Part shown: positions 1 through 64,000 of the stretch, piece after piece
How positions within the stretch are numbered: position 1 is the stretch's first letter
Layout of the letters: each line of letters starts with the position of its first letter
Assembly (NCBI RefSeq): GCF_025717555.1
Contig: NZ_JAJIRP010000003.1
Coordinates: 310,001 to 374,000 of the forward strand
Length of the DNA stretch: 64,000 nucleotides
Source of the DNA: Paucibacter sp. B2R-40
Lineage (GTDB): Bacteria > Pseudomonadota > Gammaproteobacteria > Burkholderiales > Burkholderiaceae_C
Direction: 5' to 3'
Notes under the pieces: model-generated
Database searches by the model: none
What the model was told of the DNA's origin: nothing
What the model saw: the letters and a program-made list of their open reading frames with translations, nothing else
Translations under genes and position numbers: made by a program

Positions 1-1
1 A

Positions 2-106
2 CCGGGCTGCGGCGTGCGCGATGCGGTCGAAGCTGGGCTGATCAGTGCCTCACGCTACCGGATCTACGGTGAGATCCTGGCCGAGTTGACGACCAAGCGC
101 TGGTAA
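2..106 (+). CDS. rsgA: RsgA, ribosome small-subunit-dependent GTPase (C-terminal fragment)
   Basis: Only the last 34 codons lie in the window; the gene enters from the left edge and stops with TAA. The peptide reads PGCGVRDAVEAG followed by ISASRYRIYGEIL, the usual end of the zinc-binding C-terminal domain of RsgA/YjeQ, including the final Cys of the zinc site. RsgA is a circularly permuted GTPase that helps late maturation of the 30S subunit. The GTPase domain is outside the window, so the call rests on this tail alone. It converges on the small membrane gene that follows, 10 nt away. Confidence 0.75.
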   Translation, partial: PGCGVRDAVEAGLISASRYRIYGEILAELTTKRW

Positions 107-116
107 AAAACCTAAC

Positions 117-389
117 TCAAGCTTGCGGCGGCAGCTTGTCGGCCACTTCGCGCACCTCGACGTCGATCACCTCGCCCGCCGGTTTTGCCGGGGCGCGCTG
201 GCCGGCCCGAAAGCTGCGCGCCCGCGCAAAGCCCGAGGTATCAAAGACCGGCTTGCGCCCGCGCAGCAGGCTCCAGATCAGCAAGCCAATCATGGTGACC
301 ACGGCCACACCCATCAGGGCCAACACCAGCACGACGGTGGCCAGCGTGAAGATCACGCGGGTGATAAAGGTAAACAAGGCAGACAACAA
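117..389 (-). CDS. Small membrane protein of unknown function
   Basis: About 90 residues. The first 40 residues are strongly hydrophobic, either one long or two closely spaced membrane segments, followed by a basic stretch (LLRGRKP) and a polar, charged tail of about 45 residues that probably faces the cytoplasm. There is no ATG at the likely N-terminus. I placed the start at a TTG (389) preceded by a purine-rich AAAGAG; a TTG one codon later is equally possible. The gene lies 38 nt downstream of the SDR gene on the same strand, so the two may be co-transcribed. I do not recognise a family. Confidence 0.55.
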   Translation of the reverse strand: MLSALFTFITRVIFTLATVVLVLALMGVAVVTMIGLLIWSLLRGRKPVFDTSGFARARSFRAGQRAPAKPAGEVIDVEVREVADKLPPQA

Positions 390-427
390 AATACGACTCT
401 TTCTTTCAGGTCTAGCTAAAACAGCTT

Positions 428-1183
428 TCAGCCACGACCGACAAACGGCATTTTCGTCGCCATCACCGTCATGAACTGCACATTGGCCGACAGCGGCAAA
501 CCGGCCATATAAAGCAAGGCGCTGGCTGCGTGCTCGACGTCCATTGTCGCCTCTGCGGCAATGCTGCCATTGGCCTGAGGCACGCCCACCGTCATCGGCA
601 TCGCCATATCGGTCAAGGCATTGCCAATATCCAACTGCCCGCAAGCAATATCAAAGGCACGGCCGTCCAGCGACAGCGCCTTGGTCAGGCCGGTGATGGC
701 ATGCTTGCTGGCCGTGTAGGGCGCGGAGTTGGGGCGCGGCGCATGAGCGGAGACCGAGCCGTTATTGATGATGCGCCCACCGCGCGGTGACTGGCTCTTC
801 ATCAGCTTGAAGGCGGCCTGGGCGCACAAAAAACTGGCGCTCAGATTGGTGTCAATCACGGCCTGCCACTGTTCGAACGTCAGCTCGTCGATGGCCACAG
901 CCGGCGCACCGATCCCGGCGTTATTGAACAGTAGATCAAGCCGGCCGAACTCGGCTCTCACGCGCTCGAAAAGCGCCGCCACGGCCTCGGGCTGCGTCAC
1001 ATCGGCGGTCCAGGTAAACGCCCGCTCTGGCGCGCTGGCAGCCGCCGCGGTTGCTTGCAAAGTCTCTAACCGCCGGCCAACCAGCGCCACGCCATAGCCG
1101 GCCTCGATCAAGGCCAGTGCGCAAGCGCGGCCAATGCCGGAGCCGGCGCCGGTCACCAGGGCAAACTTGGAAATTTTTGTCAT
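428..1183 (-). CDS. SDR family NAD(P)-dependent oxidoreductase
   Basis: A 251-residue classical short-chain dehydrogenase. It shows the cofactor motif TGAGSGIG (residues 11-18), NNAG (87-90), a catalytic Ser near 143, and the YTASK signature with catalytic Tyr156 and Lys160. The arginines in VGRR after the second strand suggest NADP preference (inference). The start was taken at [10 protein letters not shown] because it places the Rossmann motif at the usual distance; an in-frame extension upstream lacks family features. The substrate cannot be told from sequence. It is divergent from the hydrolase gene across about 210 nt. Confidence 0.85.
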
Positions 1184-1392
1184 CGCGCTTGTCGAGTCTA
1201 GGGAACCGGCCGTATCTGGGGTGCTTGTGGCGGAAATCAAGGTCGCTGCAAGACCCTCGTCCAGCACTCATGCATCAGCGACGCCGCAAGCAGCCTGTCC
1301 TTGCAATTGAGCGAACTATCGCAAACGGCTATGTCGCCGCGCTGCGCCTGGGTACAAAGGCGTACTTCTTACAACGCACTTGCTCCACACCC

Positions 1393-2298
1393 ATGAAATC
1401 ATGTCCTACTCTCTGGTTGCGCACGGCCAGGCAGCTTCGCACACGCAGCGTCTACTTGGGCCTGTTGCTGATCTCGATCACGGCGGCCGGCCAACTCGCC
1501 CATGCGATTGAAGCCCCCCCACCCAACACCACGCTAGCTCGACTGCACGGGCAGGCGATTGAACAGTGGAGCATTAACGCCGCTGACACAAAGGGCACAG
1601 TAGTGTTTGAAAATGGCGCCCGCGCCGACCTGGAGGGCTGGAGTGGCGTGATCGCTGGCCTGGGGGGCCTTGATGCCCAAGCCAAGGAAGGCGGCGGTGC
1701 GATCGGCAAGGCTTGGTCTGTGTTTGCCTACGACCGCCCGGGCATCGGCCGAAGCGAGCCGACTGAGCGCCCGCGCGACGGGCGCCAGGTCGTGGCCGAC
1801 CTGCACGCCTTGCTGCTGCAGCAAGGCCATAAGCCGCCCTATCTCTTGGTCGGACATTCGCTCGGCGGGCTCTATATGCAGCTGTTTGCACGCCAGTACG
1901 CCAACGAGGTTCAAGGCCTGGTCCTGGTTGACGCGCTCTATCCCGGCGTGATCAAAAAGCCCCAAGACTTTCCCTTCTATGCGCGCTGGGGGAAAGAGCT
2001 GTTCTTCAGCCGCATGGCCGCGCGTGAAATCGACGCTATCCACGCCACCGGCGAAGCGGTGCTGGCCTTGCCCTGGCCGGCTCACATCCCCGTGATCCGT
2101 TTGATCAATGTGCCCAAATCCGCCGGCGCGGTCGGCGTCGACTTCGGTGTCGTCAACGCCGACGAGGCGACCATTGCCCGCGTGCGCGCGCTCTACCCCG
2201 GCGCCAAGACGGTGGTGCTGGATTCCGACCACCAAATCCAAAAGGCCAATCCGGAAGCGGTCGTGCAAGCGATCCAGGAGCTGATACGCGACAGGTAA
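1393..2298 (+). CDS. Exported alpha/beta hydrolase
   Basis: A 301-residue protein. An N-terminal signal sequence (basic residues, then YLGLLLISITAAGQLAHA) predicts export to the periplasm. The hydrolase fold shows YDRPGIGRSE (oxyanion/strand region), the nucleophile elbow GHSLGG with Ser156, and a C-terminal DSDH with His280 as the likely triad histidine. An Asp of the triad is expected after strand 6 but I did not assign it. The start is the ATG that gives the signal peptide; upstream in-frame codons look non-coding. Substrate unknown, probably an ester or a lactone-type compound. Confidence 0.8.
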   Translation: MKSCPTLWLRTARQLRTRSVYLGLLLISITAAGQLAHAIEAPPPNTTLARLHGQAIEQWSINAADTKGTVVFENGARADLEGWSGVIAGLGGLDAQAKEGGGAIGKAWSVFAYDRPGIGRSEPTERPRDGRQVVADLHALLLQQGHKPPYLLVGHSLGGLYMQLFARQYANEVQGLVLVDALYPGVIKKPQDFPFYARWGKELFFSRMAAREIDAIHATGEAVLALPWPAHIPVIRLINVPKSAGAVGVDFGVVNADEATIARVRALYPGAKTVVLDSDHQIQKANPEAVVQAIQELIRDR

Positions 2299-2312
2299 GA
2301 ATTCAAACAGAC

Positions 2313-2332
2313 AGTGCGGCGTCGCATTTTTT
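2313..2332 (+). terminator. Possible Rho-independent terminator after the hydrolase gene
   Basis: A short hairpin (stem TGCG/CGCA with loop GCGT, extendable by weak pairs) is followed by six T residues, 15 nt beyond the hydrolase stop codon. The stem is short, so the call is tentative. Confidence 0.4.
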
Positions 2333-2389
2333 AAAGCACAAGGCAGTCAAAAGCGCTTTTGTGGCCACAAGCCCCACTAGACTGGCGAC

Positions 2390-2833
2390 ATGTCCAGCCC
2401 AAGCAATAACGCCCCACCCGATCTGACTGAAATCCCTGTCCTTGCCGGCAGGCCGCACTGTGCGCGCCTACTTTATATTGAAGACAACCCGGTCAATGTC
2501 CTGGTCGTGGAGGAGTTACTGGCGACTCGCCCGCAGTTCACGCTGTTATGTGAAGTCGACGGCACAAGCGGCTTGGCGCGCGCCCTCAGCATGCAGCCAG
2601 ATTTAATTCTGCTCGATATGCAGCTGCCTGACTTCGATGGCTATGAGGTGATCGCAAGGCTGCGTCTGGACCCGCGCACGGCCAACATCCCTTGTATCGC
2701 CTTATCGGCCAACGCCATGCCCGAAGATGTCCGGCGCGCCAAGCTGGCGGGATTCCTCGCCTATTGGACCAAGCCGATCGATTTCAAGGCTTTTTTACAG
2801 GGCTTGGACGAGTTCTTTGACGCCAAGCCCTGA
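2390..2833 (+). CDS. Single-domain response regulator (receiver only)
   Basis: A 147-residue protein with one receiver domain and no output domain. The acidic pair Glu31-Asp32 (YIEDNP), the phosphoacceptor Asp76 (LLDMQLPDFDG), the switch Ser106 (LSANAMP) and Lys128 (TKPI) are all present, so it should be phosphorylatable. The order and wording of these motifs resemble the receiver modules of hybrid kinases. A 20-residue N-terminal tail precedes the domain. No kinase gene is adjacent; the Hpt-bearing kinase at 9702-11984 is one candidate partner in the window, which is only a guess. The gene converges on the M3 peptidase gene with 12 nt between stops. Confidence 0.85.
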   Translation: MSSPSNNAPPDLTEIPVLAGRPHCARLLYIEDNPVNVLVVEELLATRPQFTLLCEVDGTSGLARALSMQPDLILLDMQLPDFDGYEVIARLRLDPRTANIPCIALSANAMPEDVRRAKLAGFLAYWTKPIDFKAFLQGLDEFFDAKP

Positions 2834-2845
2834 GAGACCGGACGC

Positions 2846-4909
2846 TCAAGCCGGCAGCAGCCCCCGGCTCTTGAGCATCGGCTCCACCACCGCGTCGCGG
2901 CCCCGGAAGGCCCGAAACGCCGCACCCGGCTCAACGCTGTTGCCCGTGGACAAAATGCACTCTCGCAGTCGCGTCGCCACGTTCGCGTCAAAGGCGCTGC
3001 CGGCTTCGACAAAGGCCTCAAAACCGTCGCAGTCCAGCACCTCGGCCCACATATAGACGTAGTAGCCCGAGGCGTAGCTGGAGCCCGAGAACAGATGCTG
3101 GAAATGCGTCAGGCGGTGGTTCATGCCGATGGCGGCCGGCAAACCGTAGGCCGCCATCGTTTGGGCCTCGAACTTGACCACATCTGGCGCGGCTTCGTCG
3201 CTCAACGAATGGATGGCCAAATCGACCAAGGCACTGGCGGTGTAGCGCACCGTCTCGTAACCCTGGTTGAAGTGCTCGGCTGCCTTGAGCTTGGCCAGCA
3301 GCGCATCGGGGATCAGCTCGCCGGTCTGGTAATGGCAGGCATGCTTTTTCAAGACCTCGGGCTCACTCATCCAATGCTCAAAGATCTGCGAGGGCAACTC
3401 GACAAAGTCACGCAAGACCTGCGTGCCCGAGAGCCGCTCGAACTCAAGCTCGGAAAGTAGACCGTGCAAGCCATGGCCGAACTCATGGAAGAGCGTGCGC
3501 GCGTCGTCAAAACTCAGCAAGGTCGGCTCGCCGGGCGCGCCTTTGGCGAAGTTATTGTTGTTCTGGATGATGGGCAGGCGATCAATGCCGGCTCGGCCAT
3601 TATTGGCCTGCCAGCGCAGCGCATTCATCCAGGCGCCGCTGCGTTTGGTCGTGCGAGCAAAGTTGTCTTGCAAGAACAAGCCGCGCAGCGAACCGTCACT
3701 GTTCTGCACCTCGTAGACCTTGACGTCAGGGTGGTAGCCGGCCACCTCAGGCTTGGCCACAAAGTTCAGTCCAAACAGGCGCTGCGCGCAATCGAAAGCG
3801 GCGGCGACCATGGCGTCGAGCTGAAAGTAGGGTTTGACCTCGGACTCCTGCAGGTCGTAGCGGGCGACGCGCAGCTTTTCCGAATAGAAACGCCAGTCCC
3901 AAGCCTCAAGCGCAAAGTCGTGGCCCAGGCTCGTCATCATCGTTTGCAAGTCTTGGCGCTCGCCCTCGGCGGCGGCCAAGGCCGGCTCCCAGACCTTGGA
4001 CAGCAGGCCAGTCACAGCCGCGCGCGTGCCGGCCATGGTGTCGGCCAAGGCGTAGTCGGCAAAGCAGGCGTGACCATGCAGCCGGGCTTGCTCGTTACGT
4101 AAGCTGAGGATCTCTTGGGCGATGGCGCGGTTGTCGGTGGGGCCGGCTTGTTCACCACGCGTTGTCCAGGCACGCCAGGCTTGCTCGCGCAGATCGCGGC
4201 GCTCGCTGAAAGTCAGGAAGGGGACGATGTGCGAGCGTGACAGCGTGATCACATGGGCGCCACCCAAGCCCCGTTCGGACGCCGCCTGCGCCGCGCTGGC
4301 GCGCACAAAGTCCGGCAGGCCGGACAGCTCGGCCTCGCCGTTCAAGACCAGGCGGTAATTGCTCTCATCGGCCAACACGTTTTGTCCGAACTGGGTATTG
4401 AGCTCGGCCAGCCGCTCCATCACTTGGGCATAGCGCGTCTGCGCCGCGCCGACCAGCTTGGCGCCCGCGCGCACAAAGTCCAGATGCACACGCTCCAACA
4501 AGCGCAACTCTTGCGCCGTCAGGCCCAGCGCCTGGCGCTCTTGGTACAGCGCATCAACCCGTTTGAACAAAGCCTGATGCATATAGACGGCGTTGTTATG
4601 CGCCGCCAGCGGTGCGGCCAGCGAGCGCTGCACCGCCTGCAACTCGGGCGAGGTGGCCGAGGCCGCCAAGGCGTAGAAAACCATCTCGATCCGCCCCAGC
4701 AAGCGGCCGCTGGCGTCAAAGCGGGCCAAGGTGTTGGCGAAAGTCGGCGCCTCGGCTTGGGCTGCGATCGCATCAAGTTCGGCCCGGTGCTGCAGCAGCG
4801 CGGCCTCGAATGCAGGGGCGAATTGGGCAGGCTCAATGGCGCCAAACGGCGGCAAGCCGTAAGGCGTTTGCCAGTCTTGCAAAAGCGGGTTTGTATTCGG
4901 CAATGTCAT
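2846..4909 (-). CDS. prlC: Oligopeptidase A, M3 family zinc metallopeptidase
   Basis: A 687-residue cytoplasmic oligopeptidase of the thimet/OpdA type, which degrades short peptides including cleaved signal peptides. The zinc motif HEFGH sits near residue 475, embedded in LFHEFGHGLHGLLS, and the family signature RYTASALVDLAIHSL and the SSYASGYYVYMWAEVL block follow. Length matches the family (about 680). The start is the ATG preceded by GGAG in GGAGACAAAAAATG; a longer in-frame reading upstream is not supported. OpdA/PrlC is the E. coli name for this group. Confidence 0.9.
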   Translation of the reverse strand: MTLPNTNPLLQDWQTPYGLPPFGAIEPAQFAPAFEAALLQHRAELDAIAAQAEAPTFANTLARFDASGRLLGRIEMVFYALAASATSPELQAVQRSLAAPLAAHNNAVYMHQALFKRVDALYQERQALGLTAQELRLLERVHLDFVRAGAKLVGAAQTRYAQVMERLAELNTQFGQNVLADESNYRLVLNGEAELSGLPDFVRASAAQAASERGLGGAHVITLSRSHIVPFLTFSERRDLREQAWRAWTTRGEQAGPTDNRAIAQEILSLRNEQARLHGHACFADYALADTMAGTRAAVTGLLSKVWEPALAAAEGERQDLQTMMTSLGHDFALEAWDWRFYSEKLRVARYDLQESEVKPYFQLDAMVAAAFDCAQRLFGLNFVAKPEVAGYHPDVKVYEVQNSDGSLRGLFLQDNFARTTKRSGAWMNALRWQANNGRAGIDRLPIIQNNNNFAKGAPGEPTLLSFDDARTLFHEFGHGLHGLLSELEFERLSGTQVLRDFVELPSQIFEHWMSEPEVLKKHACHYQTGELIPDALLAKLKAAEHFNQGYETVRYTASALVDLAIHSLSDEAAPDVVKFEAQTMAAYGLPAAIGMNHRLTHFQHLFSGSSYASGYYVYMWAEVLDCDGFEAFVEAGSAFDANVATRLRECILSTGNSVEPGAAFRAFRGRDAVVEPMLKSRGLLPA

Positions 4910-5029
4910 TTTTTGTCTCCGGGTCGGTGGGTAGTCCGGCTCAAATGAAAACGGCGCCGGCCTGGTCAAGGCCTGGCGCCGCATCGGGGCAATCCAGATC
5001 ATGCAGAGGGTCGCCCTGCCTTGCTCGGT

Positions 5030-5689
5030 TTACTTGGGGGCGGCCGCAGCGCGCTCTTTCCTGATCGCCTTTTCGTCGGCTTCGTCATAGGACTTCTTGC
5101 TGCAATCGGTCTTCCAGGTATCAGTCTTGTCGAAGTGCGCTTCCTGGCGCGCCTCAAGCGCTTTGAAGCTGGCGTTGAAAGCGTCAACCTTGTCGGCGAA
5201 GGCCTTGCGCTTTTCCAAGTTGGCCTTGATACCCTCATTGAGGGAGGCCACGCTGGTGTCAAAGGCGGCCGCACGGGCTTGATAGGCCTTGTTGCGCTCT
5301 TCAAGCTCGGCCTTTTCCAGCTTAGGTGCTGCGGCCTTGATTTCCTCGAACATCTGCAGGATGCCCTCGCGCTCTTTCTTCAGAGCAGCGGTGCCGGCGA
5401 CACCGGCGTCTTCGCCCTTTTGCAATTCGACCTTCTCGGCCTTCAGAGCGGTGGCGGTGTCGTTATAAGTGGTCTGGTCGGCCTTGATTGCCAAGGCTTC
5501 GCTGTTATTGAAGTCGGCCTGGTCCATGCAGGCGCGCAACTCGTCGCGCGTCATCAGCTTGGCCTTGGGCTTTTCAACGACCGGATTGCTGACCTTGTTG
5601 TTCTTCGGGTCAACTTTCGCAGTGCCGGTGGTCTGGGCGAAGGCGGGCAACAGGGCCGCAGCGAGCAAGGAGACAAGGAGTCGTTTCAT
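5030..5689 (-). CDS. Secreted coiled-coil protein of unknown function
   Basis: A 219-residue protein with a clear signal peptide (MKRLLVSLLAAALLPAFAQ). The mature part is very rich in Ala, Lys, Glu and Asp with heptad-like spacing and should be mostly helical coiled coil. Two cysteines, one in ELRACMDQAD and one in TWKTDCSKKSYDEADE, lie at either end of the helical region and could form a disulfide that closes a hairpin; this is inference. The start is the ATG that begins the signal peptide, with GGAG a few bases upstream. Similar unannotated proteins occur in Burkholderiales. No function can be assigned. Confidence 0.7.
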   Translation of the reverse strand: MKRLLVSLLAAALLPAFAQTTGTAKVDPKNNKVSNPVVEKPKAKLMTRDELRACMDQADFNNSEALAIKADQTTYNDTATALKAEKVELQKGEDAGVAGTAALKKEREGILQMFEEIKAAAPKLEKAELEERNKAYQARAAAFDTSVASLNEGIKANLEKRKAFADKVDAFNASFKALEARQEAHFDKTDTWKTDCSKKSYDEADEKAIRKERAAAAPK

Positions 5690-5853
5690 GGCAAAAACTT
5701 TTTCTTTCGAATGCGCCACCGAAGGAGCGCTGACAAAAAAACCATGGCGCCGCTCAGCAGACGGGCACGCACATGAGGAAAAGCGCCCATGCCGGGCGCC
5801 GCGCTCGCATCATGCCATGAGCCAATTGCCGCATGGCATAGGCTGGCAAAAAA

Positions 5854-6126
5854 TCAGGCCAGGCCCTTGTGCAGCAACTCGGCCACCAAGCCATTGATGC
5901 CGCCGGCATGGCTTGCAGCGCGCTCGCGCAGGGTCTGCGTCAGCTCGGACGGCAGCTTGCAGGCAAACGGCACCAAGCCGGCAGCGCTGTCCAGGCGACG
6001 CTGCTCTTTACGATCGGGCAGCTGTGCCGCGCCTTGACCGAAACGCCCCGACACCGGCGCGCCCCGCATTTGGGCGTCCAGCTTGATACCGGCGAGGCGG
6101 TCGAGATCGGTCTTTTTCATATTCAT
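5854..6126 (-). CDS. Small conserved protein, possible ribbon-helix-helix type
   Basis: About 90 residues, beginning MNMKKTDLDRLAG (a second ATG two codons later is possible). The middle reads SGRFGQGAAQLPDRKEQR, then the C-terminal part VPFACKLPSELTQTLRERA ends with a predicted helix GINGLVAELLHKGLA. A short beta segment followed by two helices, the second with N-E-L-L-type spacing, is what a ribbon-helix-helix dimer looks like, but I cannot confirm DNA binding. It is divergent from yaeQ across about 130 nt, so an autoregulatory or neighbour-control role is conceivable. Confidence 0.55.
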   Translation of the reverse strand: MNMKKTDLDRLAGIKLDAQMRGAPVSGRFGQGAAQLPDRKEQRRLDSAAGLVPFACKLPSELTQTLRERAASHAGGINGLVAELLHKGLA

Positions 6127-6257
6127 ATTTTGGGTCAGCCGCTGTTTGTTGAAGGGCTCGATTGTCTCCCATGGACCGGCTCGGCCAAGCCTTGCGCCTT
6201 GGCTGGCCGATAATTGCCAGCTTGTGCAGACCGCACCGTAGCCGAGCCCCGTCCAAT

Positions 6258-6818
6258 ATGGCACTCAAAGCCACCATCCACAAAGCCCAATTGCAAATCG
6301 CCGACATGGACCGCCATGTTTACGGCGAGCACAGCCTGACAATTGCCCGTCAGCCTTCTGAAACCGACGAGCGCATGATGATTCGCATCCTGGCCTTTGC
6401 GCTCAATGTGCCGGCCGACGAGATGCGCGGCAAGCTTGAGCTCAGCAAGGGGCTGACCGATGTGGATGAGCCTGAGCTGTGGCAGCGCGACCTGACCGGC
6501 CATATCCTGCACTGGATCGACCTGGGTCAGCCCGATGATCGCCGCCTGCTCAAGGCGCATGGCCGCGCCGAACATGTCAGCGTCTACGGTTACTCCTACA
6601 GCACCGCCATCTGGTGGGCCGGTATCGAGGCCAAGCTGACTCGGGCGCCGCGCTTGTCGGTCTGGCAGATTCCGTCCGAGCAGTCGCTGGCCTTGGCCAA
6701 ATTTGCCCAGCGCAGCATGCAGCTGCAAGTCACCGTGCAAGACGGCGGCATTTATGTCTCCAGCTCGGCTGATTCCTTGGAAATCACGCCTGTGGCCTTG
6801 AAGTTGGCGAGCGAATAA
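6258..6818 (+). CDS. yaeQ: YaeQ family protein
   Basis: A 186-residue protein matching the YaeQ family in length and in characteristic stretches: MALKATIHKAQLQIADMDRHVY at the start (conserved lead-in), ARQPSETDERMMIRIL, and VYGYS followed by a tryptophan pair. YaeQ proteins have a PD-(D/E)xK nuclease-like fold; their biochemical role is not settled, although the E. coli and Salmonella proteins were found as suppressors affecting RfaH-dependent expression. The start is the ATG giving the family N-terminus. It is followed 42 nt later by the GNAT-DUF924 fusion gene on the same strand. Confidence 0.85.
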   Translation: MALKATIHKAQLQIADMDRHVYGEHSLTIARQPSETDERMMIRILAFALNVPADEMRGKLELSKGLTDVDEPELWQRDLTGHILHWIDLGQPDDRRLLKAHGRAEHVSVYGYSYSTAIWWAGIEAKLTRAPRLSVWQIPSEQSLALAKFAQRSMQLQVTVQDGGIYVSSSADSLEITPVALKLASE

Positions 6819-6860
6819 AAGCGCCTGGTCGAACAGCAGCAAGCCTCTGGGAGGACAACA

Positions 6861-7721
6861 ATGCCCGAAACAACGCTGGACATTCAACATGAGCCGAGCT
6901 TGCAGCGCTTCAGCGCTACGGTCGACGGCCATGGCTTGGAGCTGGACTACGAGCGCCAAGGTGAACAACTTTTCTTCACCCACACCGGCAGCGCGCCGGC
7001 CTTGCGCGGGCGCGGCTTGGCTGGCCGTTTGGTCGAGCATGGCCTGCTATGGGCAGCGCCGCAGGGCCTGCAAATCGTGCCGGCCTGCAGCTATGTGGCC
7101 GCCCATCTCAAGCGCTACCCGCGTTGGCAGCGTTTGACGTTGACCCCTGCCGTACAAAACGTGCTGAATTATTGGTTTGGCCCCTTGGGCAGCGCCGATG
7201 ACGGGCAGATCCGGCCGCTCTGGTTTAAAAAGAGCGAAGACACCGATGCCGAGATCAAACAGCGCTTCGGCGCCTTGATCGAAGATGCCTTGGCCGGTCG
7301 TCTGGCCACCTGGAGCGAAACGCCTGCGAGCCGCCTCGCCCGCATCCTGCTGCTGGATCAGTTCACCCGCAATGTTTACCGGAGCACCGCCGCGTCCTTT
7401 GCCGGCGACGCCTCGGCCTTGCTGGACACGTTGGCTCTGCTTGATGGCGAACAGCTGCAAGAACTGGAACCCTTGCAGCGCTGGTTCGCGCTGATGCCGC
7501 TGGAACATGCCGAGAGTCTGCTCATGCAAGATCGGTCGGTGGCTGAATTCACCGCACTGGCGCAGCAAGACTCTCGCTTGCAAGGGGCTTTGGACTATGC
7601 GCACAAGCACCGCGAGGTGATCGCTCTCTTTGGCCGCTACCCCCACCGCAATGATTTGTTAGGACGTGTCTCAAGCGCTGCCGAACTGGACTATTTGGCC
7701 CAGCCCGGTGCGGGCTTCTAG
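6861..7721 (+). CDS. Fusion of a small GNAT acetyltransferase domain and a DUF924 domain
   Basis: A 286-residue protein with two domains usually found separately. Residues 1-97 match the small COG2388-type GNAT group, with the acetyl-CoA loop RGRGLAGRLVEHG and the VPACSYVAAHLKRYP block. Residues 98-286 match DUF924: VLNYWFGPLG, RILLLDQFTRN, FALMPLEHAES and, near the end, HKHREVIALFGRYPHRN. About six residues join them, with no stop codon or start-like signal between. The start has a good ribosome site (GGGAGGACAACA before ATG). Both domains look intact, so each may be functional; neither has an established substrate. It may be a true fusion rather than a sequencing artefact, but that needs relatives to decide. 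Confidence 0.8.
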   Translation: MPETTLDIQHEPSLQRFSATVDGHGLELDYERQGEQLFFTHTGSAPALRGRGLAGRLVEHGLLWAAPQGLQIVPACSYVAAHLKRYPRWQRLTLTPAVQNVLNYWFGPLGSADDGQIRPLWFKKSEDTDAEIKQRFGALIEDALAGRLATWSETPASRLARILLLDQFTRNVYRSTAASFAGDASALLDTLALLDGEQLQELEPLQRWFALMPLEHAESLLMQDRSVAEFTALAQQDSRLQGALDYAHKHREVIALFGRYPHRNDLLGRVSSAAELDYLAQPGAGF

Positions 7722-7748
7722 GCCTGTTTGAAAATTAACAGAAAATAG

Positions 7749-9694
<1,946 letters not shown>

Positions 9695-9701
9695 GGCCTG
9701 C

Positions 9702-11984
9702 TTGAGCAACCACAGCCATCAACGTCGCCGCCTGCGCATTTTTCTGGGCGCCATGTGCAGCCTGTTGGTGCTCACCTTCTGCGCGGTCGGCTGGCTGCAA
9801 ACGCGTCAATTCGAGCTGATCAGCTCGGCCCAGCGCTACCAAGACGACTATGTCGTGTGGAGCTTGTTTCAGTTCGAGGTCGACTTTCTCAAGCTGCGCC
9901 AAGCACTAGACCAGACCGCAGCGGCGGCCTCGGCTTCATCGACAGGCAGCTCCGCCGACCTGCAGATTGCCGCCGACTTGGTCGAAAAGCGCTTTGAGAT
10001 TTTCGTCAGCAGGCTCGGGCTGGTGGAGGATGAATATGCCACCCGCTTGCTGCAGCGCGACCCAGATTACAGCCAAACACTGGCGCAGATTCGCAGCTTT
10101 GTGCAGTCTGCCGACAAGTTGCCGCTAACGGCCGAATTAATCGCACGCCAGCCCGCACATGCTGGCGCGGTACTGGCGCAATTGGCGGGCTTGGCCGAGG
10201 GCATTCACGATCTTTCGCTGACTGCCTCGCACCAGGTATCGCAACAGGCTACCGAGCGCAGTGATACGGTGCGCCACCATGCACGTCTGAGCCTTTGGCT
10301 AACGCTGGTGCAATGCGCACTCACGCTGGGCCTGACCTTGCTGGTGGTGCATCAATTCAGGAGTTTATTGCGCAATGCACGCGACCAAAAGATCCAAGCT
10401 GCCAAATTGCTCGAAGCGCAGCATGCAGCCGAGGCAGGCAGCCGCGCCAAGAGCTTGTTTCTGGCCAATATGAGCCATGAGTTACGCACGCCCATGCACG
10501 GCTTGTTGGGCATGTTGGACCTGCTCAAAGACGGCCCGCTCAAGCCCGAACAAGCGCGCCAACTCAAGTCTGCCGCCAACGCCAGCCAACATCTGCTGGC
10601 GGTGCTGAACGACATCTTGGACATCTCCAAGATGGAGGCCGGCGGTATCAGCATCAATACGCAGGCGCTGTTTTTGCCCGATCTTTTGGCCGAAGTAGAG
10701 CAATTGAGTCGCTCGCAGGCCCAGGCTGGCGGCTTGGAGTTGAATCTGAGCGTCGAGGCAGGGCTGCCCGATTGGGTCAGCGCCGATCCCACTCGCTTGC
10801 GCCAGATTCTGCTCAATTTGCTCGGCAATGCGATCAAATTCACGCCGCAAGGTCAGGTCACGCTGCGCTTGAGCCGCGCCGACGGATCAAGCGGCCAGGG
10901 GTGTTTAAGCTTTCAAGTCAAAGACAGCGGCATCGGCATGGACGCGGCCACCATGGCCAAGCTGTTCCAGCGCTTCAGCCAAGGTGATGACTCCAGCTCT
11001 CGACGATTTGGCGGCAGTGGCTTGGGCCTGGAAATTTCACGCAATCTGGCGCGCGCCATGGGTGGCGACATCACCGTGAAGAGTCAAATCGGCCAAGGTT
11101 CCACCTTCACCCTGCAGCTGCCGCTGAATGAATGCCAAGCGCCGGACGTGACGGCCGCAGCCACAACCGGTCAAGTCAGCGGCAAGTCCCTGCGCATCTT
11201 GGTCTCCGAGGATCACCCCACCAATCAAGCCTATCTGCAAGCGGTGCTGGAGCGTCTCGGGCACCGCGCGGTGTTTTGCGCCAATGGACTGGAAGCTTTG
11301 CAGCGTTTAAAGCAAGAAGAACAAGACGACTTCGATTTGGTGTTGATGGATTTGCACACGCCGATGATGGACGGCTACCAGGCAAGTCGCGCGATACGGG
11401 CGCTACCCGGCGCCAAATCGGGCATCAAAATCATTGCCTTGTCCGCCGATGCCTTCGAGGAATCGCGTGCCCGCGCGCTGCAGTCCGGCATGAACGGCTT
11501 TTTGGCCAAGCCGGTCAGCATTGAGGTGCTGACCCAGACATTGGGTGGCCAAATAGCCGAGGCGCACCCAGCGCCCAGCCAGATAGTGCCGGCTGCTTTG
11601 AGTGAAGCTTTGGAGTTCGACCCGGCCGCGCTGCAAGAGTTGCGCCAAAACCTGCCCGAGGCCATTGTTGCCAAGTTCTACGCGACCTATATCGCCAGCC
11701 TTGCCCAGACTCGCCTCGCGCTCAAGCAGGCAAGTGAACAGCGCGATAGCGCCGCCTTGCAGGCGGCCGCTCACAGCATCAAGGGTGCGGCCGCCAACCT
11801 CGGCCTCGTTTTGGTTCAGCGGCCGGCCTTGGCCTTGGAGATGCGCGCCAGACAGGCGATGCTTGATGGCCCCAGCGATGTAGAAACATGGGCGCAATTG
11901 CAGCAACTCGCACAGGCACTGCTGCAAGCGCTGCTGCGCAGTGAAGCCGTCTGTGCCGAGCAGGGTCTGCTTGAGCGGGCCTAA
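9702..11984 (+). CDS. Membrane hybrid histidine kinase with receiver and Hpt domains
   Basis: A 760-residue phosphorelay kinase. Membrane segments near residues 13-31 and 196-217 enclose a helical periplasmic domain of about 160 residues. Then come HisKA (MSHELRTP, His259), a HATPase with NAIKF, DSGIGM and GGSGLGLEIS, a receiver (SED near 503, phosphoacceptor Asp550 in LMDLHTPMMDG, Lys603) and a C-terminal Hpt domain (AHSIKGAAANLG, His691). The protein therefore carries three phosphoryl sites and can pass a phosphate on to a separate response regulator, none of which is adjacent. The start is TTG with GAGG just upstream. Its stop overlaps the stop of murB on the other strand by 3 nt. Confidence 0.9.
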   Translation: MSNHSHQRRRLRIFLGAMCSLLVLTFCAVGWLQTRQFELISSAQRYQDDYVVWSLFQFEVDFLKLRQALDQTAAAASASSTGSSADLQIAADLVEKRFEIFVSRLGLVEDEYATRLLQRDPDYSQTLAQIRSFVQSADKLPLTAELIARQPAHAGAVLAQLAGLAEGIHDLSLTASHQVSQQATERSDTVRHHARLSLWLTLVQCALTLGLTLLVVHQFRSLLRNARDQKIQAAKLLEAQHAAEAGSRAKSLFLANMSHELRTPMHGLLGMLDLLKDGPLKPEQARQLKSAANASQHLLAVLNDILDISKMEAGGISINTQALFLPDLLAEVEQLSRSQAQAGGLELNLSVEAGLPDWVSADPTRLRQILLNLLGNAIKFTPQGQVTLRLSRADGSSGQGCLSFQVKDSGIGMDAATMAKLFQRFSQGDDSSSRRFGGSGLGLEISRNLARAMGGDITVKSQIGQGSTFTLQLPLNECQAPDVTAAATTGQVSGKSLRILVSEDHPTNQAYLQAVLERLGHRAVFCANGLEALQRLKQEEQDDFDLVLMDLHTPMMDGYQASRAIRALPGAKSGIKIIALSADAFEESRARALQSGMNGFLAKPVSIEVLTQTLGGQIAEAHPAPSQIVPAALSEALEFDPAALQELRQNLPEAIVAKFYATYIASLAQTRLALKQASEQRDSAALQAAAHSIKGAAANLGLVLVQRPALALEMRARQAMLDGPSDVETWAQLQQLAQALLQALLRSEAVCAEQGLLERA

Positions 11985-13069
11985 AGCAAGAGCGGCTCGG
12001 TCTCCAGGCGAATGCCGAAGCGCCCGTAAACGCTTTCTTGAATCGCACGCGCCAAGGTGACGACCTCCGCGCCGCGTGCCTCGCCCCGATTGACCAAGAC
12101 CAAGGCCTGCTTGTCATAGACGGCCGCGCCGCCGACCGCCTTGCCCTTCCAGCCGCAGGCATCGATCATCCAGCCGGCGGCCAGTTTGATGCTGCCGTCA
12201 GGCATGGGGTAATGGACGATGTGCGGGTCACGGCCGATGATGTCGCGGCATTGCTCGGCACTGACCAGCGGGTTCTTGAAAAAGCTGCCGGCATTGCCGA
12301 TCACAGCCGGGTCGGGCAGCTTGGCGCGGCGAATCGCGCAGATCCAGTCAAAAATTTGGCCGGCCGTCGGCTGAACTATGCCGGTTTCGGCCATCTTGCG
12401 TTCTAACTCCAGATAGCCCAGCACCGGCTGCCAGGGCTTGGGGCAGCGCAGGCGCACATGGGTGATCACGCTCTTGCCCGCCAGCCCGCCAAAGCCGGTT
12501 TGTTTGAATACGCTGTCCCGATAGCCGAAGTTGCACACCGAAGCCGGCAGCAGCACATTGCGCCCGGTCACCAGGTCCACCACGGCGACGCTGTCCAGCC
12601 TGTCCTTGATTTCAAGGCCGTAGGCGCCGATGTTTTGCACCGGAGCCGCACCCACCGTGCCGGGAATCAAAGCGAGGTTCTCCAGACCCGGAAAACCTTG
12701 CTCAACCGTCCATTGCACCAATTGATGCCAGGGCACACCCGCGCCTGCCTCGATAATCCAGGCGTCTGGCCTTTCTTCCAGCAGGCGAATGCCAGGTATT
12801 TCCATCTTCAGCACCACCGCATCGACGTCTTGGGTCAACACGATATTGCTGCCGCCGCCCAGCACAAACTTGGGCGCACGGCCCAGTAGCGGATGATCGA
12901 CGACTCGGCGCACATCGGCGGCCGAGCGAATGCGCACCAAGCGCTGCGCGGTCGCCGGCAAGCCGAAGCTGTTGTATGGCTTCAGGTTGACGCTCAATTC
13001 GATAGGCAAAGCCCGGCTTGCCAATTCGGGCTGGGACTCATTCGGGGGATTTACAGCTTGATCCTGCAT
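11981..13069 (-). CDS. murB: UDP-N-acetylenolpyruvoylglucosamine reductase
   Basis: A 362-residue FAD enzyme that reduces UDP-GlcNAc-enolpyruvate to UDP-MurNAc with NADPH, an early step of peptidoglycan synthesis. FAD-binding motifs GGGSNIV and IPGTVGAAPVQNIGAYG are intact, and AGSFFKNP contains the serine that protonates the intermediate. The C-terminal GIRLETEPLLL fits the type I (E. coli-like) enzyme. The start at MQDQAVNPP was chosen because it gives a short leader before the conserved LKPYNSFGLPA; an upstream in-frame start is less likely. It is divergent from yajQ across 64 nt, and convergent with the kinase gene. Confidence 0.95.
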   Translation of the reverse strand: MQDQAVNPPNESQPELASRALPIELSVNLKPYNSFGLPATAQRLVRIRSAADVRRVVDHPLLGRAPKFVLGGGSNIVLTQDVDAVVLKMEIPGIRLLEERPDAWIIEAGAGVPWHQLVQWTVEQGFPGLENLALIPGTVGAAPVQNIGAYGLEIKDRLDSVAVVDLVTGRNVLLPASVCNFGYRDSVFKQTGFGGLAGKSVITHVRLRCPKPWQPVLGYLELERKMAETGIVQPTAGQIFDWICAIRRAKLPDPAVIGNAGSFFKNPLVSAEQCRDIIGRDPHIVHYPMPDGSIKLAAGWMIDACGWKGKAVGGAAVYDKQALVLVNRGEARGAEVVTLARAIQESVYGRFGIRLETEPLLL

Positions 13070-13133
13070 GGCAGAATTTTCCCAGATCAATCGGGCTATC
13101 CTTGGCCCACTCACCACTCAGCGATAAATAAAC

Positions 13134-13628
13134 ATGCCAAGTTTTGACACCACTCTCGAACCCGATATGGCCAAGATCAAAAATGGCGTTGACACCAGCG
13201 CCAAAGAGATCGCCACTCGCTTCGACTTCAAAGGCACCAGCGCCGAAGTCGTCTTGAAGGAAAAAGAGAAGGAAATCCACGCCACCGGCGACAGCGATTT
13301 TCAGCTCGAACAGATCGAGGCCGTGTTCTACGCCAAGCTGATCAAGCAAGGCGTGGTCATCAGCTTTCTGGACAAGCAGGAAAAGATCGAAAAGCTCGGC
13401 GGCGACAAAGTACGCCGGGTCTACAAGATCAAGAACGGCATCGAGTCCGTGCTGGCCAAGAAGATCGTTGCGGCGGTCAAAGACGCCAAACTCAAGGTGC
13501 AAGCCTCGATCCAGGGCGACACCGTGCGCATCACCGGCAAAAACCGCGATGACCTGCAAGTCGGCATCGCCTTGCTGAAAAAAGAATTCGCGGATGTGCC
13601 GCTGAGCTACGACAACTTCCGCGACTGA
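13134..13628 (+). CDS. yajQ: YajQ family nucleotide-binding protein
   Basis: A 164-residue protein of the usual family length, beginning [20 protein letters not shown] and continuing with [15 protein letters not shown], a hallmark of YajQ. Xanthomonas and Pseudomonas members have been reported to bind cyclic di-GMP and to affect transcription, and the E. coli protein binds nucleotides or tRNA in some reports; the role here is not known. The end PLSYDNFRD is also typical. The next gene follows after 6 nt, suggesting co-transcription. Confidence 0.93.
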
Positions 13629-13634
13629 CCACCA

Positions 13635-14297
13635 ATGAAAATGCCGGCGTATGTTTGCTGGGCCTTGGGCTGCGGCCTGTGGGTCACGGCCGCTTGCGGA
13701 CAAACCGCCGGTACGGTCAGTTTCAATGGCAGTTTGGGTACCAAGGCCGCGCTGCTGATGATAGACGGCGAGGCGCGCACATTGACGGTAGGCAGCACCC
13801 TACGCGGCGTACGCCTGCTCTCGGTCGATGACAACCGGGCCGAGATCGAACTGGGCGGGCGCCGCCAGACGCTGTTGATGGGAGCCACGCCGGGACGCAT
13901 CGGCGACAACGCGCCGCCCCCAAACGGTGGGCGAAAGATCATTTTGAGCGCCGGCTCCGGCGGCCACTTCACCAGCATCGGCAGTATCAACGGCCAAAGC
14001 ACGCAATTCTTGATCGACACCGGGGCCACCGCCATCTCGATCAGCCAGACCGAGGCCGAACGCATGGGCCTGAATTTTTCGGCCGGGCGACGCATCATGA
14101 CGCAAACCGCCAACGGCGTGGTGCCCGCCCACATGATGCAGCTGAACAGCGTGCGCATCGGCGATGTCGAAGTCCGCAATGTCGAGGCCATCGTCATTCC
14201 GGGTCAGATGAGCCATGTCTTGCTGGGCAATAGCTTTTTGACCCGTTTTCAGATGCAAAGACATAACGATGTGCTGACGCTGGATTTGCGCTACTAA
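13635..14297 (+). CDS. Retropepsin-like aspartic protease, exported
   Basis: A 220-residue protein. Residues 1-22 look like a signal sequence; Cys21 in TAACGQ makes a lipoprotein possible, although the lipobox is poor. Residues 25-85 are a beta-rich N-terminal domain, and residues 105-220 are a clan AA retropepsin fold with the single catalytic motif FLIDTGATA (Asp128) and a C-terminal HVLLGNSFL. One such motif means the enzyme must dimerise to form an active site. It matches the TIGR02281-type proteins of proteobacteria, whose substrates are mostly unknown. It lies 6 nt after yajQ. Confidence 0.82.
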   Translation: MKMPAYVCWALGCGLWVTAACGQTAGTVSFNGSLGTKAALLMIDGEARTLTVGSTLRGVRLLSVDDNRAEIELGGRRQTLLMGATPGRIGDNAPPPNGGRKIILSAGSGGHFTSIGSINGQSTQFLIDTGATAISISQTEAERMGLNFSAGRRIMTQTANGVVPAHMMQLNSVRIGDVEVRNVEAIVIPGQMSHVLLGNSFLTRFQMQRHNDVLTLDLRY

Positions 14298-14392
14298 AAC
14301 CGGTTTGAAAAAACCGCCTGGGCCATGAAAAAACTCACCCAACAGAGTGCTTTGAAGTTCAAGAAACTCCTGCGTTTTACGATACTGGCCGG

Positions 14393-17212
14393 ATGCGCGC
14401 GAAAAAAACCATGACCCAAAGCCCTTCAGTTCTTCAGCCACTCCTGGGCCTGATGTTGGCCGGCGTGATGTCGCTGGCCCAGGCAACGCCAGAAAAGGCC
14501 GCTAAATTCTATGAAGACGCTTTGTTGCGCTATGAAAAAGGCGACCTTGACGGCGCCACCGTTCAACTCAAGAACACCATTCAGCAGGACCAGAAAATGC
14601 TGGCCGCGCATTTGCTGCTTGGCAAGGTCTTGCTCAAAAACGGTGAGCTGAAAGGCGCCGAGGCTGCCTTTGAAGAAGCATTGAAGCAAGGCGTCAATCG
14701 CAGCGAAGTCGCCGTGCCGCTGGGGCAGCTGTATTTGCAGCTGGGTGAGCGCAAGAAGCTGCTGGATGAATTGACGCTGACCGGCATGCCGCAGTCCATC
14801 CATGTCGACATCTTGACCTTGCGCGGATCGGCCTACGCCATGTCCGGCAACATGGCAATGGCCAGCAAGAGTTACGCCGAGGCCAAGCAACTCAACCCTA
14901 ACTCGGCCACACCGCTGATTGCGGAGGCCCCCCTGCTCTTGCGCATGGGCGAGCCCGACAAGGCTCGCGCGATGGCAGCCAGGGCGGTAGAACTGGCACC
15001 GACCAATGCTGCTGCCTGGTACACGCAGGGTGTGATCCTGCAGTCCTTGCAAGAGGCCAAGGGAGCGCTGGTCGCGCAAGAGCGAGCCTTGGCACTGAAT
15101 CCTAAACAGGTTGATGCGCGCATCGCCCACGCCTCGCTCTTGATTGGTCTGGGGCGGGAGAAGGAGGCCGAAAAGGACTTGGCGCTGCTGGTCGAGCAAG
15201 AGCAAGAAGATCCTCGCGCCTACTACTTGACCGGCCTGCTGGCCAGCCGCAAGGGGGACGACGCCGCAGCCAAAACCGCCTTTGGCGCAGCAGTTGGCCT
15301 GGTCGATGCCATTCCTCCCGAAATCATTGCCGGCAATGAGCCCTTGCTGATGGCCGGCGCCTTGTCACATCGCGCGCTAGGCAATGCCGAAAAGGCGCAG
15401 TTCTACCTGGAGACATTGCTGACGTCGAACAGCAAGCATTACAACGCCATGGTGATGCTGGCCGGTGTCTATATCGACAAGCGCGACTACAACCGCGCCG
15501 CGCCACTGCTCGAGAATGCGCAACGCGCCAAGCCCGATGACGCGCAAGTGATGTATCTGATGGGCTCACTGCAAATGGCCCGCAAGAGATATCAGTTGGC
15601 CAGTGAGTTGTTTGAAAAGGCTGCCGCCAAAAGCGGCACCGCCTCCGCCGTGCGTGAATTGGGCTTCAGCCAGCTCAGTTTGGGGCAGGACAAGGCCGGC
15701 ATGGCCAATCTGGAGAAGGCCTTTGCGGCCAAACCTGGCGACCCTCGCGCCGGTGTTCAATTGACGATGACATACCTGGCTCAGGGCAATAACGCCAAAG
15801 CCATGCAGACCGCACAGGCCATCGTCAAGAAGGATCCCGACAACCTGACCATGCTCAATTTCTTGGGCAATATCAAAGGCCGCACCGGCGATAAAAAGGG
15901 TGCCCGCGAGGCGTTTCAACAGGCACTCACTAAAGACCCCAACTTCAGGCCGGCTGCCATCAATCTGAGTTGGCTGGACATGGAGGAATTGCGCTTTGAC
16001 GAGGCTCGCAGCCGCCTGAGCAAAATGGTGGTGGGCGCAAAAGACGACCCCGATGTGTTGTTTCAACTGGGTGTGCTGGAACTGCGCGCCAAGCGCTCAG
16101 CCGAAGCGATGACTTTCCTGCAAAAGTCAGATGAACTGCAGCGTACCGACCCGCGTGCCGGACTGCTGATGATTGAATTGCTGAGCGGGCAACAGCAAAA
16201 CGACAAGGCGCTGAGCTTGGCCAAAGCCTTGGCGGCGAAATATTCCACCTTGCTGACGCCTCAACTGACGCTGAGTCGCCTCTATTTGAACGCCGGAGAC
16301 GGCAATAATGCACGCCTCACTCTGCAAGCCGCCACCCGCATTGCCGAATTCAATCCGGCGCAGCAAGTGCAGATTGGCCGCATGAACCTGATGGCGGGCG
16401 GCATAGACGGCGCGGCCTACAACGTTCAAAAGGCCTTGCAGGCGCAGCCGAACTATTTAGAGGCCTTGGGTCTGCAGGTCGAAGTTGAAGCCAGGCGCGG
16501 CGATGTGGCGCGAGTCGACGCGGCGTTAAAGACGCTTAACTCAGCTCACCCTGGAGCAAGCTTGAGCTTGATGGCTACGGCGCATGTGGCGATGTCTCGC
16601 GGCCAATACCAGGCGGCGCTCAGCGGCTACCGAGCCGTGATGGCGAAGGAGCCCAGCACCGGCAACGCGATCCTGATCACACAGGCGCAAATTGCCGCCG
16701 GCGAGGTCGAAAAGGCCTTGAGCGGCCTGGAGGAATGGGCCAAAAAGAACCCCAAGGACCGCAATGCACTCAAGGCACTGGCGCAGGTGCAACTACAAGC
16801 CGGTAAGAATGAGGCCGCACGCAAGAGTTTTGTGCAGGTCTTGGCGATCGAACCAAATGATGCGGCCACCTTGATCTATTACGCCGCGCTGCTGCAGCGA
16901 CTCGGCGACCCGGCCGCCGTTGACGCGGCCGAGAAAGCCGTCAAGTTCGCGCCAGGCAATGCCGAGGCAACCGACAACCTGGGCTGGATCTTGGTGCAGC
17001 GCGGCAATGTGGACGCCGGCCTGCGTCATTTGCGCGAAGCGAGGTTGCGCAACCCCAACTCGGGCGACATCCGTTTTCACCTCGCCTATGCGCTGACCAA
17101 GTCCGGCCGCAAGATTGAGGCCAAGGAAGAGTTGGCGGCGGCCTCCTCTGTGCCCAACAAGGTGCGGCCGAGCGCACAACTGGAAAAGCTGAAAACGGAG
17201 TTGGGCCTGTAA
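14393..17212 (+). CDS. prsT: PrsT-type TPR repeat lipoprotein/periplasmic protein of the XrtA/PEP-CTERM system
   Basis: A 939-residue protein with a signal sequence (LLGLMLAGVMSLAQA) and then tetratricopeptide repeats throughout; the first reads ATPEKAAKFYEDALLRYEKG, followed by ATVQLKNTIQQDQKMLAAHL and EAAFEEALKQGVNRSEV. Length, repeat content and the N-terminal wording match the PrsT family, which normally accompanies exosortase A (XrtA) and exopolysaccharide genes. No exosortase, prsK or prsR gene is in this window, so if those exist they are elsewhere. A PEP-CTERM protein gene follows after about 185 nt. A second ATG six codons in is a possible start. Confidence 0.85.
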   Translation: MRAKKTMTQSPSVLQPLLGLMLAGVMSLAQATPEKAAKFYEDALLRYEKGDLDGATVQLKNTIQQDQKMLAAHLLLGKVLLKNGELKGAEAAFEEALKQGVNRSEVAVPLGQLYLQLGERKKLLDELTLTGMPQSIHVDILTLRGSAYAMSGNMAMASKSYAEAKQLNPNSATPLIAEAPLLLRMGEPDKARAMAARAVELAPTNAAAWYTQGVILQSLQEAKGALVAQERALALNPKQVDARIAHASLLIGLGREKEAEKDLALLVEQEQEDPRAYYLTGLLASRKGDDAAAKTAFGAAVGLVDAIPPEIIAGNEPLLMAGALSHRALGNAEKAQFYLETLLTSNSKHYNAMVMLAGVYIDKRDYNRAAPLLENAQRAKPDDAQVMYLMGSLQMARKRYQLASELFEKAAAKSGTASAVRELGFSQLSLGQDKAGMANLEKAFAAKPGDPRAGVQLTMTYLAQGNNAKAMQTAQAIVKKDPDNLTMLNFLGNIKGRTGDKKGAREAFQQALTKDPNFRPAAINLSWLDMEELRFDEARSRLSKMVVGAKDDPDVLFQLGVLELRAKRSAEAMTFLQKSDELQRTDPRAGLLMIELLSGQQQNDKALSLAKALAAKYSTLLTPQLTLSRLYLNAGDGNNARLTLQAATRIAEFNPAQQVQIGRMNLMAGGIDGAAYNVQKALQAQPNYLEALGLQVEVEARRGDVARVDAALKTLNSAHPGASLSLMATAHVAMSRGQYQAALSGYRAVMAKEPSTGNAILITQAQIAAGEVEKALSGLEEWAKKNPKDRNALKALAQVQLQAGKNEAARKSFVQVLAIEPNDAATLIYYAALLQRLGDPAAVDAAEKAVKFAPGNAEATDNLGWILVQRGNVDAGLRHLREARLRNPNSGDIRFHLAYALTKSGRKIEAKEELAAASSVPNKVRPSAQLEKLKTELGL

Positions 17213-17433
17213 ATAATGCCAAGAGTTCGTGCAAAAGCTACGTGAAGGCCTCTAAGGGCGGCGCTTGATGGGTTCAAGGTCGCTAAAGTGCCGACAGGCG
17301 CACTCGTTCAGCGCATGCATCACCCCACGCGACGCATTACCCCCCGATTCGCGGGATTGCTCGCACAGCTGAAATCGTTAGGATCGCAGCCAACAACATG
17401 AACACCAGAATTTCCGGACACAAGGCAAACACC

Positions 17434-18261
17434 ATGACAAACACATCGCAGCTTAGCAAGATCGTGAATCAACTCACTGCGTGTACTGCCATCGCATTGC
17501 TCGGTCTTGCCACTGGTGCTGCCCATGCCACGGTTGAGTTGACCAAGACCGGCGCAAACTTATTTGACGGCCGTACGGTGCAATTTGGTTCTGTAGTTCC
17601 GGGTGGTCAATCAACCATGGGCGCCTGGAAGGTCAACGAAACCAATGGGGCGCAGAATTTTTGGGTCTATTGCCTTGACCCCTTGCACACAAGCATTTCG
17701 CCGGACACCTATGACAAGGTGAGCTTGAGCAATTTCGTTACTGCGGCCGCAGCAGACGCAGGCTATACCAAGCTGTTCGCCAGTACGCCTTATCAAGCGA
17801 ATGGCATCGTGAACTTATACGATGACTCAACAAATGCGACAACAGCGAAAGTGCTGAACAATTTGACGTCGCTTTATCAGCATGCTTATGCCGACAGCCT
17901 GACCGACGCCAAGAAATCTGCCGCCTTTCAATATGCAATTTGGGAAATTGAAGGCGATGGGGCTGGCGCCTATTCAAGGACCACTGGCAGCTTTAAATAC
18001 ACCGGCACAGACAGCGCTGACGGAGTTTTCACTGCCACGGTTGATAAATATTTAGCCGGTTTGAACACTGGCACCTGGGCAAACGGCCTCACTACGGTGA
18101 CCAACTACACCTTCAATGTCTACAACCCCAACCCATCGGGCAGTGGCCAAGCGGTGATGTCTGCGACCGCAGTTCCTGAGCCAGGCTCCTTGGCGCTCGC
18201 TGGCTTGGCGCTGTTCGGCATGGTCTACACCCGTCGCCAGAGCAAGGCAAAACAGCTCTGA
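17434..18261 (+). CDS. PEP-CTERM sorted surface protein with thioester-like motifs
   Basis: A 275-residue exported protein. A signal peptide (residues 1-32, ending GAAHA) is followed by a beta-rich domain and a C-terminal PEP-CTERM signal: AVPEPGSLALAGL, a hydrophobic segment, then RRQ. Exosortase cuts at the PEP motif. The domain contains WVYCLDP (Cys80) and AAFQYAIWEIEG (Gln166), the spacing and wording of the Cys-Gln pair that forms an internal thioester in TED/TQXA adhesin domains. The start at 17434 has AAGG 8 nt upstream; an ATG at 17398 is an alternative that adds 12 residues. The next genes on the strand are unrelated. Function unknown; covalent surface attachment is a hypothesis. Confidence 0.85.
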   Translation: MTNTSQLSKIVNQLTACTAIALLGLATGAAHATVELTKTGANLFDGRTVQFGSVVPGGQSTMGAWKVNETNGAQNFWVYCLDPLHTSISPDTYDKVSLSNFVTAAAADAGYTKLFASTPYQANGIVNLYDDSTNATTAKVLNNLTSLYQHAYADSLTDAKKSAAFQYAIWEIEGDGAGAYSRTTGSFKYTGTDSADGVFTATVDKYLAGLNTGTWANGLTTVTNYTFNVYNPNPSGSGQAVMSATAVPEPGSLALAGLALFGMVYTRRQSKAKQL

Positions 18262-18293
18262 GCCAGAATAGATCTTCGGTTTTTTGAATAGCG

Positions 18294-18322
18294 AAAGCGG
18301 CCCTTGTGGCCGCTTTTTTGTT
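18294..18322 (+). terminator. Rho-independent terminator after the PEP-CTERM gene
   Basis: A perfect 9-bp stem, AAAGCGGCC and GGCCGCTTT, with loop CTTGT is followed by a run of T residues, about 30 nt beyond the stop codon. It ends the PEP-CTERM transcript before the acyl-CoA dehydrogenase genes. Confidence 0.85.
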
Positions 18323-18428
18323 TTTCAGCGGCGGCGACTCCACTGTCGCTGCCGAGACAAAGAAAAATAGAACGTTCGTGCTAAAACCCAGCTCTGTAGC
18401 AAGGTTCTGAACAAGGCAGCAACACAGC

Positions 18429-19613
18429 ATGGACTTGAACTTCACGGCGGAAGAAATTGCTTTCCGCGCCGAAATCCGGCAATGGGTGGCGGAGCACCTG
18501 CCCCAAGACATCTGCGCCAAGGTGCATCAGGCGCAGCGCCTGGGCAAGAGCGATATGCAGCGCTGGGCCAAGATCCTGGGCACGCAGGGCTGGCTGGGCT
18601 GGGCTTGGCCCAAGCAGTTTGGAGGTCCGGGCTGGAACGCCGTGCAACGCCATCTGTTCGAGGAAGAATGTGCGCTGGCCGGTGCGCCGCGCATCGTCCC
18701 GTTTGGCCCGGTGATGGTGGCTCCAGTCATCATGGCCTTCGGCACACCGGAGCAGCAGCAGCGCTTTCTACCCGGCATCGCGAGTGGCGAGGTCTGGTGG
18801 AGCCAGGGCTACAGCGAGCCGGGGTCGGGGTCGGATCTGGCTTCGGTCAAATGCAAGGCTGAGCGGCAAGCGGGCGGCAGCTTCCTCGTCAATGGCCAAA
18901 AGACCTGGACTACCTTGGGCCAATATGGCGACTGGATTTTTTGCCTGGTGCGCACCGATTCCTCCGGCAAGCCTCAGACCGGCATCTCTTTTTTGCTGAT
19001 TGATATGAAGTCGCCCGGCGTGACCGTGCGGCCCATCATCATGTTGGACGGAGAACATGAGGTAAACGAGGTGTTCTTCGACAATGTCCAGGTGCCGGCC
19101 GACAATCTGATCGGCGAGGAAAACAAAGGCTGGACCTATGCCAAATATTTGCTGGCGCATGAGCGCAGCAATATCGCCGACGTGAACCGCGCCAAGCGGG
19201 AGTTGGAGCGGCTCAAGCGCATTGCCACGGCCGAGGGCTTGATGGAGAAGGACACACGCTTTCGCGACCAAGTGGCATTGCTGGAGGTCGACATCATTGC
19301 CTTGGAGATGATGGTCTTGCGCGTGCTGTCAGCCGAAAAAAGTGGCAAGCAGTCCCTTGATGTGGCGGGCCTGCTCAAGATCCGCGGCAGCGAGATTCAG
19401 CAGCGCTATACGGAGTTGATGATGCTGGCCGCCGGCCCTTTCAGCTTGCCCTATATCCATGAGGCGATGGAGGCCGGCTGGCAGGGCGACCATGTCGGCG
19501 CGGCTTATTGCGCGCCCTTGGCCAGTCACTATTTCAACACCCGCAAGACCACCATCTACGGTGGCTCGAACGAAGTGCAACGCAATATCGTCGCGCAGAC
19601 GGTCTTGAGCTAA
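18429..19613 (+). CDS. Acyl-CoA dehydrogenase, large subunit (PimC-like)
   Basis: A 394-residue flavoenzyme of the acyl-CoA dehydrogenase superfamily. It begins MDLNFTAEEIAFRAEIR and shows the family blocks WSQGYSEPGSGSDLAS, VNGQKTWTT and TTIYGGSNEVQRNIVA. Where medium-chain enzymes have YEG (the catalytic Glu), this has YGG, so a catalytic base must lie elsewhere, as in two-subunit acyl-CoA dehydrogenases. It is paired with a second such gene 12 nt downstream and resembles the large subunit of the pimeloyl-CoA dehydrogenase type. The substrate is not fixed by sequence; dicarboxyl-CoA or a branched-chain acyl-CoA would fit. Confidence 0.85.
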   Translation: MDLNFTAEEIAFRAEIRQWVAEHLPQDICAKVHQAQRLGKSDMQRWAKILGTQGWLGWAWPKQFGGPGWNAVQRHLFEEECALAGAPRIVPFGPVMVAPVIMAFGTPEQQQRFLPGIASGEVWWSQGYSEPGSGSDLASVKCKAERQAGGSFLVNGQKTWTTLGQYGDWIFCLVRTDSSGKPQTGISFLLIDMKSPGVTVRPIIMLDGEHEVNEVFFDNVQVPADNLIGEENKGWTYAKYLLAHERSNIADVNRAKRELERLKRIATAEGLMEKDTRFRDQVALLEVDIIALEMMVLRVLSAEKSGKQSLDVAGLLKIRGSEIQQRYTELMMLAAGPFSLPYIHEAMEAGWQGDHVGAAYCAPLASHYFNTRKTTIYGGSNEVQRNIVAQTVLS

Positions 19614-19625
19614 GGGGTTAGCAGG

Positions 19626-20753
19626 ATGGACTTCGATTTCACCGACGACCAAGCCTCTTTGCGCGACGCGGTGCGCCGCTGGGTAGCCAAAGACTACGAC
19701 TTCGCGCAACGGCAAGGTTTTGTGCGCTCCGGCGGCTTTTCGCGCGAGGCCTGGGACGGGATGGCAGGCCTGGGCTTGTTGGGGCTGGCCGTGCCCGAAG
19801 CCCATGGCGGCATGGGCTTGGGCAGCGTCGATGCGATGGTGGTGATGGAAGAGTTAGGCCGTGGCCTCGTGATGGAGCCGTTCGCACAAGCCGGCTTGAT
19901 CGCCCCCGCCGTACTCGGCCATGCGCCCGAGGCGGTGCAGGCCGAATGGTTGCCCAGAATAGCCGGCGGCGAAGCCTTGATCGCGCTGGCCCAACAAGAA
20001 CGCGGGGCGCGCTACGGCCTGAACCATGTCGGCGCCCGCGCCTTAGACGGCAAGCTCAGCGGCGTCAAAAACCTGGTCGCCGCGGCTGACGCGGCGGATG
20101 CCTTCATCGTGCCGGCGCGTGTGCATGGAAGCATCAATGCTGCCGACGGCATCGCGCTTTACCTGATCGAGCGGCACGCGGCAGGTGTCGGGATTCGCCC
20201 CTACAGCCTGCAAGACGGGTCGCGTGCGGGAGACCTGAGCCTGTGCGATACGCCGGCCACATGCTTGGTCGGACCCGAGCAAGGTCTGGCCGTACTGGAG
20301 TTGGCCGTCGATATCGGCATTGCCGCCTTGTGCGCCGAGGCCGTAGGCGCGATGGAAGAACTGATCGCCATCACCGCCGACTATATGAACCAGCGCAAGC
20401 AATTTGGTGTTTCGATCAGCAGTTTTCAGGCGCTGCGCCACCGTATCGCCGACGTCAAAATGCAGCTCGAGTTGGCCCGCTCGATGAGCTACTTTGCCAG
20501 TTTGAAGCTGGGCGAAAAGCCGGCAGCCCGGCGCCGCGCCTTGGCGCAGGCCAAGCTGCAACTGGGCCAATCCATGCGCTATGTCGGCCAGCAATGCACG
20601 CAGTTGCACGGCGGCATCGGCGTCACCGATGAATACATTTCCAGCCATTACTTCAAACGTCTGACCGTGATGGAAATGCAGTTTGGCGACAGCCTGCACC
20701 AACTCGCCGAGGTCAGTGCCCGCATGACGGACAAGGCCGGCGTGTTCGTTTGA
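19626..20753 (+). CDS. Acyl-CoA dehydrogenase, small subunit (PimD-like)
   Basis: A 375-residue acyl-CoA dehydrogenase paralogue that begins MDFDFTDDQASLRDAVRRWV and contains GLLGLAVPEAHGGMGL, MNQRKQFGVSISSFQALRH, and QLHGGIGVTDEYISSHYF. Sequence is clearly divergent from the preceding large subunit, which is the pattern seen in alpha2-beta2 heterotetrameric enzymes, where active site and FAD site are shared between subunits. The two genes are separated by 12 nt and should be one transcript. No CoA ligase or enoyl-CoA hydratase gene is beside them. The gene converges on the peptidase pair, with stops 1 nt apart. Confidence 0.85.
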   Translation: MDFDFTDDQASLRDAVRRWVAKDYDFAQRQGFVRSGGFSREAWDGMAGLGLLGLAVPEAHGGMGLGSVDAMVVMEELGRGLVMEPFAQAGLIAPAVLGHAPEAVQAEWLPRIAGGEALIALAQQERGARYGLNHVGARALDGKLSGVKNLVAAADAADAFIVPARVHGSINAADGIALYLIERHAAGVGIRPYSLQDGSRAGDLSLCDTPATCLVGPEQGLAVLELAVDIGIAALCAEAVGAMEELIAITADYMNQRKQFGVSISSFQALRHRIADVKMQLELARSMSYFASLKLGEKPAARRRALAQAKLQLGQSMRYVGQQCTQLHGGIGVTDEYISSHYFKRLTVMEMQFGDSLHQLAEVSARMTDKAGVFV

Positions 20754-20754
20754 G

Positions 20755-21807
20755 CTAAGCCAGCAGTTCGCGCCAGTCCGGCGCCAAATCACTCAAGCCG
20801 ATACGGCGGTGTCCATCGCGCCCCTCCACCGTGGTGGCAGCAAATAGGGCCTTCACAATCGCCTGCTCACAGGCCTCGGCGGCGGCCTGGAACAAAGAGT
20901 CAAGTCTTGCTTCGTGCAGCATGGCGACCGAGGGCATTGCCTGCGTGGCGCTGTGCGGTAGCTGGTAAGCGGTGGAGAAAGCCAAGGCAATATCGCCGCT
21001 GCCGTGGCCATAGTCGGAGCCAGTTCGCGCCAAACCGGCCCCGGCCCGGCGCGCCAATCGACTCAGCTGCCGGGCGTCCAGCGGCGCATCGGTCGCCAGA
21101 ATCAGGATGATGGAGCCCTTCTCCGGCCCGGCCGTCTTGTCCGACTCACGCAGCCGCTGTTGCAGCAAGGGCCCGATGCAGCGCCCTTGCAGCGTCAAGG
21201 CCTCGGGGCGGCCAAAGTTGGCCAGCACCAAGGCTGCGACCACATAACCCTCTATCTGCCGTGAGGCCGAACCGATGCCGCCCTTCAGACCGAAGGCGCT
21301 CATGCCCCGCCCTGCCCCGACGCTGCCCTGAGCGAAGTCAGCTCCGGCGTCGGCCAAGGCCTGCGCCAAGTGCAAGTGCTGTACGGCAAAGGCCTGTGCG
21401 TCATTCAGATAGCCGTCATTGCATTCCAAGACCAGCGGATTGACGGTCGGCCAGTCGCGGCCAATCTGCGGGTGGCGGGCGATGGTCTCTCGCGTCAAGG
21501 CGGTCGCCAAGGTGCCCACCGCCATGGTGCTGCCCAGCACGATGGCCGTCTCCAATTGCCCCAACTCCTGCATTTGCAGCAGTCCCATGCTCTTGCCGAA
21601 ACCATTCAGCACGGCCAAACCGGCCGGCAGTTTGTTCAAAAACAAATCACCGTCATGCGGCTTGATGACGGTCACTCCGGTCTGCACCGGGCCGGCGGCC
21701 AGCGTGTGGTGGCCCACCGTGACCCCGGCCACATCGGCCAAACTGTCCAGCGGGCCACTGGGCAGCACGCCAATGCGGGGAAAGACCTCCATCGGCTTGG
21801 CCCTCAT
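20755..21807 (-). CDS. P1 family self-processing aminopeptidase (DmpA/BapA type)
   Basis: A 350-residue protein of the P1 family, which autoprocesses into two chains and releases N-terminal amino acids, in some members D-amino acids or beta-amino acids. The cleavage region KGGIGSASR places the nucleophile at Ser180 after Gly179. GSVGAGRGMSAFGLKGG and VNPLVLECNDGYLND are family hallmarks. The start ATG overlaps the stop of the upstream isoaspartyl peptidase gene (ATGA), so the two are translationally coupled. The N-terminus has no signal peptide, so it should be cytoplasmic. Confidence 0.88.
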   Translation of the reverse strand: MRAKPMEVFPRIGVLPSGPLDSLADVAGVTVGHHTLAAGPVQTGVTVIKPHDGDLFLNKLPAGLAVLNGFGKSMGLLQMQELGQLETAIVLGSTMAVGTLATALTRETIARHPQIGRDWPTVNPLVLECNDGYLNDAQAFAVQHLHLAQALADAGADFAQGSVGAGRGMSAFGLKGGIGSASRQIEGYVVAALVLANFGRPEALTLQGRCIGPLLQQRLRESDKTAGPEKGSIILILATDAPLDARQLSRLARRAGAGLARTGSDYGHGSGDIALAFSTAYQLPHSATQAMPSVAMLHEARLDSLFQAAAEACEQAIVKALFAATTVEGRDGHRRIGLSDLAPDWRELLA

Positions 21808-22781
21808 GCCTGGTCCCCATAGATGGCCACAAACGGCAGCTCGCCGACGCGCGCATAGCCCCGGTACATGCCCTCGGAGTTGAAACTAAAGGCAATATCG
21901 CCATTTGCCGCCACCGCGATCAAGCCGCCGCTGCCGCCCAGATTCGGCAACTTGGTTTTCACCACATTGTCGGCCGCGGCCTGTACCGAAAGCCCCAAAT
22001 AGGCCATCTGGGCCGACACATCATGTGCGGCGCAAGCGCGCATAAAAGCTTCGCCCGTGCCGGTGCAAGACACCGCCACCGTGGCGTCATTGGCGTAGCA
22101 GCCGGCACCGATGATGGGTGAATCACCAACCCGGCCGAGTTGCTTATTGGTCATGCCGCCGGTCGAGGTGGCGGCGGCCAAGTGCCCGGCTGCATCGAGA
22201 GCCACCGCGCCAACGGTGCCGAGTTTGCAAGCGTCATCGATCGGGCCCGAGCCTGAACTTTCGCCATCATGGTCAAGCAAGGCACCGCGCTGCGCGCGCT
22301 GGGCCGCACGCAATTGCGCCAGCCGCAACTCGGTGCCGAACCATTCCGGCGCAACCTGCTCGAGTTGATAACTGGCCGCAAACGCGTCGGCCGCCGCGCC
22401 CACAAACATCAGATGTTCGCTGTGCTGCATCACGGCGCGGGCCGCCAGCACCGGGTTGCGGGTGGTACTCAGGCCGGCTACCGCCCCCGCCTGCAAATTG
22501 CTGCCGTCCATCACGCTGGCGTCCAACTCATGCGTGCCGGCGGCGGTATAGACAGCGCCGCGCCCGGCGTTGAACAACTCGCACTCCTCGATCTGCCGCA
22601 CCGCCGCAACCACCACCTCAAGCGCCGCCACACCGGCAGCCAGTTGGGCCTGGCCGGCCAACAAGATGCGGGCCATGGCGGCCAGATATTCGGCCTCTTT
22701 CGCGGCACTCATCTGGCTGCGCAGCAGCGTGCCGGCGCCGCCGTGGATGGCCAGGACCGGCATCATTTGATTGTTTGACAT
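21804..22781 (-). CDS. iaaA: Isoaspartyl peptidase / L-asparaginase (Ntn hydrolase)
   Basis: A 325-residue protein of the threonine N-terminal nucleophile group that hydrolyses isoaspartyl dipeptides and L-asparagine after self-cleavage. The nucleophile is Thr189, in KLGTVGAVALD. Other family features are AIHGGAG near the start, FNAGRGAVYT and ELDASVMDG. The start at MSNNQMMPVL keeps the conserved N-terminal strand close to the start; an ATG three codons upstream is an alternative. It overlaps the P1 peptidase gene by 4 nt. It lies divergent from rsuA. Confidence 0.9.
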   Translation of the reverse strand: MSNNQMMPVLAIHGGAGTLLRSQMSAAKEAEYLAAMARILLAGQAQLAAGVAALEVVVAAVRQIEECELFNAGRGAVYTAAGTHELDASVMDGSNLQAGAVAGLSTTRNPVLAARAVMQHSEHLMFVGAAADAFAASYQLEQVAPEWFGTELRLAQLRAAQRAQRGALLDHDGESSGSGPIDDACKLGTVGAVALDAAGHLAAATSTGGMTNKQLGRVGDSPIIGAGCYANDATVAVSCTGTGEAFMRACAAHDVSAQMAYLGLSVQAAADNVVKTKLPNLGGSGGLIAVAANGDIAFSFNSEGMYRGYARVGELPFVAIYGDQA

Positions 22782-22905
22782 CGCACGCATCCCAAAATTC
22801 ACCCCGCCGGTCAAAAGCCTCGACTCGAAGCCCGCATTCTTTCAGCCTGACGCCGGCGGCCTCACCCCGACTAACCCTCGGACGGCCTTGAGGGACAATG
22901 CGCTC

Positions 22906-23670
22906 ATGAAGATGCATATCGCCCAAATCCTGTTTTCCCAAGGCTTCGGCAGCCGTCGCCTGTGTTCCGGCCTGCTGTTCAACGGCGAGGTCAGCATTGG
23001 CGGCCATGTCATTGCCGACCCCTGGGAGGAGTTCGAAACCGAGGGTCTGGAGTTCGAGGTGTCGGGCAAGACCTGGCCCTATTACGCCAAGGCCTTGATC
23101 CTGCTGAACAAGCCCAGCGGCTATGAATGCTCGCGCAAACCCAAGCATCACCCCAGCGTGATGAATCTGCTGCCCGCCCCGTTGCGTGAGCGTGACGCGC
23201 AGCCGATTGGCCGGCTCGACGAAGACACCACCGGCCTGCTGCTGCTGACCGATGACGGCGCCCTGATCCACAAGCTGACCAGCCCCAAGCACCATGTGCC
23301 CAAGGTCTATGAGGCGCAGTGCAAGCACCCCGTAACGCCTGAAATGGTGGCACAGTTGCTGGCCGGCGTGGAGTTGCGCGAGCCGGAATCCAGCAAGCCT
23401 CCCGGATCTCCTGGCGCAAAGCCCGAGCGCACCGTGCCCTACAAGCCCGAACAGGTGCGCGCCGAGGGCGCCGAGGCCTTCGGCACGCATGGTCTGCGTT
23501 TGACCTTGATCGAAGGCAAATACCATCAGGTCAAGCGTATGGTGGCTGCCGTCGGCAACCGGGTCGAGAGCCTGCATCGCCCGCAGTTTGGCGCGCTCAC
23601 CTTGCCGCCCGATTTGAAGCCGGGCGAGTGGATTTGGCTCAGCAGCCCGAGCTTGATCACACCCACATAA
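22906..23670 (+). CDS. rsuA: 16S rRNA pseudouridine 516 synthase
   Basis: A 254-residue pseudouridine synthase of the RsuA type. Residues 1-50 are a small S4-like domain (ILFSQGFGSRRLCSGLLFNG). The catalytic loop GRLDEDTTGLLLLTDDG contains catalytic Asp105. The KLTSPKHHVPKVYE block, and near the end GKYHQVKRMVAAVGNRV, confirm the family. RsuA isomerises U516 in helix 18 of 16S rRNA. The start was taken at MKMHIAQILF because it gives the canonical S4 N-terminus and avoids running into the divergent isoaspartyl gene. It could alternatively be the RluE relative, but the charge pattern favours RsuA. Confidence 0.82.
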   Translation: MKMHIAQILFSQGFGSRRLCSGLLFNGEVSIGGHVIADPWEEFETEGLEFEVSGKTWPYYAKALILLNKPSGYECSRKPKHHPSVMNLLPAPLRERDAQPIGRLDEDTTGLLLLTDDGALIHKLTSPKHHVPKVYEAQCKHPVTPEMVAQLLAGVELREPESSKPPGSPGAKPERTVPYKPEQVRAEGAEAFGTHGLRLTLIEGKYHQVKRMVAAVGNRVESLHRPQFGALTLPPDLKPGEWIWLSSPSLITPT

Positions 23671-23689
23671 CAAGTTGATGACACGGCAT

Positions 23690-23740
23690 CACCGATCGGT
23701 GTTTGCCCTAGAAATGCGGCAACTTTGCGACGATCTAGGG
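23690..23740. repeat. Inverted repeats in the rsuA to kinase spacer
   Basis: Within the roughly 190 nt between rsuA and the hybrid kinase gene there is a perfect 12-bp palindrome CACCGATCGGTG (23690-23701) and, just beyond, the pair CCCTAGA (23706-23712) and TCTAGGG (23734-23740) 21 nt apart. A short TTGTAACAA follows further on. No T run follows these, so they are not simple terminators. They could be an operator or an RNA structure; I see no known family. Confidence 0.5.
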
Positions 23741-23862
23741 AAGACCCGAGTCATGTTGTAACAAACTGTCTGTAGAACCTCGTCCTTAACACAGGGGCCA
23801 AGCGCCCACTGTCAAAGAGCTGCCCAGAAAGTGCAGCCGATTTGCCGAGGGAATACCGACTT

Positions 23863-25755
23863 ATGACTGCAGCAGCTGCCTTGGGGCAGATGAACGCGAC
23901 CGCGCCCAGCCTTGTGGCGCCGAGCAAAACGGCCAGACCCGACATCACCGAGCAGGTGAAGTCGGAGCGTTTCGCATCGCTGTGCGAACGCATCACCATC
24001 CCGACACTGATGGGTCTGGTGTTCAGTCTGATGCCGGTACTCCTGTTCTGGCCCCACTTGCCACATGCCGTCTTGCTGACCTGGTTCGGCGTACGCCTGG
24101 CTCTGAGTGGTCTGCGCTGCTTCGATGTTCTGCGCTTCAGGCGCTACTGGCAGGCCTGCAGCCAAACACCGAGCACCGCTGAGCTGGCCCCATGGCGGCG
24201 GCGTTTCATGCTGGCGCTGGGGCTGGACTCGCTGAGCTGGGGCGCGGCCGGTTGGATCTTTCATGCGACTGCAGCACCCGAGCTCGAGGGCGTCATCTTG
24301 GCGGCCCTGGTGGCCTTGAGTGGCATCGGCCTGCTCAATCTGGGCGGGCGCTGGCGTGCCAATCTGCTCTTCAGCGGCTTCGCTTTGGCACCATTGATTG
24401 CCTATCATCTGAGCTTGGGCAGCCAAGTTGGCGCCCTGACCGCGCTGGGTCTGATGGCCTTTGTGGCCATCGGCCTGAATGAATCGCGCCGTGCCGACCA
24501 TCGCAGCACCGAGCTCTTGCGCCTGCGCTTGATCACCGATCGGGTCGCCCAGCAGCATCAACAGGCACTGCAGTCAGCCGAGCAATCGAGCACCAGCAAG
24601 AGCCGTTTCGTCGCGAACATGAGCCATGAGATTCGCACCCCGCTGAATGGCATTCTGGGCATGACACAGCTGTTGGAGCGATCCACGCTGGATGTGCAGC
24701 AGCGCGAGCAGGTCGACATCATGCGCCGCTCGGGCCACCACTTGCTGGCCTTGGTCAATGACATTCTTGATCTGGCCCGGATCGAGTCGGGCAAGCTGGC
24801 CGTGGATGCCGGGCCCGTCAATGTGCGCGAGACCGTCGACGACGTTTGCCGCCTGCTGGGCGAAACAGCGCGCGACAAGGGTCTGGCCTTCGAACTTCAA
24901 ATGAGCCCCGCCCTGCCCCACTATGCACTCGGCGACGCCTCGCGCATCAAGCAGGTGCTGCACAACCTGATCGGCAATGCGATCAAGTTCACCGAGCGGG
25001 GTCAGGTCTTGATCGAGGTCGGCACCACGCTGGACATGCGCGCCGGCACGCTCTTGCGCTTTGCCGTGCGGGACACCGGCGAGGGCATTGCGGCCGACCA
25101 GATGGAGCGCGTGTTCGCGCCCTTTGAGCAGGCCGAACAGGCCGAGGCCGCCCAGGGCCAGGCGCGCAAACCGCGCCGCCAAGACGGCACCGGCCTGGGC
25201 CTGACCATTTCACGCGAACTGGCGCGCGCGATGGGCGGCGACCTGCGCTGCAGCTCGGTCCCCGGTCAGGGTTCCTTGTTCGAGTTCACCTTGCCGCTGC
25301 AGGCCTGCGTCAGTGAGATCCCCCCGCTCAGCACAGCGCGCGGTGTAGTGCAACCCGCGCCCAAATTGTCTGGCCGCGTGCTGCTGGTCGACGACAGCAT
25401 GGTCAATGTGCTGGTCGCCACCGCCATGCTGGAGAGCTGCGGCCTGCAGGTCGAGCAAGCCGAAGATGGCCTGCAAGCACTTGAGCGGCTCGAGACCGCC
25501 GCCTACGACCTCGTCTTGATGGACTGCCAGATGCCCAAAATGGACGGCTTTGAGGCCACGCGGCGCTGGCGCGCGCATGAGCGCAAGCTCTCGCTCGGTC
25601 ATGTACCCATCGTCGCCCTGACGGCCAGCGCAGTCAACGGCGACCGCGATCGCTGCATCTTGTCAGGCATGGACGACTACTTGGTCAAGCCCTTCGAGAT
25701 GGATGACCTGGTCGCCGTCGTGCAGCGGCATATTCAGGTGGCAGAGCTGGTTTGA
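23863..25755 (+). CDS. Membrane hybrid histidine kinase with a receiver domain
   Basis: About 630 residues. After a short N-terminal tail there are several hydrophobic segments between roughly residues 45 and 205 (for example TLMGLVFSLMPVLLFW and GLMAFVAIGLN), forming a membrane sensor domain without a clear periplasmic loop. HisKA follows (FVANMSHEIRTPLNG, His255), then a HATPase (NAIKF, DTGEGI, GTGLGLTISRELARAMGG) and a C-terminal receiver (LVDDS, LMDCQMPKMDG, LVKPFE). There is no Hpt domain. An ATG at 23863 is preferred over the TTG 21 nt upstream. The stop overlaps the TTG start of the following S41 peptidase gene. Confidence 0.88.
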   Translation: MTAAAALGQMNATAPSLVAPSKTARPDITEQVKSERFASLCERITIPTLMGLVFSLMPVLLFWPHLPHAVLLTWFGVRLALSGLRCFDVLRFRRYWQACSQTPSTAELAPWRRRFMLALGLDSLSWGAAGWIFHATAAPELEGVILAALVALSGIGLLNLGGRWRANLLFSGFALAPLIAYHLSLGSQVGALTALGLMAFVAIGLNESRRADHRSTELLRLRLITDRVAQQHQQALQSAEQSSTSKSRFVANMSHEIRTPLNGILGMTQLLERSTLDVQQREQVDIMRRSGHHLLALVNDILDLARIESGKLAVDAGPVNVRETVDDVCRLLGETARDKGLAFELQMSPALPHYALGDASRIKQVLHNLIGNAIKFTERGQVLIEVGTTLDMRAGTLLRFAVRDTGEGIAADQMERVFAPFEQAEQAEAAQGQARKPRRQDGTGLGLTISRELARAMGGDLRCSSVPGQGSLFEFTLPLQACVSEIPPLSTARGVVQPAPKLSGRVLLVDDSMVNVLVATAMLESCGLQVEQAEDGLQALERLETAAYDLVLMDCQMPKMDGFEATRRWRAHERKLSLGHVPIVALTASAVNGDRDRCILSGMDDYLVKPFEMDDLVAVVQRHIQVAELV

Positions 25756-26852
25756 GTCGGCCACTGCCGGCCCAATCGGGCAATGCCGGCGATACCGTCG
25801 GCCCTGTCGCCGGCCGCTCAAGGCGAGCTTTCTGGCTGGTCCTGTCCTCGTCGATTGCTTGCGCTTGCGTCATTGCTTACGTGCTGCTGCGCGTCTACCA
25901 ATACCGTGCAAGCGCCGTGATCGATAGGCCGACAGAGATCGTGGCCGAAGTCATTGACCTCATGCGAGCCAACGCGCTCAATGGCGAGCGCTCGGACTGG
26001 CCGGAGATCCAAGCGCTGGCCAATCAAGTTGCTCGCAACAATGGTGGCGAGCGTGAGCGCGATTTAGATTCGGCTTTGCACTACCTCGTTTCGAAGCTGG
26101 CTGATGGGCATTCCTTCTACATGCCGCGTGCTGCGGTCGAACCTTTGCTGGCAGAGCCAGCCGCGAGCCCGAAGAAACCCGCATCAATCGCCGATTTGAC
26201 GGCGCTCCATGGCTATCCTGCGATTGCTGTACAGAGTTTTTTGACCTTCGAGCCTGCGATGGCATTGGCCGCAGCTGGTCATTTGAGAGCCCTGCTCAAT
26301 AGAGCCAGCGCCAGCAACTCATGTGGTTTGATCGTGGACCTCAGAACGAATTCAGGCGGCAATATGTACCCCATGCTGGTCGGCATCTTGCCCTTGTTAC
26401 CGGAGGGCCTGATGTTGAGTTTCAAGTCGGTCAAGGGTGTGTCGACCGATGTATCACGCCAGGGCGGGGAAATCTGGCTGGCCGGCAACAAAGCCACCGA
26501 CGCGCTTGAAAGCGTCTCATCAATGCCTGCCATCCCCGTCATGCCGGTGCATGTCGCTGTATTGACCGGGCCGCAAACGGGCAGTTCGGGAGAAATGCTG
26601 GTGTTGGCTTTCAAGGGCCGCACCAACACCCGCTCCTTCGGTCTGCCTACGGCCGGCGTCACCAGCGCCAACCAGCCCTTTCCACTCAGACATGGCGGGG
26701 TCTTGAATCTGGCGACTTCCACGACGCTGGACCGAAGCGGCGCGCCGCACCCAGGTCCGATTCAGCCGGATGAGCGCATCGAGCCCCATGGTGCTCAATT
26801 GAGCGCCGAGCAAGCGGCTGCGGCTTGGCTGGATAGAAGCTGCAAAGCCTGA
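25752..26852 (+). CDS. Membrane-anchored S41 family peptidase without a PDZ domain
   Basis: A 366-residue protein. A single hydrophobic stretch near residues 26-50 (LVLSSSIACACVIAYVLL) anchors it, with the rest probably periplasmic. The S41 core is visible: an N-terminal helical region, KLADGHSFYMP, GLIVDLRTNSGGNMYPML, and TGPQTGSSGEMLVLAFKGR, where a Ser of the SSGE motif is the expected nucleophile. There is no PDZ domain between the helical part and the core, as in smaller S41 proteins. The start TTG overlaps the kinase stop (TTGA), so expression is coupled to it. Confidence 0.8.
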   Translation: MSRPLPAQSGNAGDTVGPVAGRSRRAFWLVLSSSIACACVIAYVLLRVYQYRASAVIDRPTEIVAEVIDLMRANALNGERSDWPEIQALANQVARNNGGERERDLDSALHYLVSKLADGHSFYMPRAAVEPLLAEPAASPKKPASIADLTALHGYPAIAVQSFLTFEPAMALAAAGHLRALLNRASASNSCGLIVDLRTNSGGNMYPMLVGILPLLPEGLMLSFKSVKGVSTDVSRQGGEIWLAGNKATDALESVSSMPAIPVMPVHVAVLTGPQTGSSGEMLVLAFKGRTNTRSFGLPTAGVTSANQPFPLRHGGVLNLATSTTLDRSGAPHPGPIQPDERIEPHGAQLSAEQAAAAWLDRSCKA

Positions 26853-26947
26853 TAGCCGTTTGGCTTCACCCAGGCTCAGCCCCAGGTGCTTGCGCTCTCG
26901 GCCGCACTTCGCATGATGCCCGCCGCACCCGACGCATAATCTCGGCC

Positions 26948-27970
26948 ATGCATGTTTTTCGCGGCTTCAACCACCCCGGCATCGCGCCCGCTTGCGCGCT
27001 GACCATAGGCAATTTCGACGGCGTCCACCGCGGCCACCAGGCCATGCTGGCCCTGCTCAAGTCTGAGGCGCAGCACCGCGGCTTGCCGTCTTGCGTGATG
27101 AGCTTTGAGCCGCATCCGCGGGATTTCTTCGCCGCCAAACTGGGTCAGCCCGAACTGGCCCCGGCGCGCATCGCCTCGCTGCGCGACAAGCTCAGCGAGT
27201 TAGAGCGCTGCGGCATCGAGCAGGTGGTGGTGCTGCGTTTTGATGAGCGCCTGGCCAGCTTGAGTGCGCAGGACTTTATTCAGCAAGTGTTGCTGCGAGG
27301 TCTGGGCGCCAAATACATCTTGGTCGGCGACGACTTTCGCTTCGGCGCCAAGCGCCAGGGCGACTACGCGACGCTGGACGCGGCCGGCCGCGTCCAGGGC
27401 TTTGATGTCGCTCGGATGATGAGTTATGAAGTCCACGGCCTGCGCGTCAGCAGCTCGGCCGTGCGTCAAGCGCTGGGCACCGGTGATATGGCGGCGGCAG
27501 CCCGGCTGCTGGGTCGGCCTTACTCGATCTCCGGTCACGTGGTCCACGGCAAAAAGCTCGGCCGCAGCCTGGGCGAGTCGGCCGAAGGGGCGGCCGATGG
27601 CTTTCGCACCTTGAACCTGCGCTTTGCCCATGACAAGCCGGCCGCCAATGGCATATTTGCCGTGCGCGTGCATGGCTTGGCCAAGCAGAATTTGGACGGC
27701 GTCGCCTCACTGGGGCGCCGGCCCACGGTAGAGGACGCAGGCCGCGTCTTGCTGGAGGTGCATTGCCTGGACTGGCCCGCGCAAATCGGCGTAGACGGGG
27801 CCTACGGTAAACTCGTGCGTGTGGAACTACTGCATAAACTTCGCGACGAAGCCCGCTACGACGGCTTGCCCGCCTTGACGGCCGCCATCCGGCAGGATGT
27901 GGCGCACGCCCGCGCTTTTTTGGCCACCCATGCGGCAAGCCTGCGCCAAACCACCCGCGACCGAATTTGA
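26948..27970 (+). CDS. ribF: Bifunctional riboflavin kinase / FAD synthetase
   Basis: A 340-residue protein that phosphorylates riboflavin to FMN and adenylates FMN to FAD. The N-terminal nucleotidyltransferase has TIGNFDGVHRGHQAML and GDDFRFGAKRQGD; the C-terminal kinase domain includes RPYSISGHVVHGKKLGR and GVASLGRRPTV. It begins the run ribF-ileS-lspA, an arrangement conserved in many Gram-negative bacteria; it is separated from ileS by about 140 nt. No FMN riboswitch is seen upstream, which fits, because that element usually controls ribB-type genes. Confidence 0.95.
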   Translation: MHVFRGFNHPGIAPACALTIGNFDGVHRGHQAMLALLKSEAQHRGLPSCVMSFEPHPRDFFAAKLGQPELAPARIASLRDKLSELERCGIEQVVVLRFDERLASLSAQDFIQQVLLRGLGAKYILVGDDFRFGAKRQGDYATLDAAGRVQGFDVARMMSYEVHGLRVSSSAVRQALGTGDMAAAARLLGRPYSISGHVVHGKKLGRSLGESAEGAADGFRTLNLRFAHDKPAANGIFAVRVHGLAKQNLDGVASLGRRPTVEDAGRVLLEVHCLDWPAQIGVDGAYGKLVRVELLHKLRDEARYDGLPALTAAIRQDVAHARAFLATHAASLRQTTRDRI

Positions 27971-28109
27971 CGCTGCTGCTGCGGCCTTTTGAATCGCGCC
28001 GCTCGCTTTAGATTCGCACCGGACGCCGCCCGAACAAGCGCCCTTCCTCCCTAGCTGCGGCTTCATGCATCAAGCGTGCAGGCAGCCCAAACGTTTGAGT
28101 TCCGCCATC

Positions 28110-30947
28110 ATGACCACCGACAAAAAAGACTACCGCGCCACGCTGAATCTGCCGGACACGCCTTTCCCGATGCGGGGCGACTTGCCCAAGCGCGAGCCGG
28201 GCTGGGTCAAGGCCTGGGAAGAGCAAGGCACCTACCAGCGTCTGCGCGAAGCGCGCGCCGGGGCGCCCAAATTCGTCCTGCATGATGGCCCGCCCTATGC
28301 CAACGGCCAGATCCACATCGGCCACGCCGCCAACAAGATCTTGAAGGACATGATCGTCAAAGCGCGCCAGCTGGAGGGCTTTGACGCCGCCTACATCCCC
28401 GGCTGGGACTGCCACGGCCTGCCGATCGAAAACCAGATCGAAAAGACCTTCGGCCGCGGCCTGCCACGCGATGAGGTGCAGGCCAAGAGCCGCGCCTATG
28501 CGGGCGAGCAAATCGACGCGCAGCGCCAGGACTTCAAGCGCCTGGGCGTGTTGGGCGATTGGGCCAAGCCCTATCGCACCATGGATTTCAAGAACGAAGC
28601 CGGCGAGATCCGCGTGCTCAAGCGCCTGTTCGAGCGCGGTTTTGTCTACCGTGGCTTGAAGCCCGTGTACTGGTGTTTTGACTGCGGCTCCTCGCTGGCC
28701 GAATTCGAGATCGAATACCAGGACAAGCAAAGCCCGGCGGTGGACGTGGCCTTCTTGAGTGCGGAGCCGGCAAAGCTGGCCGCTGCTTTCGGCCTGGCCC
28801 AACTGGACAAAGAAGCCTTCACCGTCATTTGGACGACGACGCCCTGGACCATCCCTGCCAATCAGGCGCTGAATCTGAACCCGGATCTGAGCTACGCGCT
28901 GGTCGACACGCCGCGCGGCATCTTCATGATCGCCGAGGCGCTGGTCGAGAAGTGTCTGAGCCGCTGGCAGCTCGAAGGCACCGTGCTGGCCACAACCATC
29001 GGCAAGAATCTGGCCGGTCTGAACTTCAAGCATCCTTTGGCCCATGTGGACGCCGGCTACGATCGCCTGAGCCCCGTCTACTTGGCCGACTACGCCACCG
29101 CCGATGACGGCACCGGCGTCGTCCACTCGGCGCCCGCCTATGGCCTGGATGACTTCCAGTCCTGCGTCGCCCATGGCATGGCCTTCAAGGACATCATCAA
29201 CCCGGTACAAGGCAACGGCGCTTACGAGGCCGAACTGCCGCTGTTCGGCGGCATGCATATCTGGAAAGCCAACCCGGTCATCGCCCAAGCCTTGGAAGAC
29301 GCCGGCCGCCTGCTCTCGCACACCAAGATCACCCACAGCTACCCGCATTGCTGGCGCCACAAGACGCCAGTGATCTACCGCGCGGCGGCGCAGTGGTTTG
29401 TACGCATGGACGAAGGTGTGGGTTTGTTTGCAAGCGAGACACCCGAAAAATCGCTGCGCCAGACCGCGCTGGAAGCCATTGAGGCGACCAGTTTCTACCC
29501 GGAAAATGGCCGCGCCCGCCTGCGCGACATGATCGCCGGGCGGCCCGATTGGTGCATCTCGCGCCAGCGCAGCTGGGGCGTGCCGCTGCCGATCTTTTTG
29601 CACAAAGACAGCGGCCTGGCGCACCCGAACACGCTGGAGTTCATCGAGCGTGCGGCCGTCATCGTCGAGGCCGGTGGCGTCGAGGCCTGGGCCAAGCTGG
29701 ACCCGGCCGAGTGGCTGGGTGCCGAAGCCGCCGAGTACAGCAAGGGCAGCGACATCCTGGACGTCTGGTTCGACTCCGGCTCGACCTTCCAGCATGTCTT
29801 AAAGGGCAGCCATCTGGGTGCCGCGCACGACAAGGGCCCCGAGGCTGACCTCTACTTGGAAGGCCATGACCAACATCGCGGCTGGTTCCATTCCTCGCTG
29901 CTGATCGCCTGCGCGCTCTACGGCCGTGCGCCCTACAAGGGATTGCTGACCCACGGCTTTGTGGTGGATGGCCAGGGTCGCAAGATGAGCAAGTCGGTCG
30001 GCAATGTGGTGGCGCCGCAGACCGTCAGCGACAAGATGGGCGCGGAGATCATCCGCCTGTGGTGCGCCTCCACCGACTATTCGGGTGACTTAGGGTTGGA
30101 TGAAAAAATCCTCGCCCGCGTCGTCGACGCCTACCGCCGCATCCGCAACACCCTGCGCTTCTTGCTCGCCAATACCAGCGACTTCGATGCGGCCAAGGAC
30201 GCCGTGCCGCTGGATCAGCTGCTGGAAGTAGATCGTTACGCGATGGCCCGCGCGGCCGAGTTGCAGGGCGAGATCCTGGCGCATTTCCAGCGCTATGAAT
30301 TCCACCCGGTCGTGGCCAAGCTGCAGGTCTATTGCTCGGAAGACCTCGGCGGCTTCTACCTTGATGTACTGAAGGACAGGCTCTACACGACCGCGCCCGG
30401 CAGCTTGGCGCGCCGCTCGGCCCAGACCGTGCTCTGGCATTTGAGCCACGCGATGCTGCGCTGGATGGCGCCGTTCTTGAGCTTCACGGCCGAGGAGGCT
30501 TGGGGCATTTTTGAAGGCGGCCACGAAGGCAAGAGCATCTTCATCGAGACTTACTGGAAGTTCGAGGCTGTCGATGCCGAACTGCTGGCCAAGTGGAGTC
30601 GCATCCGCGAGATCCGCGAGGCCGTCAACCGCAGCATCGAAGAGGTGCGCAAGGCCGGCGATGTCGGCTCATCCTTGCAAGCCGACGTGGTGCTGGGTGC
30701 GCCGGCCGCCGACCTGGCGCTGCTGCAAACACTGGCAGATGACTTGAAGTTTGTGTTGATCACTTCGGCCGCCACCTTGGTCGAAGCGGCTGAACTGACC
30801 GTCTCGGTCACGCCGTCGACGCAAGTCAAGTGCGAGCGCTGCTGGCACTACCGCGCGGACGTGGGCGCCAACCCGGCACATCCGACGATTTGCGGGCGCT
30901 GCGACAGCAATCTGCACGGCCGCGGTGAAACCCGCTTGGTGGCCTGA
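28110..30947 (+). CDS. ileS: Isoleucine-tRNA ligase
   Basis: A 945-residue class I aminoacyl-tRNA synthetase. The HIGH motif is HIGHAANK near residue 69, the KMSKS motif is [10 protein letters not shown], and the editing domain, including [13 protein letters not shown], lies between. The C-terminal zinc site [10 protein letters not shown]...CGRCDSNL is intact. Length and domain order match bacterial type 1 IleRS. The start at [15 protein letters not shown] was chosen by comparison with the family. lspA follows after 3 nt, as is common. I see no T-box leader. Confidence 0.97.
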
Positions 30948-30950
30948 GCC

Positions 30951-31448
30951 ATGGCGACCAAAGGGAAAAGCAGCGGCGGCAACAAGCTCGGTCAGTGGCT
31001 AGGCCTGGCCCTGATCGTGATCCTGCTGGACCAGTTCACCAAGGTCTTGATCCTGGGGAACTTTCAGTTAGGGGATAGCCGCTTCGTCACCAGTTTTTTC
31101 AATGTCGTGCGCGTTCACAACACCGGGGCGGCCTTCAGCTTTCTGGCCGGCGCGGGCGGCTGGCAGCGTTGGTTCTTTGTTGGCCTGGGCGCGCTTGCAA
31201 CGATCTTCATCACCGTCATGCTGCGCCGCCATGGCCAGCAGACGCTGTTCGCAACAGCGCTGAGCCTGATTCTGGGCGGCGCCATCGGCAATGTGATCGA
31301 CCGCCTGCTGCACGGCTATGTGGTCGACTTCATCCAGGTGCACGCGGGCGGCTGGTACTTCCCGTCCTTCAATATCGCCGACAGCGCGATCACGGTCGGC
31401 GCGGTGCTGCTGATCTGGGACGAAATCCGGCGCGTGCGGCGCGGCTGA
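30951..31448 (+). CDS. lspA: Lipoprotein signal peptidase (signal peptidase II)
   Basis: A 165-residue inner-membrane aspartic protease that cleaves the signal peptides of prolipoproteins after lipidation. It has four membrane segments and the catalytic pair: Asp in [15 protein letters not shown] and Asp in [21 protein letters not shown] is another family block. The ATG follows the ileS stop by 3 nt. The extra hydrophilic start ([15 protein letters not shown]) is longer than in E. coli. Confidence 0.96.
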
Positions 31449-31521
31449 ATCTTGAATTAGTTCGCCAGTCTGCTGGAAAGCCCGGTGGCGCGCCGGGTCG
31501 GCTGTGCACTACGCTGCGCGC

Positions 31522-32349
31522 ATGATGCCCAACACGCCAGAAAACGAGCCAGCGTACCTGCCCCCGTCCGCTTCGGAAAAACTGGCCACCGAGCCACCGC
31601 CGCTCGACAACTCTTTCAATATTGCGCTGCGTAGCCTGAGTCTGCGCGACCCCTTGTGCTGGCTGGCAGCGGGCTTGCGCGATTTCCGCCGGGCGCCCGC
31701 TATCGGCCTGTTTTACGGCCTGTGCTTCATGCTGATGGGCTGGGCAATTCTGGGCGTGTTTCGGCATGCGCCGATTTACACCCTGGCCTTGTCGGCCGGG
31801 TTCTTGCTGATGGGGCCCTTTATGTGCCTGGGCCTCTACCAAGTGAGTGCGCGGCTGGAGAGAGGCGAGAAACCGACCTTGCTCGACTCGCTGACCGCTT
31901 GGCGGCGCCGCCTGTCGCAAATCGCCATCTTTGGTGGCGTACTCTTGATACTGGAGATGATCTGGGGGCGCGCCGCGCTGATTGTTTTTGCGGTTAGCTT
32001 TGACGGCATGCCCGACTTTGCCGGCTCGATCACCAAGCTGCTTGACCCTGAGAACCTCGGCTTCATCGTCGCCTACATGGCCGTAGGCGGCCTGTTCGCG
32101 GGCTTGATTTTTTCGATCAGTGTGATTGCAATGCCCATGCTCTTGGCCCGTCAAGCCGACGCGGTGACGGCCGGCCTGACCAGCTTGCGCTTGGTGCTGG
32201 CACAGCCGGGCGTGATGCTGCTGTGGGGATTTTTGATCACCAGCATCGTGGTGCTGGCACTCCTGCCTTGGTTTGCCGGACTCTTGATCGCCGGGCCGGT
32301 GCTGGGACACGCCAGTTGGCATGCTTACCGTGCGGCCGTGGTCGATTGA
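31522..32349 (+). CDS. DUF2189 integral membrane protein
   Basis: A 275-residue membrane protein with a polar N-terminal region of about 40 residues and roughly six hydrophobic segments. The block RLERGEKPTLLDSLTAWRR and the following hydrophobic run GGVLLILEMIWGRAALIVF match DUF2189, a family with no known function that is widespread in alpha- and betaproteobacteria. A GTG 18 nt upstream is an alternative start. It follows lspA by about 70 nt and could belong to the same transcript. No more specific role can be given. Confidence 0.75.
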   Translation: MMPNTPENEPAYLPPSASEKLATEPPPLDNSFNIALRSLSLRDPLCWLAAGLRDFRRAPAIGLFYGLCFMLMGWAILGVFRHAPIYTLALSAGFLLMGPFMCLGLYQVSARLERGEKPTLLDSLTAWRRRLSQIAIFGGVLLILEMIWGRAALIVFAVSFDGMPDFAGSITKLLDPENLGFIVAYMAVGGLFAGLIFSISVIAMPMLLARQADAVTAGLTSLRLVLAQPGVMLLWGFLITSIVVLALLPWFAGLLIAGPVLGHASWHAYRAAVVD

Positions 32350-32464
32350 GCAATTTCTTGGGCTTGGTCGAGCAATAAAACTTGGCCACTCCGGGCCACG
32401 TCAAGCGGGTCAAGACACAATGCAGGGTTAGCTCCCTCTCTTGTACGGTCCCAACTGAATTCTC

Positions 32465-33985
32465 ATGCTCGACTTTTCTTGTTTGACGCATTACGACTGG
32501 CTTGACGTACCCATGTGGGTCTTCGACGCCGAGCGCCAGCGCAATCTTTGGGCCAACGCGGCCGCTCTGCGGTTTTGGCAGGCCGGTACGGCCGAAAAGT
32601 TTCTCTCCAGTGATTTTTCGGACACCAGCATGGCCGTGCGGGAGCGCCTGGCCGTCACTGCGGCCGACCACGCGCAAGGCAAGATCGTGCGTGAGCAATG
32701 GACGCTCTACCCCAAGGGCCTGCCAACGACCGTCATGCTGGTTTCGCGCGGCATTCTGACGCCAGATCGTCGCCAGGTGATGCTGTTCGCCGCCGACTCC
32801 CTGGCCAGTGGCGCGGACCTGAGCGCGCTGCGCGGCATCGAAGCGTTGCAACACACCTCCGTTCGCATCGCAGTTTTCAGTCTCAAGGACGGAAGCTGCT
32901 TGATGCGTAATCCGGCCGCCGCATTGGCTTTTGCGCAGGGCAAGCCCTCCAAGCCGGCCCAACAAACCGAGTTGGCCGCCGTCTTTGCCCACGCGGATGA
33001 CGCGGCTCACGTGATCGCACAAGTGCGTGCCGGCCAGAACGTCAAGGCGGACTTCGAGCTACTCACCAGTGCCGGTCAATGCTGGCATGGCATCAATGCC
33101 AGTCTGATGCGCGACCCGGCCACCGGAGAGCCCGTCCTGCTTTTGAATGCCCGCGATATCGCCGACTTGAAGGCCAGTCAGGCAGCGTTGGAAACGGCGC
33201 GCGAAGCCGCTGAAGCGGCCAGTCAGGCCAAGAGTAGCTTTTTGGCCAATATGAGCCATGAGATCCGCACGCCGATGAATGGCGTACTGGGTCTGACCGA
33301 GTTGGTGCTGCTGACCGAGCTGACCGACAAGCAACGCAAATTCATCGAATTGGCGCACAACTCGGCCAAAGGTCTGATGGTCATCATCAACGATTTGCTC
33401 GACGTCGCCAAGATCGAAGCCGGCCGAGTGCAGATCGATCAGGCGCCCTTCTCGCTGCATGACTGCCTGCGCGAAGCCCTGCACCCCTTGCTGCTGCAAG
33501 CGCATGAAAAAGGCATACAGCTGCACGCCCGCGTCCAACCTGGCGTTCCCCAACGTGCGCTGGGCGACGCGCTCAGGCTGCGCCAGGTGCTGGTCAATCT
33601 GGTCGGCAATGCGCTCAAGTTCACTGAGAAAGGCGAAGTGCGGCTGGAAGTGAAAATGGTGGAACCAGATCTCAGCGAGCCTCAAGCTGGTCAAGACCTT
33701 GCGATCGACGACACCGGCCTGCGCCTGCGCTTCAGCGTTCACGACACCGGTATCGGCATGACCAAAGACCAGATTACGCAGATCTTCGAGCCCTTTACCC
33801 AAGCCGACGGCAGCATCACGCGTCGCTATGGCGGCACCGGTCTGGGGCTGACCATCGTCCAGCGCTTGGTCAACTTGATGGGTGGGCGCATCTTGGTCGA
33901 AAGTCAGCCCGGCACCGGCTCCTGCTTCAGCTTTGAAGTGGCCTTGAAGATGGAGCCCAAGCCGACCGTTGCGGCGGGGTCCTGA
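32465..33985 (+). CDS. Cytoplasmic PAS-domain sensor histidine kinase
   Basis: A 506-residue kinase with no membrane segment. Residues 1-115 form a PAS-like domain (VPMWVFDAERQRNLWAN near the start), residues 120-235 a second PAS-like domain ending DIADLKASQAALETA, and a coiled linker leads to HisKA (FLANMSHEIRTPMNGVLGL, His265) and a HATPase (NALKFTEKG, DTGIGM, GGTGLGLTIVQ). There is no receiver or Hpt domain, so it needs a separate response regulator. It senses something in the cytoplasm. A DMT transporter gene begins 11 nt downstream on the same strand. Confidence 0.87.
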   Translation: MLDFSCLTHYDWLDVPMWVFDAERQRNLWANAAALRFWQAGTAEKFLSSDFSDTSMAVRERLAVTAADHAQGKIVREQWTLYPKGLPTTVMLVSRGILTPDRRQVMLFAADSLASGADLSALRGIEALQHTSVRIAVFSLKDGSCLMRNPAAALAFAQGKPSKPAQQTELAAVFAHADDAAHVIAQVRAGQNVKADFELLTSAGQCWHGINASLMRDPATGEPVLLLNARDIADLKASQAALETAREAAEAASQAKSSFLANMSHEIRTPMNGVLGLTELVLLTELTDKQRKFIELAHNSAKGLMVIINDLLDVAKIEAGRVQIDQAPFSLHDCLREALHPLLLQAHEKGIQLHARVQPGVPQRALGDALRLRQVLVNLVGNALKFTEKGEVRLEVKMVEPDLSEPQAGQDLAIDDTGLRLRFSVHDTGIGMTKDQITQIFEPFTQADGSITRRYGGTGLGLTIVQRLVNLMGGRILVESQPGTGSCFSFEVALKMEPKPTVAAGS

Positions 33986-33996
33986 GGACGCAAGCT

Positions 33997-34911
33997 TTGC
34001 ATCTCAGCCCTCGTCTGGCATTGATGCTGACACTGCCGCCCTTGATGTGGGCTGGCAATGCAGTCGTCGGCCGCTTGATGGTGGGCAGCGTCCCGCCATT
34101 GGCCTTGAATGCGATGCGTTGGACCTTGGCCGCCTTGCTCTTGCTGCCGCTGGCCTGGCGGCTACTTGCCAGGCCAGCGCCGCTGCTGCAGCATTGGCGT
34201 TACCTGGCGCTGACCGGCTTTCTGGGCATGGGCTGCTACAACGCCCTGCAATACCAGGCGCTGCGCACCTCAACCCCGCTCAACGTCACCCTGATTGCCG
34301 CCAGCATGCCGGTCTGGATGCTGGCTGTGGGTGCGGTGATGTTTGGCGTTAGGCCGAAGCGGCCACAATTGATCGGCGCAGTCTTGTCGCTCGCCGGCGT
34401 GGCCTGTGTGATTGCGCGCGGCCAAATCGGCAACTTGGCCGCAGTGCAGTTCGTCAGTGGCGACTTGCTGATGCTGTTGGCGGTTTTCAGTTGGGCCATT
34501 TACAGCTGGTTGCTGGCGCGCCCGACGGCAACCATGCGTGAGGCAGCCAAACCCGACTGGAACTGGGCCGAGCTCTTGCTGGCGCAAATCCTCTTTGGCC
34601 TTTTGTTTGCGGGCAGCATGGCCGGGCTGGAGCAATTTGCCGGGCCGGCGCCAATTCACTGGGGGCCAAGCCTTGGCTTGGCGCTGGCCTTTGTGGCGAT
34701 AGGCCCGTCCCTGATTGCCTACCGCTGCTGGGCTCAGGGCGTCGCCCAAGCCGGGCCGGCCGTGGCGGCTTTTTTCAACAACCTAACGCCGGTATTCGCC
34801 GGGCTGCTGTCGGCCGCACTTCTGGGCGAATGGCCGCATTGGTACCACGGCCTCGCCTTTGCCCTGATCGTGAGTGGAATCTGGGTGTCGGCGAAGGGCC
34901 AACAAGGTTGA
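33997..34911 (+). CDS. EamA/DMT family transporter
   Basis: A 304-residue protein with about ten hydrophobic segments forming two EamA repeats: residues about 8-140 (LTLPPLMWAGNAVVGRLM, then GMGCYNALQYQALRTSTPLN) and about 155-300 (FSWAIYSWLLARP, FVAIGPSLIAYRCW, FFNNLTPVFAGLLS). DMT proteins export or import metabolites such as amino acids; the substrate cannot be predicted. There is no ATG; the likely start is the TTG with GAGG about 9 nt upstream. It follows the PAS kinase gene closely. Confidence 0.85.
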   Translation: MHLSPRLALMLTLPPLMWAGNAVVGRLMVGSVPPLALNAMRWTLAALLLLPLAWRLLARPAPLLQHWRYLALTGFLGMGCYNALQYQALRTSTPLNVTLIAASMPVWMLAVGAVMFGVRPKRPQLIGAVLSLAGVACVIARGQIGNLAAVQFVSGDLLMLLAVFSWAIYSWLLARPTATMREAAKPDWNWAELLLAQILFGLLFAGSMAGLEQFAGPAPIHWGPSLGLALAFVAIGPSLIAYRCWAQGVAQAGPAVAAFFNNLTPVFAGLLSAALLGEWPHWYHGLAFALIVSGIWVSAKGQQG

Positions 34912-34979
34912 ATTAGGTGCAAAGCCTATAGCCCATAGCCCATGAAATTCCCGAAGTTTTTCGCGGGCTGAAATGAGAA

Positions 34980-35006
34980 AAGGCCCGCTAGAAACTAGCG
35001 GGCCTT
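34980..35006 (-). terminator. Rho-independent terminator after tRNA-Ser
   Basis: A 12-bp perfect stem (AAGGCCCGCTAG / CTAGCGGGCCTT) with a three-base loop. On the minus strand it is followed by TTTTCTCATTT, 14 nt beyond the tRNA 3' end, so it ends the tRNA-Ser transcript. Confidence 0.85.
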
Positions 35007-35020
35007 ACTCAATTTCATCT

Positions 35021-35113
35021 TGGCGGAGTCGGAGAGATTCGAACTCTCGATGCAGGTTTTGCCCACATACTCCCTTAGCAGGGGAGCACCTTCGGCCACT
35101 CGGTCACGACTCC
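35021..35113 (-). tRNA. serV: tRNA-Ser (anticodon GCU)
   Basis: On the minus strand the sequence folds as a class II tRNA: acceptor GGAGTCG paired with CGACTCC, D arm with GTGGCCGAAGGTG, an anticodon stem CTCCC/GGGAG with loop CTGCTAA (anticodon GCT), a long variable arm, and TTCGAATC in the T loop. CCA is encoded. Length is 93 nt. It reads AGC and AGU codons. It lies downstream of lysC, a position conserved in Burkholderiales. Confidence 0.95.
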
Positions 35114-35121
35114 AGCACAGC

Positions 35122-35147
35122 CTTGAATTCTATACTAAGAATTCAAG
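35122..35147. promoter_or_regulatory. Inverted repeat containing a candidate tRNA-Ser promoter -10
   Basis: A perfect 10-bp inverted repeat (CTTGAATTCT and AGAATTCAAG) separated by ATACTA lies between lysC and tRNA-Ser. Read on the minus strand it contains TAGAAT, a good -10 (35127-35132), with TTCTCA 17 bp upstream as a fair -35; transcription would begin about 7 nt before the tRNA 5' end. Confidence 0.5.
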
Positions 35148-35158
35148 ACTGAGAAGAC

Positions 35159-36427
35159 TTATGTAGGAATTTGTTCCAATTCAAACGCGCGGTGCAGGGC
35201 ACGCACGGCCAACTCCATGTACTTCTCGTCGATGACGACGCTGGTCTTGATTTCGCTGGTGGAAATCATCTGGATATTGATGCCCTCTTCGCTCAAGGCG
35301 CGGAACATTTTGGATGCCACGCCCACATGCGAGCGCATGCCGATGCCGACGATAGAAACCTTGCAGATGCGCGCATCGCCGACCACCTTGGCCGCCTGTG
35401 TGGCCGGTCCAACCGTCTTCTCCAGCAACTCCATCGTGCGCGCGTAATCGTTGCGGTGAACGGTGAAGCTGAAGTCGGTCTTGCCGTCATGCGAGACGTT
35501 TTGGATGATGACGTCGATGTCGATATTCGCGTCTGCCACCGGGCCCAGAATCTGGAAAGCGATGCCTGGCTTGTCGGGCACGCCCAGCAAGGTCACCTTG
35601 GCCTCATCGCGGTTGAAGGCAATGCCGGATACGACGGCTTGTTCCATTTTCTCGTCCTCTTCAAAACTGATCAAAGTGCCAGACTTGGCTTCTTCTTCGA
35701 TGGAAATATCCCAGGGTGTGAAGCTGGACAACACACGCAGCGGCACCCGGTACTTGCCGGCAAATTCAACCGATCGGATCTGCAGGATCTTGGAGCCCAG
35801 GGAGGCCATCTCCAGCATTTCTTCGAAACTGATGGTGTGCAAGCGCCTGGCCTCCGGCACGATGCGCGGGTCGGTCGTGTAGACGCCGTCCACATCGGTG
35901 TAGATCAGGCATTCGGCCGCCTTCAAGGCCGCCGCAATCGCGACCGCCGAAGTGTCTGAACCACCGCGACCCAGGGTCGTGATGTTCTGGTCTTCGTCCA
36001 CGCCTTGGAAGCCGGCAATGACCACCACCTTGCCTGCCGCCAGGTCGGCGCGCACGCGGGTGTCGTCAATGCTCTCGATGCGCGCCTTGGTGAAGCTGGA
36101 GTCGGTCGCGACCGGCACTTGCCAGCCGGTATAACTGACCGCTTCGACGCCTTCGGCCTGCAAGGCAATCGCCAACAAGCCAACCGACACCTGCTCGCCG
36201 GTGGCGGCAATCATGTCAAGCTCGCGGTTCAACTCGGGGCTGCCGACGGCGGGGGACAACTCCTTGGCAAGCCCGAGCAAGCGATTGGTCTCGCCGCTCA
36301 TCGCCGAAGGCACAACCACCATCTGGTGGCCGGCGCGCGCCCATTTGGCAACGCGCTTGGCGACATTGCGGATGCGTTCGGCCGAACCCATCGAGGTGCC
36401 GCCATATTTGTGAACAATCAATGCCAT
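35159..36427 (-). CDS. lysC: Aspartate kinase
   Basis: A 422-residue enzyme that phosphorylates aspartate, the first step to lysine, threonine and methionine. The catalytic domain shows HKYGGTSMGSAERIRNVA at the start and GRGGSDTSAVAIAAAL; two ACT domains follow (near 270-400), including VGIGMRSHVG and ISTSEIKTSVV, consistent with allosteric control by lysine and/or threonine. It is the last protein gene of the minus-strand run accA-tilS-lysC and is followed by tRNA-Ser. A TAGAAT hexamer at 36518-36523 (minus strand) is a candidate -10 of its own promoter. Confidence 0.96.
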   Translation of the reverse strand: MALIVHKYGGTSMGSAERIRNVAKRVAKWARAGHQMVVVPSAMSGETNRLLGLAKELSPAVGSPELNRELDMIAATGEQVSVGLLAIALQAEGVEAVSYTGWQVPVATDSSFTKARIESIDDTRVRADLAAGKVVVIAGFQGVDEDQNITTLGRGGSDTSAVAIAAALKAAECLIYTDVDGVYTTDPRIVPEARRLHTISFEEMLEMASLGSKILQIRSVEFAGKYRVPLRVLSSFTPWDISIEEEAKSGTLISFEEDEKMEQAVVSGIAFNRDEAKVTLLGVPDKPGIAFQILGPVADANIDIDVIIQNVSHDGKTDFSFTVHRNDYARTMELLEKTVGPATQAAKVVGDARICKVSIVGIGMRSHVGVASKMFRALSEEGINIQMISTSEIKTSVVIDEKYMELAVRALHRAFELEQIPT

Positions 36428-36608
36428 AGCTTTGTATTTTTCGCGGAGGGGTCGAAAGGCCCTGTCGGGTCGAAATAAGTAAGAAAGAATCGAAAAGCGC
36501 CGCGGTCGCCGGCGCCAATTCTACTGTTGCATTGCAGCAATATGACATTCAATCGGGTTACATCGCTTGCAAGCACCGGGCTTTAGCAACAAATCATCCC
36601 GGCTCTAC

Positions 36609-37973
36609 TCATCCCGGATCGACCCACCAAGCCAAGCTGACTTGAGGCAGGCCGTCCGCTGCCCTGTAGCGCGCATTCAAACCGAGGCCAGGAACAAAAA
36701 GCAAGTCCTCACCCAGAAACAGCAAGGGGCCCCGCCGGCACCAAGCCGGCACAGCCTGCTCTTGATAGACCTTCTTCAGGCTGCGCAGCACGCCTTTGGC
36801 CTTGAACTGGAACTGCTCGCCGCCGCCACGGGTTCGCAACGTCAACTGCGTCAATTTGGCCAATTCGACACCGCCAGACCCCACCGGCTCGACCAGCCAC
36901 GCACCACCCCATGCCGGCACGGGATGTACACCGACGCTGGATAAGTCGATCTCCTGCGGCGGCAATACTGGTTCATTGCTCAAGCCGGCATCGGCTTTCA
37001 AAAACCATTGCAGCTCCCCCCTGTAAAGCCGCAGCTCACCACCGCCACAGTACCAAGTCCCGGTACTGCTCACCGGCAACTCAAGCAGCAAGCGCTGTAC
37101 CAAACTGGCCGAAGCAGGCCGCCCCAATTGCGCTGCCAACCAGGCACGTAAGGCGTTACTGGCACGGGCTGGTGACAAGGCCAGCAAGCCGTCGACGGCC
37201 AAACCCGTTTGACTTGCCAAGCTGGCCAAGCCGGCCAAGTCTGCACTTGCGATTTCCTGCTGCAAGGCCAAGGCTTGCTGCGCCCAAGTCCCCGCCTGCG
37301 CCAGGCTTGCTTGCGCCTGCGGGAAGGCTTGCAGCAAGGCCGGCCAGACCGTCAGGCGCAGCCGATTGCGGGCAAAGCGGGGGTCGCTATTGCTGTCGTC
37401 CTCAATGTGGGTCAGGCTATGCGCCAGCACATAAGACTCAATAGCCTCACGAGGCTGATTCAGCCAAGGCCGGGCCCAACAGATGCCATCGCGCCATTGC
37501 TGCGCCGGCATAGCGGCCATACCTGCCACACCGGCACCACGAAGTGCTTGCAGCAACAGCGTCTCGGCCTGATCGCGTTGATGGTGCGCAAGCAAGATCA
37601 AATCGGCGCCCGCCTGTTTGGCCATAGCGGTTAAAGCGGCGTAACGCAACTCGCGCGCCCAGGCTTCGGTACTTTGTGCCGGGGCCGGTTTGCCTTCAAG
37701 TCGGGTCGACAAAAACCGTACCGGCTGACCCGCTGCCGACCAGCTTTCGCATTGCCCCTCGCAAGCCTCCAGCCAATCATCGGCAAAGGCGCTAAGCCCA
37801 TGATGCACATGCAGAGCCAGCACCTGAAGTTGGGCGCCGGCCGCATTCAAGGCTGCAGCTTGTTGGACACAGGCATGCAGCAAGGCGGTGGAATCTCGGC
37901 CGCCGCTATAGGCGACGGCGATCAGCGACGGCTCGCTGCGATCAGCGATTCTTGGTATCGCCGAATCGGCCAT
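36609..37973 (-). CDS. tilS: tRNA(Ile)-lysidine synthase
   Basis: A 454-residue ATP enzyme that converts the wobble C34 of tRNA-Ile(CAU) to lysidine. The PP-loop motif is [13 protein letters not shown], followed by [22 protein letters not shown], and the C-terminal substrate domains containing [16 protein letters not shown] and WCRRGPLLF. The start is uncertain: the ATG at 37973 (MADSAIPR) overlaps the 3' end of accA by 32 nt; ATG at 37991 is an alternative. Coupled translation with accA is likely. It is essential in most bacteria. Confidence 0.92.
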
Positions 37974-38913
37974 AGGACTGCAGGCGCTCATAGCGGCGAT
38001 CCAGCAATTCCTTGGGCTTGAGGTCGCTGACTTGACGCAGCGCATCACTCAAAGCGCGCTTCAAATTCGAGGCCATCTGCTTGTTGTCGCGATGCGCGCC
38101 ACCGACCGGCTCATTGACGATCTTGTCGATCAAGCCCATGGCCTTGAGCCGATGGGCGGTGATGCCCAAGGCGCTGGCGGCCTCCGCCGCACGGTCAGCC
38201 GATTTCCACAAAATCGACGCACAGCCTTCCGGAGAAATCACCGAATAGGCCGAGAACTGCAACATCAACACCTGATCGGCCACGCCAATAGCGAGCGCGC
38301 CACCGGAGCCGCCCTCACCGATCACGGTCGCGATGATGGGCACTTCCAACTGGGCCATCTCGAAGATATTGCGGCCAATCGCTTCCGACTGGCTGCGCTC
38401 TTCGGCACCAATGCCGGGATAAGCACCCATGGTGTCAATCATCGTGAACACCGGCAGGCCGAACTTCTCGGCCAGCTTCATCAGCCGCAGGGCCTTGCGA
38501 TAGCCTTCGGGGCGCGGCATGCCGAAATTGCGCAGCGCACGCTCCTTGGAGTCTGCTCCGCGCTGATGGCCAACCACCATGCAGGCCTGGCCATTGAAGC
38601 GCGCCAAGCCGCCCACAATCGCCGCATCATCGGCAAAGTGACGGTCACCGTGAAGTTCCTGGAATTCGGTGAAGACTTCCTTGCAGTAGTCGAGGGTCTG
38701 CGGGCGCTGCGGGTGGCGGGCGATTTGGTAGACCTGCCAAGGCGCCACACTGGCGTAGACATCCTTGGTGAGCTGCATGCTCTTTTTGCTGAGTCGGTCG
38801 ATCTCCTCGGAGATATCGACCGCTGACTCGCTTTGCACGTAGCGCAGCTCTTCGATTTTGGTCTCGAGTTCAGCGATGGGCTGCTCGAAGTCTAGAAAAT
38901 GTTTCTTGCTCAT
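37942..38913 (-). CDS. accA: Acetyl-CoA carboxylase carboxyltransferase, alpha subunit
   Basis: A 323-residue subunit that, with AccD, transfers CO2 from biotin to acetyl-CoA to give malonyl-CoA for fatty acid synthesis. Typical blocks: [17 protein letters not shown] at the start, [26 protein letters not shown], and [19 protein letters not shown]. The length matches. The 3' end overlaps the tilS start region. Downstream of the glycosylase gene by about 77 nt on the same strand. Confidence 0.97.
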
Positions 38914-38989
38914 CCTGCGAATCTTTTTCAGTGAGGAAGGTCCTATGCCGGGCCGCCCATTTTAAGGGCTGCCCGAGAACGGAAGATCG

Positions 38990-39640
38990 TTACTCCACCG
39001 GGAGCGGATCGAGGCTGCGCCAAATGTACCATGTGGCTACCGAGCGGTAAGGTGACCAAGCGTCACCTACTTCGCGTGCTTCGGCCCTGGAAACCGGCTC
39101 GCCGGAGAAGTAATTTTCGCTGATGCCCTTCAATAGCCTGGGGTCATCCAGCGGCATCACATTGGGCCGCATCAGGTGGAAGATCAGGAACATCTCGGCC
39201 GTCCAGCGGCCAATGCCGCGAATGGCGACCAACTCGTCAATGATGGCCTCGTCTTCCATCTGCGCCCATTGACGCACATGGACCTTGCCGGCCTCAAAGT
39301 TCTGCGCCAGATCACAAAGATAGTCCACCTTGCGCGCCGACAGGCCGGCTGCTCGCAGAGCACCATCGGGCAAAGCGAGCACCGCTGCAGGCTGCACACG
39401 GTTGGCCGAACCACCGATCAAGCCGGAGAATTTCTCCCACGCAGCCTGCGCCGTCTTGACGGAAATTTGCTGCCCGATGATGGAGCGGGCCAGGGTCGTA
39501 AAGGCATCGCTGCGGCTCTGCAGACGGGCTTCGCCGAAAGCAGGAATCAACTTCTTCATCACCCGATCACGCTTGACCAGATGCCGGCAGGCCTCGTCCC
39601 AATAGTCCGGCGTTACACCGGTCGCACTTGTGCGCCCCAC
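38990..39640 (-). CDS. DNA-3-methyladenine glycosylase II family protein (HhH-GPD)
   Basis: A 216-residue base-excision repair glycosylase that releases alkylated purines. The helix-hairpin-helix reads IRGIGRWTAEMF, and the catalytic Asp is the first or second in PLDDPRLLKG; IIGQQISVKTAQAAWEKF is another hallmark. It lacks the N-terminal domain of AlkA, so it is like the compact AlkA/MagIII-type proteins of Burkholderiales. The start is a GTG only 1 nt after the cysS stop (TGA A GTG), so it is probably coupled to cysS. Confidence 0.85.
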   Translation of the reverse strand: MGRTSATGVTPDYWDEACRHLVKRDRVMKKLIPAFGEARLQSRSDAFTTLARSIIGQQISVKTAQAAWEKFSGLIGGSANRVQPAAVLALPDGALRAAGLSARKVDYLCDLAQNFEAGKVHVRQWAQMEDEAIIDELVAIRGIGRWTAEMFLIFHLMRPNVMPLDDPRLLKGISENYFSGEPVSRAEAREVGDAWSPYRSVATWYIWRSLDPLPVE

Positions 39641-39641
39641 T

Positions 39642-41030
39642 TCAGGCCTTCATCCAGGTCGTACCGTTGGCCGAATCTTGCAAAACAATCCCGGCGGCCA
39701 GCAACTCGGCACGAATCCTGTCGGCGCCAGCAAAGTCACGTGCCGCTTTAGCCGCGGCGCGTGCTGCAATCTGCTGCTCAATGGCCGACTCATCCAAGAC
39801 CGTACTAACACCACCGTTTTGCAGATAGTCACGCGGCCGCTGCTGCAACACCCCCAAGATGGCGCCCAACTGCTTCAACAATGTGGCATCGGCGAGAGAT
39901 GCGCTGCGATTGACTTGTGCCGCCAACTCAAAAAGCGCGGCGATCGCGCCCGGTGTGTTGAAGTCATCATCCATAGCCGCGCGGAAGGCTGCCGCTTGAG
40001 GATGCGTCCAGTCGATCTCGCTGCCACCCTGGGGCACGTCCAAACCGTCCAGCGCGGTATACAGCCGGCACAAGGCGACGCGAGCGTCATCCAAGTTCAC
40101 ATCGCTGAAATTGAAGGGACTTCGGTAATGGGTGCGCAGCATGAAGTAACGCAGAGTCTCTGCGTCATAGCGCGCCAGCACTTCGCGGATCGTGAAGAAG
40201 TTGCCCAGGGATTTGGACATCTTGACCTGATCCACATTCAAAAGACCGTTGTGCGCCCAGATGGTGGCAGGCGGCAGACCGCTGGCGCCTTCGCTCTGGG
40301 CAATTTCGTTCTCGTGGTGAGGGAATTGCAGATCAGCACCGCCGCCATGCAGGTCGAACTGCTGGCCCAGGAGCGCGCAGGCCATCGCCGAGCATTCGAT
40401 ATGCCAACCGGGCCGGCCGGGTCCGTAGTCCGAGGCGAACTTGGCGTCCTCGGGTTCCTCGGCCTTGGCAGCCTTCCAAAGCACGAAGTCGAGCGGATCT
40501 TGCTTACCCTCGTCAACCGCCACCCGCTCACCCGAGCGCAGATCGTCCAGCGAACGCCCACTCAGCTTGCCGTAACCCTCGAACTTGCGAACCGAATAAT
40601 TGACGTCACCATTGCTGGCGCGATAGGCCAGACCCTTGCCCTCAAGCGCGCCAATCATCGACAACATCTGCGGCACAAACTCGGTCGCGCGCGGCTCATG
40701 GGTGGGCCGCTCGACGCCCAGCGCATCCAGATCGGCATGCATGGCCGCGACCATCTCCTCGGTCAACTGGCGGATCGGAATAGCGCGTTCCAGCGCGCGG
40801 CGGATGATCTTGTCATCGATGTCGGTGATGTTGCGCACATAAGTCACCCGATAATCACTCGCACGCAACCAGCGGTAGATCAGGTCGAACGCCACCATCA
40901 TCCGCGCATGACCGACATGGCAAAGATCGTAAATCGTGATGCCGCACACATACATGCGTGCGTGGCCGGGTTCAAGGGGTTCAAAGGGCTGCACCGCGCG
41001 GGTCAGCGTGTTGTAAATGCGAAGGGACAT
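39642..41030 (-). CDS. cysS: Cysteine-tRNA ligase
   Basis: A 462-residue class I synthetase. Cys48 or its equivalent in [19 protein letters not shown] forms part of the zinc site and the HIGH motif, and the KMSKS motif is [19 protein letters not shown] supplies further zinc ligands, and the helical anticodon domain follows. The start was taken at [11 protein letters not shown], the family N-terminus, with a purine-rich GAGCTCC upstream; an extended start at 41084 is unlikely. A strong hairpin lies 18-36 nt upstream of the start codon. Confidence 0.96.
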
Positions 41031-41047
41031 GGAGCTCTCGGGGGCTA

Positions 41048-41066
41048 CGTCGGCAAGGTGCCGACG
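41048..41066. other. Hairpin upstream of cysS
   Basis: A perfect 8-bp stem, CGTCGGCA and TGCCGACG, with loop AGG, 18-36 nt upstream of the cysS start codon on the opposite side of the leader. It would occur in the 5' leader of the cysS mRNA if transcription starts upstream. Its role is unknown. Confidence 0.45.
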
Positions 41067-41177
41067 GGCTGACCTGCGGTTCATGGGGGCCTACAAAGCG
41101 CCCCGTCATAGGCCGTTCCAAGAGCGGTCCGGCTTCAGGCGGGTCGCCGTAGAATGGCCATCAGTATAGCGGTTGAC

Positions 41178-41195
41178 CCGGGCTTTCAAGCCCGG
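41178..41195. repeat. Hairpin in the cysS / TPR-gene spacer
   Basis: A perfect 8-bp stem, CCGGGCTT and AAGCCCGG, with loop TC, near the middle of the 216-nt divergent spacer between cysS and the TPR gene. No T run follows. Possible regulatory or RNA structure. Confidence 0.4.
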
Positions 41196-41246
41196 ACTGA
41201 CCCTGATCTAGCGCGCGCAAGCGGTGGAAAACCAGCCCAAATCCTC

Positions 41247-41786
41247 ATGCCATTTAGCAAATATATAAAGCCAAACACCTTGTTTTTGCTGCTGGCATTG
41301 CTACTCACCTTGAGTTCGGCGCGCGCCGGTGACGTCGAGGCCGCCCAGCGCCAATGGCTGGCCGGCCAGCGCCCGCAAGCGGTCGCCACGCTGGAGGCCG
41401 CGCTGCTAAAAACGCCGCATGAATTGAAGCTTCGCTTCGCCCTGGGGGTGATGCGTATGGAGCTGGGCGAGACCGCCGCCGCCCTCGCCATCTTCACCGC
41501 CTTGACTCAGGACTTCCCAGATCTCGCAGACCCATTTAACAATCTTGCCGTCCTGCATGCCGGCATGGGCGAGCTGGATCTGGCCCAGCAGGCCTTGGAG
41601 CAAGCGCTGGCCTTGCAGCCCGGCCATGCTCAAGCGCAAGAGAACCTGGGCGATATCTTGCTTCGCCAAGCACACCGTGCTTATCAGCGCGCGCAAGCGA
41701 GCCAGACCGCCCCCTCCAGCTCGCTTGGCCTCAAGCTGACGCAAACGCAAGCGCTGCTGCAAACCCTGAAGCTGTCCGCGCAGTGA
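41247..41786 (+). CDS. Small TPR-repeat protein, exported
   Basis: A 179-residue protein with a signal sequence (TLFLLLALLLTLSSARA) and about three tetratricopeptide-type repeats: VEAAQRQWLAGQRPQAVATLEAAL, GVMRMELGETAAALAIFTAL, and LAVLHAGMGELDLAQQALEQAL. The start ATG was chosen because it gives a good signal peptide; an upstream ATG at 41154 is unlikely because it adds a polar tail before the signal. The order TPR-ppiA-ppiB-lpxH recurs in Burkholderiales. TPR proteins in the periplasm act as scaffolds; the partner here is unknown. Confidence 0.75.
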   Translation: MPFSKYIKPNTLFLLLALLLTLSSARAGDVEAAQRQWLAGQRPQAVATLEAALLKTPHELKLRFALGVMRMELGETAAALAIFTALTQDFPDLADPFNNLAVLHAGMGELDLAQQALEQALALQPGHAQAQENLGDILLRQAHRAYQRAQASQTAPSSSLGLKLTQTQALLQTLKLSAQ

Positions 41787-41907
41787 GCGCCCGGGCCATC
41801 AAGCCACGTCACCCGTGTCGAGAGAGTCAAGTAGACACAGCACGGCCCGGCTCTTTCTTGTGAGTGACAATCCAGTCACCCAGACTTTTGTTCCAACAAC
41901 AGAATCT

Positions 41908-42495
41908 ATGCACGCTCCAAGACGCACCCCTTTGATTCGCAGCCTTCTGCTGGCCGCCGGCATTGCCTTGGCGGCCGTCGCAGCCCAGGCTCAGACTGTG
42001 AAGCTCAGCACCAGTGAGGGCGATATTCGCATCTTGCTGGACGCCGAAAAGGCGCCCAAGACGGTCGCCAACTTCCTGCAATACGTCAAGTCAGGCCATT
42101 ACAACGGGCTGATCTTTCACCGGGTGATTGAGAACTTCATGATTCAGGGCGGCGGCTTCAGCGTCGACATGAAGCAAAGGCCGACCAAGCCGCCGATCCC
42201 GCTTGAAGCCAATAACGGTCTGTTGAATCTGCGCGGCAGCCTCGCCATGGCCCGCACCAACGACCCCAATTCGGCCACCTCGCAATTCTTTGTCAACACC
42301 GTCGACAACGCCTTCCTCGACGCCGCCAATTCGCCCGGCGGCCAAGGCGGTTATGCGGTGTTCGGCCAGGTCATCGAAGGCATGGATGTGGTCGACAAGA
42401 TCCGCTCGGTGCCGGTTGGCAATAGTGGCCAGCACCAAAACATTCCCCTAAAACCCGTCATCATCAACAAAGCCATTGTGGAGTCCAACAAATGA
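41908..42495 (+). CDS. ppiA: Periplasmic peptidyl-prolyl cis-trans isomerase A (cyclophilin)
   Basis: A 195-residue cyclophilin with a signal peptide ([17 protein letters not shown]). The core shows [14 protein letters not shown], with the catalytic Arg, and [16 protein letters not shown]. It speeds prolyl bond isomerisation in the periplasm during protein folding. It overlaps ppiB by 4 nt (ATGA), so they are co-translated. Confidence 0.94.
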
Positions 42496-42998
42496 GCACC
42501 AAGACCGTCGAACTGCATACCAACCATGGCCTGATCACCGTCGAGCTTGATCTGGCCAAAGCGCCCATCTCGGCCGAAAACTTCCTCGCCTATGTGCGCA
42601 GCGGCCACTATGACGGCACGGTGTTTCACCGCGTCATCAAGCGCTTCATGATCCAGGGCGGCGGTTTCGCGGTCGGCATGAAGCAAAAGCCAACCACCGG
42701 CGAGATCCAGAACGAAGCCAATAACGGCCTCAAGAACGAGCACTACACGCTGGCCATGGCACGTACCAGCGCGCCGCACTCGGCCTCCAGCCAGTTCTTC
42801 ATCAACACCACCAACAACGACTTTCTGAACTTCAAATCAGAAACCGCTGGCGGTTGGGGTTATGCGGTTTTTGGCAAGGTCATCGCCGGCAAAGAAGTCG
42901 TGGACGCGATCGAAAAAGTCCGCACCGGCAACTCGGGCGGTCATGGTGACGTACCGGTGGAAGACGTGATCATTGAGCGCGCGGTTGAACTCGCCTGA
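42492..42998 (+). CDS. ppiB: Cytoplasmic peptidyl-prolyl cis-trans isomerase B (cyclophilin)
   Basis: A 168-residue cyclophilin without a signal peptide, beginning [20 protein letters not shown] and containing [14 protein letters not shown] and [15 protein letters not shown]. It overlaps the ppiA stop by 4 nt. lpxH begins inside its last codons in another frame. PpiA and PpiB share the fold and sit in tandem, so an exported and a cytoplasmic copy are made from one transcript. Confidence 0.95.
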
Positions 42999-43794
42999 AA
43001 CGCTTGATGCGGGGCCGGCAAAAGCGGCCCCCTCGCTGGCTTTTGACGAACTGACGGCGCCGCCCGCGTGGCGCCGCATCGAATTCCTCTCCGATCTGCA
43101 CCTTTCGCCGCAAACACCGGCGACGCTGGCGGCATTGCAGGCCCATCTCCAAGCGACCAGCGCGGACGCTGTGCTGCTGCTGGGCGATATCTTCGAGGTC
43201 TGGGTCGGTGACGATGCCCGCTTTGATGAATTCGAGGCCTCTTGCCTTGAGATTCTGCGCAGCGCCGGCGCACGCCTGAAGCTCTACTTCATGGCCGGCA
43301 ACCGCGACTTTTTGCTGGGGCCCGACATGCTCAAAGACTGCGGCGCGCAGGCCTTGAGCGACCCCACCGTACTGTGCGCTTTTGGCCAGCGCTGGCTGCT
43401 CACGCACGGTGACGCCTTGTGCCTGGCCGATAGCGCTTACCAGGCCTTCAGGACGCAGGTCAGGACACCGCAATGGCAAGCTCAATTCCTTGCGCAGCCG
43501 CTGGACGTACGCCGTGCACTGGCCCAGCAGATGCGCGACGGCAGCAAAGCTCAGCAAGCGATGCAGCGAGAGGACTTGTGGGCCGATCTTGACACCGAGG
43601 CCTGCATAGCCTGGCTCAAGGCCACCGACTGCAAGGCGCTCATCCACGGCCACACCCACCGGCCGGCCGAGCATGTGCTGGCGCCGGGGCTGATCCGCCA
43701 TGTCTTGTCGGACTGGGACTTCGAGTCCGAGGCACCGCGCGGCGATGTACTGCGCCTGCGCGCTTCCGGCCTGCGTCGCATCCCGCTGGTCTGA
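42973..43794 (+). CDS. lpxH: UDP-2,3-diacylglucosamine diphosphatase
   Basis: A 273-residue member of the calcineurin-like phosphoesterase family that cuts UMP from UDP-2,3-diacylglucosamine in lipid A synthesis. Metal-site motifs are SDLHLS, GDIFEVW, GNRDF, THGD and HGHTHRP, in the family order. The start is a TTG inside the ppiB gene; an overlap of 26 nt suggests coupling. Its stop TGA overlaps the ATG of the next gene (TGATG). Confidence 0.9.
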
Positions 43795-44579
43795 TGTGGC
43801 GCCGCCTGCAGCATGCATGGGCCGCTAAACTTGAGGCGCGCACGCTACGCCGCCACCCCATCCCCGAGCCGCTCTGGCAGTTGACCTTGCTGCGCTACCC
43901 CTTCTTGGCGCAGCGCAGCGCCGCCGATTTGGCCGAGCTGCGCCGACTGTGCTCCCTATTCTTGGCCGAAAAAGAGTTTCACGGGGTGGCCGGCTTCGAA
44001 GTCAGCGATGACATCGCCCTGGCCGTCGCGGCGCAAGCCTGCCTGCCGGTGCTACGCTTGGGGCTGAGCTGGTACGCGGGCTTTGTCGGCATCGTCATCC
44101 ATGCCGACGAGGTGGTGGCCCAGCGCGAGTTCATGGACGAGGACGGCGTGGTCCACGAATTCGAAGAAGAACTGGCCGGCGAGGCGATGGAAGGTGGCCC
44201 GCTGATGCTGGTGTGGTCGGCCTTCGAGCCTGATCCGGGCAGTGCATCAGCAGATGCTGCGATCTTCAATGTCGTCATCCACGAATTCGCCCACATCATC
44301 GATATGCACGGCGGCTGGGCCGACGGCGTACCACGCCAGGCTGACAAGGCCGCTCACGCGCATTGGCTGGCGGTGATCGAAGCGGAGTGGCAATGGTTTT
44401 GCGAGCGCGTCGATGCGGGCGCTGCGACGCTGATCGACCCCTATGGCGCCGAGAGCCCGGAGGAGTTCTTCGCCGTCGCGGTCGAGGCTTTCTTTGTAGC
44501 ACCACGGGCGCTGCTGGGCGAACAACCTGCGCTGTACCTGCTGCTCGCCGGCTTCTTCCAGCAAGACCCGGCCGGCTAA
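43794..44579 (+). CDS. mtfA: M90 family zinc peptidase, MtfA-like
   Basis: A 261-residue cytoplasmic metallopeptidase. The zinc motif HEFAH is at residues 163-167, followed by IIDMHGGWADG, with a third ligand expected in SPEEFFAVAVEAFF. E. coli MtfA binds the Mlc repressor and regulates ptsG; that link is not established in this order. The ATG overlaps the lpxH stop. It converges on clpA across a terminator. Confidence 0.86.
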   Translation: MWRRLQHAWAAKLEARTLRRHPIPEPLWQLTLLRYPFLAQRSAADLAELRRLCSLFLAEKEFHGVAGFEVSDDIALAVAAQACLPVLRLGLSWYAGFVGIVIHADEVVAQREFMDEDGVVHEFEEELAGEAMEGGPLMLVWSAFEPDPGSASADAAIFNVVIHEFAHIIDMHGGWADGVPRQADKAAHAHWLAVIEAEWQWFCERVDAGAATLIDPYGAESPEEFFAVAVEAFFVAPRALLGEQPALYLLLAGFFQQDPAG

Positions 44580-44608
44580 AAAAAAGAAACCCCGCAGGGT
44601 CTCTTTTT
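44578..44608. terminator. Bidirectional terminator between mtfA and clpA
   Basis: A hairpin with near-complete stem (AAAGAAACCC opposite GGGTCTCTTT, one mismatch, loop CGCA) flanked by A runs on the left and T runs on the right. It can end mtfA transcription rightward (five T) and clpA transcription leftward (eight T on the minus strand). Confidence 0.75.
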
Positions 44609-44629
44609 ACAACTCACTAACGCAGCGGC

Positions 44630-46945
44630 TCAGCTGGCCGTGGCCGGCTCTGCCTTGGGTTTGTTGTCACGCACCTTGAGCGGCTGGATGTCCAGCAAGG
44701 TCTGACCCTCATCGTCCACATCCACGCTCAAGCGCCCGCCATCCACCAGGCGACCGAACAGCAACTCATCCGCCAAAGCGCGGCGAATAGTGTCCTGAAT
44801 CAAACGCTGCATAGGACGTGCACCCATCAGCGGATCGAAACCCTTGACCGCCAAATGCTTGCGCAATTTGTCGCTGAAGGTGACCTCGACCTTCTTCTCC
44901 TGCAACTGACTTTCCAGTTGCAGCAGGAACTTGTCGACCACGCGCATGATGATCTCGGAATCCAGCGCACGGAAGGACACGATGGCATCCAAGCGGTTAC
45001 GGAACTCGGGCGAGAACAGCTTTTTGATATCGGCCATCTCATCGCCCTGCTCGCGCGAGTTGGTGAAGCCGATGGTCGACTTGTTCATCGTCTCGGCGCC
45101 CGCATTGGTCGTCATGATGATGATCACATTGCGGAAGTCCGCCTTGCGCCCGTTGTTGTCGGTCAGCGAGCCATGGTCCATCACCTGCAGCAGCACATTG
45201 AAGACATCCGGATGCGCCTTCTCGATTTCATCGAGCAAGAGCACCGCATGTGGCTTCTTGGTGATCGCCTCGGTCAGCAGCCCACCCTGATCGAAACCCA
45301 CGTAGCCCGGAGGGGCCCCGATCAATCGGCTGACCGCATGACGCTCCATGTATTCGGACATGTCGAAGCGGACCAACTCGATGCCCAGGATATAGGCCAA
45401 CTGCTTGGCCACCTCGGTCTTGCCCACGCCGGTCGGGCCGCTGAACAAGAAGCTGCCGATCGGCTTGTCCGGCTTGCCCAGACCCGAACGCGCCATCTTG
45501 ATGGCCGCAGCCAAGGCGTCGATCGCCGGCCCCTGACCAAACACCACGCTATTGAGGTCACGGTCCAAAGACTTCAGCTTGCTGCGGTCGTCGCTGGACA
45601 CGGATGCCGGCGGGATGCGCGCAATCTTGGCGACGATGTCCTCGACTTCGCTGCGGGTGATGGTCTTCTTCTGCTTGTTCTTGGGCAAGATGCGCTGAGC
45701 GGCGCCGGCCTCGTCGATGACGTCGATCGCCTTGTCGGGCAAATGCCGGTCATTGATGTATTTGGCTGACAACTCGGCGGCAGCCTGCAAGGCACCCAAA
45801 GCGTACTTGACGCTGTGATGCTCCTCGAAGCGCGACTTCAAACCCTTCAGAATCTCGATCGTCTGCTCGACCGAGGGCTCGGCCACATCAACCTTCTGGA
45901 AGCGCCGGCTCAGCGCCGCATCCTTCTCGAAGATGCCGCGGTACTCAGTGAAAGTGGTCGCACCGATGCACTTCATGGCGCCGCTCGACAGCGCCGGCTT
46001 GAGCAAGTTGCTGGCATCCAGCGTACCGCCCGAGGCGGCACCGGCACCGATCAAGGTGTGGATTTCATCGATGAACAGAATCGCGTTGGGCTGATCTTTC
46101 AATTGCTTCAAGACCGCCTTCAGCCGCTGCTCGAAGTCACCCCGGTATTTGGTGCCTGCCAACAGCGAGCCCATATCGAGTGAATAAACCACTGCCTCGG
46201 CCAGCACGTCGGGCACCTGGCCTTCGGTGATGCGCCAGGCCAAGCCCTCGGCGATGGCCGTTTTGCCCACACCGGCCTCACCGACCAGCAGCGGATTGTT
46301 CTTGCGCCGGCGGCACAGCACTTGCACCACGCGCTCGACTTCCAGCTCACGGCCAATCAGCGGATCGATCTTGCCGTCTTTGGCGAGTTGATTCAAGTTC
46401 TGGGTGAACTGATCCAAAGGCGAGCCCTTGCCCTGCCCTTCGCCATCTTCACGCTCTGCCTCGGGGTTAGCCGCGGCGTCGGCACCCTTGGGTGCGTCAG
46501 GGGGATCAGACTTCTTGATCCCATGGGCGATGAAGTTCACCACGTCCAAGCGGGTCACACCCTGCTGATGCAAGTAGTAGACGGCGTGCGAGTCTTTCTC
46601 GCCGAAGATCGCCACCAGCACATTGGCGCCGGTGACTTCCTTCTTACCGCTGCCAGTGGATTGCACATGCATGATGGCGCGCTGAATCACACGCTGAAAA
46701 CCCAGCGTGGGCTGCGTATCCACCTCATCTGCTCCGCCCACGGTGGGCGTGTTTTCCTTGATGAATTGCGCCAAACTCTTGCGCAAATCATCAAGATTGG
46801 CCGAACAAGCCCGCAGCACTTCGGCTGCTGAAGGGTTGTCCAACAATGCCATCAGCAAGTGCTCGACGGTAATGAATTCGTGGCGCTGCTGGCGCGCCTC
46901 GACGAACGCCATGTGCAGGCTAACTTCAAGCTCTTGCGCAATCAT
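44630..46945 (-). CDS. clpA: ClpA, ATPase subunit of the ClpAP protease
   Basis: A 771-residue AAA+ unfoldase. Residues 1-140 are the ClpN domain ([18 protein letters not shown]), then two AAA+ modules with Walker [10 protein letters not shown] and GPTGVGKTE, and Walker B LFIDEIH and [10 protein letters not shown]. The ClpP-binding loop is the IGF in [10 protein letters not shown], where E. coli ClpA has IGL. It unfolds proteins for ClpP, with substrates including those delivered by ClpS. Its ATG overlaps the clpS stop by 4 nt. Confidence 0.97.
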
Positions 46946-47298
46946 GCGGCCTCCATAATGCACTGCAAAGGATGGCCGGCTCGCCTTGCGGCTGCCAGCA
47001 CCAATTCGACTTTCGTCGCTGCGACGTCCTTGCTGAAGACGCCGCACACCCCACGACCATCGTGGTGGATTTTTAGCATGATCTGGGTTGCGGTATCCAG
47101 GTCATGACGGAAATACTCCTGCAAAACCATCACGACAAATTCCATCGGCGTGAAGTCATCGTTCAGCAGCAGGACTTGATAAAGCCGCGGTGGTTCGGTT
47201 TTTTGGGTCGCACGCTCGAGGGTGGTGGTGCCGTCGGTACCCTCGCGACCCGGATTGAGGGTCGGCGGCACCGGCGGTTGACTGGGAATATCTGGCAT
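46942..47298 (-). CDS. clpS: ClpS, N-end rule adaptor for ClpAP
   Basis: A 118-residue adaptor with a disordered N-terminal 30 residues and a compact domain with [17 protein letters not shown], and [16 protein letters not shown]. These form the hydrophobic pocket that binds N-terminal Leu, Phe, Tyr or Trp and the ClpA N-domain contact. It is transcribed with clpA (4 nt overlap). It is divergent from the cold-shock gene across 231 nt. Confidence 0.96.
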
Positions 47299-47529
47299 GT
47301 CTTGATTCTATCGACTGAGTCCAAGCCACGCTTGGACTCAGTTGCATCTTGCGCCATAGCGGCCAATTGCAAGCCTTGAATTGGTGCGTCCACAAGGCTT
47401 TTTTCACAAACTTGAGAGAGACCAAGGGTCTGCCCCATTCGGGCAGGTCCCGAATTGACACAGCCTTGGCTGAATTTCAAAATCCCCGGCGGTGCAAACA
47501 GCACCGTGACTATGGGGAAGGAGTTGGCT

Positions 47530-47796
47530 ATGGCCTTTGGGACAGTCAAGTGGTTCAACGATGCAAAGGGTTTCGGGTTCATCGAACCTGAAGCCGGCGG
47601 CGACGATGTATTCGCCCATTTTTCGGCCATACAAATGGACGGTTTTCGAACTTTGCCGCAAGGCGGGCGGGTCAGCTATGAACTGATCCAAGGCCCCAAG
47701 GGTCAGCTGGCGCAGAACATCACGCCAATGGATACACCTGCCAATCAGAGCTCAGCCCACCCAAAGGCATTGAGTGAGTTGAGTGAAATGGCCTGA
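47530..47796 (+). CDS. CspA family cold-shock protein
   Basis: An 88-residue protein with the nucleic-acid-binding motifs RNP1 (KGFGFI) and RNP2 (VFAHFS), beginning [10 protein letters not shown]. It has an extra C-terminal tail of about 20 residues rich in Ser, Ala and Glu ([15 protein letters not shown]) beyond the usual 67-70. It acts as an RNA chaperone. An ATG with GAGTTGGCT upstream is chosen; a 231-nt leader separates it from the divergent clpS, room for the structured 5' region common in cold-shock mRNAs. Confidence 0.93.
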
Positions 47797-48171
47797 ACCG
47801 GCGCACGAGTACTCGAAAAAGGCGAGCGCTCAGGACGCCTCAGCGCCCGCCGATTTTTTGCGAAAGCGGCTTGAATCCGGCCGCTCACAGCAGGTAACGC
47901 GGCCTTGCAAACGGGTCGCACCAGCGGCCTCGTCCACATCAAACTGGTCACGCATTTGGGCCATCCGTGCGAGCTCACCGCCACGGCGCCCGCAGACATA
48001 CCTGGGAACTATGACGCCCTGTCCGTAGAATGCAGGCCGCTTGACCCATCCGTCAGACCTGTATCAGCAACTGATGGCACAGTGACGGGTCTGCGCAAAC
48101 CAATCGCGCAAAGCCAAAAGCCATCAGCTCAAACGATGCAACACTCAGCAGCCCTTTCCGGAGATTTGTGA
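47797..48171. other. 375-nt spacer between the cold-shock gene and icd2
   Basis: Holds the cold-shock terminator near its start. Beyond that I see no gene: open frames here are short and have atypical composition. A ribosome site GGAG 8 nt before the icd2 start closes the spacer. No clear promoter was found by eye. Confidence 0.5.
47821..47859 (+). terminator. Rho-independent terminator after the cold-shock gene
   Basis: Stem GGCGAGCGCT pairs with AGCGCCCGCC (one mismatch) around an 11-nt loop, followed by GATTTTTT. It begins 24 nt after the cold-shock stop codon. Confidence 0.65.
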
Positions 48172-50418
48172 ATGACCACCAAGCAGCCGACCATCATCTA
48201 CACCCTCACCGATGAGGCCCCCTTGCTGGCGACCTGCGCCTTCCTGCCCATCATCCGCACCTTCACGGCGCCCGCTGGTATCCAAATCGAGGAGAGCGAT
48301 ATTTCGGTGGCCTCGCGCGTGCTCGCCGAGTTCCCTGAATTCCTGAGCGAAGCCCAGCGTGTGCCGAACACCTTGGCCGAGCTGGGGCGCCTGACTTTGC
48401 TGCCCGACACCAACATCATCAAGTTGCCCAATATCAGCGCATCGGTGGGTCAGCTGCAGTCCTGCATCCGCGAATTGCAGTCCAAGGGTTTCGCCATCCC
48501 CGACTATCCGGAAGACCCGAAGTCCGAGGAAGAAAAGTCCATTCGCGCACGCTACTCACGCTGCACCGGCAGCGCCGTCAACCCGGTCCTGCGCGAAGGC
48601 AACTCTGACCGCCGCGCGCCGCGTGCCGTCAAGGAATACGCCCGCAAACACCCTCACTCCATGAGCGATTGGGCGCAGGCTTCGCGCACCCACGTCTCGC
48701 ACATGCACCACGGTGATTTCTACCATGGCGAAAAGTCGATGACGCTGGACAAAGCGCGTGACGTCAAGATGGAATTGGTGACCAAGAGCGGCCAGACCAT
48801 CATCTTGAAACCCAAGGTGTCCTTGAAAGATGGCGAGATCATCGACTCGATGTTCATGAGCAAGACGGCGCTGTGCGAGTTCTATGAGCAAGAGATTGAA
48901 GACGCCTACAAGCACGGCGTGATGTTCTCGCTGCACGTCAAGGCCACGATGATGAAGGTTTCGCACCCGATCGTCTTCGGCCACTGCGTGCGGATCTTCT
49001 ACAAGGAAGCCTTCGCCAAACACGCCCAACTCTTCGAGGAACTCGGCGTCAACGTCAACAACGGCATGGTCAATCTGTATGACAAGCTCGCCACGCTGCC
49101 CAGCTCGCAGCGCGAAGAAGTCATGCGTGACCTGCACGCTTGCCATGAAAAGCGTCCCGAGTTGGCGATGGTCGATTCGGCCAAAGGCATCACCAATTTC
49201 CACTCGCCCAATGACATCATCGTCGACGCCTCGATGCCGGCGATGATCCGCATGGGCGGCAAGATGTGGGGCGCCGATGGCCGTCCGAAGGACGTGAAAG
49301 CCGTGATGCCCGAATCGACCTTTGCTCGCATCTATCAGGAGATGATCAACTTCTGCAAATGGCATGGCAACTTCGACCCCACCACCATGGGCACCGTACC
49401 CAATGTGGGCCTGATGGCGCAGCAGGCCGAGGAGTACGGTTCACATGACAAGACCTTCGAGGCGCCCGAGGACGGCGTGGCCAACATCACCGACCTCGCC
49501 ACCGGCGAAGTGCTGCTGAGCCAGAACGTCGAGGCCGGCGACATCTGGCGCATGTGCCAGGTCAAGGACGCGCCGGTGCGCGACTGGGTCAAACTGGCCG
49601 TCACACGCGCGCGCAACTCGGGCATGCCAACCGTGTTCTGGCTGGACCCGTACCGCCCGCACGAAAACGAGCTGATCAAAAAGGTCAAGCTCTACCTGAA
49701 GGATCACGACACGACGGGTCTGGACATCCAAATCATGTCGCAGGTGCGCGCCATGCGTTACACCTTGGAGCGCGTCGTGCGCGGCCTGGACACCATCTCG
49801 GTCACAGGCAATATCTTGCGCGACTACCTGACCGACCTGTTCCCCATCATGGAACTCGGTACTTCGGCCAAGATGCTGTCGATCGTGCCCTTGATGGCTG
49901 GTGGCGGCATGTACGAGACCGGAGCTGGCGGTTCGGCACCTAAGCACGTCAAACAGTTGGTCGAAGAAAACCATCTGCGCTGGGACTCGCTGGGTGAGTT
50001 CCTGGCTTTGGCGGTGTCCTTGGAGGATCTTGGCATCAAGACCGACAACGCACGCGCCAAGCTGCTGGCGAAGACGCTGGACGCGGCCACAGGCCGGCTG
50101 CTCGACAACAACAAGAACCCTTCGCCCAAGACCGGCCAACTCGACAATCGCGGCAGCCAGTTCTACCTGGCCATGTTCTGGGCGCAGGAACTGGCGACCC
50201 AGACCGAGGACAGCGCATTGGCCGCGCACTTCGCTGGGCTGGCCAAGTCGCTGGCCGACAATGAGCAGAAGATCGTGGACGAGTTCCAGGTCATTCAGGG
50301 TCAAGCAGCCGACATCGGCGGCTACTACCTGCCCGACCCGGTGAAGACCCAAGCTGTGATGCGCCCAAGCACGACGCTTAACGCCGCTTTGGCAGCCTCG
50401 GCCGCGCTACAGGGCTGA
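48172..50418 (+). CDS. icd2: Isocitrate dehydrogenase (NADP), monomeric type
   Basis: A 748-residue single-chain enzyme that oxidises isocitrate to 2-oxoglutarate with NADP. Typical blocks: [56 protein letters not shown] and [17 protein letters not shown]. Monomeric IDH is unrelated in length and fold arrangement to the dimeric E. coli form. It converges on the dimeric gene 110 nt away. No sign of damage to either gene. Confidence 0.96.
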
Positions 50419-50466
50419 AGCCCATGCCGCCAAATTGGCGGCTGTTTTCTCATGCACTGCGCGTAA

Positions 50467-50501
50467 AAAAGCCCCGCTCTCCACAGGAGAACGGGGCTTT
50501 T
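50467..50501. terminator. Shared bidirectional terminator of the two icd genes
   Basis: AAAAGCCCCG pairs with CGGGGCTTTT, extended inside by TCTCC/GGAGA, loop ACA. T runs occur on both sides: four in the plus direction and six in the minus direction. It lies 48 nt past the monomeric icd stop and 28 nt past the dimeric icd stop. Confidence 0.85.
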
Positions 50502-50528
50502 GTCCGTCAGCCGAAGCCGACGTTCGTC

Positions 50529-51782
50529 TTACATATGCTCAATCATGACGGCGCCGAAACCCGAGCACGAGACTTGCGTCGCGCCGTCCATCAGGCGCGC
50601 AAAGTCATAAGTGACCCGCTTGCTCAGAATCGATTTACCCATCGATTCAATGATCAGGTCGGCCGCTTCCAGCCAGCCCATATGACGCAACATCATTTCG
50701 GCCGAGAGGATTTCTGAACCCGGGTTCACATAGTCCTTGCCGGCGTACTTGGGTGCTGTGCCATGCGTGGCTTCAAACATCGCGATCGAGTCGCTCAGGT
50801 TGGCACCCGGGGCGATGCCGATACCGCCCACTTGAGCGGCCAAGGCGTCGGACACATAGTCGCCGTTCAGGTTCAGCGTGGCAATCACCGAGTACTCGGC
50901 TGGACGCAAGAGGATCTGCTGCAAGAAGGCGTCGGCGATCGAATCCTTGATGATGATGTCCTTGCCGGTCTTAGGGTTCTTGAGCTTGCACCATGGGCCG
51001 CCGTCGATCAACTCGGCGCCGAATTCCTTCTGCGCCAGGTTGTAGGCCCAATCACGGAAGCCACCTTCCGTGTACTTCATGATGTTGCCCTTGTGCACGA
51101 TGGTGACGCTGGGCTTGTCATTGTCGATCGCGTACTGGATCGCCTTGCGCACCAGGCGCTCGGTACCCTCACGCGAGACCGGCTTGACGCCGATACCTGA
51201 AGTCTCGGGGAAACGGATCTTCTTGACACCCATTTCCTCTTGCAAGAACTTGATCAGTTTCTTGGCCTTGTCGCTCTCGGCTTCGAATTCGATGCCGGCA
51301 TAGATGTCTTCCGAGTTCTCGCGGAAGATCACCATATCGGTCTTGTGGGGCTCTTTCACCGGCGAAGGCACGCCGGGGAAGTAACGCACTGGGCGCAGGC
51401 ACACATACAGATCCAGCTCTTGACGAAGTGCCACGTTGAGCGAACGGATACCGCCGCCGACCGGCGTGGTCAGCGGGCCCTTGATGGACACGACATAGTC
51501 CTTCAGCACCGTCAGCGTCTCGGCCGGCAGCCAAACGTCGGGGCCGTAGACCTTGGTCGCCTTCTCGCCGGCATAGATCTCCATCCAGTGGATTTGCTTT
51601 TTGCCGCCGTAGGCCTTGGCCACTGCTGCGTCAACCACCTTGATCATCACCGGGGTGATGTCCAGACCAGTGCCGTCACCTTCGATGAAAGGAATGATGG
51701 GCTGATCGGGCACGTTGAGCGAGAAGTCAGCGTTGACGGTGATCTTCTGCCCACCCTCGGGCACCTTGATGTGTTGGTACAT
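50529..51782 (-). CDS. icd: Isocitrate dehydrogenase (NADP), dimeric type
   Basis: A 417-residue enzyme of the E. coli Icd type. The [18 protein letters not shown] block contains the serine (Ser113 in E. coli) that AceK phosphorylates, and [28 protein letters not shown] and [18 protein letters not shown] follow. The start ATG is preceded by GGAG 9 nt upstream; a GTG 15 nt further up is an alternative. A TAGAAT at 51826-51831 (minus) is a candidate -10. It and icd2 share a terminator but not a promoter, so they can be regulated apart. Confidence 0.96.
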
Positions 51783-51913
51783 GTATGTCGTCTCCACGGA
51801 GCGTGATTGAGAAAATTCGCTTTTAATTCTATGCGAGCAATGCCCGCTTGAAACGCCGGTTACTCCCAGTGTCGCGGCAAGCTGCTAGTTGACCGCGACC
51901 CGAACGCCCCTGT

Positions 51914-52627
51914 TCATCGGCAAAACGCGAGCACCTGTGCCCACACGCCGTGGCCTAAAGCCCAGCCAGAAGCGGCCGCCAAACCCAGGCCGCTGAGCCG
52001 CACAGACCAGCGCATGCCTGCGACCGCTGCACCGCCCTGCCCTTGCAGTTTGACCCAGAGCAGCGGCCCCAAAGCCAACCCTAAGCCGGAAGCCATCGCA
52101 AACAGCGCCATCACCGCCGCTCCCTGGGCCGGCCCCGAGGCCAAGGCCGCCACCAGCAAGGCTGACTGCAATAGCCCACAGGGCCAAGCGGCCCAGGCAA
52201 GCCCAAGAATGCCGGCTCGCGCGGGCCGAGCGAAGATCTTGCCGCCCCCCTTCAAACCGTCCAAGGACGTTGTCACCGAGGGACGAATGCCGTTGGAGAT
52301 ACGCTGGCCAATGCCTTCGAGCCAGGCCGGTTGGCGCCCATGCCACAGCAAGGCCAAGCCGAGCAGAAAAGCCGCCACATGCAGCAGCACCCACAGTGGC
52401 CGCAACAGGGCCGAGGCCTGCCCCCATTGCGCCAACAAGCCCACGCTGGCTGCGGCCACCCCTCCCGCGACGGCATAACTGAACAGACGCCCGATCTGAA
52501 AGCCGAGCATGGCCGAACGTGAGGGGCCTGCAACCGCCGTACTGGCGCCGCCGCACATGGCCAAGCAATGGGGAGTACCGGCCAGCCCCATCAATAGGGC
52601 CGAACCGGCTAAAGCGACATCAAGCAT
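51914..52627 (-). CDS. Sulfite exporter TauE/SafE-like membrane protein
   Basis: A 237-residue membrane protein with about six to seven hydrophobic segments. The motif GTPHCLAMCGG near the start is typical of a COG2836-type family found beside cbb3 oxidase genes, and may bind copper or another metal (inference); the C-terminal half holds WAAWPCGLLQSALL. Its ATG overlaps the hemN stop by 1 nt (TGATG), so it is the second gene of a hemN transcript. Its exact role in oxidase assembly is not established. Confidence 0.78.
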   Translation of the reverse strand: MLDVALAGSALLMGLAGTPHCLAMCGGASTAVAGPSRSAMLGFQIGRLFSYAVAGGVAAASVGLLAQWGQASALLRPLWVLLHVAAFLLGLALLWHGRQPAWLEGIGQRISNGIRPSVTTSLDGLKGGGKIFARPARAGILGLAWAAWPCGLLQSALLVAALASGPAQGAAVMALFAMASGLGLALGPLLWVKLQGQGGAAVAGMRWSVRLSGLGLAAASGWALGHGVWAQVLAFCR

Positions 52628-54057
52628 CAGATGATTCTAGAGAATCTCTCGCGGCTCCGGTCGGCTTGCAAATAACGGTCAAACACCATGGCTACCGCGC
52701 GCACGAAATACCAGCCCATGGGCGTGACTTGAATGGCGCCCGGCTCCAGTGTCACCAGTCCTTGCTCGGCCAGTTCGGCCATGCGGGCCAACTCCGGCTT
52801 GAAATAGGCCTGCATGTCGACCAAGTGCGACAACTCGATCGACTCAAACTCCAACCTGCCCTGGCACATCAAGGCCATGATGACCGCACGCCGAACGATG
52901 TCATCGCGCGTCAATGCCAAGCCGCGCACGATGGGGAGTTGGCCTTGACGCAGTGCGTCGTAATACTCGTCCAAGGTCTTGGCGTTTTGGCTGTAGCAGG
53001 CGCCGACACGGCCAATTGCCGACACGCCCAGCGCCACCAGATCGCAATCGGGCTGGGTGCTGTAGCCCTGGAAGTTGCGGTGCAGACGCCCTTGCCGTTT
53101 GGCCACAGCCAGCGAGTCGCTCGCCAGGGCGAAGTGATCCATACCGATATAGCTGTAACCATGGCTTTGGAAGCCGGCGATGGCCCCCGCCAGCATCGCG
53201 ACCTTGTCGCCGGCCGGCGGCAGTTGGGCCGTGTCGATGCGGCGTTGCGGCTTGAAGCGTTGCGGCAGATGGGCGTAGCCGTACAGCGCGATGCGATCCG
53301 GCTTCAAGGCCCCAACTTGCGCAATCGTGCGAGCAAACGAGTCCGGCGTCTGCAGCGGCAGGCCGTAGATCAGATCGACATTGGTGGACTCGAAACCCAG
53401 TTCGCGCGAGGCGATCATCAAGGCCTCGACACTCTCGTAGCTCTGCTCACGGTGGACGGCCTTTTGTACCGCTGCGTCAAAGTCCTGCACGCCAAAGCTG
53501 AGCCGGTTGAAGCCCAGTTCGCGCAAATGCTTGAGCCGGTCCTTGGTGACCGTGCGGGGATCCACTTCGATCGAGACTTCGGCCCCGGGCGCCACGCGAA
53601 AGCGCTCACGCAACGCGAGCATCAACTGGCTCAACTCGGCGTCGCTCAAAAAAGTCGGTGATCCGCCACCCAAATGCAGTTGCGACACCGCCGCGCCGCG
53701 CCCCAGATGAGCGAGCGTCAAATCCATCTCGGTGACCAAGGCCTGCAAATACTCGACCGCCTTGTCGTGGTGCTTGGTGATGACCTTGTTGCAAGCGCAG
53801 TAGTAGCAGACCGACTCGCAAAACGGAATGTGGATGTACAGCGACAAGGGCGAGGCACTGCCTAAAGAGCCGCCAGCTCTTTGCTGCAAGGCCTGCGTGT
53901 ACTGTTCGGCCGAAAAGGCTTCAACAAACCGGTCTGCGGTCGGATAAGAGGTGTAACGCGGCCCCGAGACATCGAAGCGGCGCAACAGCTCTTCGCTGAT
54001 ATTGTCGGAGGCTTGGACGGCGCCCAAAGCGGGGCTAGCGTGAATGATCTGTACCAT
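52627..54057 (-). CDS. hemN: Oxygen-independent coproporphyrinogen III oxidase
   Basis: A 476-residue radical-SAM enzyme that decarboxylates coproporphyrinogen III to protoporphyrinogen IX without oxygen, needed for haem under low oxygen. The cluster motif CESVCYYCAC supplies the CxxxCxxC ligands, and RYTSYPTADRF is the N-terminal family signature; QLHLGGGSPTFL follows. The ATG at 54057 (MVQIIHASP) is the likely start, although a perfect FNR box centred 41.5 bp upstream leaves almost no 5' leader. It is divergent from the fnr-type gene. Confidence 0.95.
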   Translation of the reverse strand: MVQIIHASPALGAVQASDNISEELLRRFDVSGPRYTSYPTADRFVEAFSAEQYTQALQQRAGGSLGSASPLSLYIHIPFCESVCYYCACNKVITKHHDKAVEYLQALVTEMDLTLAHLGRGAAVSQLHLGGGSPTFLSDAELSQLMLALRERFRVAPGAEVSIEVDPRTVTKDRLKHLRELGFNRLSFGVQDFDAAVQKAVHREQSYESVEALMIASRELGFESTNVDLIYGLPLQTPDSFARTIAQVGALKPDRIALYGYAHLPQRFKPQRRIDTAQLPPAGDKVAMLAGAIAGFQSHGYSYIGMDHFALASDSLAVAKRQGRLHRNFQGYSTQPDCDLVALGVSAIGRVGACYSQNAKTLDEYYDALRQGQLPIVRGLALTRDDIVRRAVIMALMCQGRLEFESIELSHLVDMQAYFKPELARMAELAEQGLVTLEPGAIQVTPMGWYFVRAVAMVFDRYLQADRSRERFSRII

Positions 54058-54091
54058 GGCACACACTTTGCCAAGAGTTTGCTTTCGCTCC

Positions 54092-54105
54092 TTGATCAAG
54101 ATCAA
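54092..54105. promoter_or_regulatory. Perfect FNR box between hemN and fnr
   Basis: TTGAT CAAG ATCAA matches the FNR consensus exactly. For fnr, an AACAAT hexamer (54128-54133) lies with its centre 32 bp downstream, the class II spacing. For hemN the box centre is 41.5 bp before the start codon. A single box may therefore serve both genes. Confidence 0.85.
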
Positions 54106-54143
54106 GCTTGAGCCGCTTGGCGAGACCAACAATGCAGCAGTTC

Positions 54144-54157
54144 TTGAGATACATCAG
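54144..54157. promoter_or_regulatory. Weak second FNR-like box upstream of fnr
   Basis: TTGAG ATAC ATCAG matches 8 of the 10 fixed bases. It would lie a few bases past the inferred fnr transcription start, a position suited to repression (autoregulation). Tentative. Confidence 0.35.
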
Positions 54158-54237
54158 GCTGATGATCTCGGGAGCCACTTTCCCCCAAAGATTCGCAGCC
54201 CCGCTGTTAAGGCGGCGAATCAGTTGAAAAGAGCCAA

Positions 54238-54972
54238 ATGAACGCCACCATCCCGATCAAAATCGAACCCCTGAAGGTTGCCTGCTCGAGTTGCAATTTG
54301 CGCGAGTTGTGCTTGCCGGTGGGCCTGTCGTCGGGCGACTTGGAGCAACTTGACCAGCTGGTCGCGACGCGCCGCCAAGTCTCCCGCGGCGACACTTTGT
54401 TTCGCAGTGGCGACAGTTTTCTTTCTTTGTACGCAGTTCGCACGGGCTTCTTCAAGACTTGCGTAACGTCCGAAGATGGCCGCGACCAGGTCACCGGTTT
54501 TCAGATGGCCGGCGAGCTGCTGGGCCTGGACGGCATCAGCACCGATCGCCATAGCTGCGATGCAGTAGCGCTGGAGGATTCGTCGGTCTGCGTGATCCCT
54601 TATGAGCAACTGGAAGAGCTGTCGCGCGAATTCACCGACTTGCAGCGCCAGTTTCACAAGATCATGAGCCGCGAAATTGTGCGTGACCATGGCGTGATGT
54701 TGCTGCTGGGCAGCATGCGCGCCGAAGAGCGGCTGGCGGCTTTCTTGCTGAATCTGACCCAGCGCCTGCAAGCGCGCGGCTTCTCGGCCGCCGCCCTGGT
54801 GCTGCGCATGACGCGCGAAGAAATCGGCAGCTACCTGGGCTTGAAGCTCGAAACCGTCAGCCGGACTTTCTCGAAATTCCAAGACGACGGTTTACTGGAA
54901 GTCAAACAGCGCCAGTTACGCATCCTCGATCAAGCCGGCTTGCAACGCTTGGTCAATAGCACCAACTGCTGA
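54238..54972 (+). CDS. fnr: FNR/Anr-type oxygen-sensing transcription regulator
   Basis: A 244-residue CRP/FNR protein. The iron-sulfur cluster ligands expected of an FNR protein are present: Cys16, Cys19, Cys25 (CSSCNLRELC) and Cys107 (RHSCDAV). The C-terminal helix-turn-helix reads MTREEIGSYLGLKLETVSRTFSK; the E-SR pattern matches the TTGAT half-site readers. It should activate cbb3 oxidase and haem genes under low oxygen, and FNR boxes occur next to them in this window. The ATG has GAGCC upstream. It converges on the small membrane gene, 9 nt between stops. Confidence 0.95.
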   Translation: MNATIPIKIEPLKVACSSCNLRELCLPVGLSSGDLEQLDQLVATRRQVSRGDTLFRSGDSFLSLYAVRTGFFKTCVTSEDGRDQVTGFQMAGELLGLDGISTDRHSCDAVALEDSSVCVIPYEQLEELSREFTDLQRQFHKIMSREIVRDHGVMLLLGSMRAEERLAAFLLNLTQRLQARGFSAAALVLRMTREEIGSYLGLKLETVSRTFSKFQDDGLLEVKQRQLRILDQAGLQRLVNSTNC

Positions 54973-54981
54973 TACGCAAGT

Positions 54982-55302
54982 TCAGCGAGGCCAGGCTCGG
55001 GGGTGCCTGTCCTGCGGCAGCTCGGGCAAGGTGGCCATCAGTACGCTCAAACTGGCCGCCAGACTGATGATGAGCCAGAACAGCAAAAAGCCCATGGTGT
55101 AGACCGCTTGACGCGGCAGCTCGACCGGCGCGCCGCCAAACCAAGTCAGATCACCCGGATCGACCAGCGCGAACACCAGCGCCGTCAACACCCCGGCCAT
55201 CAAGAACGAGGGCCACACCACCGCCATCGCGACCCGGCCCAAGGCCGTCCGTGTTGTTGACTCTGAGCTCGAGCCTGAAGCTGGGGCGGGCGAGTCGCTC
55301 AT
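54982..55302 (-). CDS. Small membrane protein in the cbb3 cluster
   Basis: A 106-residue protein with a Ser-rich N-terminus and two hydrophobic segments (AVVWPSFLMAGVLTALVFALV and AVYTMGFLLFWLIISLAASL). Between them is LTWFGGAPVELPRQ. The ATG overlaps the FixH-like stop by 4 nt (ATGA). It ends the cco run. I do not recognise a named family; its location suggests a role in oxidase assembly or stability, which is inference. Confidence 0.65.
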   Translation of the reverse strand: MSDSPAPASGSSSESTTRTALGRVAMAVVWPSFLMAGVLTALVFALVDPGDLTWFGGAPVELPRQAVYTMGFLLFWLIISLAASLSVLMATLPELPQDRHPRAWPR

Positions 55303-55574
55303 TTTCCACCTGTCGCGGCGTGATTGCGGGCCTCTTTCGCAGGCTGCATGGCTTTGGCGGAGGCCTGCTCTTGCAGCACCGGATCGGGATAGCGCAGCGC
55401 CAATCCAAGGGTGATGAAACTCGCCACCACGACCAAGGACGGGCCGCCCACCACCCACCACATCACCGGCTCTCGCCACCAGGGGCGTGTCGCCTCGGGT
55501 GCCGCAGTAGGAGCCGCAATTGAGCCCGATGCAGACGATGAGGCGGATGAATTGATATTTTGATGCTCTGTCAT
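55299..55574 (-). CDS. FixH/CcoH-like small membrane protein
   Basis: A 91-residue protein with an acidic, Ser- and Ala-rich N-terminal tail and one membrane segment (PSLVVVASFITLGLALRY) preceded by PWWREPVMWWVVGG. Short proteins at this place, right after ccoG, are usually annotated FixH in this order. FixH/CcoH supports cbb3 oxidase assembly. It is shorter than the rhizobial FixH. It overlaps the next gene by 4 nt. Confidence 0.65.
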   Translation of the reverse strand: MTEHQNINSSASSSASGSIAAPTAAPEATRPWWREPVMWWVVGGPSLVVVASFITLGLALRYPDPVLQEQASAKAMQPAKEARNHAATGGK

Positions 55575-55611
55575 GATCTCTTCCAAGGCTGTGCGGCTGT
55601 GCGGCTGCGCA

Positions 55612-57090
55612 TCAGCGCGGCACGACAAACGTTGATTTCTCTATTGAAGCCTGGACCGGCTCCTTGCCCGCCTGCTGTGGGCGCATCAATTGGAATTGAA
55701 TCGGGTGTGCGCCGGCACCGGCCCGGGCCGCCACTTCCGGGGGCACTCGAACAGCCACGGACACCCAGCGCGCTTCAGCGGGGCCTACCGTCAAGGCAAC
55801 CGGCCGTGCCAGCGTGGCGCCGTCCAAACCTGTGACCGACACAGTGAACTGCTGGGGCTGCTCGGTGGTGTTCATCACCTGCAGCCGGTACAGATTTTCA
55901 ATAAAACCGTCCTCGACCAAACGCGCCATCACGCCTCGGTCGCGCACCACATCCAACTTGACGGGGCTGCGCAGGAACAACAGGCTGCCCAGCAAGGCCG
56001 CGCACAAAATCACTAGAACAATGGTGTAAATCACCACCCGCGGACGGAAGACCCGGCGCAGCTTTTGCGCCGGACTCAGGTGCTGACTCAAACCATTTTC
56101 GGTGTCATAGCGAATCAGCCCGCGCGGGTAATCCATCTTGTCCATCACACCGTCGCACACATCGATACAGGCCGCGCAACCAATGCACTCGTATTGCAGG
56201 CCCTTGCGAATATCAATGCCGGTTGGGCAGACCTGCACGCACAGCGTGCAATCGATGCAAGAACCCAGGCCGGCGGCCTTGATGTCGGTCTTCTTGCTGC
56301 GCGAGCCGCGCGGCTCACCGCGCTCGGCGTCATAACTGATGATCAGCGTGTCTTTGTCAAACATCGCGCTTTGAAAGCGCGCATAAGGGCACATGTATTT
56401 GCAGACCTGCTCACGCATATAGCCCGCATTGCCGTAGGTGGCAAAACCATAGAACAAGACCCAGAACCATTCCCAGGGCCCGAAGCCCAAGGTGAAGGCC
56501 TCGGCCCACAACTGTTTGATCGGGGTGAAGTAGCCAACGAAGCTGAAGCCGGTCCACAAGCCCAAGGAGATCCAGGCCAGCTGGGTGGCACTCTTGCGCC
56601 ATAGTTTGTTGAAGCCCCATGGGGCGGCGTCAAGTTTGATCCGTGCTTGCCGGTCGCCCTCAAACTGGCGCTCTATCCACATGAAGATCTCGGTATAGAC
56701 CGTCTGCGGGCAGGCAAAGCCACACCACAGCCGCCCGGCCACCGCCGTGAACAGAAACAAGGCGTAGGCCGACACCATCAACAGCCCCGTCAGGTAGATA
56801 AAGTCCTGCGGGTAAAGCACCAGGCCGCCGATGTAAAACCGCCGGGTGGCCAGGTCAAACAAGACCGCCTGGCGGTCATTCCACTGCAACCAAGGCAGGC
56901 CGTAGAACAAGAGCTGGGTGAACCAGACCAAACCCCAACGCCAGCGCGCGAACAAGCCGCTGACCGAGCGCGGGTAGATTTTGCTTTGCGCTTGGTACAA
57001 AGAAACGATCTCGATGACCGTGTCGCGGCCCTTGCCCGCCGCGGCAGGTTCAAGGGTCTTGTTCTGGCTCTTACCTGACTCTGCGTTCAT
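55612..57090 (-). CDS. ccoG: CcoG, ferredoxin-type cbb3 oxidase assembly protein
   Basis: A 492-residue membrane protein with five to six membrane segments near the start and two 4Fe-4S clusters (SCIDCTLCVQVCPTGIDI and CIGCAACIDVCDG), plus a FACPQTVYTEIFMW block. The C-terminal 110 residues are a periplasmic beta domain. CcoG reduces copper during assembly of the CuB site, according to work in Rhodobacter. The start is the ATG at 57090. It follows ccoP by 32 nt. Confidence 0.95.
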   Translation of the reverse strand: MNAESGKSQNKTLEPAAAGKGRDTVIEIVSLYQAQSKIYPRSVSGLFARWRWGLVWFTQLLFYGLPWLQWNDRQAVLFDLATRRFYIGGLVLYPQDFIYLTGLLMVSAYALFLFTAVAGRLWCGFACPQTVYTEIFMWIERQFEGDRQARIKLDAAPWGFNKLWRKSATQLAWISLGLWTGFSFVGYFTPIKQLWAEAFTLGFGPWEWFWVLFYGFATYGNAGYMREQVCKYMCPYARFQSAMFDKDTLIISYDAERGEPRGSRSKKTDIKAAGLGSCIDCTLCVQVCPTGIDIRKGLQYECIGCAACIDVCDGVMDKMDYPRGLIRYDTENGLSQHLSPAQKLRRVFRPRVVIYTIVLVILCAALLGSLLFLRSPVKLDVVRDRGVMARLVEDGFIENLYRLQVMNTTEQPQQFTVSVTGLDGATLARPVALTVGPAEARWVSVAVRVPPEVAARAGAGAHPIQFQLMRPQQAGKEPVQASIEKSTFVVPR

Positions 57091-57122
57091 GCCTACCTTG
57101 GGTGGAGCTCATTGCTCAGACT

Positions 57123-58037
57123 CTACTTCGCTGCGGCTGCAGCATTGCTCGACAAGCTCCAGACATACGCCCCCAGCACATGAATCTGCTCTGGGCTCAG
57201 GCGGCTGGACTGTGCAGGCATGACATTGGTTTTGCCGTTGTTGATCATGCTGATCACGGCGTCTTCACCCCAGCCATGCAGCCAGACCTTGTCGGTCAGA
57301 TTCGGCGCACCAATCGCTTGGTTGCCTTTGCCGTCCGCCCCATGACAAGCGGCACAAACGCCAAACTTGGCACGCCCCATCTGCGCAGCGATCGCGTTAT
57401 GCGCACTGCCGGACAGGCTCAGCACATAGTTGGCGACGTTGCGCACATCGTCCGGAGTGCCCACCGCAGCGGCCATCGGCGGCATCATGCCGGTGCGACC
57501 GTTGGTGATGGTCTGGGTGATGGTCTCGTGACTGCCACCATAAATCCAGTCGGTGTCGGTCAGGTTCGGGAAGCCCTTGCTGCCCTTGCCGTCGGAGCCG
57601 TGGCAGCCGGCGCAGTTATTGGCAAACAGGCGCTCGCCGATACCCATTGCGACCGGATCTTGCGCCAGCGTTTCGGCCGGCTTGCCCTCAAACTTCGCAA
57701 ACAAGCTCGCCATCGCCTTGTGCGCGGCTTCCTGTTCCTGGCGGTACTGGCCCTCGCTGGTCCAACCCAAGGAGCCGGGCTTGCTGCCCAGACCCGGGTA
57801 CATGGCCAGATAGATGCCGGCAAACACCACGGTCAGCACGAACAGAATTGCCCACCAGCGCGGCAAGGGGTTGTTCAGCTCAACGAGGTCTTCGTCCCAC
57901 ACATGGCCGGTGCTGTTGTCATCAGCCATGACCTTGCGGCGGCTGGCGATGAACAGCAAGAAGATGCAAAAAACCAAGCCCAGAATCGTGCCGGCGGCAA
58001 CGAACAAGGACCAGCCATCATTGAAAAAATCACTCAT
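57123..58037 (-). CDS. ccoP: Cytochrome c oxidase cbb3 subunit III (CcoP)
   Basis: A 304-residue dihaem cytochrome. Two membrane segments lie at the N-terminus and two CxxCH haem sites follow (NNCAGCHGSDGKG and GVCAACHGADGKG), each with a later Met ligand (GMMPPMA and NVMPAQ). It delivers electrons to CcoO and CcoN. The N-terminus MSDFFNDGWSLFV is usual. It overlaps ccoQ by 4 nt. Confidence 0.96.
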   Translation of the reverse strand: MSDFFNDGWSLFVAAGTILGLVFCIFLLFIASRRKVMADDNSTGHVWDEDLVELNNPLPRWWAILFVLTVVFAGIYLAMYPGLGSKPGSLGWTSEGQYRQEQEAAHKAMASLFAKFEGKPAETLAQDPVAMGIGERLFANNCAGCHGSDGKGSKGFPNLTDTDWIYGGSHETITQTITNGRTGMMPPMAAAVGTPDDVRNVANYVLSLSGSAHNAIAAQMGRAKFGVCAACHGADGKGNQAIGAPNLTDKVWLHGWGEDAVISMINNGKTNVMPAQSSRLSPEQIHVLGAYVWSLSSNAAAAAK

Positions 58038-58189
58038 TGGGGCCTCCCCATCACATCGTCACCCAGCGGCAGCAGGCCCTGCTCTTCAAAGCTCGCCTTG
58101 TTGCGGCTGGAATAAGCCCAAACCACGATACACAGAAACACCAGCAGCGAAAACACTGTCACTGCAGCCCGCAAAGTATTGATATCCAT
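58034..58189 (-). CDS. ccoQ: Cytochrome c oxidase cbb3 subunit IV (CcoQ)
   Basis: A 51-residue protein with one membrane segment, read MDINTLRAAVTVFSLLVF then a polar tail ending VMGRPQ. It was found by reading the gap between ccoO and ccoP; it is too short to stand out otherwise. It has the right place, size and topology for CcoQ, which stabilises CcoP. The stop overlaps the ccoP start (ATGA). Confidence 0.9.
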   Translation of the reverse strand: MDINTLRAAVTVFSLLVFLCIVVWAYSSRNKASFEEQGLLPLGDDVMGRPQ

Positions 58190-58202
58190 AGCAATCAACC
58201 TT

Positions 58203-58826
58203 TCACTTCAGCGCAGTGCCAAGCACCTGCAAGTAAGCAATTACCGCCTCCAGCTCGCTGCGGCCCTTGACGGCTTCAGCGGCTTCGGCAATTTCCGGGT
58301 CCGTGTAGGGCACGCCGACGATGCGCAGTGCGCGCATCTTGGGCGCCAACTCGGCCGGATCCAGCATGTTCTTGGCGAGCCAAGGGTAGGCCGGCATATT
58401 GGACTCGGGCACCAAGTCGCGCGGATTGGTCATGTGAATGCGATGCCATTCGTCGCTGTACTTGCCGCCGACCCGGTGCAGATCCGGCCCGGTGCGCTTG
58501 CTACCCCACTGAAAAGGGTGGTCATAGACGAATTCACCGGCGGTCGAAAAATGACCGTAGCGCAGCGTCTCCGAACGGAAGGGGCGAATCATCTGCGAAT
58601 GGCAGTTGTAGCAACCCTCGCGGATATAGATGTCGCGCCCGGCCAGTTGCAGCGCGGTGTAAGGCTTGAGCCCGGGGGTGGCTTCGGTGGTCGAGCGCTG
58701 AAAGAACAGCGGGACAATTTCCACCGCGCCGCCGACGATGATCGTCAGCAGCACCAGCACAATCATCAGAAAACTATTGGTCTCGATTTTCGCGTGACCT
58801 GTGGCTTTATCGTTTGTCGATGCCAT
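58203..58826 (-). CDS. ccoO: Cytochrome c oxidase cbb3 subunit II (CcoO)
   Basis: A 207-residue monohaem cytochrome. One membrane segment ([17 protein letters not shown]) precedes the haem site [14 protein letters not shown] and a Met-ligand region near NMPAYPWL. It passes electrons from CcoP to CcoN. The start [11 protein letters not shown] agrees with Burkholderiales copies. It lies 27 nt after ccoN. Confidence 0.96.
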
Positions 58827-58853
58827 ATCAATTTCTCCTTGGTCAGCGATACA

Positions 58854-60302
58854 TCAAGCGTGAGCCAGGGCGGTCGGAATGGCGCTTGACTGAGCGCGGC
58901 CGACTTGCACTGTCTTGATCACGTTCCAGGACATGATCAACATGCCACCCAGATACAGCACGCCACCCACCAGACGCACCACGTAGAAGGGGTAGGTCGC
59001 CTTGACGCTTTCCACAAAGGTGTAAACCAATGTGCCATCAGGGTTGACCGCACGCCACATCAGGCCTTGCATCACACCGGCGATCCACATCGCAGCGATG
59101 TAGAGCACGATGCCCAGCGTGGCGACCCAGAAGTGCAACTCAATCGCCGACTTCGAGTACATCTCGGTGCGACCGAACATGCGCGGAATCAGGTGGTAGA
59201 GCGAGCCCATCGAGATCAGACCGACCCAGCCCAAGGCGCCGGAGTGCACATGGCCGATGGTCCAGTCGGTGTAATGGCTCAAGGCGTTGACGGTCTTGAT
59301 CGACATCATCGGACCTTCAAACGTGGACATGCCGTAGAAGGACAGCGACACGATCAGGAACTTCAGGATCGGGTCATCACGCAGCTTGTGCCAGGCGCCG
59401 CTCAAGGTCATCACGCCGTTGATCATGCCGCCCCAGCTTGGCGCCAGCAACACCAGCGAGAACACCATGCCCACGCTTTGCGCCCAGTCAGGCAGCGCGG
59501 TGTAGTGCAGATGGTGCGGGCCGGCCCACATATAGGTGAAGATCAGCGCCCAGAAGTGGACGATGGACAGCCGGTAGCTGTAAACAGGGCGACCCGCTTG
59601 CTTGGGGATGTAGTAATACATCATGCCGAGGAAGCCCGCCGTCAGGAAAAAGCCCACCGCATTGTGGCCGTACCACCACTGCACCATCGCGTCTTGCACA
59701 CCGGCATAGGCCGAGTAGCTCTTGAACAAAGTGACCGGGATGGCTGCACTATTGACCAAGTGCAGCAGTGCCACGGCCAGGATAAAGGCGCCGAAGAACC
59801 AGTTCGCCACATAAATGTGCCTGACCTTGCGGATCGCCACCGTGCCGAAGAACACGACCGCATAAGCCACCCAAACCAAGGTGATCAAGATGTCGATCGG
59901 CCATTCCAGCTCGGCATATTCCTTGCCGCTGGTGATGCCCAACGGCAGCGTGATCGCCGCCGACAGAATCACCAATTGCCAGCCCCAGAACGTGAACCAG
60001 GCCAGCCCGGGCGCGAACAAACGCGTGTAGCCGGTGCGCTGAACCACGTGGTAAGCGGTCGCGAACAGCGAGCAGCCGCCAAAGGCAAAAATCACGGCAT
60101 TGGTGTGCAACGGTCGCAAGCGACCATAGGTCAGCCACGGTATGCCCAAATTGAGTTCTGGCCATGTCAATTGGGCGGCAATGATCACCCCCACCAACAT
60201 ACCCACAACACCCCACAGTACGGCGGCCAGTGCGAATGCTCGCACTACGCCATCTTCGTACACTCCTCCGGTAGAACTTACCGGTCCAGCGGTTTTTGCC
60301 AT
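58854..60302 (-). CDS. ccoN: Cytochrome c oxidase cbb3 subunit I (CcoN)
   Basis: A 482-residue catalytic subunit with about twelve membrane segments. Haem and CuB histidines are seen in [42 protein letters not shown] and [16 protein letters not shown]. It reduces oxygen to water at high affinity and pumps protons. The start ATG follows AAGGAG with 8 nt spacing. An FNR box in the upstream ccoS gene should control it. Confidence 0.97.
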
Positions 60303-60323
60303 TGTGTCGGCTCCTTACGGCTT

Positions 60324-60524
60324 CTAATTAGACGAAGGCGATTCTTTGCCATCGCCAGGGGGGGGAACTTGATGTTCATCAAACCCATCTCCATCTTCAA
60401 GGATTCGATTGCCTTCACGTTCCAAATCTTCCAGTTGACCGTTGTTTATTGCCCACCCGAAGACACCAACGATCAGCAGCACCAAGAGTACGGACAGAGG
60501 AATCAGCAAATACAAAATGTCCAT
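60324..60524 (-). CDS. ccoS: CcoS, cbb3 oxidase maturation protein
   Basis: A 66-residue protein with one N-terminal membrane segment (ILYLLIPLSVLLVLLIVGVFGWAI, shown here in shortened form: LLIPLSVLLVLLIVG) and an acidic C-terminal tail. CcoS is needed for haem and copper insertion into CcoN. Part of its 3' coding region (60369-60382) is a perfect FNR box. It begins 7 nt after the ccoI stop and ends 21 nt before the ccoN start. Confidence 0.92.
   Translation of the reverse strand: MDILYLLIPLSVLLVLLIVGVFGWAINNGQLEDLEREGNRILEDGDGFDEHQVPPPGDGKESPSSN
60341..60346 (-). promoter_or_regulatory. Candidate -10 element for ccoN
   Basis: AAGAAT (minus strand) matches 4 of 6 -10 bases and its centre is 32 bp downstream of the FNR box centre, the class II arrangement. 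It lies inside ccoS. Confidence 0.5.
60369..60382. promoter_or_regulatory. Perfect FNR box within ccoS, upstream of ccoN
   Basis: TTGAT GTTC ATCAA is an exact FNR consensus site located in the coding sequence of ccoS, 73 bp (centre) before the ccoN start. The implied transcription start is near 60334, giving a leader of about 32 nt with the strong ribosome site. Confidence 0.85.
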
Positions 60525-60531
60525 AGGGGCT

Positions 60532-62832
60532 TCAGTGGAGCGGCCTGGCCAAACGCTGAGCGTTCAGCACGACGAAAAGCGAGCTGCCAGCCATACCCAA
60601 GCCGGCTGCCCATGGCGGCAACCAACCGGCCAAAGCCATGGGAATGCAGGCAGCGTTGTAAGCAGCAGCCCAAAGCAGGTTCTGACGGATGATTTGAGCG
60701 GTGCGCAGCGCCAAGCCGCGCGCCAAGGCCAAGTCCAACAAACGATTCGATAGCAGCAAGGCATCGGCACTTGCGCGCGCCAGCATGGCGCCCTGCCCCA
60801 TCACCACGCTGACATCGGCACGCGCCAAGACCGGCGCGTCATTGATGCCGTCGCCGACCATCAGCACACAGCGGCCCTCGGCCTGCAACTGCGCCACCGT
60901 CGCCAACTTCATGGCCGCCGTCGCATCTCCCTGCGCAGACTGCACGCCGGCGCTGGCGGCCAGGCGCGTGACCCGCTCGCTGCCATCCCCCGACAAGAGC
61001 AGGCTGCGCAGACCTTGGCCGTGCAAGGCCGCCAAGGCCTCGCGCGCATCAGGGCGCAGCACTTCGCCGAAACGCATCTTCAATACTTGTTCGCCACTGC
61101 CGAAGGCCAATTGAGCTTCAATTTGAGTATCAGCCAGCTTGGGCTCAAGATGGCCCAATTCGGCCACCCAAGCCGGCGCGCCCAGACGCCAGACCTGACC
61201 CCCTGCATCGACGGCCTGCAAACCCAGCCCCGGCAGCTCTTGGACCTGGGTCCAGTCGTTCTGAGGCACGGCGGATGAGCCCGCTTCGACCAAGGCGCGC
61301 GAGAACGGATGCTGCGAATGCCTCGCCAAGGCTCGTGCAGCACTCAACAAATCGGCCGCCTCGCCGCCAAAAGCCTGCTGCTGCAGCAACACCATCTGCT
61401 CTTGCGTCAAGGTGCCGGTCTTGTCCAGCACCACCGTATCCACTTTGCACAAGGTCTCCAGCAACTCCAGCCTGAGCAGCAAAACACCTCGTTTGGCCAA
61501 GGCGCCGGTCGCGGCCAAGCGGGCCGAAGGCGCGGCCAGCGACAGCGCACATGGGCAAGTGACGATCAACACCGAGACGGCAACCCAGACCGCCTTGGAC
61601 GGATCAATGAAACTCCACAACAGCGCGCCGCCCAGCGCCAGCGCCAACACCGCCCACAGGAAGGGTCCGGCCACACGGTCGGCCAACTCGGTCGTGGCCG
61701 GGCGCTGCGTCATCGCCTCGCGCATCAGGCGCTGAATCGCTTGATGGCGGGTGTCCGCACCGACGCGCTGCACTCTCACCAGCACCGGTGACTGCAAATT
61801 CAAGCTCGCCGCCACCACCTCATCGCCAACACCTTTGGCGACCGGCAGCGACTCGCCGGTCAGCAGCGCCTCATTCGCGCTGGTGGCCCCCGATTCAATC
61901 CTGCCGTCGGCCGGAAACGCTTGACCGGCGCAGACCCGCACCAGATCACCGACGCGCAAACGGCTGGGCGCCACGCTGCAACTGCTGCCATCAAGCTCGA
62001 TGCGCTCCACCGCGTCCGGCAGGGCTTCGCTGGATTGCTCCAACTGGGCGGCAGCGCGGTGCCGAGCACGCATTTCCAGAAAGCGCCCGGACAACAAAAA
62101 AGCCACGAACATCGTCAGCGAATCAAAATAGACCTCATCGCCAAAGAAGCCGCCGGGCTCAAACAGCGCACCGCTGCTGGCCACAAAAGTCACCGCCAGC
62201 CCCAGCACCACGGGCACATCCATGCCCAAGCGGCGTGCTCTGATTTGACGCCACGCCGCACTGAAGAAGGGTCCGGCCGAAAACAGCAAGACCGGCAGAC
62301 TCAAAACCCAGCAAGCCCACTGCAGCAGGCGGGCTAGATCAGGGCTCAGATCGCCGGGCGCGGCAAAGTAGGCCGGGGCGGCCATCATCATCACCTGCAT
62401 CATCAAAAAGACCGCCACAAACAAGCGCCACAAGGCCGTGCGTTGTTCGCGTTCGCGCAATTCGCGGGCCGGCGCCGCCGCGTCCGGCGCAGCGCCATAA
62501 CCGGCTCGCTCAACGCGTTCCAGAATGCCTGCCAAACGGGTCTGCGCCGGCAGCCAAGTCAAAGTCAAGCGTGCACTGGCAGCATTGACCCTGGCCGACT
62601 TCACGCCGGGCAACTCCAGCAAGGCGCGTTCGATGATGCCCGCACAGGCGCCGCAGTGCAGGCCGGCGAGTTGGAACTGCGATACCGCCACGCCCGGCGC
62701 CCCAGGCTCAACTGCCAACCAACGCGTGAACGGGGCCAACAGATCGGGATCGTCAAGCGCGGCAATACCTTGATCGGCCATTGCGAGGCCAAGGTCGGCT
62801 GGGAGAAGAAGCTTAGAGGCGGAGATCATCAT
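60532..62832 (-). CDS. ccoI: CcoI, copper-transporting P-type ATPase for cbb3 assembly
   Basis: A 766-residue P1B ATPase. An N-terminal metal-binding domain has GLHCGACAGIIERALLELPG (CxxC), followed by eight membrane segments with CPC in TCPCALSLAAP, the phosphorylation motif DKTGTLT, and GDGINDAP. The CcoI/CopA2 type exports Cu(I) slowly to supply CuB of the oxidase. The start ATG at 62832 was chosen as it keeps the conserved region close; an ATG 3 nt later and a longer frame are alternatives. An FNR box lies 46 nt upstream. Confidence 0.93.
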   Translation of the reverse strand: MMISASKLLLPADLGLAMADQGIAALDDPDLLAPFTRWLAVEPGAPGVAVSQFQLAGLHCGACAGIIERALLELPGVKSARVNAASARLTLTWLPAQTRLAGILERVERAGYGAAPDAAAPARELREREQRTALWRLFVAVFLMMQVMMMAAPAYFAAPGDLSPDLARLLQWACWVLSLPVLLFSAGPFFSAAWRQIRARRLGMDVPVVLGLAVTFVASSGALFEPGGFFGDEVYFDSLTMFVAFLLSGRFLEMRARHRAAAQLEQSSEALPDAVERIELDGSSCSVAPSRLRVGDLVRVCAGQAFPADGRIESGATSANEALLTGESLPVAKGVGDEVVAASLNLQSPVLVRVQRVGADTRHQAIQRLMREAMTQRPATTELADRVAGPFLWAVLALALGGALLWSFIDPSKAVWVAVSVLIVTCPCALSLAAPSARLAATGALAKRGVLLLRLELLETLCKVDTVVLDKTGTLTQEQMVLLQQQAFGGEAADLLSAARALARHSQHPFSRALVEAGSSAVPQNDWTQVQELPGLGLQAVDAGGQVWRLGAPAWVAELGHLEPKLADTQIEAQLAFGSGEQVLKMRFGEVLRPDAREALAALHGQGLRSLLLSGDGSERVTRLAASAGVQSAQGDATAAMKLATVAQLQAEGRCVLMVGDGINDAPVLARADVSVVMGQGAMLARASADALLLSNRLLDLALARGLALRTAQIIRQNLLWAAAYNAACIPMALAGWLPPWAAGLGMAGSSLFVVLNAQRLARPLH

Positions 62833-62849
62833 GCGGGGTTCGGCACCAT

Positions 62850-62855
62850 AATCTA
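62850..62855 (-). promoter_or_regulatory. Candidate -10 element for ccoI
   Basis: TAGATT (minus strand) matches 4 of 6 -10 bases. Its centre lies 32 bp from the FNR box centre, giving a transcription start near 62843 and a leader of about 11 nt. Confidence 0.45.
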
Positions 62856-62877
62856 GGCGAGTCCAAGGGCAAGCCAA

Positions 62878-62891
62878 ATGATATATATCAA
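62878..62891. promoter_or_regulatory. FNR box upstream of ccoI, overlapping the DUF192 start codon
   Basis: ATGAT ATAT ATCAA matches 9 of 10 fixed FNR bases. Its first three bases are the ATG of the divergent DUF192 gene. Position relative to the ccoI -10 fits activation of ccoI. Confidence 0.65.
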
Positions 62892-63411
62892 GACCACCAG
62901 TTTTCTTAAGCGTTTTCACCATTCATTCGCTGCGCAGCATGCCAGCCTGTCGCATCGTGTCTACAGCGCAGCGGCAATCTTGGCTTTGTCCAGTGCTGGC
63001 CTGCTCGGCAGCCAGCTAGCGCTGGCGCAAGACCGGCCGCAAAGCCTGCCGGCCATCAAGCTCGGTGCCGGCATGCATGTGATCAGTGCGGAAGTGGCGC
63101 AGTCACCCGAGCAGCGCGCCACAGGGTTGATGAACCGACCCAGCATGGGCGCCAACGAGGGTATGTTGTTTGTCTTCGAGGAAGCCAACCCGCAATGCTT
63201 CTGGATGAAGAACACCTTGTTGCCGCTGTCCATCGCCTTCATCGCCGATGACGGCACGGTCGTCAACATCGCCGACATGAAGCCGCAGGCCCTTGATTCA
63301 CATTGCTCCGCCAAGCCGGTGCGTTATGCGCTGGAGATGAACCAAGGCTGGTTCGCTAAACGCGGCATCAAGACCGGCAGCAAATTGACCGGCCGGCCTT
63401 GGGGGTCTTGA
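62878..63411 (+). CDS. DUF192 family protein, exported
   Basis: A 177-residue protein with a long basic N-terminus and a hydrophobic stretch (AAAILALSSAGLLGSQLALA) suggesting an export signal, followed by the DUF192 core: EVAQSPEQRATGLMNRPSMG, GMLFVFEEANPQCFWMKNT, and ADMKPQ. DUF192 is an unknown-function beta-barrel-like family. The ATG at 62878 overlaps the ccoI FNR box. The true start might lie a little downstream at a TTG. The next feature is a hairpin and then sodB, opposite strand. Confidence 0.82.
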   Translation: MIYIKTTSFLKRFHHSFAAQHASLSHRVYSAAAILALSSAGLLGSQLALAQDRPQSLPAIKLGAGMHVISAEVAQSPEQRATGLMNRPSMGANEGMLFVFEEANPQCFWMKNTLLPLSIAFIADDGTVVNIADMKPQALDSHCSAKPVRYALEMNQGWFAKRGIKTGSKLTGRPWGS

Positions 63412-63480
63412 CGCCGATTTGAGGCGATCAAGGCGGTAGGCGCGGGCGCGTGTTCGAGCGCCTTGCGCCGCAACGGCATT

Positions 63481-63510
63481 AAAAAAGGCCGGTCAGTGAC
63501 CGGCCTTTAA
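63481..63510 (-). terminator. Rho-independent terminator of sodB
   Basis: A 12-bp perfect stem (AAAGGCCGGTCA and TGACCGGCCTTT) around a single G. On the minus strand it is followed by a run of T residues, about 60 nt past the sodB stop. Rightward it has only a weak T run. Confidence 0.8.
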
Positions 63511-63569
63511 AAAATAGTTCAAGCTCAGAGGTACGCAGGGCTTGCGCCCCGCCTACGCATCGCCTGCAT

Positions 63570-64000
63570 TTATGCAAAGTTTGCCTGCGCGAAATCCCAG
63601 TTAGCCAGGCTATTCAGGAAAACTTCAACAAACTTCGGGCGCATATTGCGGTAGTCGATGTAGTAGGCATGTTCCCACACGTCAACAGTCAGCAAGGCCT
63701 TGTCGGCGCCGGTCAACGGCGTGCCAGCTGCCCCGGTGTTGACGATGTCGACCGAGCCGTCCGCCTTCTTCACCAGCCAGGTCCAGCCGGAACCGAAGTT
63801 GCCGACCGCGCTCTTGGTGAAGGCTTCCTTGAAAGCGTCGAAGGAACCCCACTTGGCGGTGATGGCCTCAAGCAGCGCGCCCGTTGGAGCGCCGCCGCCG
63901 TTTGGCTTCATGCAATTCCAGAAGAAGGTGTGATTCCAGATCTGCGCGGCATTGTTGTAGATCGGGCCGGAAGACGCCTTGACGATGGCCTCCAGATCCA
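63570..64000 (-). CDS. sodB: Superoxide dismutase (Fe/Mn), C-terminal part
   Basis: The 143 C-terminal codons visible; the gene runs off the right edge. Metal ligands are His in WNHTFFW (inside the visible N-terminal part) and the Asp/His pair in VDVWEHAYYIDY. The NNAAQIWNHTFFW and GSGWTWLV blocks fit the Fe-type enzyme. It converts superoxide to oxygen and peroxide. The N-terminal ligand and start are beyond the window. Confidence 0.95.
   Translation of the reverse strand, partial: DLEAIVKASSGPIYNNAAQIWNHTFFWNCMKPNGGGAPTGALLEAITAKWGSFDAFKEAFTKSAVGNFGSGWTWLVKKADGSVDIVNTGAAGTPLTGADKALLTVDVWEHAYYIDYRNMRPKFVEVFLNSLANWDFAQANFA

Follow-up and report, generated by a model that had tools for sequence, protein, structure and literature searches.

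Thioester domains (TEDs) of Gram-positive bacteria act as a "chemical harpoon," bonding covalently to their surroundings. In the solved TEDs, according to the available text of the structural reports, the bond links the Cys of a [YFL]C motif to a Gln located on the last beta strand (PMC4450167, PMC6194298, PMC4282584), with Cys109-Gln261 being the proven pair in SfbI (PMC4450167) and Cys426-Gln575 the thioester pair of Cpa (PMC4282584). The same portions of text describe a helix with the motif TQxx-phi-W, whose Gln and Trp are dispensable for the bond and whose Gln hydrogen-bonds the Cys backbone (PMC4450167, PMC6194298). A 2015 study examined twelve TEDs by mass spectrometry and, in its available text, reports each to be ~17 Da lighter (PMC4450167), while class II TEDs are defined, in the accessible part of their description, by a beta-sandwich insertion of ~75 residues (PMC6194298). 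An early survey found no TEDs in Gram-negative bacteria. To our knowledge, most PEP-CTERM proteins have no known function.

A full-text literature search, with most subscription journals outside its coverage, returned no match for "thioester domain" together with "PEP-CTERM," and none among the matches listed was a paper joining TEDs with PEP-CTERM proteins or exosortases. Two surveys that cover TEDs or isopeptide domains (PMC9210967, PMC12617251) carry no mention of PEP-CTERM in the main text available, PMC8416519 concerns, as far as its available text goes, an unrelated thioester domain of the alpha-2-macroglobulin type, and the available text of PMC1569441 names PrsT with no occurrence of "thioester." A TED in an exosortase-sorted Gram-negative setting is not described in the literature searched. 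Here, we analyze a gene in a 64,000-nucleotide stretch of the genome of Paucibacter sp. B2R-40 (the window), the product of which we consider likely to be a minimal, stalkless TED that is exported by Sec, sorted by an exosortase, and furnished with a Cys80-Gln239 thioester for covalent attachment, perhaps in the extracellular matrix.

Results

The gene, its product, and its upstream neighbor comprise the following features.

14393..17212, + strand: prsT, encoding a PEP-CTERM-system TPR protein, conserved upstream partner (TIGR02917 484.5 bits, cut-off 312.2; synteny)
17434..18261, + strand: TED/PEP-CTERM protein gene, 275 aa (open frame; Pfam PEP-CTERM 28.5 bits, TED 21.7 bits)
17434..17526, + strand: probable signal peptide, Sec type, approximately residues 1-31 (judged by eye)
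17521..18174, + strand: modelled mature domain, 218 aa, predicted TED fold (AF2 pLDDT 87.4, pTM 0.90; ten TED entries at Z 8.8-11.3, next 3.5)
17671..17673, + strand: Cys80, predicted thioester Cys of the [YFL]C motif (conservation; aligned to SfbI Cys109)
17929..17931, + strand: Gln166 of the FQxAIW helix, probably structural (model helix 130-145; aligned to the SfbI TQNAIW helix; role from solved TEDs)
18148..18150, + strand: Gln239, predicted thioester-forming Gln (136/136 homologues; SfbI Gln261 alignment; register 13/14)
18169..18237, + strand: PEP-CTERM sorting signal, VPEP being residues 247-250 (PF07589 28.5 bits; NCBIfam TIGR02595 17.7 bits, cut-off 16)
18293..18317, + strand: terminator-like hairpin and T run 3' of the gene (hairpin search, weak alone)

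The ATG at 17434 was taken as the start, with a second in-frame ATG 12 codons upstream, at 17398. Translation of the frame places WVYCLDP (Cys80), FQYAIWEI (Gln166, 86 residues further on), and VPEP at residue 247 exactly where a preliminary description of this DNA had put them, and the PEP-CTERM ending that it proposed is borne out by a Pfam score over the cut-off of 20.7 bits. The Cys-Gln signature on which that description was built is likewise real as far as its two motifs go, but a third conserved motif, that of Gln239 shortly before the sorting signal, had been overlooked. Cys80 is the sole Cys of the mature part. With a signal peptide recognized by eye, the PF07589 match, and exosortases encoded in the same genome, the protein has the marks of an exosortase substrate, for which processing is predicted. 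The Pfam TED score falls just under its cut-off of 22 bits, and a six-frame search of the genome gave 22.7 bits, just above it. A search for a sigma-54 promoter with a pattern allowing up to two mismatches found none on the + strand in the prsT-TED interval; across the whole window, the pattern gave 85 matches against 117 expected from shuffles. Terminator-like hairpins in the region number two against 2.2 expected from shuffles.

As predicted by AF2, the window domain has the TED fold, a beta barrel with a three-helix subdomain. The top ten entries in VIA-align were all TEDs, led by 6fx6 at Z 11.3 (rmsd 3.4, 152 residues aligned) and followed by 5a0g (10.8), 5a0n (10.7), 6fwv (10.6), 6fwy (10.2), 5a0l (10.0), and the Cpa entries (8.8-9.3), with the next entry, an unrelated one, at 3.5. 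Foldseek matches for this model were weak, the best being 6fx6 at E 0.037 and none reaching 0.001 or below. For L031, a paralog from the same genome modelled with a pLDDT of 95.0, eleven TED entries scored Z 12.4-9.4 in VIA with the next at 3.0, and the first 27 Foldseek chains were TEDs, at a best E of 2.1e-4. The last helix of the window model (165-183) is followed by just two strands (196-203 and 212-217), and the seven-stranded beta-sandwich that class II TEDs insert before the Gln strand was not found in either model. These fold matches, and the presence of both exosortase A and exosortase B in this genome, support the earlier proposal of a TED-type protein in a Gram-negative background with exosortase sorting.

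The fold also bears on the reading that the motifs arose by chance in an unrelated PEP-CTERM protein, or that this is a floc protein of the PepA kind. The floc_PepA model (NF033554), considered as a family for the protein and rejected, does match over nearly its whole length, but the score of 29.3 bits is far below the cut-off of 80, no NCBIfam model matches the domain stripped of signal and tail at E 0.01, and the nine loci inspected, of 13 PepA loci above the cut-off, all lack the Cys/helix/Gln set by eye. With TEDs as the top fold matches, such a reading would already be refuted unless the models are wrong, and we give it next to no weight. Judged from the fetched loci, in which 138 distinct proteins match the family profile, the Cys/Gln motif set exceeds what chance would produce. 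No NCBIfam family was matched by more than one of the 73 members of the alignment behind our A2 profile, and no TQXA model was among the NCBIfam matches.

Which Gln would pair with Cys80 was addressed by alignment. A profile of 25 relatives (A1) matched the SfbI TED 5a0l over positions 36-202 of 205 at a modest E of 0.0035, placing the family Cys on chain residue 49 and the C-terminal Gln on residue 201, which with an offset of 60 correspond to Cys109 and Gln261, and placing Gln166 on the helix Gln of SfbI (TQNAIW). Besides SfbI, A1 returned one weak and unrelated PDB match (nsp7, E 1); A2 matched the helix region of 6fx6 alone, not its full length, at E 1; and neither a third profile (A3) nor a single-sequence search with the window protein had a match among PDB sequences. 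The register of the last strand was checked by comparing the window and L031 models with entries of four TED proteins, assuming a gapless last strand and using aligned ranges only. In 13 of 14 comparisons (7 of the 10 TED entries for the window model and 7 of the 11 for L031), the end residues in VIA aligned the C-terminal Gln with the thioester Gln reported for the protein concerned (Gln267 in CpTIE, Gln247 in PnTIE, Gln575 in Cpa, Gln261 in SfbI), and the remaining comparison was off by one. Entries 6fx6, 6fwv, and 6fwy, the numbering of which differs from that published, and 4c0z, the residue numbers of which could not be matched to published ones, were left out; the class II entries, counted by hand from construct starts with tags and gaps unaccounted for, would be off by 2 to 4 residues and weigh neither for nor against. 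The sequence has the Cys of a [YFL]C-phi-zeta motif, a last-strand Gln in register with the known thioester Gln, and FQYAIW as its TQxx-phi-W helix motif. The residue before Gln239 is Gly, whereas the published phi-Q motif has a hydrophobic residue there, so that GQAVM of the window protein fits loosely; the YQDLL paralogs conform to it.

On this alignment, the reactive pair should be Cys80-Gln239, with Gln166 a structural residue of the helix. The preliminary description had instead assigned the thioester to Cys80 and Gln166, a pairing for which it can be said that both residues are conserved and, by analogy, probably lie close in space. That assignment has to be given up as highly improbable, since the solved TEDs bond through the last-strand Gln and can dispense with the helix Gln, and it is Gln239, not Gln166, that aligns with Gln261 of SfbI. 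A model with Cys80 facing Gln166 would not discriminate between the two pairings because, in known TEDs, the helix Gln is hydrogen-bonded to the backbone of the Cys.

For conservation, two incomplete proteins (L148, which ends with its contig, and L172, without an N-terminal part in frame) were dropped from the 138, leaving 136. An equivalent of Gln239 is present in all 136 (the aligner placed it in 134, and in L155 and L174 it was read by eye), those of Gln166 and Trp170 are each present in all 136, the helix motif being preset for members from the 80-locus scan, and that of Cys80 is present in 133. Because the collection used profiles carrying these motifs, the conservation is partly built in; among the 66 homologues represented by a sequence from outside the motif scan, which also found some of them, the Cys and both Gln residues are present in every one. 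In a column ranking, none outside the helix motif stood above the Cys or the C-terminal Gln (L155 and L174 being scored against the Gln). Exactly one Cys lies between a point 33 residues before the Cys and the PEP motif in 118 of 125 proteins (the motif pattern missed 11 of the 136), so those proteins have no internal disulfide in the mature part. Random loss of the Cys or Gln among homologues, which the preliminary description had named as grounds for refutation, is not seen in these counts, which were obtained with profiles carrying the residues concerned.

Three homologues lack the Cys, namely, L072:5758-6330 from Roseateles cellulosilyticus, with Ser, and L092:5752-6351 and L092:8000-8596 from Phycisphaerales, with Ala and Thr. 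These TED-like PEP-CTERM proteins hold both Gln residues; co-loss of the Cys and Gln239 was not seen among the homologues, and retention of Gln239 is therefore possible without a thioester. As natural thioester-dead versions, they would be of use as controls. They also lend something to the reading that the TED fold is kept as a scaffold, with Cys80 and Gln239 conserved for packing and the thioester absent or hydrolyzed and unused, and that the protein is an ordinary matrix protein acting non-covalently, as does the conservation of the non-bonding Gln166 and Trp170 equally with Gln239. We regard that reading as improbable, given a Cys that is single in most mature parts, retained in 133 of 136 homologues, and in register with a known pair, and given the mass loss of ~17 Da in all twelve TEDs tested (PMC4450167, available text).

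Relatives of the protein, to judge by profile matches, occur in many Gram-negative bacteria. Close orthologs over the greater part of the protein were found in 12 of 18 genus genomes, that of the window included (loci L003-L014; 59 genomes searched), and its own genome encodes two further relatives, L001 on contig C8 and L031 on contig C4. A scan of genome contigs yielded 90 relatives for a 25-row alignment, of which 80 loci were kept; its pattern, AAFQxA[IVL]WE, preset the helix motif, with the Cys and the C-terminal Gln not preset. The record titles of the 80 kept loci span Alpha-, Beta-, and Gammaproteobacteria and Planctomycetota, with taxa recorded as Roseateles/Paucibacter/Pelomonas, Rhodoferax, Aquabacterium, Methyloversatilis, Gallionella, Rhodobacteraceae, Acetobacteraceae, Marinobacter, Phycisphaerales, and a Rokuibacteriota MAG. 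In whole-genome searches, the A2 profile (73 rows) was positive in 14 of 18 genus genomes, 28 of 399 genomes at the order level (E 1e-4), and 7 of 397 at the phylum level (E 1e-5), and the TED-type domain is patchy across order and phylum. The Pfam TED model found 4 of the 397 phylum genomes, the window's own being the sole overlap with the seven A2-positive genomes; it matched 43 of the 73 A2 members at E 0.05 or better, with three other families matching one member each, and scored 25.5 bits for L001 and 17.3 bits for the C4 paralog. Plasmid records had no match to the window protein or L031.

At all 14 loci of the window subtype in the 80-locus scan (L036-L049), the prsT match ends no more than ~550 bases before the TED match. 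Within the genus, a close prsT and the window subtype occur together in 12 of the 18 genomes, adjacent in each, and both are missing from the other 6. The downstream acyl-CoA dehydrogenase gene is found at just 5 of the 14 loci, and it is therefore the prsT-TED pair that is conserved, not the region. No prsT was found near the remaining 66 TED loci at E 1e-10, some of these loci being short, and no TED was found within the flanks covered at the 30 order-level prsT loci examined from a longer list. Among weaker prsT matches in the genus, L227 and L228 show no TED and L226 adjoins a different PEP-CTERM protein, while L018, on another contig of L227's genome (G014), has in succession the end of a TPR gene, a PEP-CTERM gene of non-TED type, and an acyl-CoA dehydrogenase gene. 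Both L226 (G010) and L018 thus have a non-TED PEP-CTERM gene beside a diverged prsT-like gene, at the expected place of the TED gene, and the place beside prsT looks as if it were a cargo slot. The tagged peptide printed in the available text of the prsT/PEP-CTERM literature bears no likeness, by eye, to the window protein.

Just upstream of prsT, at 13635-14297 of the window, lies a gene for a retropepsin-like aspartyl protease family protein (PF13975, 95.6 bits). Three further PrsT-family candidates were scored in the same genome (C8:55808-58531, C48:239259-241976, and C48:67648-70335; TIGR02917 637-676 bits), and all outscore the window prsT, pointing to several PrsT systems in one genome. 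Exosortase A (XrtA, 351 bits) is encoded in a PEP-CTERM/polysaccharide locus of this genome, and exosortase B (XrtB, 350 bits) and EpsI are encoded in another locus, which lies ~7 kb from the TED paralog on C8.

Other TED-linked loci were also observed. On contig C4, L213:3032-5836 encodes a PEP-CTERM protein carrying a domain that is putatively adhesive and ice-binding-like (PF20597, 141 bits, the copy from this genome alone being scored) near the YQDLL-type TED paralog. Relatives of it lie near YQDLL-type paralogs at the genus loci L016, L023, L025-L028, and L030 (tblastn), a third, small PEP-CTERM gene is present as well at L023, L027, L028, and L031, and these loci may represent a matrix-adhesion module. 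In other Pseudomonadota, Pfam TED scored 56.6, 27.2, and 24.7 bits in open frames of 2052, 944, and 1564 aa (L033, L034, and L035), which may encode long TED adhesins of Gram-negative bacteria built on a different plan.

Discussion

The evidence presented here is consistent with the following mechanism. The minimal TED would be exported by Sec and passed to the exosortase system. Cys80, where the third strand ends, would condense with Gln239, just before the last strand, ammonia being lost to leave a reactive internal thioester, with Gln166 and Trp170 on the central helix holding the site. An amine or hydroxyl nucleophile of an outside molecule would then attack the thioester, resulting in covalent attachment, and exosortase processing would leave the reactive site against its anchor, with no stalk. 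The steps are not equally secure. It is very probable that the Cys80-Gln239 bond forms, and reaction of the thioester with an outside target is fairly probable; the extracellular matrix as that target is a tentative choice, held at slightly less than even odds.

The choice of target draws on the architecture of the family. The Cys-to-Gln distance ranges from 103 to 193 residues (median 120 in 134 proteins; 159 in the window protein), and the distance from the Gln to the PEP motif is 4-21 residues (median 8 in the same number of proteins; eight in the window protein), so the domain ends at the sorting signal, leaving no stalk. The TIE architecture of an N-terminal TED, an isopeptide or ester stalk, and LPXTG was not found; there is a single domain with the PEP-CTERM signal directly after it. 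With no stalk and the site at its anchor, capture of matrix (a polysaccharide or matrix protein in flocs or biofilm) fits better than that of a distant host. A working TED directed at a host or prey surface or another cell, instead of its own matrix, is an unlikely variant of the same reading. It has precedents in the host protein fibrinogen as the target of SfbI (PMC4450167, PMC6194298) and in the class II TED adhesin required for efficient conjugation in Bacillus subtilis (PMC8092201), as described in the available text of these papers, but the short gap between Gln and signal, the link to prsT, the exosortase loci with polysaccharide genes, and records of relatives that are, in our judgment, mostly environmental all speak against it.

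A Gram-negative family with the predicted TED fold, the bonding pair, and exosortase signals would give one class of PEP-CTERM proteins a concrete chemical function, and one part of floc or biofilm cohesion becomes directly testable. More broadly, Gram-negative bacteria may own widespread covalent surface adhesins in the form of stalkless, exosortase-delivered TEDs, with the thioester crosslinking the cell surface to its own matrix. We put this forward as a speculative generalization, somewhat less probable than not. If true, the PEP-CTERM/exosortase system would be the Gram-negative counterpart of the LPXTG/sortase system in the chemistry of its cargo as well, with PrsT serving TED cargo.

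Compared with known systems, the locus resembles that of the PepA floc proteins (NF033554) and the prsT-pepA locus of Aquincola (PMC9850573) in having a PEP-CTERM protein beside prsT, although the PEP-CTERM gene is upstream of prsT in Aquincola (PMC9850573) and downstream in the window, and the PepA proteins of the nine loci inspected lack the TED motifs of the window family. The class II TEDs (SaTIE 6FX6, BaTIE 6FWV, EfmTIE86 6FWY) are matched in fold at Z 10.2-12.4, but the window model shows no beta-sandwich insertion. The likeness to the class I TEDs (SfbI 5A0L, CpTIE 5A0G, PnTIE 5A0N, Cpa 2XID/4BUG) extends to the fold of the whole domain, the [YF]C motif, the TQxx-phi-W-like helix, the C-terminal strand Gln in register, and the lack of a beta-sandwich insert, and the window protein appears built like these harpoons of Gram-positive bacteria. 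Unlike them, it comes from a Gram-negative bacterium, its domain makes up nearly the entire mature protein, and in its family the stalk domain and LPXTG give way to a PEP-CTERM signal 4-21 residues past the predicted bonding Gln.
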